Part shown: one piece after another, positions 1 through 34,514 of the stretch | Numbering within the stretch: the stretch's first letter is position 1 | Layout of the letters: every line of letters starts with the position of its first letter | Source: an uncultured Acidobacteriia bacterium | GTDB lineage: Bacteria > Acidobacteriota > Terriglobia > Bryobacterales > Bryobacteraceae | Reading direction: 5' to 3' | NCBI GenBank assembly: GCA_903907865.1 | Contig: CAIVPR010000136.1 | Span: 1-34,514 of the forward strand | DNA: 34,514 nt | Made by a program: the position numbers and the translations under genes | The notes under the pieces: model-generated | Told to the model about the DNA's origin: nothing | The model's database searches: none | The model's input: only the letters and a program-made list of their open reading frames with translations

Positions 1-295
1 CCCCGCTGCTGGCAGTTGGCGCACCCCAAACATCCAGGTTGCCAGGTTCCGCGGCAAAAGTCCAGGTCCGAAGCGAAGTTTTTTCAGACTTTTTTCACCC
101 CGCACCTTCGGCTGCCAATCCATGGGGCTGAACTGTTACGTGTTTCCGATGAGGCCGACGGCAAACGCTGCTACCATCGGACCCAGAAGAACATCGCTGG
201 GGTTTACTATTCCCTCTGTCAAAACAGCTACACGTGTAAACTTGAGTCCGTGGCCTCTTGAGGAACTGATGTTTCGACCCTGTGGAATCAAATAT
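1..295. other. Left flank of the IS110 element, no gene recognised
   Basis: I see no convincing coding sequence here. The short open frames have no recognisable motif and unnatural composition. The segment lies downstream of the transposase stop, so it should contain one end of the element and then host flank. I could not place the boundary because IS110 ends lack clear inverted repeats. There is a small direct repeat, CCAGGTT, near positions 35-50, and T-rich runs near 80-97. Confidence 0.4.
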
Positions 296-1805
296 TTAGA
301 AGGATGCCGTTTGATGGCCGATGACTTGGTCGGGGAAGACGACCACCTTTCCGCGCCTCCTTGCCTGGCGCTCGAGTGCGGCGTCGATGCGCTGCTCGCG
401 GCACGCGTCGCGCTGGGCCCAGAGCGTCGCGTCGTATTCCACTTGGTTCTTGACCATGGTGTAGAAGATGACTGCGATCTTGTGCGCGGTAGCCGTGGTG
501 GCTCCGGCAGGGCCCAATTTACCCTCATTCTCCTCAGGTACCCGCCCAGCGGCGACGGATCGTTGTGCAGCGAATGCGCGGCCAACCGGAACAACTGCCC
601 GGCACGGTTCTTGACCTTGCGGCGGCCCCGCCAAAGTACCTGCCCCCCGCTGATGTCGTTGTCGGGACAAAGTCCCAGCCACGAGACGAAATGGGCTGCG
701 GTGGGCCATCTCGACATGTCGCGGCCCACCTCGGAGAACAGGGTCAGCACCATCGCCATCAACCCTGCGATCTGCGTCAGGTCCACCCCGAAAAGCTTGT
801 ACGACTCCATCCGGTAGTCGAACCAGCCAGCCTCCCCGTCCGTTTCGGCAACCTTGCCGACTCCCTTTGCCTTGCCTTTGCCGGACAGCCCCCTGCCGCC
901 TTTGTTCCTGCTTTTGCCTTTCGGTCCGGTGGCGGGGGTTTCACGCCGGGATCCACCCGCGGCGGGAAGCCGGTGACCAGCCTCTCAATCTCGGCCTCGC
1001 AGGCGGCGACCTGTTCGCGGTACAGTCCGAACATCCGCCGCGACTGCCCCAGCGTGAAAAGATGTTCGGGCCTCCAGTTGCCCTCCAGCGACTTGCGGAT
1101 GGTTTCCACGCTGGCCTTGATGTGCGGGTTCCGCAGTTCGGCCAGCTTCGCCGGATCCCGCTGCCCTTCCAGAATGGCGTCGACGATGGCCAGTCCGGTC
1201 TGGCCGGTGATGTCGCTGATGACGTTGTGCAGTTGCACGTTCATCTGCGTCATGGCCTTCTGCATGTGCTGGACATGTTGGCTGGCCATCGCCACGAGTT
1301 CGTCGCGATGCCGCGCCACCGTCCGGACCGCGCGCACGGCGGCCTCGGGACGGAACGCCGCGCGGAGCAGGCCGACCGAGTGCAGATACTGGATCCACTG
1401 GCATTCGTGCCAGTCCGTCCGCTTGCCGGGCACATTCCTCATACCCCGCGCGTCAACCAGGCAGACCCTGATTCCGGCGGCCTCCAAGGCGTCGTAAACC
1501 GGAATCCAGTAGACGCCGGTGGACTCCAGCGCGGCGGTGGTGATGCCGCTGCCGAGCAGCCACTTGGCCATCTCCGCCAAATCGCCGGTGAATGTGGCGT
1601 AAGACCTCACAGGCTCGTCGTCCCGGTCCGCCGGAACAGCCACGTAGATCTCCCGCGCCCCGACGTCGATGCCCGCCGCGTTTTCTTCCAGCACCGGCTT
1701 GTCGCGCGCACCGGCCGGCTTCCCTTTCTGTTTGCGGACCTTCCGGTCCGCGCCTTCGACCTTGCCGCCAACCGGTTCAACCGGCGGCCGATTGTTTTTC
1801 GGCAC
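296..1805 (-). pseudogene. IS110-family transposase broken by two frameshifts
   Basis: The three minus-strand frames together give one IS110 (DEDD/RuvC-like) transposase. The first frame (ATG at 1805) carries the RuvC-like part: GIDVGAR with Asp47, the ESTGVYW motif with Glu94, and the VDARG and GKRTDWHECQW segment with the last acidic residues. The second frame (to about 520) carries the Transposase_20 region, with the GVDLTQIAGL, FVSWLGLCPDN and GGYLRRM motifs. The third frame gives the C-terminus (TATAHKIAVIFYTMVK) and stops at 296. The first shift lies in or near a C/G-rich run at about 925-945. The second is at about 520, where the expected R-x-K-LGP reading lacks one base (GTAAATTGG). 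Re-joining the frames restores near-normal family length, about 500 residues. Most likely this is a dead insertion sequence. Sequencing error at the homopolymer cannot be excluded for the first shift. Confidence 0.88.
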
Positions 1806-2066
1806 TCCGCACCATCCCTTTCACGGGGCGGTGGCCAGGTCGCGCAAAATGGGCACTCTCTTGAAGGGAATCAGCCACGGCATGGCCGTGCTGTAACCAA
1901 TGTTTGGCGCGCGAAACCTGGGACCAGGCTTTCCATCGGGCTCTGGACACCACTGGCTATACGGTCTACTTCCGCCACCCACGCATCCACCAGTCTGCTC
2001 CATCCGCGCCTCAACCGCAACCTGTCAGGTTCAGGCCCAGTTCCTCGCCCGTTTGGCCCCGCCGTA
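1806..2066 (-). other. Non-coding stretch upstream of the IS110 transposase (element end and host junction)
   Basis: This is about 260 bases between the transposase ATG and the point where the PKD gene reading becomes convincing. In the IS110 group proper, the non-coding end upstream of the transposase encodes the structured bridge RNA, so this is where one would look. A perfect 6-bp hairpin with a 3-base loop (CACGGC-ATG-GCCGTG) sits at 1876-1890. I could not identify the element boundary, a target core or the loop guides. Confidence 0.3.
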
Positions 2067-2636
2067 CGGGTACATTGCTTTCCAGAAGGCTATTTTGGTG
2101 TGCTGGTGGCGGACTTGGACTTCATCGGCATAAACGATTTCGTGATGGCCCACATCGTTTACAGCGGCCCCAAGGATCCCAAGCGGGTCAGAAGAGTGGA
2201 ACAGAACCTCCACGCATTGGCGCGGGAGTGGAACGTAGACAAGGCTCCCGAGCAGTTTCTCGCCAATGAGTTGTCCGCCTGCACGCTGGATAAGCCCTGC
2301 GTGCCCGAAGGTGGGGCCGGATGGCTCGGGTACGGGGAGGCGAAAACCGAGCCCTGCGGGGAGGAAATCTCGTTTACGGTGCAGGGCAAAGCTTCGGAAG
2401 GCAATGGTACCTCGCTCGATTTGGACGCTGCGGACCTAAAAAGCGAGTGTTCCAACGTCGAGTTCAAGTGGAGCTTCGGGGACGGCAAGAGCGCGATCAC
2501 AACAAAGCCGACCGTCACCCACGAGTATGATGCCGGGGGCAAGCTCTACGCCGTGTCCGCGACGGCAAGATGCCGCCGCCAGTTCACTGTCTGCGAAGGT
2601 CCAACCGCCTCCGCCAGATTCCCCCTCAAACCTTGA
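2067..2636 (+). pseudogene. 3' remnant of a PKD-domain protein gene, 5' end lost at the IS110 element
   Basis: The reading frame that ends at TGA 2634-2636 looks coding from about 2067. Upstream it only continues as an antisense shadow of the transposase. If translated from the first internal ATG (2145) it would give about 163 residues. The last third resembles a PKD beta-sandwich, with the FKWSFGDG strand-loop followed by a VTHEYDAGG segment, as in extracellular or secreted proteins. The upstream part (GYFGVLVADLDF) has no assigned family. Several Cys residues (ACTLDKPC, TEPCGEE, SECSN, CRRQFTVC) would suit an extracytoplasmic location. It ends 17 bases before the sigma-factor ATG, so it was probably the first gene of that operon. 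The 5' portion is not found on the other side of the IS within the window. Confidence 0.55.
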
Positions 2637-2641
2637 ACCGC

Positions 2642-2649
2642 AAAGGAGG
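2642..2649 (+). promoter_or_regulatory. Strong Shine-Dalgarno of the ECF sigma factor
   Basis: AAAGGAGG lies four bases before ATG 2654. It fixes this start over a longer open frame that begins at 2570 inside the preceding gene. Confidence 0.8.
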
Positions 2650-2653
2650 ATTC

Positions 2654-3316
2654 ATGCCCCAAGACTTCATGCACAAAGACTTTGCCTCGTTGAACTTGGA
2701 CGATACCGACGCGCTGATCGCCGCCGTCCGTAACGGGGACATGGTCGCTAGGAACGAGTTGATGGAGCGCATCTACCCCGAGCTCCGCAACTTGGCCAAA
2801 GGGCTTATGGCCAATGAGCGTCGCGACCACACGCTCGGTATGACCGGCAGTGCGCTTGTGAACCTGCTTTGGCTGCGACTCCTAGCCCCCCAGGACGCGG
2901 AGTCGCCCGACAAGCCGCGGGAGGATCTGGGGATCCTCCAAAGCCGCCAGCACCTGATGGGCATCGCCGTCCGCAACATGCGCAAGATCTTGGTGGACTA
3001 CTCCCGGATGTCGAGGGCAAAGAAGCGGCCCAAGAAGCACGACAAGGTGGATGTCGCGCGGCTCAACTCCCTCGGCGAATCCATGGCCTCCGCCGACGCC
3101 GACGCGCTGGACATAAGCGAGGCTCTCAAGCTGTTGGAGCCGATTCAGCCCGAATCCGCGCGCGCGCTGGAGCTCAAGTACTTCGCCGGCCTGACCAACG
3201 AGGAAGGCGCTTTGGCAATGGGTATTCCCTTGATCCGCTTCCGGCGGCGCTGCGAGGCTGGCCTCGACTTCTTGCGCAACGAACTGGGCAAAAATGAAGG
3301 GAGGAGACTGCGCTGA
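2654..3316 (+). CDS. ECF-like RNA polymerase sigma factor (PF07638 type)
   Basis: A 220-residue sigma-70-family regulator of the ECF-like group common in Acidobacteria and Planctomycetes. Region 2 is marked by DTDALIAAVRNGD near the N-terminus, the HTLGMTGSALVNLLWLRLL segment and the RNMRKILVDYSRMSRAKKR segment typical of the family. Region 4 follows, with LELKYFAGLTNEEGALAMGIP as the helix-turn-helix. There is no anti-sigma gene next to it. Sigma factors of this kind are often found beside Ser/Thr kinases (ECF groups such as ECF43 and ECF59-62), and here a kinase gene lies 3.5 kb away at the same locus. The start at 2654 has an excellent ribosome binding site. The stop overlaps the likely start region of the next gene, so translation is probably coupled. 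Its target promoters are unknown. Confidence 0.9.
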   Translation: MPQDFMHKDFASLNLDDTDALIAAVRNGDMVARNELMERIYPELRNLAKGLMANERRDHTLGMTGSALVNLLWLRLLAPQDAESPDKPREDLGILQSRQHLMGIAVRNMRKILVDYSRMSRAKKRPKKHDKVDVARLNSLGESMASADADALDISEALKLLEPIQPESARALELKYFAGLTNEEGALAMGIPLIRFRRRCEAGLDFLRNELGKNEGRRLR

Positions 3317-3339
3317 CGTCGGAAGCCAATACCGACACC

Positions 3340-4878
3340 GTGCCCCCAATTTGGCTCGATTTGGATGCCGCCGAGTCGGATTTAGTCGCTGGAACGCCTC
3401 TCGAATCCAAGTCTTTTCTCCAAATCGACGAGGTGGAGTTCAGGGTTCGAACAATAGCTTCAGAACCGCCTGGTGAACTTTCTTCGGAACCGGAGATCCG
3501 GATTGAACGGGAACCGTTCCAGCGGCCCCCGCTCTCACTCCTGGGTCACAATCCGCCCGCAGGTTTGCTGAGTGATGTGGTGCGCTTGGTTTGCCACGTT
3601 CTCCAAGCCTTCGCCAGCGGCCGCGTGGTCGTCATTGCCGCGGAACCAGGGGAATTCGGTGCCGGAGCCACCATCTTCACCCAAGTTGAATGCGCGCGAC
3701 GGTGCTTGCCTCTCACCTTTCGCCGGACTTGCATCGCCAAGGTCTTCACGCGCACCCCAATTCGTTATCTCGAAGCCGGGGCAAATCTGCTCGCCGTTCC
3801 GAGTGATACCGTGGAGTCCTTGGTCCGTTCAGGCACGGACATGGTGGTCCTCGACTTCCTTTTGGAACGGGTCGACGGGCAGGCAGTGGCATCGGCAGCG
3901 GAAAAGTATGGAAGGTTCGTTCGCGACTGCCTGGCCAAGTACCAAACGATCGGGGAGCAATGGCTGGATCGCGCAGACCACATCTTCCTCCACCGCAGGC
4001 TTCCCTCGGACGTCGAGATCGAGCTCGCCTGCGACCTGTCGGATGCGCCCTTGGGTTCCGAACTCCATCTCCGCTCCGAATGGCGCGGGCTGCCCCTCAA
4101 ATGGAGCTCGCTGATTGGCCCTCCGGATTTGCGGCGGATGCATCCCTCCACGCTCGTGGAACTCGCTTTGAACCGGAACTGGTCGCCGGGCTGGGACACG
4201 CTCCGCCCGCTTGCTGTCGACGAACTGGTCCGCAGTACGTGCGGGTGGTCCAAGTTGAAGGCGTTCGGCTTCGATCACTATCTGCGAGAGGACGCGCCGG
4301 CGACGGTGAATCTGCTCCTGGTAACTGGGTCTTGGGGCGGATGGAGAGATGAAACCGGCTGTTCGCCGCAGGAATTGCGGGAGGCGGCCATAGCGTGGAT
4401 GGAAAGTCCGCACTGGGATACAAGCGAGCCATTTCTCGAGGATTGGATTTGCTGCGCCCGTGATTATCTCCAAGACGCAGCGCTGGTCGGGGGGGCGGGC
4501 TCGGATCAGGGCAGGCCGGGACCCGTGATTGAATGGATCGAATCGCGACAAGCGCGGGCATGGAGCGACCTGCTCAAGGGAAATCCTGAGCCGACTGAAC
4601 CCGTACCTGAGGGGCAACTAATCCACGGGCCCCAAGCTCGAATCTTGCCGGCAGTCCAAGACGCTGATATCGGCGTTGCCGATGGGAGTAAGGATGTCGG
4701 CGCTGACGACGATGCCGGGATGGCTGCACGAGAACTACACTCGACGCTCTCGGAGGACCCGAGTCCCGAAGGCGAGACCGCAGGTCCGTTCCACCCTGGC
4801 TGGGTGCGGATGGCCATCGCTGCGCTGATTGGGTTCATCGCCGGAGTGCTCGCGACACTACTATGGAAACGCCACTGA
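3340..4878 (+). CDS. Tail-anchored cytoplasmic protein of unknown function, sigma/vWA operon
   Basis: A 512-residue protein with no N-terminal signal. One hydrophobic segment lies at the extreme C-terminus (about residues 490-508, WVRMAIAALIGFIAGVLATLLWKRH), so the bulk should be cytoplasmic and tethered to the inner membrane. I do not recognise a known enzyme. The block around residues 95-155 (a Cys-rich ARRCLPLTFRR stretch, then FTRTPIRYLEAGANLLAVP) is faintly reminiscent of GTPase-associated GAP1-like proteins of vWA-linked conflict systems; this is a weak impression only. Residues 400-480 are acidic, Pro-rich linker. The GTG at 3340 is the first conventional start, but a CTG at 3313 sits about seven bases behind a good GGGAGGAG and overlaps the sigma-factor stop, so the true start may be there. 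The end overlaps the vWA gene by 16 bases. Confidence 0.7.
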   Translation: MPPIWLDLDAAESDLVAGTPLESKSFLQIDEVEFRVRTIASEPPGELSSEPEIRIEREPFQRPPLSLLGHNPPAGLLSDVVRLVCHVLQAFASGRVVVIAAEPGEFGAGATIFTQVECARRCLPLTFRRTCIAKVFTRTPIRYLEAGANLLAVPSDTVESLVRSGTDMVVLDFLLERVDGQAVASAAEKYGRFVRDCLAKYQTIGEQWLDRADHIFLHRRLPSDVEIELACDLSDAPLGSELHLRSEWRGLPLKWSSLIGPPDLRRMHPSTLVELALNRNWSPGWDTLRPLAVDELVRSTCGWSKLKAFGFDHYLREDAPATVNLLLVTGSWGGWRDETGCSPQELREAAIAWMESPHWDTSEPFLEDWICCARDYLQDAALVGGAGSDQGRPGPVIEWIESRQARAWSDLLKGNPEPTEPVPEGQLIHGPQARILPAVQDADIGVADGSKDVGADDDAGMAARELHSTLSEDPSPEGETAGPFHPGWVRMAIAALIGFIAGVLATLLWKRH

Positions 4879-5993
4879 CCATTGACATAACGAATATCAA
4901 CAACGGTTCGCCGGGCCTCCTCCACTTGGAACTGCCGACCGCCATGAACATCCAGTCCCTTCCCGGCGCCGGCGGCCTGCAACTCGTCTTCCGCTCGGAG
5001 GGCGAGATCCGGCTTGTCGCCGAAATCGTGACTGCCGATCAGGAGATACTGCGCGTGGCGGTGTCCGAAACCCAAGGTGGACAACTGCGGGTTGAAAGCA
5101 CTGGCCGATCGGCCCAGTACTCCGGCGTCCAAGTCCGCCCCGCGCCGTCGATCCTGGCGAGCGGGGCCAACATGTTGGACGTGTACTTCCTGATCGACGC
5201 CACAACCCGCCAAACAGCCCCGGAACGCGTAGGGCTCACCAGCCTGGTCGGAGACCCCGCGTGGCCCGCGCTGGCCGAAAAGCTTGCCGCTATTCCGGGT
5301 GCAATGGCGTCGGCACCCGTCGATCCGGCGTCCGGCACCCCCACGTCAGGCACTCCCCCGTCAAGCACAGACATCCGCTGCGGAATCGCTGCGTTTGCCG
5401 ATTTCGACAGTTGGACGCTCCACCCCGCGGCTCCCGACGCCCGCATGTTGCGCCCTTTCCGAGCCGCTGACATCACTACCACTCTCAGCTCCATTCCGGT
5501 GCCCAACGTCGGTGACTATGTGGACGCCCTCGCCGAGGGACTGGATGCCGCATTGCATGTCGGCTGGCGTGAGGACGCACGCAAGCTTCTCGTGGTGCTG
5601 GGCGACTCCCCCGGGCACTCGGTTCTCGCGGCGGTTCCGCGACACGCAAGCCGCAACGCGCACCTACGGCAAGCCGTTGCTGGAGGCAGCCTGCGTTTGG
5701 CGGATTCGCGGATCCGGCGTCGCGACGTGCATGAGTGCGCCGAACAGCTCCACGCCCATGGAATCGAAATCGCCACGCTATTCTTTGAGGATGGCGCACG
5801 AAGTATCGAGATGTCCAGCGCCGCCGGCCAGCAACTGGTGGACCATACCCGTCGGCAATACCGGGAATTGGCATCGCTGCCGCAATGGGCTTTTCGGATC
5901 GACGGGTCCAGCGACTTGGCCGAACTTGGAGCCGTCCTCAAAGCCCGCCCGAGTGTGATCGGCCGCGGTTTCTGTCCCGGATTCGCTATTTGA
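4863..5993 (+). CDS. vWA-like domain protein with degenerate MIDAS
   Basis: A 376-residue protein without signal peptide or membrane segment, probably cytoplasmic. Residues 1-100 form a beta-rich region of unknown family. A von Willebrand A-like Rossmann domain follows: MLDVYFLIDATTRQT (strand 1, Asp112) occupies the MIDAS loop position, then IRCGIAAFADFD, a VGDYVDALAEGLDAAL helix, KLLVVLGDSPGHS and GIEIATLFF. The canonical DxSxS metal motif reads D-A-T-T-R, so metal binding may be altered. The Pro/Ser/Thr-rich insertion around residues 150-170 (repeats of SGTP) is probably a flexible loop. It is the last gene of the operon and overlaps the preceding gene by 16 bases. Its 3' end overlaps the converging receptor gene by 8 bases. 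In vWA-centred systems such proteins usually scaffold partner assemblies. Confidence 0.78.
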   Translation: METPLTIDITNINNGSPGLLHLELPTAMNIQSLPGAGGLQLVFRSEGEIRLVAEIVTADQEILRVAVSETQGGQLRVESTGRSAQYSGVQVRPAPSILASGANMLDVYFLIDATTRQTAPERVGLTSLVGDPAWPALAEKLAAIPGAMASAPVDPASGTPTSGTPPSSTDIRCGIAAFADFDSWTLHPAAPDARMLRPFRAADITTTLSSIPVPNVGDYVDALAEGLDAALHVGWREDARKLLVVLGDSPGHSVLAAVPRHASRNAHLRQAVAGGSLRLADSRIRRRDVHECAEQLHAHGIEIATLFFEDGARSIEMSSAAGQQLVDHTRRQYRELASLPQWAFRIDGSSDLAELGAVLKARPSVIGRGFCPGFAI

Positions 5994-6882
5994 CCCAGAT
6001 CTCCGCCCGGCGGTTTTCCTGCCGGGCCGCCTCGCTGTTGGCGGTGTTAATCTGCAGCGCTTCCGCGAAACCCTCCACGTAGACCGGCTTGACTAGAACC
6101 TGCTCCAACTGCCGTGCCACCGCCTGTGCCCGAGCCAGCGAAAGCTCGTAGTTGCTCTTGGACCTCACGTTGTCCGCGAAGCCTAACACCAGAAATTGGG
6201 TTCCCGGGTTCTTGATGGCATAGTTGCGCACCCGGTCGATGTTGTCCTGGGCGAAGTTGTCCAGAACCAACGCGTCCCTGCCGCTCCCGAAGTGGAAACT
6301 CAGATCCAGTTGCTTGGCCCCTTCGACCGCGCGCCTGAGGGCTGTCGGCTCCGTATCGGTAACCCCGAATTCGTGCGCGCTCGCGATCAGGGGGACGAAC
6401 CCCTTGGTTTCAGCCGCGTGCTGGCCTGCCTCGCTGGCCGCGAATTCGTAGAGTTCGCGTGCGTCGGCGGACACGTTGGCGTTGTTGCAGAGGTACAGGC
6501 GCCGCGTAATGGGGTAGCGCTCCGTCGTGATCGCGCTTTCGTTTGGGACCACGGGGGGCACGTCGCTGGTCGGTGCCAGAGGGACCACCCGCACACCAGT
6601 TGTCAGGGTGGAACTCACAAATCCGATGGAGCTAGGCGTCGCCGCAACTTTGCGGACGAGGTCCAGACTACCCTCCAAGGCGAACCCGGCGGGCACGTTC
6701 GCCAACTCCACCTTCTTGTGGTCCGCGTCGGTACCGCAGACCTTCTCAATAAAGAAATCCCTCGTGCCGGACGGGCTTTTCCGTACCACAGGCAGGATGG
6801 GACCGGCCAACGGCACGCCCAGCGCCGACCAATACGCCGTCCGGGGGCTGACCGCGCAGAAGTTATGACGCACCTGGTCCAA
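5986..6882 (-). CDS. PstS-like C-terminal half plus OmpA domain; probably the 3' part of the upstream kinase gene
   Basis: 298 residues as read from a TTG at 6882. Residues 1-190 match the second half of the phosphate-binding-protein module found in 'PBP/OmpA' periplasmic proteins: a V-(R)KSPSGTRDFF ligand-loop segment, then IGFVSSTLTTG, and ITTERYPITRRLYLCNN. The end is an OmpA-C peptidoglycan-binding domain with the LDLSFHFGSG strand, FLVLGFADN, the NYELSLARAQAVARQL helix and the terminal QENRRAEIWVK motif. The missing first half of the module is exactly the C-terminal end of the upstream kinase frame, with a 20-base overlap (6863-6882). The TTG start therefore lies in mid-domain and is not a natural start. 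A +1 shift near CATGACAATTGGACC (about 6880-6892) would restore one protein. As a separate product it would lack a signal peptide and half its fold. Confidence 0.85.
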   Translation of the reverse strand: MDQVRHNFCAVSPRTAYWSALGVPLAGPILPVVRKSPSGTRDFFIEKVCGTDADHKKVELANVPAGFALEGSLDLVRKVAATPSSIGFVSSTLTTGVRVVPLAPTSDVPPVVPNESAITTERYPITRRLYLCNNANVSADARELYEFAASEAGQHAAETKGFVPLIASAHEFGVTDTEPTALRRAVEGAKQLDLSFHFGSGRDALVLDNFAQDNIDRVRNYAIKNPGTQFLVLGFADNVRSKSNYELSLARAQAVARQLEQVLVKPVYVEGFAEALQINTANSEAARQENRRAEIWVK

Positions 6883-8359
6883 TTGTCATGGAGAAACCGG
6901 GTGCCGACTCTGGAACTACGATGGCGATGCCGTCGAGCCCGATGACGTGTTCGGACGACCGCGAGGACAGATCCTCAAGACCGGGGTATGTCTTGCCCTC
7001 GTCCAACTTGACCCGCCGACTGGCCATGCCGATATCGCACGTTTTGGCCGCGAGGCATTCGAACGCCACGCCGGTTGAGGGCGGATAGATCTGGATCATG
7101 CGCCGACGGTGGAACAAAGAGAAATCTCCGGCGCACTCCTTCATCTTCTCGGTGGGCTTCTCCTGCATCTTCCCGTCCTTATCCTTGTATGAATAAGGCC
7201 GCACAACATCGACGCACGTAACATGCGACAGGCCCTTCGATTCGAGGAAAGCGAGGGACACGGCCGGGGCAAGATCGTCGCCCACCGACGATGATCCATA
7301 TACACGGGTCGTAACCGGGGTCAGGTACAACCAAAGCGCCGCCGCCAAGGCTGCGACAAGCGCGGAATCGGCGAATCCCAACAGGAACTGCCAACTCCGG
7401 TTCGGGCGGGTACCGCCAGTGGCCGCCGCGGACGCGTCCTGCTTCCGCTCCGTGTATTGCGGGCGTTCGGTCTGCGGCATGCGTTCCGTCAGCGGCCAAG
7501 TTGGTTGGGGCGGTGTGTAAGGAGGTTGAGTCGGAATGGGAATGGTCGGCGGCAAAGGCCGGGGCTGGGTTTCGGCCGGCCCAGTCGCCGCAGTGTGCGG
7601 CTGGGTTTTGCCAACCGCTTGCAGCAAGGCTTCCATCACCTCCGCGCAGGAAGAATACCGCGCTTCCGGATCTTTTGCCAAGCACGTCATCACGACCCGG
7701 TCCAGTCCCTTGGGCGCAAGCGGATTGAGTTTGGTCGGCGTCTTCGGAACCAGTTCCAGATGGGCTCGGGACGGGTCCGGTTCCCTTTGGAACGGCGTGG
7801 CCCCGCTGATCATCTCGTACAGGACGCAGCCGAAGCTGTAGATGTCGGCGCGACCGTCGATCAGCCCGTGGGAGAGTTGCTCCGGGCTGACGTACTGCAG
7901 GGTCAGGTATTGGACCCCCAGTGTCAGGCGCTCCTTGCCCTCAACTAGCGCTATGCCGAAGTCGATCAGGATCGGCCTGCCTGTCCCCTGTTCGATCAAG
8001 ATGTTCTGCGGCTTCACGTCCCGGTGGTACACGCCAGCATCATGGGCCGCCTGGAGTGCCGACAGCACCCCCCTGCTGATCTCCAAGATACGCTCGACCG
8101 TGAGGGACGCGCGCTCGGACGCCATGACTTCCGCCAGATTGCGTCCCTCGACATACTTCATCACCAGCCCGGGCGGGTCGTTGAACGAGTCAATTGCGGG
8201 AACGATATTCTCGTGGTCCAATTTCGCGACATGCACTTCGCACTCGCGGACAAACCGCGTCCGCAGGTCGTTGTCCGCCATCGAGTCCTTGCGTAGAAAT
8301 TTGATCGCAAAGCGCGGCGCGTCGTCGCCAACGTGTCGGGCCCTCCAAACTTCCGACAT
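6863..8359 (-). CDS. Membrane Ser/Thr protein kinase with truncated extracytoplasmic PstS-like domain
   Basis: From ATG 8359 there are 498 residues. Kinase core: invariant Lys20 (FAIKFLRK), catalytic HRDVKPQN (112-118), DFG (133-135), YVSPEQL and the GRADIYSFGCVLYEM helix; this is a Hanks-type kinase. A Pro/Thr-rich juxtamembrane linker (250-320) leads to one transmembrane helix (about 324-347). Then comes the first half of a phosphate-binding-protein module: VYGSSSVGDDLAPA, TCDIGMASRRVK, and HVIGLDGIAIVV just before the frame ends. ATG 8359 lies inside the glycine-rich loop (I-V-G-G-G-M-S-E-V-W), so it cannot be the natural start. The in-frame codons upstream extend to an ATG at 8419 but are interrupted by TAA as codon 2. 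With the downstream frame the intact protein would be about 810 residues: cytoplasmic kinase, membrane helix, periplasmic PBP and OmpA domains. Ligand binding outside probably controls the kinase inside. Confidence 0.88.
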   Translation of the reverse strand: MSEVWRARHVGDDAPRFAIKFLRKDSMADNDLRTRFVRECEVHVAKLDHENIVPAIDSFNDPPGLVMKYVEGRNLAEVMASERASLTVERILEISRGVLSALQAAHDAGVYHRDVKPQNILIEQGTGRPILIDFGIALVEGKERLTLGVQYLTLQYVSPEQLSHGLIDGRADIYSFGCVLYEMISGATPFQREPDPSRAHLELVPKTPTKLNPLAPKGLDRVVMTCLAKDPEARYSSCAEVMEALLQAVGKTQPHTAATGPAETQPRPLPPTIPIPTQPPYTPPQPTWPLTERMPQTERPQYTERKQDASAAATGGTRPNRSWQFLLGFADSALVAALAAALWLYLTPVTTRVYGSSSVGDDLAPAVSLAFLESKGLSHVTCVDVVRPYSYKDKDGKMQEKPTEKMKECAGDFSLFHRRRMIQIYPPSTGVAFECLAAKTCDIGMASRRVKLDEGKTYPGLEDLSSRSSEHVIGLDGIAIVVPESAPGFSMTIGPGAS

Positions 8360-8413
8360 CCCTCCGCCGACAATTTCCTCGACTAGGACATAGCCTTGGA
8401 CCTTTTCACCTTT

Positions 8414-8419
8414 TTACAT
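8414..8419 (-). other. ATG-TAA: natural kinase start followed at once by a stop
   Basis: On the minus strand the expected start of the kinase is ATG (8419-8417), with a weak GGGGTGG six bases upstream. The next codon is TAA (8416-8414). The 18 codons after it (M-x-KGEKVQGYVLVEEIVGGG) are in frame with the kinase and complete its glycine loop. One base change (for example AAA to TAA) would explain it. Confidence 0.6.
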
Positions 8420-8809
8420 AGAGCCACCCCGGTAAGGATTCCATTCTAGCGCGTGGTGTAGGTTCAAAAGTTACAACGCGCCTTCGGAACAATGACGAAA
8501 CGTTTAACGCCATGTCGGTTGGAGCGACGGCACGCTCGGAGGTGACCTGGGTGGGGACTTCGTTCGGGGGGAGTCGAGCAGCGACACGCGGTTGCCGCTC
8601 GGGGATTCCGAGTTGGTTCCAAAGATGGCCAGCGCTATCCCGTGGTCGGTAATGCGAAAATTGGGAGCGCGCCCGTCAGGACTTGGTTAATCGTTGATCG
8701 GCTTGCCGCACTACACTAACTGCGGCCTACCGGCTTTCTGTCGCAACAGTGGGCCCAATTCCTCATTGCGGAATTCCAGCTGGGCGCGGTGCCACCTACG
8801 CGATATCGG
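8420..8809. other. Intergenic region, about 390 bases, no gene recognised
   Basis: No frame on either strand shows a recognisable domain or a good start. It should contain the promoter of the kinase gene on the minus strand. A short complementary pair (TGCCGCA at about 8704 and TGCGGC at about 8720) could form a weak hairpin. Nothing else stands out. Confidence 0.4.
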
Positions 8810-9133
8810 TCAGACCCGTGGTGCGGTAGAGTAGCGGCTGTATTGATCGGTCAAGTGACCGTAAGCAGCCCGCTGGGCTCTAATAATGCTCGTCCTCAAG
8901 AAGTCCCGTTGGTCGTCGATGAATTCACGGTCTTCGGCGGTTTTCTCCAACAGGGCACTTTCATAGCGCTGGATGTTGATGATTCCCTCCAGGCGCGGTA
9001 TGAACTCGTCATGGAAGTACTGCTCCGCCAACGCTCTCAGACTCCGCTGCTTGTCGGGATCGAGGGCGTCGAAGCCGGGCAATTCCTCGGCTATCTCAGC
9101 AATCGCCTGATGCAGGAATTCTGCGTGGGTCAT
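8810..9133 (-). CDS. Small hypothetical helical protein
   Basis: 107 residues from the ATG at 9133. The longer open frame runs back through the tRNA and is therefore not the real start. The sequence is mostly helical and rich in charged residues (AIAEIAEELPGFDALDPDKQ, then an EDREFIDDQRDF segment), with no signal peptide, membrane segment or cysteine. I do not recognise a family. No clear Shine-Dalgarno precedes the ATG. The gene follows tRNA-Ser on the same strand, 61 bases downstream, and could be read from the same transcript. The composition supports real coding, but the function is unknown. Confidence 0.55.
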   Translation of the reverse strand: MTHAEFLHQAIAEIAEELPGFDALDPDKQRSLRALAEQYFHDEFIPRLEGIINIQRYESALLEKTAEDREFIDDQRDFLRTSIIRAQRAAYGHLTDQYSRYSTAPRV

Positions 9134-9194
9134 GAACAGACTCGCGTCCGGCGGCGTTGAAAACAGGTCGGATTGAGCTCTTGAAGGAAAATCA

Positions 9195-9284
9195 TGGCGG
9201 TGAGGGTGAGATTCGAACTCACGGAACCCGTGAAGGTTCAACAGTTTTCGAGACTGCCGCAATCGACCACTCTGCCACCTCACC
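9195..9284 (-). tRNA. tRNA-Ser(CGA), CCA encoded
   Basis: On the minus strand the 7-bp acceptor stem is GGTGAGG/CCTCACC, with discriminator G and a genomic CCA (9197-9195). The anticodon loop CTCGAAA reads CGA (serine, codon UCG). The long variable arm (TTGAACCTTCACGGGTTCC region) is typical of class II tRNA-Ser, and the T-loop has TTCGAAT. The neighbouring ligD gene ends 42 bases upstream on the same strand. Confidence 0.95.
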
Positions 9285-9326
9285 GCGCTCGATCTCTTCC
9301 AGTTTCCCACACCTGCCATGCGTTTG

Positions 9327-11780
9327 TCACGTCCGGATGAGCGTTTGCAGCCGTTGAAAAGCATCTTCCAGCCGCTGGGGCTTCTTCAGTACCCCCGCGA
9401 ACAGGTCCCCCACCTTGTCGAACCGCGCCGGAGCCGTCTTGATCGTGAACTGCGACGGCCGCAGCCCCGGTTTCACCTCGTCCCAGGCCAGCGGCGTCGA
9501 CACCGGTGCCCCCGGATGCGCCCGCACCACGTACGGGGCCGAGATCGTCTTGATGCTCGCAATCTGCATCCAGTCGAAGTAGACCCGGTCCTTCTCCCGC
9601 TTCTCCACCGCGCGGGGAGTCGTGAACAACTTCGGATGCTCTGCGGCCAGCAGGCGCGCGATCACCTCCGCGAATGACCGCGCCATTTCAAACGTGTAGA
9701 CAGGCTCGATCGGCACGTAGACGTGCATGCCGTCGCCACCGGTCGTCTTGGGATACCCCGCGAGGCCGATCGCGTCCAGCTTCCGTTTGACCAGCAGCGC
9801 AGCCTCCACCACCTTGTCGTAGTCGCACTGGTACGGATCGATATCCATCAGGATGAAGTCCGGCGATTCGATCGACCCGATCCGGCTCATCATCGGGTTT
9901 TGGTCGATGCAGCCGAGGTTGGCGAGGTACAGCAGGGTCGCCTTGTCGTTGCAGATGATGTAGCGGGTGTTGTCGACGATCTCGGTCCGCAGCCACGACG
10001 GGTAGTTGTCCGGCGTATTCTTCTGGAAGAAATATTCCCCGTGGATGCCGTTGGGATACCGCTTCAACGACAGTGGCCGGTCTTTCAAGTGCGGTATTAT
10101 CAGCGGTGCCAAAGTGTCGTAGTACTGGATCAGGTCGCCCTTGGTGTAACCGTCCTCGGGGAAATAGATCTTGTCGAGGTTGGTGAGTTTCGACGACGTG
10201 GCCACCGGCGGGGGCGGGGAAGCCTCCCTCACCACCTCCGCCGTCGGCTTGTCATTGCGCAGCCCGAGGTACACGGGAGCGCGCAACTTCCCGTCGCCTG
10301 TCCAATTGGCGAACTTCAGTTGCGCGGTCAGCACCGGTTCCACCCAAATGGTGCCCTTGGGGATCTTGTCCCCGCGCGCGAACGGCTTCTTGTCTGTCAC
10401 CAGCGGCTGCAGCTTGGCCCAGAGTTCGGCCAATGTCTTCTCCGTGAAGCCTGTCCCGACGTTGCCCGCATAGACCAGTGCCCCTTGGTCGTCGTAATAG
10501 CCCACTGCGAGCGACCCGAACGTGTCCCGCTCGCCCGGCGTACAGCCCGCGATCACAAATTCCTGCTCGGTGACCAGCTTCAGCTTCAGCCAATCGGCGC
10601 TGCGCTTGGATTCGTAGGTGCTGGCGAGTCGCTTGGCCACCAAGCCCTCCAGGCCGGTCGCGCGCGCGGCCTCCAGCAATTCGTCGCCCTCCGCTGGAAA
10701 CGTCTCGGAAAGCCGCAGCAGGGGGAACGGCTTCAGGATGGCTGCCAGCTTCGCGCGCCTTTCCGACATGGGCAACTTGCGCAAGTCGTGGCCGTCGAGG
10801 TGCACCAGGTCGAACGCGTAAAACAGCGCGGGACGGCGCTCAGCCATACGCGCGATCGAGTGGCCGTCCGACGTATGGATTCGAGGCTGGATCAGCTCGA
10901 ACTTCGACACGCCCTTTTCGTCCAGCACGACGATTTCGCCGTCCAGCACCGCCTGCCGCGCTTCCACGTAGTGGGGTAGCACTTGGAGTTCCGGGTACTG
11001 GCGTTCGCAGCGGTTGTTATTGCGCGTCAAGATCGAAAGGTTGCCGTGGTCGATGTAAACCAGCGCCCGGACGCCGTCCCACTTGATCTCGTAAACCCAG
11101 TCGGGCCCCTTCGGAAGCTTGTCGGTGATGTTCGCGCCCATGGGGGCGAAGAACGGCGGGAGCGGGTCCTTGCCGAGCTTCGAAGGTGCCTTGGCCTTGC
11201 TGACCGGTGCCGCGTTCGCCGCAATCTGGTCTTGAGTCCGACCGGTCAAGATGCTGGTGGCGTGTTGCTCGGGGTCCCATCCTGCGACCGAGGCCTCGTC
11301 CTTCTTCTTGATCAGCAGCCACTCGGTCCCCTTGCCCCCCTTCGTCTTCATCCGCACGATGGCCCAGGTGCCGCCGAGCCGCTCGCCGTGCAGCCGAAAC
11401 TTCAGGTCTCCGCGTTCCAATTGCGCGGGGGCGTCGTCCTCCCCGATCAGCTCGAAATGGCCCCGGTCCCACAGCATCACGCTGCCACCACCGTAGTTGC
11501 CCGCCGGAATATTGCCTTCGAAATTGCCGTACTCGAGGGGATGGTCCTCCACCAGAGCCGCAAACGGCTTGGCTGTCGGATCGAGTGTCGGTCCCTTCGG
11601 CACGGCCCAGGACTTGAGTACCCCGCCAATTTCAAGGCGGAAATCGTAGTGCAGGTGGGATGCGTTGTGGCGCTGAACGAAGAATCGACCTACTCTCAGC
11701 GGGCGGTCGTCGACCTCGCCCGGTGCGGGTTCGGGAGTCTTGGAGAAGTCGCGTTTTCGGCGGTATTCGTCCAAGTGCAT
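9327..11780 (-). CDS. ligD: ATP-dependent DNA ligase LigD, three-domain
   Basis: 817 residues with the phosphoesterase-ligase-polymerase order of Pseudomonas-type LigD, the enzyme that trims, fills and seals ends in bacterial non-homologous end joining. The 3'-phosphoesterase domain (1-165) shows HLHYDFRLE, VEDHPLEYGNFEG and IPAGNYGGGSV. The ligase domain (about 205-510) has the adenylated lysine in EIKWDGVRA (Lys233), then LDGEIVVLDE, EGLVAKR and WLKLK. The primase/polymerase domain (about 535-810) has the metal-binding FILMDIDP, the GGDGMHVYVP loop and the VYFDWMQ and PVSTPLAWDEV motifs. No Ku gene is seen in this window; Ku is normally the partner that recruits LigD to ends. The gene lies 22 bases after the M16 peptidase gene on the same strand, suggesting co-transcription. 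The start is the first ATG and gives the usual family N-terminus. Confidence 0.96.
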   Translation of the reverse strand: MHLDEYRRKRDFSKTPEPAPGEVDDRPLRVGRFFVQRHNASHLHYDFRLEIGGVLKSWAVPKGPTLDPTAKPFAALVEDHPLEYGNFEGNIPAGNYGGGSVMLWDRGHFELIGEDDAPAQLERGDLKFRLHGERLGGTWAIVRMKTKGGKGTEWLLIKKKDEASVAGWDPEQHATSILTGRTQDQIAANAAPVSKAKAPSKLGKDPLPPFFAPMGANITDKLPKGPDWVYEIKWDGVRALVYIDHGNLSILTRNNNRCERQYPELQVLPHYVEARQAVLDGEIVVLDEKGVSKFELIQPRIHTSDGHSIARMAERRPALFYAFDLVHLDGHDLRKLPMSERRAKLAAILKPFPLLRLSETFPAEGDELLEAARATGLEGLVAKRLASTYESKRSADWLKLKLVTEQEFVIAGCTPGERDTFGSLAVGYYDDQGALVYAGNVGTGFTEKTLAELWAKLQPLVTDKKPFARGDKIPKGTIWVEPVLTAQLKFANWTGDGKLRAPVYLGLRNDKPTAEVVREASPPPPVATSSKLTNLDKIYFPEDGYTKGDLIQYYDTLAPLIIPHLKDRPLSLKRYPNGIHGEYFFQKNTPDNYPSWLRTEIVDNTRYIICNDKATLLYLANLGCIDQNPMMSRIGSIESPDFILMDIDPYQCDYDKVVEAALLVKRKLDAIGLAGYPKTTGGDGMHVYVPIEPVYTFEMARSFAEVIARLLAAEHPKLFTTPRAVEKREKDRVYFDWMQIASIKTISAPYVVRAHPGAPVSTPLAWDEVKPGLRPSQFTIKTAPARFDKVGDLFAGVLKKPQRLEDAFQRLQTLIRT

Positions 11781-11802
11781 GGCGGCAAGGGAACCGTGCG
11801 GT

Positions 11803-13098
11803 CTAGCAGGCGAAGTCGGGACGGGTGATCTTCAAGCCCTTCAGGTTGCCGAGGATCGTCAGTGCAATCAAATCGGGCTGGAAGAAGATGCGGGCGACGC
11901 GCTGCACGTCCTCCGCCGTCACCTTTTCGATGCTGTCAACGAGTTCGTCCAGCGAGAAGAAGCGCCCGAAATGCATCTGCTGGCGCGCCAAGTTCGACAT
12001 GCGGCTGGAGGTCGATTCGAGCCCGAGCATGAGGGACCCCTTCAGGTGGTCCTTGGCGCGGCGCAATTCCTCTACGGGCACGATGTTCTGCTTCAAGTCG
12101 CGGAACTCCTGCATCACCGAATCCACCACCCGGCGGGCCGATTCGACCGACGTGCCGGCATAAACCGCCAGACAGCCGGTATCGGTGTAGGGGTTCAATT
12201 CCGATCCCACGGAATACGCCAGTCCCTGCCGTTCCCGGATGTTCTGGAACAGGCGCGAACTCATCCCTCCGCCGAGCACCGTATTCAGGATGTAGCAGGT
12301 GAAGCGGTCTTCGTGCGGAATCGGGAAGCAGGGCACCCCGAGGCAGACGTGAACCTGCTCCAAGTCCTTCTTGTTCTTGAGGGTGATCTTGGCGTGGGTG
12401 GTCGGCGGCTCTTCCACCGGCACAAGCTTGGAGGCGGGCAGCTTTTCGAAGCGCTTGGCCACCAAGTCCACCAGCCGTTCGTGGGACAGGTTTCCGGCGG
12501 CGGTGACGAGCAGGTTTTCCGGCGTGTAGACGTCGCGGTAGTATTCCGAGATCAGATCCCGGCTCAAACCCTTGACGGTTTCGGGAGAGCCCAGGATCGG
12601 ACGGCCCAGTGCGTGTCCCTTCCAGAAATTCGAGGTGAAGGTCTCGTGGACGAGGTAGTCCGGATTGTCGGCGTCCATCTTGATCTCCTCAAGAACGACG
12701 CCTTTTTCCTTTTCGATGTCCTCGTCGCGGAAGAGCGGATTCAGCACCAGGTCGCCAAGGATGTCGATCGCGATGTGCAGGTGCTCGTCGAGCGCCTTCG
12801 TGTTGAAGCAGACCATCTCCTTGCCGGTGAAGGCGTCGAGATTGCCGCCGATGGAGTCGACAGAGCGGGCGATGTCTTCCGCCGAGCGCGTCGTGGTCCC
12901 CTTGAACAGCATGTGTTCAATGAAGTGGGAAACCCCGTTGTTCTCCGGCGTCTCGCGTCTGGAGCCTGTGCCGATCCAAGCGCCGACGGACACCGAGCGC
13001 ACGTGCGGCATGGTTTCGGTAACAACTTTCAACCCGTTCGGCAACGGCGTGGTGCGGATATCGCGGTGGGCTAGGCTGCCCTTTTCGGAAGATGGCAA
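11803..13098 (-). CDS. M16-family zinc metallopeptidase
   Basis: 431 residues, similar to bacterial processing-peptidase-like (PqqL/YmxG/MPP-beta type) proteases. The inverted zinc motif is HFIEH (His58, Glu61, His62), with the third-ligand region VVLEEI at residues 134-139. The second domain has the glycine-rich GGGMSSRLFQNIRE motif and LAYSVGS, as expected for substrate binding. There is no signal peptide, so it is probably cytoplasmic. The longest frame starts with TTG at 13098, preceded by TAAGG six bases upstream. The N-terminal TTPLPNGLKVV strand is complete from this start, so I accept TTG. It lies 57 bases after rpiB and 22 before ligD on the same strand. The substrate is unknown; the family degrades or trims peptides. 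Confidence 0.93.
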   Translation of the reverse strand: MPSSEKGSLAHRDIRTTPLPNGLKVVTETMPHVRSVSVGAWIGTGSRRETPENNGVSHFIEHMLFKGTTTRSAEDIARSVDSIGGNLDAFTGKEMVCFNTKALDEHLHIAIDILGDLVLNPLFRDEDIEKEKGVVLEEIKMDADNPDYLVHETFTSNFWKGHALGRPILGSPETVKGLSRDLISEYYRDVYTPENLLVTAAGNLSHERLVDLVAKRFEKLPASKLVPVEEPPTTHAKITLKNKKDLEQVHVCLGVPCFPIPHEDRFTCYILNTVLGGGMSSRLFQNIRERQGLAYSVGSELNPYTDTGCLAVYAGTSVESARRVVDSVMQEFRDLKQNIVPVEELRRAKDHLKGSLMLGLESTSSRMSNLARQQMHFGRFFSLDELVDSIEKVTAEDVQRVARIFFQPDLIALTILGNLKGLKITRPDFAC

Positions 13099-13155
13099 AA
13101 TGGACCTTACTTCGTTTGTACCATTTTGCCCCGTATGGCGGGCGGAGCTGGCAAC

Positions 13156-13602
13156 CTATCCAGCGTTTTCAAGCGCTTGAACTTTACGCAGGCGCCTTTG
13201 GTGCCGCTCCGCGCCGGAAAATTTCGCGCCCAAATAGGAGCGGATCAGTTCCGGCACCAGCAGCGGGCCGATGATGCGCGCACCCAGGCACAGCACGTTC
13301 ATGTCATCGTCTTCGACGCCCTGGTGGGCCGAGAACGTGTCGTGACAAGTCCCCGCACGCACGCCGTGCAGTTTGTTGGCCGCCACGCAGGCACCGATTC
13401 CACTGCCGCAGAGGAGGATCGCCCGGTCGGCCTCTCCGGACCGCACCGCTTTGCCAGCGGCTTCCGCGTAATCCGGGTAGTCGACTGGCTCCGTCGAGTA
13501 GGTCCCTAAATCGATCACTTCATGCCCCAGCTCCCGGACGACTTCCATCGCCTTTTGCTTCAAGGGAAACCCGGCGTGATCCGCCGCGACCGCGATTACC
13601 AT
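13156..13602 (-). CDS. rpiB: Ribose-5-phosphate isomerase B
   Basis: 148 residues, normal length for RpiB/LacAB. It interconverts ribose 5-phosphate and ribulose 5-phosphate in the non-oxidative pentose phosphate pathway. Motifs: the N-terminal IAVAADHAGFPLK, the active-site cysteine in LLCGSGIGA (Cys65), RAGTCHD with its histidine-containing loop, and NVLCLGARIIG. The ATG start at 13602 is at the family position. It is the first gene of the minus-strand run rpiB-M16-ligD and starts divergently from the SirB1-like gene, with only 55 bases between the starts. The intervening segment must hold both promoters. Confidence 0.95.
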   Translation of the reverse strand: MVIAVAADHAGFPLKQKAMEVVRELGHEVIDLGTYSTEPVDYPDYAEAAGKAVRSGEADRAILLCGSGIGACVAANKLHGVRAGTCHDTFSAHQGVEDDDMNVLCLGARIIGPLLVPELIRSYLGAKFSGAERHQRRLRKVQALENAG

Positions 13603-13657
13603 AAATGCCAGTGTACCGAATCAGGCGCGGTCATTGGACGGATGCTATTCTCTTTTC

Positions 13658-14476
13658 GTGTCGGCATCAAGCAGGGCGGCGTTGTTGGATTTGTTGGGAC
13701 GGCGCCCGTCGTCCATTGAACTGGACCGCGCGGCGCTCGAAATCGCCAAATTGGAATACCCCGATCTCGACGCCGACCACTGGGTGGCCGAACTCGACAG
13801 GCACGCCTTCACCATCGCCGAAAGGGCTTGGGACCTCTCGGACGGCCGCCATTTCGTCGAAACCGCGAACCGCTACCTCTTCGGGGAACTCGGGCTGAGT
13901 GGCAACGACGCAGACTATTACCACGCCGACAATAGCTTCCTGAACCGGGTCTTGGAAACCAAGCTTGGATTGCCGATTTCGCTGGCCGTGGTCTACATGG
14001 AAGTCGGACGCCGCTTGGCGAAGAAGGTCTACGGAATCGGCCTGCCGGGCCACTTCGTGGCGAAATTCGACGACGGCGAGTACTCGACCTACATCGATAC
14101 CTTCAATGGTGGAATGTTGATCGACGAGGAGGACTGTTGTCGGCTCGCGCGCATGGAGTCGCTAACTCCGGCGATGCTGGCACCGGTGGACCGCCGTTCC
14201 ATCGCGATGCGCATGGTCAACAACCTCCGGCAGGTCTACTTTACGCAGAAGGAGCCCGCCAAGGCGTTGAAGCTGGTGGACCTGCTGCTTGAGGCGGATC
14301 CGAATCTGGCCGAGGAACACAAGCAGCGGGGGGTGGCACTGCTTCAGTTGGAACGGATGGCGGAGTCCATGGCGGCCTTCCGGCGGTACTTGGAGATCTT
14401 TCCGAAGGCCCCGGACCGCGACCGGATCAACGAACAGATCAAGCACTTGGCTTTCTGGTTAGCCGCCCGCAATTAG
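13658..14476 (+). CDS. SirB1-family transglutaminase-like protein with TPR tail
   Basis: 272 residues from a GTG at 13658; an in-frame TTG at 13634 would add eight poor residues. The N-terminal two-thirds is the transglutaminase-like SirB1 domain: DNSFLNRVLETKLGLPISLAVVYMEVGRRL, GIGLPGHFVAKF (with the conserved histidine) and YIDTFNGGMLI. The usual catalytic cysteine of true transglutaminases is not evident at the helix start, as is common in this family, so a non-enzymatic or altered role is possible. The C-terminal 90 residues form tetratricopeptide-like repeats (EPAKALKLVDLLLEADPN, then ERMAESMAAFRRYLEIFP). It is cytoplasmic. The gene converges on the DUF2182 gene and diverges from rpiB. 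Confidence 0.88.
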   Translation: MSASSRAALLDLLGRRPSSIELDRAALEIAKLEYPDLDADHWVAELDRHAFTIAERAWDLSDGRHFVETANRYLFGELGLSGNDADYYHADNSFLNRVLETKLGLPISLAVVYMEVGRRLAKKVYGIGLPGHFVAKFDDGEYSTYIDTFNGGMLIDEEDCCRLARMESLTPAMLAPVDRRSIAMRMVNNLRQVYFTQKEPAKALKLVDLLLEADPNLAEEHKQRGVALLQLERMAESMAAFRRYLEIFPKAPDRDRINEQIKHLAFWLAARN

Positions 14477-14519
14477 TTCAAGCAAGCCTTCTAACACCGG
14501 GCGAGTCCCTTAAGAAGGG

Positions 14520-15320
14520 CTACCGCCTCGGATTCAATGCGGTCGGCAAGACGGCCGAACCCGTAATCGTCCCTTGGATTCCCATCCTGGCTTGTTGCAC
14601 AAGGATTCGAACCAGCTTGACGGGACCGCGAAGTCGCCAGTCCGGGGGCCTGGGTTGTTCCAAACGTTCGCTGACTACCTGGAAAGTCACGGCGGCCATC
14701 CCGGCGAAGTGCCCGACCGGCAACAACATCGGGAACAGCATGAGCGCCCAGCAGGAGCCGACGCACCAGACGCCGTGCTTCATCCCAAAGCGGAAGACAT
14801 CCAAGTCCGCGTCCAACCCAAACGCCGCGAGAGCATAGTGGTTGTGTCCGCGATTGAGACACCGCTGCTTTGCCGGTGCGCACTGCCACACGAACGCAAC
14901 AACGCCGACCATGATCGCAGGCAGCAAAGACCGCGGGGCGAGCAAGCTCAGCAGCAGCTCGGTGGATAGCAGCACGGCACCCGCCACCATCCAGACCGCG
15001 CCGTAGCCGATGAAGAACAATGCGACCGAGCGTGCACGACGCCGTTTGAAGCTGCGCTCCAGAATATACCGGACCGGTGCTGTCAACGTCGGTGCCATCA
15101 TCGCGACCAGCATGAGCGCCCACCCTTCCGCCAAGGACGATAGGGGGTTCATCTCAACCAGCATCTTGAATGACATTGGTGACGCCCAGGACGTGGTCAC
15201 GGGGCAATGAATCAACGCGATCATGCTCCCGGGGTTCACCAGGAGCATCATCCACGCGATGGCGCTGATGAAGAGTATCGGGGCGCGCACCCCGATGCTC
15301 CTCCGCGCGTTGCCCGGCAT
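14520..15320 (-). CDS. DUF2182 predicted metal-binding integral membrane protein
   Basis: 266 residues with about six hydrophobic segments. Family signatures: EGWALMLVAMMAPTLTAPVRYI, a FIGYGAVWMVAG helix, WQCAPAKQRCLNRGHN with two cysteines and a histidine, and the GMKHGVWCVGSCWALM segment with its Cys-Cys pair. DUF2182 is annotated as metal-binding on the basis of these residues; the substrate is unproven. Its ATG (15320-15318) follows the tyrosinase TAA (15323-15321) with no intervening base, so the two are surely co-transcribed and probably coupled. An attractive inference is a role in metal (copper) handling or membrane attachment for the tyrosinase. The last 35 residues are hydrophilic. 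Confidence 0.86.
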   Translation of the reverse strand: MPGNARRSIGVRAPILFISAIAWMMLLVNPGSMIALIHCPVTTSWASPMSFKMLVEMNPLSSLAEGWALMLVAMMAPTLTAPVRYILERSFKRRRARSVALFFIGYGAVWMVAGAVLLSTELLLSLLAPRSLLPAIMVGVVAFVWQCAPAKQRCLNRGHNHYALAAFGLDADLDVFRFGMKHGVWCVGSCWALMLFPMLLPVGHFAGMAAVTFQVVSERLEQPRPPDWRLRGPVKLVRILVQQARMGIQGTITGSAVLPTALNPRR

Positions 15321-16862
15321 TTAGAAGCTCTGCCGGTAGATGCTGACGCGCCCGACGGTTAGACTCGTCCCGGCGGCGATCGCATGATTGGGGACAATCC
15401 TCACATCGAGGGAGTCGACGTCGAGGCCGTTAGCAAGGTGCAGGGCGTCGATGATCGGCGTGATGTCCAACTCGAAGGTCAGACCCTCGCCGCCATGCGG
15501 ACCGTCCTGCAGGCTCGCCGTGCGGAGACCGAACAGGCCAACGGTCCCAGCCAGATGTTCGTTGATGTACACCGAGAGCTTGTGGGCATCCTGCGTGCCG
15601 CGAACGTTTTCCAGTTGGAGGTAGGCGTGGTCCGGCGGATGGGCTACCGAAGCTGCCGTCAGACTTGCCGCCACCTTCTTGCGGACAACGCCATCAAGCT
15701 TCACGGTGGCTCGGGCACCGGAGCTGGTGATACTGAGCGCGCCTTGGTGGGCACCCACCAATTCTGAGTTGTCGCCGCTATCCATGGGAACTCCTGCCGG
15801 TGCCGGTGCTGCCAGTGCCGCTCCCAGTCGCGTCAACCTCTGGGTGAGGAGGTTTGCGGCGGGAGTCGCCTTAACTGCTGGCACCAAGTTGTCATAAGTA
15901 TAGTTCAGCTTGCTGAGACTGTTGACGTCGGAGGGCGTGTACACCCAAGGGTTCGGGAAGGCCGCGCCTACTGCCATCGGCATGATGAATTTACGCCCTC
16001 CGGATGCCGCCGGCCCGTTTAGCCACTTTGGGTCGGTCGGGTTGGCGTGTCCCGCCGCGTTCCATGCCGCCCACATGCGGTCGATGTTGGCATGGTGAAT
16101 GTAGAAGATCGGATCGAGGGCCGCGATGCCCGGGTCGCTCATCAGGCCGTAATCGGAGCCGGTGGGAGCGTTGCCGCCGACGTCCACGTGGACTTGGTTG
16201 TGGGGGTTGCTTTCCAAGTTGCCTGAAGTTCGGCCGCCATGCGAGAAGCCGGTCTTCGGACCGCCGAATCCGGGCCTCGGCGTGGCCGCGTCGGTGCCGG
16301 TGTACAAGTCGTTGTTCATGCAGGCTTGGGAGACGGGCGGGATGGGGATGAAGATGTTTCCGTCACTGTTGGGACCGTAGCGGGCGGTGACGAACAGCGG
16401 ATTGGGTGTGCCGTCCGGCAGAGTCCGAACGGTAAAGGCTGGCGGGATTTGGTACTGGTTGTTTGGACCGAAATAGTTCCAATACGGCAACGCCCAAGTG
16501 GCCGGCCCGCCAGCCTTGATGACCGCGGCTCGGATTTCGCTCTCCAGGGCGATCAGATACCCGCGATGCCACGGCGGAAAGTACCAGCTCTGATGTTGGC
16601 ATTGATTCCAATACGTGGTCTTGACGTTCTGGGCCGGAAGCGGCGTGGTGGGAACCGCCGGTGGCGAAGGAAGGAATCCCCAGCCGGGAAATGCGGTCAG
16701 AGCGATCTCCTCGCCATGAATCGCGGCGAAAAACCACCAGCTGTTCGGGTTGTCAAGCGGTAGCGCCATCATTGCGGCAACGCCCTTGGCGTACCAGAGC
16801 AGGTCATGATTGTCAAAAGTTCCGCCGTTGTTCCAAGCATTGTTTCGTGTATATGTGGCCAT
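15321..16862 (-). CDS. Tyrosinase (type-3 copper oxidase)
   Basis: 513 residues from ATG 16862, behind GGGGAGAG on the minus strand; an adjacent ATG at 16865 is equally possible. The longer open frame to 16988 adds implausible sequence. Copper A ligands: His49 (AAIHGE), His90 (QCQH) and His99 (FPPWHRGYL). Copper B ligands: His221 and His225 (NPHNQVHVDVGG) and the FYIHHANIDRMW histidine at 256-257. The enzyme family hydroxylates monophenols and oxidises diphenols to quinones, leading to melanin or phenolic turnover. The C-terminal part (about 330-513) is a beta-rich domain resembling the tail of plant-type polyphenol oxidases (SVYINEHLAGTVGLFG). No signal peptide is seen. The DUF2182 gene follows directly. 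Confidence 0.92.
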   Translation of the reverse strand: MATYTRNNAWNNGGTFDNHDLLWYAKGVAAMMALPLDNPNSWWFFAAIHGEEIALTAFPGWGFLPSPPAVPTTPLPAQNVKTTYWNQCQHQSWYFPPWHRGYLIALESEIRAAVIKAGGPATWALPYWNYFGPNNQYQIPPAFTVRTLPDGTPNPLFVTARYGPNSDGNIFIPIPPVSQACMNNDLYTGTDAATPRPGFGGPKTGFSHGGRTSGNLESNPHNQVHVDVGGNAPTGSDYGLMSDPGIAALDPIFYIHHANIDRMWAAWNAAGHANPTDPKWLNGPAASGGRKFIMPMAVGAAFPNPWVYTPSDVNSLSKLNYTYDNLVPAVKATPAANLLTQRLTRLGAALAAPAPAGVPMDSGDNSELVGAHQGALSITSSGARATVKLDGVVRKKVAASLTAASVAHPPDHAYLQLENVRGTQDAHKLSVYINEHLAGTVGLFGLRTASLQDGPHGGEGLTFELDITPIIDALHLANGLDVDSLDVRIVPNHAIAAGTSLTVGRVSIYRQSF

Positions 16863-17021
16863 CATCTCTCCCCAAATCCGCCTGGACGTGGCGGGTTGTA
16901 CCAAGATGAGTATAGTGCAGGTTCCAATTCCACACAATAGTTTTTTTGAGGGATTGGACGGAAATCTTGACCCCGCTGGGGCTGCCACCCGCGGTCGTTG
17001 GCAAGACTGTAAGCTGGTCTG

Positions 17022-17426
17022 ATGGCCACGCCTGAAGCCACCCGACTTGCCTGGGCGCAGAGAATCGCCGCCCTAATTCTCTGCGTCTACTGGATCGCGT
17101 TCTGGCAAGACCACTCCGACCTCACGGCCCAGGCTGCCGACATCGAGTGGTCTTTCCTTCTGCCCGACATCCTCTTTATCGCGCTGGCTTTCGTCCTCGC
17201 AAGCCAGTGGCTCCTCAAAGCCGACCGCCGCGCAGACGCCCTGACCGCGATCGCAGGCGGCGCGCTCTTCTATCTCGGCTTTCTGGACACCATGATGAAC
17301 ATCCGGGAAGGGAACTACACTGCGGTGCCGTCGCGCGGAGCCCTGAACGCCTTGGTCAACGTGCTGTGCCTCGGTTTCGGGGCCGTGAACATGCGTTTCG
17401 CGCTGAAACGGGCGGCTGGCAAGTGA
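17022..17426 (+). CDS. Small four-helix membrane protein
   Basis: 134 residues with four hydrophobic segments, at roughly residues 13-27, 45-62, 75-90 and 110-125. No family is recognised. The stop codon overlaps the start of the following SDR gene (GTGA), so the two proteins are translationally coupled and probably act together. The gene diverges from tyrosinase, with about 160 bases between them holding both promoters. The start ATG at 17022 has only a weak upstream purine stretch. Confidence 0.75.
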   Translation: MATPEATRLAWAQRIAALILCVYWIAFWQDHSDLTAQAADIEWSFLLPDILFIALAFVLASQWLLKADRRADALTAIAGGALFYLGFLDTMMNIREGNYTAVPSRGALNALVNVLCLGFGAVNMRFALKRAAGK

Positions 17427-18190
17427 TCATCCTGGTCACTGGGGCTTCTTCCGGAATTGGGGCGGCGTGTGTCGAACGGCTGCGTAAGGCCGGGCATACC
17501 GTCATCGGGGCCTCGCGGTCGGGAACGGCCGGCTGCGTCCTTGACATCCGCGATCCTGCTGCCATTGACCGGGCGCTGCGGGAGATTGTCGGCCAGCATG
17601 GACGCTTGGATGCCGTCGTAAACTCAGCTGGCGTCGCGGTTGGGGGACCGCTGGAAGAAACGCCCTTGGACCTCGTCCATGCCCAGCTCGAAACCAATCT
17701 GATGGGGGCCGTGTACCTCGCCCGCGCGTCAGCCCCCTACCTGCGGCAGTCGGCCCCGAGCCGCTTCGTCCATATTTCCTCGCTGGCGGCACATGTGGCG
17801 CTGCCCTACCAAGCCCTGTACTCGGCGGCGCACTTTGGGATGTCTGGATTCTGTCAGGCGTTGCGCTACGAAATGGCTCCCCACGGCGTGCGCGTGCTAC
17901 TGGTGGAACCCGGCAGCGTCCGTACCGGCCTGACGGGGAACCGCCGCGGACTGATGAATTCCGATGCCTATCCTGCAGCCGAAGTTGCGCTCAGGATCAA
18001 CGATCAAGATGAACTCGGCGGTGTGGATGCGGACCGGATCGCGCAGACGGTCGAACGCATGCTCACCGACCCCTCGCCCCCGGACCGCATCTCCGTCGGT
18101 CACTGGCACGAACGCATCGGACTGCTTGCGAAGCGCTTCCTCCCCGCCAAGCTTTTCCGATGGATCATCGGCTCCCACTATTCCTCATAG
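17423..18190 (+). CDS. Short-chain dehydrogenase/reductase
   Basis: 255 residues from a GTG at 17423. The much longer open frame upstream is a shadow of the membrane-protein gene. Classical SDR motifs: cofactor loop TGASSGIG near the N-terminus, VNSAGVAVGG (NAG-like), catalytic Ser in VHISSLA, and the Y-x-x-x-H variant YSAAHFGMSGF, where the usual active-site Lys after Tyr is His. The PGSVRTGL segment follows. The replacement of YxxxK by YxxxH could alter catalysis and is worth checking. The substrate is unknown. The start overlaps the stop of the upstream membrane-protein gene by four bases. Confidence 0.88.
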   Translation: MIILVTGASSGIGAACVERLRKAGHTVIGASRSGTAGCVLDIRDPAAIDRALREIVGQHGRLDAVVNSAGVAVGGPLEETPLDLVHAQLETNLMGAVYLARASAPYLRQSAPSRFVHISSLAAHVALPYQALYSAAHFGMSGFCQALRYEMAPHGVRVLLVEPGSVRTGLTGNRRGLMNSDAYPAAEVALRINDQDELGGVDADRIAQTVERMLTDPSPPDRISVGHWHERIGLLAKRFLPAKLFRWIIGSHYSS

Positions 18191-18221
18191 GGGAGCCGGT
18201 GCCGGTGTAGTGATTGAAGGA

Positions 18222-19886
18222 CTACTTCCAAGCCGGGGAATACTGCGTGCTGTTCTCCCAGGACAGGAACGCCAAGTCGATGGTTGGAATCGCCACCGGA
18301 GTGGTGGACAGGCCCCGCAACTCGAAGAATCCGAAGGAAGTGCCCGTGCTTCCCAGGTTCCCGAGAACCGTATTCGGGATCGTGAACTGACCGGTCCCAG
18401 CGGGGGCCGTGCAGACGAAGGTCGCGATCCCGTTGCTACCGGTCCCATTGCCGAAGCCCGTTGAACCCGAAATCCGAACGTAACCGTTGGGGTCCCCTCC
18501 AGTCCACTTGACTAGGTAGCTCTGGGTCCGATCAATCGAAGCCGCCTTGTTGCTCCAGGCAACCGGCTGCGCGAGTTGGAACGCGACAGAGAACGGCGCG
18601 ATATCTGCCCCGCCCTTTCCGTTCGCCGCCTGCCACGCGCCTCCTGACAGCGCCGACGTCGGCGTTGCTCCGTAGAATCCTTTCACCAGGGGGGTTCCCG
18701 TGGCCGTCAATGCAGGCCCTGAAGGGGCGGTAAAGACAATGCTGGCACCCGCGTCCAACTGGGTCGCGTTGGGTAAGGAATCCCCTCCTCCGCCGCCGGG
18801 ATTGCCCGCAACGAGGGCTACTTGGCAACTCCCCAACGAGGGGTCGGTGTTGTTGATCAGCTTTGGCAACTGCGAAGCCAGCTGCTGCTGGGTGAAGCTG
18901 AGGAAGATGGCGTTAATCGAGGCGCTGAATGTCGGAGCCGAGATGGTGTTGTCCTGCTGGAACTGCAGTGCAGCCAGCCTGGCCGTCGGCTTCGCCAACA
19001 ACCCGCTGATGGTCGCTGGAGTGATTCCGGTCAACCCCGGATCCGAGCACGTGCCACCGCCGGGCATGATAGGAATGTTTGTGGTGTTGCTCAGGACGAG
19101 TGATTGGGCCCCACCCGTCTGGATTACCAGGGATACGCTGCACCCGGGCGATACGCCGTCCGGTACCACCACGTTGATTTGGTCCAATCCCGGTCCCGCC
19201 GAGCGCCCGCGGTATTGCAGCGGAGCCGCAACACCCCCGATCCATACCGTGATGTTGGTTTTCAGATCTCCGTTCGTGGCGATGTTGGCGTCGCTGTTCG
19301 CCGCGCCCAAACCTGTTCCCCAAATCACCAGCGTATCGCCGGGCTTGGCAGAATGGGTGCTGTCGACCAATTGGTAGCTGGGGAACGTCACCACGGCGGC
19401 ACCCGTGCCGCTTCCGTCGACGGTCGAGATGCCGAAGTTGCTCCCGACCACCCGGATCGGTGTGCTTCCGCTGGCCCCGTTGTATGTTACCGTCAGGGTT
19501 CCAGCTCCGAGCGGAGTCGTGGACGGCAGTACCGCCGCAACCTGCGACTTCAACGTGTACACCATCGGACAGTCCACGCTGACGCTTCCTACAGTGACCT
19601 TGATCGAGGTGCCGGAAAGCGTGGTCCCGAGCGGCAGCGACGGTGCCGTGACAATCGTTGCTGGCCCGAGGCTTCCGCCCACAATCTTGCCCGTCTGGTC
19701 GAACGCCGGGTAAACAACGAAGATGGAGCCTTGCGCAATCCCCCAATTGAAATGGCCGACCGGAATGTTGCTGGCCGGGTTCAAGACTGCGGCGGGTGCC
19801 GGGTTCTGGGCTTGCAGGGACGAGGCGACCAGCAGGGTCTCAAGTGCCAGCAGGGTTGCAAGTGGAAGTTTCGTGGTGCGGGTCAT
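18222..19886 (-). CDS. Secreted beta-sandwich protein with TIGR03437-like Solibacter C-terminal domain
   Basis: 554 residues. The N-terminus has Lys/Arg, then a hydrophobic stretch, and a signal peptidase site near SLQAQNPAPAA, so it is exported. Residues about 30-160 form an IPT/TIG-like fold. The DTLVIWGTGLGAANSD segment through ITVWIGGVAAPLQYRG, GLDQINVVVPDGVSPG and VVIQTGG-like strands matches the domain repeatedly found in Solibacter proteins (TIGR03437 family). The C-terminal half is Gly/Ser/Thr-rich beta sequence with a GGGGGDSLPNATQLDAG linker. Function is unknown; the family is presumably extracellular or on the surface. It is a strong taxonomic marker. It converges on the SDR gene and diverges from the aminotransferase. 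Confidence 0.83.
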   Translation of the reverse strand: MTRTTKLPLATLLALETLLVASSLQAQNPAPAAVLNPASNIPVGHFNWGIAQGSIFVVYPAFDQTGKIVGGSLGPATIVTAPSLPLGTTLSGTSIKVTVGSVSVDCPMVYTLKSQVAAVLPSTTPLGAGTLTVTYNGASGSTPIRVVGSNFGISTVDGSGTGAAVVTFPSYQLVDSTHSAKPGDTLVIWGTGLGAANSDANIATNGDLKTNITVWIGGVAAPLQYRGRSAGPGLDQINVVVPDGVSPGCSVSLVIQTGGAQSLVLSNTTNIPIMPGGGTCSDPGLTGITPATISGLLAKPTARLAALQFQQDNTISAPTFSASINAIFLSFTQQQLASQLPKLINNTDPSLGSCQVALVAGNPGGGGGDSLPNATQLDAGASIVFTAPSGPALTATGTPLVKGFYGATPTSALSGGAWQAANGKGGADIAPFSVAFQLAQPVAWSNKAASIDRTQSYLVKWTGGDPNGYVRISGSTGFGNGTGSNGIATFVCTAPAGTGQFTIPNTVLGNLGSTGTSFGFFELRGLSTTPVAIPTIDLAFLSWENSTQYSPAWK

Positions 19887-20010
19887 GGGGTCTCCGTTTA
19901 CTTAGGAAGAGTGTACACCACTCACGGGAGTCGAACCGAGCCGCAAGGCAGCAGAGCGTCCTTTTCGGTCTTCAACGAAGGATGCGTGCAGGCGGAGTCC
20001 ACGTGCGACG

Positions 20011-21201
20011 ATGGTTTTCATGGCCATCGCCCTGGAGCCCAAGACCTTCCGCAGTGCCCGCACCGCTGACTTCACCGAATCCGTCATCCGCGAAATGAGC
20101 CGCCTGGCCATCGCGCACGGGGCGGTCAATCTGGCCCAGGGTTTCCCCGATTTCGCCGCCCCGGTCGACCTTAAAAAGGCCGCGTGCGACGCAATCGAGG
20201 CCAACCACAATCAGTACCCTATTACTTGGGGCACTAAGCCCTTCCGCCAAGCCATTGCCGATAAGTACCGGCGCACCTACGCCCTCGATTTCGACCCCGA
20301 GCGCCACATCACGGTCTGCTGCGGTGCCACCGAGGGCATGGTCGCCTCGCTGCTGGCGGTCGCCGACCCGGGCGACGAAGTCGTGGTGTTCGAGCCGTTC
20401 TACGAAAACTATCATCCCGACACGCTGCTGGTCGGTGCCACCCGCAAGCTCGTCAAGCTGCACGCGCCAGACTGGAGCATCGATCCCGCCGAACTTCGCG
20501 CCGCCTTCAGCCCGCGCACCAAGGCCATCATTATCAATACGCCGAACAACCCGACCGGCAAGGTGTTCTCGCGTGCCGAACTCACATTGATCTCGGAACT
20601 CTGCCAGGAGTTCGACGCGCTCGCCATCACCGACGAGATTTACGAGCACATCGTCTATGGCGGCTTGGAACACGTCCCGATGATCTCGCTGCCCGGCATG
20701 GCCGACCGCACGATCATGATCAACAGCATGAGCAAGACCTTTTCGGTGACCGGGTGGCGCGTGGGCTGGGTGATCGCGAGCGAGGGCCTGACGGCGTCGA
20801 TCCGCAAGGTGCACGATTTCCTGACCGTCGGCGCGGCAACTCCGCTGCAGCAGGCGGGCGTGATGGCGTTGAATCTGCCGGACTCGTATTTCAACGGGTT
20901 GGCGGCGGAGTACGACGGTCGAAGGCAGGCGGCGCTGAAGATGCTGCGGGCTGCGGGTTTCCATTGCCACGTCCCGAACGGCGCCTACTACGTGATGACC
21001 GACATTTCGGTGTTCGGCTTCCCGAATGATGTGGAGTTCGCGATGCATTTGGTGAAGGAGATTGGAGTGGCTGCGGTGCCGGGGTCGAGCTTCTACCACT
21101 CGAACGGCGAGGGGTCGCAGAAACTGCGGTTCTGCTTCTGCAAGAAGTACGAGACGCTGGAAGCTGCGGGAGAGCGGTTGTTGAAGCTGGGGCGGGGTTG
21201 A
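20011..21201 (+). CDS. PLP-dependent class I/II aminotransferase
   Basis: 396 residues with the fold-type-I arrangement. Schiff-base lysine is in NSMSKTFSVTGWRVGW (Lys242), the PLP-phosphate and ring-contacting NTPNNPTGKV and ITDEIYEHIVY lie before it, and the C-terminal substrate Arg region is KLRFCFCK. The N-terminal VNLAQGFPDFAAP and QYPITWGTKPFRQAIADKY segments resemble methionine/kynurenine-type aminotransferases (YbdL or KAT group). An aromatic or sulphur amino acid substrate is a reasonable inference but not proven. An ATG at 20020 is an alternative start. The stop TGA shares one base with the ATG of the phosphodiesterase gene. Confidence 0.93.
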   Translation: MVFMAIALEPKTFRSARTADFTESVIREMSRLAIAHGAVNLAQGFPDFAAPVDLKKAACDAIEANHNQYPITWGTKPFRQAIADKYRRTYALDFDPERHITVCCGATEGMVASLLAVADPGDEVVVFEPFYENYHPDTLLVGATRKLVKLHAPDWSIDPAELRAAFSPRTKAIIINTPNNPTGKVFSRAELTLISELCQEFDALAITDEIYEHIVYGGLEHVPMISLPGMADRTIMINSMSKTFSVTGWRVGWVIASEGLTASIRKVHDFLTVGAATPLQQAGVMALNLPDSYFNGLAAEYDGRRQAALKMLRAAGFHCHVPNGAYYVMTDISVFGFPNDVEFAMHLVKEIGVAAVPGSSFYHSNGEGSQKLRFCFCKKYETLEAAGERLLKLGRG

Positions 21202-22382
21202 TGCGACGATTGGCTGCGTTCGTGTTGGCCGTTGCGCCGCTGGTGGCGAAACAGCCGTTGGTGGTCGTGTCGGTGGACGGCCTCGACAACCGCTACCTGG
21301 CCGACGCCGACAGATTGGGGCTAAAGATTCCCAACTTGCGGCGCCTGATGCGGGATGGGCAGTGGTCGGCGGGGGTGGTCGGGGCGGTGCCGACGATTAC
21401 TTGGCCGTCCCACACATCAATCCTGACGGGTGCCGACCCGGTGCGGCACGGGATCCTTGCCAACTGGCGGCCACCGGGCGAGAAGTACCTGGACTATTCG
21501 CAGATCAAGGTCCCGACACTGCTGGGCGCTGCGCGCGCGGCCGGGCTGAAAACGGCGTCGGTCAATTGGCCGGTGACCGTGAACGCACCGGTGGACTGGA
21601 ATCTTCCCGAGGTGTTCGCCAAGCGCCGGGGCGGGGCCATGGACACCCGGTCGATCGCGGCGAAGGCGAATCCGCCTGATCTAGTCGAACGGATCGCCAA
21701 GGATTTCCCGTCGTTCCCGCAGGAGTGGATGGACGACCGCACGCGCACGCAGGCCGTCGTTTGGATTCTGGGGCACGGACATCCGGACCTGCTGGTAGTG
21801 CATCTGGTGGACCTGGATTCGGAAGAGCATGAGACGGGTCCATTCTCTGCGGAGTCGAAGGCGATTGTGGAGCGCACGGACGAGTTGATCGGGGAGATTG
21901 TCCGCGCCATGCCTGCGGGTGGGGCGATTGCGGTTGTTTCCGACCATGGCTTCGAGCGGGTGGACAGGTTAGTCAACTTGGCGAAGGTGGTGCCGGGGGT
22001 GGTGCAGTCGGGCGGGTTCGTGGTGGCTCCGGATGCCGCGACAGCGGAGAAGTTGCGGGAGTTGAAGGCGTTGGGGGCTGATCCTGACTACGGGATCGGG
22101 CGCGAGATACCGTCGGCGGAGTACGGGCGGTTCCCGTCAACGCTGCCGCAGAATCCGGCCGCGGTGTTCGAGGCTGCGGAAGGTGTGATGTTCGGGATCG
22201 GCCCTGAGCTGTTCGCGAAACCGGAGGAGGTCGGCAACCACGGGCACTGGCCTATGCGGTACCGGTCCGTGTTTGTGCTGAGCGGGGCTGGTGTTCGGCA
22301 CGAGGTGCTGCCGGAGTTCTCGATCAAGGATATTGCGGGGCGGTTGGCGGGGGTGCTGGGAGTCCCCTTCCAAGCACCCTAG
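21201..22382 (+). CDS. Secreted type I phosphodiesterase / alkaline-phosphatase-superfamily protein
   Basis: 393 residues. The N-terminus (MRRLAAFVLAVAPLVAKQ) is a signal peptide. Metal and nucleophile motifs of the nucleotide pyrophosphatase group: VSVDGL (Asp26), the nucleophilic Thr67 in PTITWPSHTSILTGADPVRHG, HLVDLDSEEHETGP with Asp and His ligands, VVSDHGF with Asp-His, and a final NHGHWPM histidine. It would hydrolyse phosphodiester or phosphomonoester bonds outside the cytoplasm. The exact substrate is unknown. The ATG overlaps the aminotransferase stop by one base (TGATG), so translation is coupled. Its TAG converges with the next minus-strand gene on a shared CTAG. Confidence 0.9.
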   Translation: MRRLAAFVLAVAPLVAKQPLVVVSVDGLDNRYLADADRLGLKIPNLRRLMRDGQWSAGVVGAVPTITWPSHTSILTGADPVRHGILANWRPPGEKYLDYSQIKVPTLLGAARAAGLKTASVNWPVTVNAPVDWNLPEVFAKRRGGAMDTRSIAAKANPPDLVERIAKDFPSFPQEWMDDRTRTQAVVWILGHGHPDLLVVHLVDLDSEEHETGPFSAESKAIVERTDELIGEIVRAMPAGGAIAVVSDHGFERVDRLVNLAKVVPGVVQSGGFVVAPDAATAEKLRELKALGADPDYGIGREIPSAEYGRFPSTLPQNPAAVFEAAEGVMFGIGPELFAKPEEVGNHGHWPMRYRSVFVLSGAGVRHEVLPEFSIKDIAGRLAGVLGVPFQAP

Positions 22383-22879
22383 TTACGCACGCCCGGCGCT
22401 TCCGTGCGTCCCGCCAGCGGCGTCACCGCCGGACCGCCGCAAACAGCGACCCCCGTCTTCGTCAGCGCCTGCAGAAAGTTGTTGAACATCATGTAGAAGA
22501 CGTTTTCCGTGAGCGCTTGGCGTCCGGGCAACCGGAAAGACGCGGGAAGCTCCTTCGCGATGCGCACCCGCAAGCCGTTCCCCATGTTGCGTCCCGACCG
22601 GTCGCGCTTGTTCCCAACCTGGATCGGCGTCTGCATCACCATGCCCGTGCGTCCGTCCACGTAGAACTGGCAGCGCGAGAACCAGCCCAGGTTGGCGGGG
22701 TCGGCGGCGTCGAAAAGGAGCACCGGAACGTCCTTGCCGGCCAGCAGTTCCACCACCATGGTGCGCGGCGCATCCTTGATGCGAGCTTCGAAGCCCGCCT
22801 GCTGCGCTACAGCCGAAATCGTCGCGGGGTCGATCTCCAACAAAATCAATTTGAAACGACCCGCCTGCAAAACCTGCAT
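22379..22879 (-). CDS. Hypothetical protein downstream of ABC exporter
   Basis: 166 residues, no signal peptide or transmembrane helix. I do not recognise a family. It starts with a beta-rich stretch (KLILLEIDP) followed by a mixed alpha/beta body (TMVVELLAGKDVPVLLFD, then LRVRIAKELPASFRLP). The start ATG at 22879 lies 12 bases after the ABC exporter stop on the same strand, so the two form an operon. The 3' end overlaps the phosphodiesterase stop on the other strand (CTAG at 22379-22382). Confidence 0.7.
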   Translation of the reverse strand: MQVLQAGRFKLILLEIDPATISAVAQQAGFEARIKDAPRTMVVELLAGKDVPVLLFDAADPANLGWFSRCQFYVDGRTGMVMQTPIQVGNKRDRSGRNMGNGLRVRIAKELPASFRLPGRQALTENVFYMMFNNFLQALTKTGVAVCGGPAVTPLAGRTEAPGVRN

Positions 22880-22891
22880 GGAATCAGGATA

Positions 22892-24823
<1,932 letters not shown>

Positions 24824-24881
24824 GTATCAATGATAGTGGTAGCGAGCCGACAGGTTAAGGCCCACGGCTGAAAGGTCGATG

Positions 24882-25640
24882 TCAGCCCTTTTCAAGGCCA
24901 AACTCCCGCCGCAAGTCGTCCGGAGACGAAGCAGTTAAGCCTCCCGTGCGAGCCTCCTGAAGGGCACTCATCAATCTTGACAGGTACCGTACAAACCCGG
25001 CGTGTTCCTCCGATTTGGTTCCCTCTTCCACAGCTTGGCGCAAGGAGCGGCCAGTGTCCCACAGTGCAGCGGGATCGAGCCAGAGGCCGGGAAATACGCG
25101 CGACCGCAGGTACCCGTCCGGCCCCACCGTTATTTCTTTGTAGGAACCGTTCACCAATTCGCGCCAGACCACCCTTCTCGACTGGAGAAGTACGGTCACG
25201 TACTCTCGGACGCCCACCCGCCGGTACAGTTCCAGCTTTGTGCTCAGGTCGCGCGCAGAACTGGACCCGCTGACCTCAACGACTAATTCCGGTGCCCCGC
25301 CGGTGTAGTCCCCGGTGTCGTGGGATTGCCCGCCGAACGCCGGGAGGATTCGCAACGAGGCGTCGGGTTGCGGCACATCGTCCGGTCCCATGACCCATGT
25401 GCCCTCGACGCCCATTTCGCAGCCGGGAGTCATGTCCGCATAGAACCAGAGCCAAGCACCGAGTGCCCCGTGGAATTTGCTATGGTTTTTGCTTACGGGA
25501 GAGGGCATCAGGACTGTTCCGTCGATCAATTCGGCATGCTTCAGGTCCGGCATCGCCTCCCAGCGATGGAGAAACTGCCGCGCGTTCAGGCGGTCGCCCT
25601 CAATGAGCGGCGGCGGAAGCGAGATGGCTGCCGAAGACAT
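24882..25640 (-). CDS. Uma2-family PD-(D/E)XK nuclease-like protein
   Basis: 252 residues. Uma2 (DUF820) features: LKHAELIDGTVLMPSPVSKNH at the start, then the active-site Asp in VPQPDASL, Glu in ELVVEVSGSSSARD and Lys in the DLSTKLELYRRVGVREYV helix. This core gives the restriction-endonuclease-like D...ExV...K pattern. The C-terminal 60 residues form a helical tail (LRQAVEEGTKSEEH) beyond the common length. Uma2 proteins are abundant in Cyanobacteria, Planctomycetes and Acidobacteria, with uncertain roles. It is one of three in this window. The downstream neighbour is the ABC exporter on the same strand. Confidence 0.88.
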   Translation of the reverse strand: MSSAAISLPPPLIEGDRLNARQFLHRWEAMPDLKHAELIDGTVLMPSPVSKNHSKFHGALGAWLWFYADMTPGCEMGVEGTWVMGPDDVPQPDASLRILPAFGGQSHDTGDYTGGAPELVVEVSGSSSARDLSTKLELYRRVGVREYVTVLLQSRRVVWRELVNGSYKEITVGPDGYLRSRVFPGLWLDPAALWDTGRSLRQAVEEGTKSEEHAGFVRYLSRLMSALQEARTGGLTASSPDDLRREFGLEKG

Positions 25641-25674
25641 CTGTATGCTTCAGACTAGCATCTTTTGGATTCCG

Positions 25675-26190
25675 TCAGAACGGCCTTCTCGGCAACGCCC
25701 GAAGTAGCTTGATCCCCGAGAAGCCCACCATCGCGAAGAACAACAGGAAGCTGACGCAAATCACCACCAGGCGCTGGCGCGAGTTCAGTTCCTTCGCCAC
25801 CACGTCTGCGTTCGGCTCCAATTCCGTCGCAATGTCCAGTGTCACCTTGACCGGGCCAGCCCCGGCGCGGTTCTTGACCACCACCGCGTACTGTCCCTTT
25901 TCGCCGATGATGCGGCGGAAATCCCCCTTTGTGGAATCGGGGGATACCGCGAGGGTCTTGTGGTCGCGGTCCCGGCTGAACCTGCGGAATTCCTCCATAG
26001 GCAGCAATTCCACATGGACCGTCGGCCCGCCCTCCAGTACCCGGAAGCTGCACTGCACCTCTGTGGGAACATGCCGGACGGTGAACGGGATCCAACGGTA
26101 GTCGCCCGGGGCCAAGCGGAACGCCTGCGGGGCCGGGGCGGGAGCGGGAGGGGACTGCGCGAGCAGAAGTGCCGCGAGGAGCAACTTCAT
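25675..26190 (-). CDS. Type I membrane protein, signal peptide plus C-terminal helix
   Basis: 171 residues from ATG 26190. Signal peptide MKLLLAALLLAQS, then a Pro-rich linker. A beta-rich extracytoplasmic domain (about 25-115) follows, with PFTVRHVPTEVQCSFRVLEGG and YAVVVKNRAGAGPVKVTLDI. Then come a short charged helix and a single transmembrane helix (LVVICVSFLLFFAMVGFSGIKLL), ending in a basic tail. Topology and size recall p24/GOLD-type proteins, but no homology is claimed. The ATG overlaps the amidohydrolase stop by four bases (ATGA), so the pair is translationally coupled. The longer frame to 26544 is the shadow of the amidohydrolase. Confidence 0.78.
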   Translation of the reverse strand: MKLLLAALLLAQSPPAPAPAPQAFRLAPGDYRWIPFTVRHVPTEVQCSFRVLEGGPTVHVELLPMEEFRRFSRDRDHKTLAVSPDSTKGDFRRIIGEKGQYAVVVKNRAGAGPVKVTLDIATELEPNADVVAKELNSRQRLVVICVSFLLFFAMVGFSGIKLLRALPRRPF

Positions 26191-27821
26191 CGCGAATAGG
26201 CCACCTTGCCTCCAACCACTGTCAACGTCACGCGCGCCTTCCAGATGTCTGCTTCCGGCATCGTCATCGGGTCCTGGTCGAGCATGATGAAATCGGCCAG
26301 CTTGCCCACCTCGAGCGACCCCTTCTTCGATTCCTCGAACGCCGCGTACGCCCCGTCCAACGTCCAACTGCGGAGGGCCTCGGCGCGGGACAGGCGCTGG
26401 TCGGGGAACCAGCCCGCCGGCGGCTTCCCGGCGTGGTCGCGGCGGGTGATGGCAGAATACAGGCCCCAAATCGGATTCGGGTCCTCCACCGGGAAATCCG
26501 ATCCGTTCGCGATGCGGATGCCCATCTTTAGGAAGGTCTGCCAAGCGTAGGCACCCTTGATCCGCTCCGGCCCGATCCGGTCCGCGGCCCAGGGCATGTC
26601 GCTGGTGGCGTGCGTGGCCTGGACGGACGCGATCACCGAATACTGCTTGAACTTGGCGAAGTCTGACGGCGCGACGATCTGGGCGTGCTCGATGCGGAAC
26701 CGCTTGTCGTTGGTGCCCTTCAGCGCCTCGCCATAGGCTTCGAGCGCGGCGCGGTTGGCGGCATCCCCGATAGCGTGGGTGTTGACCTGGAAGCCCTTCG
26801 CCACGGCCTTTTCAGCCACCGCCCGGATCGTGGAGCGGTCCAACCGCAGCAACCCGTGGTTGGCCGGATCGTCCGAATACGGGTCGATCATGGCCGCCCC
26901 GCGCGAGCCCAGTGCGCCATCGGCCACCAGCTTGATACTGCGAACAGTCAGGAAATCGCCGACCTCGGGGCCTTTGGCGAGCCATTCGTCGAGATACGGC
27001 CCGGGGCCCGCCAGCATGGCGTAGACCCGGATCGGCAGTTGCCCCTTCTTCACCAGCGACCGGTAAGCGGCGATGTCGTCGGCACCGACGCCCGCATCGT
27101 GCACCGAGGTCATGCCCAAATCCGCGCACGCCATGAGGGCTTTCAGGATTCGACGTTCCACCTGCTCGGGCGTGGCTGCGGGGATCTTGCGTTCCACCAG
27201 TTGGCGCGCATTGTCGACCAGCACCCCGGTCGGCTTCCCCGCAGCGTCCTTGATGATCTTCCCGCCCGCAGGCTCCTTGGTCGCGGCATTCAGATCGGCC
27301 ATCTCGATAGCCTTCTTGTTGACCCAGACCGCGTGCCCGTCCACCCGCACCAGCGCGACCGGGTTGTTCGGGGCGGCGTTCGAGATGCTGTCGGCGGTTG
27401 GGAATTGCTTCGAAGGGAAGAGATTCTGGTCCCAGGCGCGGCCCTGAATCCACTCGCCGGGCTTGGCCTGCGCCGCTGCCGCCCGAACCTTGTCCGCAAT
27501 CTCGGCTTCCGACCGGATCCCCCGCAAGTCCAATGTTTCGAGTGCCGTACCCAGCCCCCGGACGTGCCCGTGGGAGTCGATCAACCCAGGCAGGACCGCC
27601 GCTCCATGCGCGTCGATCACCTTGGTCGCGGGCCCGATCCACTTCTTGACGTCATCTCCGACGGCCGCAATGACGCCAGCCTTCACCGCCATCGCGGAAG
27701 CCTCGGGATGGGCCGCGTTCACGGTGTGGATCTTGGCGTTTATGATCGCCAAGTCGGCAGTCTGCCCTAAAGCGGCGGATACAAAACAAACCCAGATGAG
27801 GTGGGGCGTGATCGATGCCAT
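26187..27821 (-). CDS. Exported amidohydrolase, YtcJ-like (amidohydrolase family 3)
   Basis: 544 residues from ATG 27821 (the much longer frame is a shadow of the epimerase gene). A signal peptide (ITPHLIWVCFVSAALGQ) precedes the enzyme. Metal-site motifs: LPGLIDSHGHVRGLG (HxH), VHDAGVGADD, NTHAIGDAANRAA, RIEHAQIVAPSD, and NGSDFPVEDPNP with the catalytic Asp. The last 60 residues include GSLEVGKLADFIMLDQDP, the return of the N-terminal beta-sandwich. Family members hydrolyse amides of unknown small molecules. The stop overlaps the ATG of the type I membrane protein by four bases. The start is divergent from the epimerase, with 51 bases between. Confidence 0.92.
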   Translation of the reverse strand: MASITPHLIWVCFVSAALGQTADLAIINAKIHTVNAAHPEASAMAVKAGVIAAVGDDVKKWIGPATKVIDAHGAAVLPGLIDSHGHVRGLGTALETLDLRGIRSEAEIADKVRAAAAQAKPGEWIQGRAWDQNLFPSKQFPTADSISNAAPNNPVALVRVDGHAVWVNKKAIEMADLNAATKEPAGGKIIKDAAGKPTGVLVDNARQLVERKIPAATPEQVERRILKALMACADLGMTSVHDAGVGADDIAAYRSLVKKGQLPIRVYAMLAGPGPYLDEWLAKGPEVGDFLTVRSIKLVADGALGSRGAAMIDPYSDDPANHGLLRLDRSTIRAVAEKAVAKGFQVNTHAIGDAANRAALEAYGEALKGTNDKRFRIEHAQIVAPSDFAKFKQYSVIASVQATHATSDMPWAADRIGPERIKGAYAWQTFLKMGIRIANGSDFPVEDPNPIWGLYSAITRRDHAGKPPAGWFPDQRLSRAEALRSWTLDGAYAAFEESKKGSLEVGKLADFIMLDQDPMTMPEADIWKARVTLTVVGGKVAYSR

Positions 27822-27872
27822 GGCGGTTGGTCCTTGTAGGGTATTATCGCGTGTTGGTGGTTCCGGCAAAGA

Positions 27873-28811
27873 ATGAAGATACTGGTTACGGGCGCGCAAG
27901 GTTGCATTGGTTCCTGGGTGGTGAAGCGGCTGGTGGAACAGGGCCGCGAGGTGGTCACCCTCGACGTGAATGATTCGCTGGCGAGGCTGGAGATGATCTC
28001 CGGCCCCGGCTTCGTGGCGAAATTGGACCGCCGGGTCGGGCGGATCGAGGACACGGCCATGGTCAAGACCCTGGTGAAGGACCAAGGGATCACCCGCATC
28101 GTCCATTTGGCCGCAGTCTTGATGCCGTTCTGCCAGAAGAATCCGGTCGAAGGCGGTCTGATCGACGTCATCGGGACTCTCAATGTCTTCGAAGCCGCCC
28201 GCGACGCCGGTCGCGAGGTTCGCGTCGTCTACGCCAGCTCCTCCGCCGTCTGGGGCCCCACCGACGAGTACGGCGACGGCCTCCTCACCGAGGACATGCC
28301 CGTCAAACCCGCCACCCACTACGGCGTTTTCAAGGCCGCAAACGAGGGCAACGCGCGCAACTTCTTCACCTCCGACGGCATTTCGAGCATCGGCCTCCGT
28401 CCTTGGACCGTCTTCGGTCCCGGCCGCGACTTCGGCCTCACCGCCGACCCCACACTCGCCATGCGCGCTGTCGCCAACCGCGAGAAGTTCCAGATCCGGC
28501 TCAGTGGCTTCATGGACCTGCAGTATGTCCGCGACGTGGCCGACATCTTCATCCAGTGCCTGTTGAGCCCGGTAGCCGGGGCGCATGTGTTCAACCTGCG
28601 GGGCGAAGTGGTCGGGATGGAGGAACTGCGCGGCATGCTGGACGAGATCCGGCCGGGCGCGGCGGCGCTAATTTCGGTGCAGGGCCCGCAGGTGCCCGTG
28701 GCGTACCGGATGAGCGACGCGGCACTAGTCGAGACGATTGGCGAAATCCCGCGCACGCCGCTCCGCGAGGCCATCGTGGAAACGATTGAGAAATTTGAAA
28801 GCTTGAGGTAG
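27873..28811 (+). CDS. NAD-dependent epimerase/dehydratase (extended SDR)
   Basis: 312 residues. Cofactor loop GAQGCIG at residues 7-13, active site YGVFKAANE (YxxxK), ASSSAVWGP before it, and VFGPGRDFG and MDLQYVRDVADIF after it. These are standard for UDP-sugar or related epimerases, but without sequence search the substrate cannot be named. The gene starts with ATG at 27873 and ends five bases before the DinB gene, which has a GAGGTAGGTG stretch in between. The upstream gap with the amidohydrolase gene is only 51 bases and must hold both promoters. Confidence 0.9.
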   Translation: MKILVTGAQGCIGSWVVKRLVEQGREVVTLDVNDSLARLEMISGPGFVAKLDRRVGRIEDTAMVKTLVKDQGITRIVHLAAVLMPFCQKNPVEGGLIDVIGTLNVFEAARDAGREVRVVYASSSAVWGPTDEYGDGLLTEDMPVKPATHYGVFKAANEGNARNFFTSDGISSIGLRPWTVFGPGRDFGLTADPTLAMRAVANREKFQIRLSGFMDLQYVRDVADIFIQCLLSPVAGAHVFNLRGEVVGMEELRGMLDEIRPGAAALISVQGPQVPVAYRMSDAALVETIGEIPRTPLREAIVETIEKFESLR

Positions 28812-28816
28812 GTGCC

Positions 28817-29290
28817 ATGTCGTTCCAGCTTGCAGATTCCCTGTTGGCGGCGTTCGCGACCAACAACCGCATCAACGAATACCTGATCCGCAACCTGCCG
28901 CCCGAGGCTTGGCGCGCCGCGACCCCGGACGGCAAGGGTCGCAACCCCGCCGCGATCATCGCCCACATGCACAACGTGCGCCTGATGTGGTTGAAGGCGG
29001 TGGACAAGGCTGCGGAGCTTCCGGCCAAGCTGGAGGGCGATGCGTTCGGCCCGGACGACGCGATTGCCGCATTGGACTCCAGTTGGCGGGCGTTGGAGGC
29101 GGTGCTGCGGCGGTCATTGGCGACGGACGGCAAGATCAAGGGCTTTAAGCCGGACGTGGCGAGCTTCGTCGCCTACCTGCAGGCCCACGACGCGCACCAC
29201 CGTGGGCAGGTCACGCTGCTGGCACGGTTGGCGGGACATCCGGTTTCCAAGAGCGCCAACTTCGGCATGTGGGAGTGGGGTACGCGATAA
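28817..29290 (+). CDS. DinB-family protein
   Basis: 157 residues, the usual size of the four-helix DinB/YfiT-like metalloenzyme fold. Conserved metal-binding histidines appear as IIAHMHNVRLMW and DAHHRGQVTLLARL. Role unknown; members act as thiol-dependent transferases or stress proteins. The ATG follows GAGGTAGGTGCC and lies five bases after the epimerase stop, so co-transcription is likely. The final residues (NFGMWEWGTR) are complete, and the stop precedes the next small gene. Confidence 0.88.
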   Translation: MSFQLADSLLAAFATNNRINEYLIRNLPPEAWRAATPDGKGRNPAAIIAHMHNVRLMWLKAVDKAAELPAKLEGDAFGPDDAIAALDSSWRALEAVLRRSLATDGKIKGFKPDVASFVAYLQAHDAHHRGQVTLLARLAGHPVSKSANFGMWEWGTR

Positions 29291-29304
29291 TCGGGGTACG
29301 CGCA

Positions 29305-29565
29305 ATGTCTAGACTCGTATTCCGATTGTTGGTGGCGTTTACGCTGATCGTGATGTTCCTTGTAGGCCGGACCGGCGGGAGGATGGACCCGTTCGCGTTT
29401 CTGCCTTTCTATTACTGGTTTCTCGTGTCGGTGGTGGTGTTCGGTGCGTTCGGGGTGTGGGCTGCGGTGCGGGCTTGGCGGGAGCCGGAGAATCGGCGGG
29501 CGCTGTTGTTTGATGTTTTGATTGCGGCGGCTTGGGTTCCGTATTGGATGGGGAATTTGCGGTAG
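29305..29565 (+). CDS. Small membrane protein, about three helices
   Basis: 86 residues from ATG 29305 (an alternative start at 29269 lies inside the DinB gene). Hydrophobic segments: LVFRLLVAFTLIVMFLVG, FLPFYYWFLVSVVVFGAFGVWAAV and LFDVLIAAAWVPYWMG. No family recognised. It follows DinB by 14 bases on the same strand. The 3' region is G/T-rich with no clear terminator. Confidence 0.65.
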   Translation: MSRLVFRLLVAFTLIVMFLVGRTGGRMDPFAFLPFYYWFLVSVVVFGAFGVWAAVRAWREPENRRALLFDVLIAAAWVPYWMGNLR

Positions 29566-29580
29566 GGGTGGGGCCTAACT

Positions 29581-30255
29581 TCAGCGCAGCGTGACGCCAT
29601 CCATTACACAATTCAGTTGCTCAGCAGTGCCTCGATCGACGTTGCAGTATTGAGCCGCGGACCCAAACTGACTTCGCGAACGCCAGTATTTTCCGTCCGT
29701 CGTATGGCCCCAAGCATCGATCATGCCACTTTCGTACATGATCTCGGCATACTCGATTGAAGTCTATACATTGGAACTACTCGGCGCGCCCCATGAGTAC
29801 GACGGTCCACTCCCGCTGAGAACGCCTTTGGGCCCAAGCTTCGTCTCAATGTAAAACCACGTTGCAGAATAATCCGCATCGCCTGCCTGCCTAGTTTTAA
29901 TTTTTGGTGGTGGAGACTGCTTGCACTGCGTTTCGCCAGTTGACCGCTGCAAACGGACCTGTATCTGGGCATCCCCTGTGACGAGAATCCGCCTGCTCAT
30001 ATACCCAGGCTTCCGCACTACGAACGCGGGCACAGCTGTAGTAACGGTGAACCGACCATCACTATCCGTGCGCACCTCATCAGCCGATGGCCCGACCAGT
30101 AGACTGACGATCACCTGTTTTCCTGTGTGGTCAACGCGTGCATCTTTGATCGGATTGCCTGACACATCGGTCACTGTTCCAGAGACCGTCGCTGCTAGCG
30201 CCGGCCCCGTCGCCCAGCCAACAATCAGAATGAAAATGAGCGCAGGTAGACACAC
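29581..30255 (-). pseudogene. Carboxypeptidase-regulatory-like secreted protein with internal amber stop
   Basis: A GTG at 30255 begins a signal peptide (CLPALIFILIVGWATGPALA). It is followed by a carboxypeptidase-regulatory-like beta-sandwich (ATVSGTVTDVSGNPIKDARV, then TDSDGRFTVTTAVPAFVVRKPGY). The frame meets TAG at 29766-29764, giving 163 residues. Beyond the stop the same frame stays open for 60 codons to TGA at 29583-29581. It encodes a sensible tail (MIDAWGHTTDGKYWRSRSQFG ending in CVMDGVTLR) of the kind that ends related acidobacterial proteins. The simplest reading is a nonsense mutation. A longer open frame back to 30381 adds an unconvincing basic N-terminus. Upstream on the same strand is a Uma2 gene. 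Confidence 0.6.
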
Positions 30256-30334
30256 ATTTCTTGTAATACCACAGGGTCGCTTGCCTCTAGCGCTAACGTT
30301 CTTCCAGTACGCCGATGCGGAACGCCAATTCCGC

Positions 30335-30847
30335 CTACTCCAAGCTGAACAACTCCGCCACCGGAAGCGTAACCAGCCCATCTGTCGTCCGAAGCACCCC
30401 GTCCCGCACCGGTTTCCGGCCCGACGGGGTCACTTGCCAAGCGTCGCGGGTCTCGGGGTCGAGAACCCAGACATTCCTCACCCCCATGTCCAAGTAATCG
30501 TCGAAGCGTTCCTGCATCGCTCGAAAATTGTCGTCCGGGGACATGACCTCGATGCAGATGTAAGGCGGCGCGGTGAAGATCTGCTCGTCGGGGACGGGCA
30601 GTTGCACCACGCAGACGTCCGGAATCCGGTAGCGACCCGGCGCGACCCGGATGCGCTGCTCGGGAAAGGCTGCGAGGCGAAGCGCGCGGCGGCGTTCGCG
30701 GAACCAGGCGAAAACCTCGCCCTGGAGCCGGCTGTGGTCTTTTTGGCCCGCGTTTCGATCTTCCAGCACGCCGTCGGCGTAGTCGCAGTCGGGGTGGTAC
30801 GTGGTCCCGAGGTATTCCAGCTGGCTGACGAGCGTCGCGGTGCCCAT
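30335..30847 (-). CDS. Uma2-family PD-(D/E)XK nuclease-like protein
   Basis: 170 residues. Core motifs: YADGVLEDRNAGQKDHSRLQ at the start, PDVCVVQLP (Asp), PPYICIEVMSPDD (Glu), and a helix FDDYLDMGVRNVWVLDP where the catalytic Lys is expected before DYLDMG. No Lys is seen at this position (reads M-Q-E-R-F-D-D-Y), so the nuclease may be inactive. The start ATG at 30847 has no good ribosome site, so the mRNA may be leaderless. It diverges from another Uma2 gene, with 69 bases between their starts. Confidence 0.85.
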   Translation of the reverse strand: MGTATLVSQLEYLGTTYHPDCDYADGVLEDRNAGQKDHSRLQGEVFAWFRERRRALRLAAFPEQRIRVAPGRYRIPDVCVVQLPVPDEQIFTAPPYICIEVMSPDDNFRAMQERFDDYLDMGVRNVWVLDPETRDAWQVTPSGRKPVRDGVLRTTDGLVTLPVAELFSLE

Positions 30848-30916
30848 ACCAGAAGTTTAGCCGATTCCGCGCTGGGAATGTGCCCCCGATGCATAATGGT
30901 CTCAGGAGTTTCTTGC

Positions 30917-31450
30917 ATGACGGCGACATTGTCCATGTCCGGACTGGAGTTCGACGCCCTCCCTTACGAGGAAGGACGCCGCTGGGAGCTTCTTGAGGGG
31001 GAATTGATCGCCGTGTCCAGCGCAACTCCATTGCACCAGGATATTGTCTTCGCAATCCTGACTGCGCTCCGCGCGTACCTTGCCGCGCGAGGCGGCAGGG
31101 CCTACCCCGACGTGGAATTCGCCATGTCCGACTCCGCCCGCCTTAGACCCGACGTGGCGGTGCTTCTCCCGGTTAAGGCCCGCGTTCTGGACCGGAGCCG
31201 CATCTCCATACCAGGCGCGCCCGACATTGCAATCGAAGTGATTTCCCCCACCGGGCGCCCGTCCGAAAGCCTCGGGAAGGTCCGTTCCTACCTCCGGAAC
31301 GGAGTGGCCGAGGTGTGGGAAGTATATCCCAGATCTCGTACGGTGGAGATCCACACTGGCGCGGGCATTCGCGCGCTGGACACTGCGGATTCCTTATCGA
31401 CGCCCCTCCTGCCCGGCTTCACGGTCCCGGTCGCGGGATTCTTCGAATAG
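30917..31450 (+). CDS. Uma2-family PD-(D/E)XK nuclease-like protein
   Basis: 177 residues from ATG 30917, with AGGAG eight bases upstream (30904-30908). The much longer frame upstream is a shadow. Core: RWELLEGELIAVSSATPLHQ, then RLRPDVAVLLPV (Asp), APDIAIEVISPTGRPSESLGKV (Glu, and Lys in SLGKVRSYLRNGVAEVWEVYP). This matches the D...ExV...K pattern, so it may be an active nuclease fold. Role unknown. It points away from the neighbouring minus-strand Uma2. Confidence 0.87.
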   Translation: MTATLSMSGLEFDALPYEEGRRWELLEGELIAVSSATPLHQDIVFAILTALRAYLAARGGRAYPDVEFAMSDSARLRPDVAVLLPVKARVLDRSRISIPGAPDIAIEVISPTGRPSESLGKVRSYLRNGVAEVWEVYPRSRTVEIHTGAGIRALDTADSLSTPLLPGFTVPVAGFFE

Positions 31451-31459
31451 GCAATAGGG

Positions 31460-31910
31460 TTAGGTCAGCAGATCTTCGGGGGCGTTGACGGCCAGGACGC
31501 GAAGATCTGGGGCGTCCAGTTCGGGCGGTTTGAGTCCGGCAAGGTGCTGCTGGACAGCTTCGGGGACAGAGCCGGATTTTTGTGTCCACGAGCCTCGTGG
31601 TAAGAAACAGGGCAGCTTTGCGCCGGCCATTGTTCATGGCCTCGTTCCAACCTTTCCAGCCCTCTTTCCAGCCCTGCCTTCACGATTCGTGGTGCTTCCG
31701 TGCGATCATCTCCCCGAGTCTGGGCCCGAAACAGTCGTGCTCCAGATAATCTTCCAGTACGAACATCCGTTTTCCCTACTGCTCCACCAACTCGCCCAGG
31801 TGGCGCAGACAGGCCAGCCGCCTGAGCTGCTGGTAGGCGTGACGTCGGAGGGCATCCCGCAGGTCGGCGATTCGACCGAGGATCAGGTGCAGAGCCGGTC
31901 CCGATGGCCC
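31460..31910 (-). pseudogene. Decayed gene resembling the C-terminus of Rpn/DUF4351-type PD-(D/E)XK proteins
   Basis: Three minus-strand fragments in different frames join into one recognisable C-terminus. From about 31900 the first reads RHAYQQLRRLACLRHLGELVEQ, with stop at 31778-31776. The second begins at ATG 31766 (MFVLEDYLEHDCFGPRLGEMI), passes a stop at 31682-31680, then reads QGWKEGWKGW and RRKAALFLTTRLVDTK. A third frame gives GSVPEAVQQHLAGLKPPELD and APEDLL, ending at TAA 31462-31460. The GWKEGWK-like repeat followed by a VPEAVQQHL helix is typical of Rpn-family (recombination-promoting nuclease/transposase-like) tails. At least two frameshifts and two stops make it dead. The family is inferred from this tail only. 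Confidence 0.5.
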
Positions 31911-32047
31911 CGCCGCATCAGCACGGAAAAAACACGATCCCGCATATCCGGCCTGTCCGCCACCATCTCGCAACAGCGGCTGAATCGCAGCCAGCCCAAA
32001 CCATGTATAATGGCAACTCAAACCCTAGCGGGCAAAGGAACGAATCA

Positions 32048-33865
32048 ATGTCTTTTCAACTCGACCCATCGAAAGACAAGTGGCTACCCACGAATAAACT
32101 GGTAAGGTTGGCCGCCACGGCACCATCACAGACGGATGCTGACGGAACCGAGCACTATCGCGTCACCTTGCGCCCCATCACCCACACCTTTCACCCGCGG
32201 CTCGAAGACATTCCGATGTGGAGTTTCGGGCCAAAGTCGCCCGGCGAACTCATAGTGGCCAAACCAGGCGTCCCCGTCGAAATCACTTGGTTCAACGCGC
32301 TTGGAAGCGACAACCTAAAGGAACTTCTCCTCCTCGGCGTTCGCCAAGGTATGGAGGAGGATCACATGATGACCAAGAGTCACAATCAGGTGCACATGCA
32401 CGGAGCCCGTGTTCCCTGGACATCGGACGGCTTTCCGGAAAGTGTGTTTCACCCGGGCGAAGGCAGGATCTTTCACTACCCGAACAATCAACCGGCCGCC
32501 ACGCTCTGGTACCACGACCACACCATGGACGTGACCCGCCTCAACGTCTATGCCGGTCTCTTCGGAGCCTATATTCTTCGAGACCCGGCCGAAGACACCG
32601 TGCTGCCTGCTGGTGAACTGGAGATTCCCCTGATCCTTCAGGACAAGAGCTTCCACAAGGATAAAAAGCGGAAACTTAGGTTGTACTACGAGCAAACCGT
32701 GAGCGTAACGCCGGCGCACCAGGACAAGAACGAGCCGTCAACCGTCGCAGCGCAACCTGAATTCGTTGGTGACCACCCAGTTGTCAACGGTCAGATCTGG
32801 CCTCTATTGGAACTCGCGCCGAGGATCTACCGTTTGCGCCTGCTCAATGGGGCCAACACGCGTTTCTTCAACTTGACGTTATCCTCCGAATCGGACCACA
32901 CGGCTTGCATCCCCTTCTGGGTAATTGGGACGGAAGGCGGGTTTCTCGATCAGCCGTCGGAAGTGACGCCCCTCCTGCTGGCGCCGGGCGAACGCGTGGA
33001 TCTCTTGGTGGACCTTCGCGGACTGCACAAAAACGACAGTCTGCTGCTCCGGAACGACGCCCCCGCTCCCTATTCGGGAGATCCGAGGGACCATCACTTC
33101 GCCAGCCGGGACTATAAGCCCCTCAACATCCATGACCCGAAGAACTTCTGTTGCGAGCTTCTGAAGATCGTCATCACGGGTCATCCGGACGCAACGGACA
33201 GCAAGTTTGATCCAAAGACGATTCAATTGCCCCCGCGTGTCGACCCGCTGTCAGATGTCAAGCCGCATTTTCCACTGCCCTCCACCTTCGCCGCGATCAA
33301 CAGAGCGATTGACGAGGTGAAGCTCCACGTGATGGACCCGCAGACGTTGAAGGCCGGCGATGTCACCTTCAAGCTCCGGCGGTTCAAGCTCGAGGAATAC
33401 CAGATGCCAATGGATACCTTGGCGGGGATGCGCGTCCCCTCCGTCCAAATCAACGGCCAGTCGTGGAAGGACGCCCCGGCCGTCTCGACGACCCAGAATG
33501 CCCTCGAGGTCTGGGAGTTCTTGAATGTGACTCCCGACACCCATCCCATGCACATTCACTTGGTTCAGTTTCGGGTCCTGAGCCGAACCTGGTTGACCGT
33601 GGTGGATGATCATTCCCGAGCGACCGCCGAGCTCACCGAGCCGAAGGATGCCCGTAACTATACCGTGCTTTCGGGCGGCGACATCGAACGGGCGGAGGTG
33701 GAAGACTTCGAAAAGGGCTGGAAGGACACGGTGCGATGTAATCCAAAACAATCCACGCGCGTCCTCATCCGATTCGATGGTTTCGCCGGCGACTATGTCT
33801 ACCACTGCCACATCCTCGAACACGAGGACATGGGGATGATGTACCGCCTGAAGGTCGAACCGTAG
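32048..33865 (+). CDS. Multicopper oxidase, CotA/bilirubin-oxidase-like
   Basis: 605 residues from ATG 32048, behind AAAGGAA about seven bases upstream. Three cupredoxin domains are present. Copper ligands: NQVHMHGA (His116, His118), LWYHDHTMD (His156, His158), HPMHIHLVQF near residue 500, and YHCHILEHEDMGMM at the end (His586, Cys587, His588, His592, axial Met597). These complete the type 1 and trinuclear sites. It would oxidise phenolics, bilirubin-like pigments or metal ions with reduction of oxygen to water. No signal peptide or Tat motif is visible, so it may be cytoplasmic, or exported without one as for CotA in spore coats. It lies next to the decayed Rpn-like gene. Confidence 0.94.
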   Translation: MSFQLDPSKDKWLPTNKLVRLAATAPSQTDADGTEHYRVTLRPITHTFHPRLEDIPMWSFGPKSPGELIVAKPGVPVEITWFNALGSDNLKELLLLGVRQGMEEDHMMTKSHNQVHMHGARVPWTSDGFPESVFHPGEGRIFHYPNNQPAATLWYHDHTMDVTRLNVYAGLFGAYILRDPAEDTVLPAGELEIPLILQDKSFHKDKKRKLRLYYEQTVSVTPAHQDKNEPSTVAAQPEFVGDHPVVNGQIWPLLELAPRIYRLRLLNGANTRFFNLTLSSESDHTACIPFWVIGTEGGFLDQPSEVTPLLLAPGERVDLLVDLRGLHKNDSLLLRNDAPAPYSGDPRDHHFASRDYKPLNIHDPKNFCCELLKIVITGHPDATDSKFDPKTIQLPPRVDPLSDVKPHFPLPSTFAAINRAIDEVKLHVMDPQTLKAGDVTFKLRRFKLEEYQMPMDTLAGMRVPSVQINGQSWKDAPAVSTTQNALEVWEFLNVTPDTHPMHIHLVQFRVLSRTWLTVVDDHSRATAELTEPKDARNYTVLSGGDIERAEVEDFEKGWKDTVRCNPKQSTRVLIRFDGFAGDYVYHCHILEHEDMGMMYRLKVEP

Positions 33866-34006
33866 CGGCTGGCTTCACCGGCCACTCCCACCCTCCCTGA
33901 ACCCGACGCCTTCCTCGCCGAACTTTCGTCCGACGCCTACAGTCAAGGATGGCCGCTGCGGCCCCCCCCACGAAAGCATCATCCCCCCACCCTTACTCCA
34001 TCCCCC
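33866..34006. other. Short C-rich intergenic region
   Basis: Between the oxidase stop and the WD40 stop. There are several runs of seven or more C on the plus strand, a weak GGCTGG/CCGGCC stem just after the oxidase stop, and no clear U-tract terminator. Confidence 0.35.
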
Positions 34007-34514
34007 CTACTCCATCCCCAAAGCCCGCCGCAAATACCAAACCAAAGACCCCGTCGGGTGCGCTGCCCGGTCCAACCGCTTCCGCATCGCCGCCAGCAAG
34101 GCAATCTGGTCATCCACCGGAACCAAGGCCCCCAACTCGTTGACCCGATATCCCCCCAAAGCCTCCGCAAAATCCGCCATCAACGCGGTATCAGCAGTTG
34201 AATTGGTGCCAATCAGTACGGTCCAGATTCTTGCGGTGTTGTCCGACGAAGCGGTGACGACGCGCTGGCCGTCCGGGCTGAACGCCGCCGAATGGACCGA
34301 GTTGTTGTGGGTGAGCGGGCTGCCCAGAGGTTTGCCGGTCTCCGCATCCCATACCCGCGCGGTCTTGTCATATGAAGCGGTAACGACGCGCCGGCCGTCC
34401 GGGCTGAACGCCGCCGAATGGACCGAGTTGTTGTGGGTGAGCGGGCTGCCCAGAGGTTTGCCGGTCTCCGCATCCCATACCCGCGCGGTGTTGTCATACG
34501 AAGCGGTGACGACG
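34007..34514 (-). CDS. C-terminal part of a WD40-repeat protein, 5' end beyond the window
   Basis: The minus-strand frame enters at the window end and stops at TAG 34009-34007. It shows at least two complete WD40 blades with consensus VVTASYDNTARVWD, AETGKPLGSPLTHNNSVHS and AAFSPDGRRV, and a third, diverged blade ending TASSDNTARIWTVLIG. The last 75 residues (DTALMADFAEALGGYRVNELG, then RLDRAAHPTGSLVWYLRRALG) form a helical C-terminal domain. In Acidobacteria and Planctomycetes such proteins are often fused to kinases or NTPases, but the N-terminal part is not visible. Near-identical 126-base DNA repeats underlie the blades. Confidence 0.85.
   Translation of the reverse strand, partial: VVTASYDNTARVWDAETGKPLGSPLTHNNSVHSAAFSPDGRRVVTASYDKTARVWDAETGKPLGSPLTHNNSVHSAAFSPDGQRVVTASSDNTARIWTVLIGTNSTADTALMADFAEALGGYRVNELGALVPVDDQIALLAAMRKRLDRAAHPTGSLVWYLRRALGME
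34248..34499 (-). repeat. Two tandem 126-base WD40 repeat units
   Basis: Units at 34248-34373 and 34374-34499 differ at only four positions by my comparison. A third unit starts at 34500. Each encodes one 42-residue WD40 blade. The near-identity points to recent duplication or gene conversion. Confidence 0.9.

Follow-up and report, generated by a model that had tools for sequence, protein, structure and literature searches.

The window, a DNA stretch of 34,514 nucleotides, carries on its minus strand one ancestral receptor-kinase gene that is interrupted twice, by a stop at the second codon and by a +1 frameshift, and that has intact single-chain relatives in other genomes. The interruptions probably reflect real decay of the gene. 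The architecture, composed of a kinase, a membrane helix, a PstS-like module and an OmpA domain, is not confined to this genome and recurs in four phyla.

The start codon of the gene (ATG, 8419–8417) is followed immediately by an in-frame TAA (8416–8414), and this first break spans positions 8414 to 8419. The residues located 3' of the TAA align with the N-terminus of L010, an intact relative. The first frame (6863–8413) comprises 516 codons, running from 8413 to a TAA at 6865–6863, and encodes the kinase, a proline-rich linker, the membrane helix and the first half of the PstS-like module. The second break is the +1 frame change at 6879–6892, past which the second frame (5986–6882; 298 amino acids) encodes the remainder of the module and the OmpA domain. 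In blocks of 150 bases, third-position GC peaks in phase 0 for 8 of the 10 blocks before position 6920, and in phase 1 in all six blocks from 6919 on. A +1 shift near 6880 had been proposed in the initial annotation, and the frame change, the phase switch and the alignment to L010 all locate it there; the proposal of one gene with one such shift is therefore upheld, but its count of breaks was incomplete, as the stop at codon 2 had gone unmentioned. The combination of frame layout, phase change and codon-2 stop lies far beyond chance.

Because of the two breaks, no open frame of the window as assembled holds the kinase, the helix, the PBP module and the OmpA domain together. The first ATG inside the kinase frame (8359) falls within the glycine-rich loop and, together with the stop at codon 2, makes a working receptor unlikely as assembled. 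The receptor is probably not made in the organism of the window, whose genome yielded no second copy of the gene at an E value of 0.001. The convergent neighbour on the plus strand (4863–5993), whose 3' end and that of the receptor gene overlap, is not part of the receptor and matched no Pfam or NCBIfam family.

The kinase domain (7634–8383, minus strand) matches PF00069 with 142.9 bits, and with 140.6 bits and an E value of 7.8e-41 when the first piece is scanned alone. Its Lys, Glu, HRD, DFG and APE motifs are complete; by domain and motifs the piece is a Hanks-type Ser/Thr kinase. The HRD aspartate is kept in 7 of 13 relatives and absent in the other 6, and none of the nine copies detected in the Geobacter family set has this catalytic residue. 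A single membrane helix is predicted at 7328–7384 on the minus strand (residues 344–362 of the first piece; hydropathy maximum 1.94), as it is in the relatives L010, L011 and L089. The PASTA family is absent among the Pfam matches listed for the window pieces and the relatives.

The first half of the PstS-like substrate-binding module (6881–7306, minus strand) matches positions 1–137 of the module profile with an E value of 3.6e-30, and has no Pfam listing in the window. The half in the second piece scores 20.4 bits against a Pfam cut-off of 27 when the pieces are scanned apart, and PBP_like_2 is above the cut-off in intact relatives. The NCBIfam PstS model TIGR02136 (295 positions) is matched over positions 53–127 in the first piece and 151–295 in the second, both partial matches being far under the model cut-off; in the relatives scanned the model scores at most 154.4 against a cut-off of 206.6. 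The module profile matched PstS structures at 1.2e-33. The predicted structure of the L089 module has a pLDDT of 95.6 and a pTM of 0.92, and a Foldseek search with this model ranked phosphate receptors best, with OmpA domains lower down the list. By family and predicted fold, the module is a PstS-like substrate-binding domain. Each residue of the anion motif R-x-x-x-S-G-T, to which we assign the roles presumed from Escherichia coli PstS, is conserved in 40 to 42 of the 43 members of the family, and the motif is also present in the second piece of the window. The OmpA-like domain, of the peptidoglycan-binding type (6010–6267, minus strand), matches PF00691 with 33.8 bits against a cut-off of 27.2, and its piece alone with an E value of 4.5e-8. 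The Asp and the Arg of the family motif, taken to act as in Acinetobacter baumannii OmpA, are each found in 40 of 43 members and both in the window.

The initial annotation had read the kinase frame and the next frame as one gene, and intact relatives bear this out. Two genomes of the same genus encode the architecture as a single open chain, of 773 and 774 amino acids, and the alignment of these chains continues across the frame break of the window, which identifies the two frames as one gene with a shift. The window pieces share 49% and 48% identity with L010, on which they abut. The kinase, PBP_like_2 and OmpA domains are all above the Pfam cut-offs in one chain in both same-genus relatives and in L089, and the predicted order of kinase, one helix, PBP module and OmpA domain is the same in the intact chains. 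The full-length homologues that had been sought amount to 21 distinct chains with a kinase, distributed over four phyla, and none of them is split; relatives always divided in the same way, the case named as refuting a single gene, were not seen among the loci examined. At these loci, the kinase frame of the window is the only one away from contig ends to stop at half a module; in two kinase-bearing relatives a contig end truncates the gene. In the kinase-less relative L113 the module is also split, but at a different place. In a quick tree of 62 rows without duplicates, the kinase label has to change 7 times. In an AU test on 61 rows, with one long row left out, grouping the kinase-bearing rows in a single clade was not rejected (p 0.425), and the same held for placing the four acidobacterial rows in one clade (p 0.708). 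Repeated independent fusion of a kinase to PBP-OmpA may or may not have occurred.

Real decay of the receptor gene is a likelier cause of the breaks than a pair of assembly errors. The gene carries two breaks, and three further kinase genes in the genome read as broken, one of them repeatedly, with the lesions concentrated in few genes. By rough counts, in which genes and lesions were merged by eye, 7 to 9 lesions fall in 4 of 34 or 35 kinase genes, a pattern that random scatter would give with a probability of about 0.8% to 0.01%. An intact gene in the organism, with both breaks introduced during sequencing or assembly, is somewhat unlikely. This explanation requires two independent errors within 2.4 kb and has to account for the clustering of kinase lesions, although low-coverage patches could cluster errors too. 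It draws on the state of the genome, a draft of 186 contigs, and on the preservation of coding bias and motif residues on either side of the shift, which very recent decay and assembly error fit equally. Among MacB-type permeases, used as a control family, 1 of about 20 genes looks split, so that breakage is not peculiar to kinase genes.

A functional split, through programmed frameshifting or as two separate stable proteins, is very improbable, even though the frames are open and well preserved on both sides. It is absent from all kinase-bearing relatives examined, and the second frame begins in the middle of the module, where a hydrophobic stretch is absent by eye. Programmed frameshifting was rejected: the kinase-bearing relatives are unshifted, no slippery run was seen by eye at the site, and the stop next to the start codon would be left unaccounted for. 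The two open frames might also be read as unrelated adjacent genes abutting by chance, a reading of negligible probability that is refuted by the intact relatives: the halves correspond to successive parts of a single module and form one chain there.

In the intact relatives, the kinase would reside in the cytoplasm behind the single helix, and the PstS-like domain in the periplasm would close on phosphate or a similar anion, while the OmpA domain would hold the receptor to peptidoglycan. The ligand-bound state may then alter kinase pairing and activity. The architecture thus described likely forms a receptor, anchored to peptidoglycan, for a periplasmic anion, the presumed ligand being phosphate or one similar to it. 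It could well be, however, that the family is real but that its PstS-like domain has another ligand, or a protein partner, instead of phosphate. PBP folds serve many different ligands, and the family has an Arg in 42 of 43 members where E. coli PstS has an Asp, which we take to be Asp56. Against this, the closest solved relatives are named phosphate-binding proteins, one with bound phosphate according to its title, and the two of them aligned to the module profile also read SR at the Arg position.

In two relatives the receptor gene has as its neighbours genes for further kinases and for an FHA protein, the latter a possible reader; in one of them a PP2C phosphatase, a candidate off-switch, is also adjacent. 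A blastp comparison at 1e-4 with the two phospho-clusters revealed no such kinase, FHA or PP2C neighbours around the window gene or L010. The neighbours of the receptor gene vary between lineages. Besides the receptor, the window and G015 have none in common (blastp at 1e-4), and the window and G004 share an ECF sigma factor (32% identity, blastp).

To our knowledge, only a small number of ligands has been identified for bacterial receptor Ser/Thr kinases. A well-understood small-molecule-binding fold as the outer part of a kinase offers a directly testable ligand hypothesis, the OmpA tail suggests a reason for the position of the receptor at the cell wall, and the Geobacteraceae branch raises the question of receptor function without catalysis. 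No description of the combination of kinase, PstS-like and OmpA domains was recognised among the literature matches listed. PASTA and propeller sensors are named in passages of PMC6213207, the main text of which contains 0 occurrences of OmpA and PstS. We tentatively propose that the kinase-PstS-OmpA chains constitute an undescribed class of receptor kinases in at least four phyla, peptidoglycan-anchored periplasmic anion sensors that drive Ser/Thr phosphorylation, and that the kinase of the Geobacteraceae branch may be a pseudokinase, with signalling by binding alone.

The receptor resembles the PASTA receptor kinases (PknB, StkP, PrkC) in its cytoplasmic Hanks kinase, single helix and envelope-facing domain, and the best PDB sequence match of the L010 kinase is PknB. 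The outer domain of PASTA kinases touches peptidoglycan, as described in passages of PMC6213207. By contrast, the receptor has a PstS-like module and an OmpA domain outside, without a PASTA match, and the NCBIfam model PknB_PASTA_kin scores 241 bits on the window piece against a cut-off of 450, mainly covering the kinase part. The grouping of a Ser/Thr kinase with PP2C and FHA proteins, which is seen around some relatives, resembles the PpkA/PppA/Fha threonine phosphorylation pathway of type VI secretion; the sensor domain differs, and Pfam named no type VI secretion genes among the neighbours scanned, which were short stretches covering part of the genes. With PstS-family phosphate-binding proteins (TIGR02136, PF12849) the module has the fold and the anion-motif residues in common, but it is held in a chain with a membrane helix on one side and an OmpA domain on the other, and it stays under the TIGR02136 cut-off. 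PstS/OmpA fusion proteins without a kinase, in which the N-terminus appears by eye as signal-peptide-like, as a zinc-ribbon-like segment plus helix, or as another type, share the same type of PBP plus OmpA module with the receptor.

The receptor gene on the minus strand (8419 to 5986) is distributed over two open reading frames. The ATG start (8419-8417, minus strand) is directly followed by an in-frame TAA at 8416-8414, after which 516 codons remain open until a TAA at 6865-6863. This first frame encodes a Hanks kinase (140.6 bits in Pfam) that keeps the complete set of catalytic motifs, and continues beyond the kinase through a proline-rich stretch and one hydrophobic helix into the first half of a PstS-like module. 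The second frame (6882-5986, minus strand) starts in the middle of this module, and comprises its second half and the OmpA domain. Of the ten blocks before 6920, eight have their highest third-position GC in phase 0; all six blocks after it have theirs in phase 1. No in-frame ATG, GTG or TTG is present between the TAA at 8416-8414 and 8359, where the next in-frame ATG falls inside the glycine-rich loop. The window copy is broken twice, and a working receptor should not be expected from either piece.

The initial annotation had joined the kinase frame and the PBP-OmpA frame into one gene with a +1 shift near 6880-6892, a reading that is borne out by intact relatives. A first search of 61 genomes, with the OmpA half as the query, gave some match in 23, most of those listed being to the OmpA domain alone. 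In two genomes of the same genus, G015 and G004, the match lies inside frames that stay open for 784 and 788 codons, whose proteins of 773 and 774 aa each contain Pkinase, PBP_like_2 and OmpA above the Pfam cut-offs. The G015 protein (L010) aligns with both window pieces, at 49% and 48% identity, and the pieces abut on it.

A profile of the PBP-OmpA module (A2) was run against 237 genomes of the family, with the best matches listed first. Among the matches listed, those over the full length come, apart from the window's own broken copy, from six genomes, and the kinase is in frame with the module in three of them (G004, G015 and G065). In the phylum sample, the module is matched at 1e-40 in 122 of 396 genomes, mostly over the PBP part and in frames of about 300 codons; the 30 loci inspected revealed PBP running into OmpA in two besides the own copy, and the kinase only in the own copy. 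From a GTDB contig scan the best 80 of 362 relatives were kept, so that the resulting counts are lower bounds: across 138 loci, at least 74 frames contain PBP plus OmpA under a loose rule, at least 16 of them (at least 13 distinct) also with the kinase. Ten of these kinase chains, from named records, were scanned with Pfam; Pkinase and PBP_like_2 are above the cut-off in all ten and OmpA in eight, the scores of L081 (21.3) and L083 (27.1) falling below 27.2.

In the family of a Geobacter record (L067), the module is found at 1e-90 in 9 of 76 genomes, with the kinase in frame in all nine; contig ends truncate two of the nine. Within the Minicystis rosea family, 6 of 108 genomes have the module and five of these the kinase in frame; in the sixth copy a contig end falls inside the module. 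Of the 14 kinase chains in these two families, six had been counted before, which brings the total to at least 21 distinct kinase-bearing chains, two of which are cut by contig ends. They are labelled Acidobacteriota, Myxococcota, Verrucomicrobiota and Thermodesulfobacteriota. Since a single chain with this domain order is thus found across at least four phyla, the inference of a single gene is stronger than could be known from the window, and none of the 21 is split at the window's place, where homologues always divided alike would have spoken for two genes. A kinase-less PBP-OmpA protein from a Lysobacteraceae record (L113) has its module over two frames, split at profile positions 258-263 versus 137-145 in the window.

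In L012, L059, L060, L061, L063, L066, L079, L109 and L130, the same module is preceded by a short, zinc-ribbon-like segment with four cysteines, together with a helix. G010, of the window's genus, carries this segment in place of the kinase. Pfam gave the segment no name in the four proteins scanned. At L079, two kinase frames lie near the zinc-ribbon gene, unfused. The gene that follows the G010 form (L012:2399-3736) is unnamed by Pfam; by eye, a motif in it resembles the beginning of a contractile tail sheath protein.

The HRD aspartate is kept in 7 of 13 relatives (three of the window's family, two Myxococcota and two Verrucomicrobiota) and lost in six, namely five labelled Geobacter, Geobacteraceae or Desulfuromonadaceae, plus L114. 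The DFG aspartate is missing as well in three of these six, L081, L083 and L114. All nine chains of the Geobacter family set (L177-L185) read HRG, and L067, L081, L083 and L091 are also without the HRD aspartate, whereas HRD is retained in all five Minicystis chains. On this basis the Geobacter-family branch looks like a group of likely pseudokinase receptors, as predicted from sequence.

Near the intact G065 gene (L141) are two more kinases, a PP2C phosphatase and an FHA protein with a double zinc ribbon. The G004 gene (L140) has two more kinases and an FHA protein nearby, along with two genes resembling neighbours at L141. No kinase, FHA or PP2C neighbours were found around the window and G015 genes by blastp comparison at 1e-4. 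In the window, an ECF sigma factor gene (2570-3316), a relative of which (32%) also lies near the G004 gene, is followed by two overlapping plus-strand genes (3340-4878 and 4863-5993) whose products match nothing in Pfam or NCBIfam at the thresholds used. The product of 3340-4878 has a helix-like stretch at its end. Immediately upstream of the chain, two Geobacter loci encode a PAS-GGDEF-EAL protein (L067:943-4038 and L091:344-3763), the latter with a low-molecular-weight phosphatase domain at its end. At L081 (6224-7198) and L083 (6065-7039), the gene after the chain encodes a 325-aa protein that has no match in Pfam. This variation among lineages speaks against one fixed pathway.

The two breaks may reflect decay or error. 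The window is one entire contig (C136) of a 7.5 Mb genome in 186 contigs with 38 PF00069 matches, and, judging by their frames, more kinase genes in it look broken, on C84, on C97 near 87 kb and on C97 near 109 kb (L142, L143 and L144), the last with several frame changes. By comparison, G015 has one clear case of this kind among 32 matches, and 1 of about 20 genes for MacB-type permeases in the window genome looks split (C78:193504-195433, frames of 272 and 657 codons). Random scatter would place 7 to 9 lesions into 4 of 34 or 35 kinase genes with a probability of about 0.8% to 0.01%, the counts being rough; 33 kinase genes give the same order. The clustering of lesions in few kinase genes favours decay, and patches of poor coverage could produce such clusters too.

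Among PDB chains, the profile of the module matches those of PstS at 1.2e-33; its matches to OmpA domains, YiaD and OprF among them, are at about 1e-15. For L089, an intact relative, the module was modelled with pLDDT 95.6 and pTM 0.92, and the predicted structure is closest to the phosphate receptors 1twy, 4q8r, 4jwo and 4gd5 (phosphate is present in 4gd5 according to its title), with OmpA domains ranking lower. In the anion motif R-x-x-x-S-G-T, the R, S, G and T are conserved in 40, 42, 42 and 42 of the 43 members; two other columns, one of Glu and one of Asp, are invariant (43 of 43), and a first-loop Thr is found in 39. The window pieces retain the conserved module residues except for this Thr, which is Ser. 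These residues would be phosphate contacts, and those of the OmpA domain presumably contact peptidoglycan. The full L089 model (pLDDT 82.2, pTM 0.57) is closest to the kinases PknB, PknA and PknE. In the literature searched, no description was found of receptor kinases that combine a PstS-type sensor with an OmpA anchor, and the interest lies in this family.
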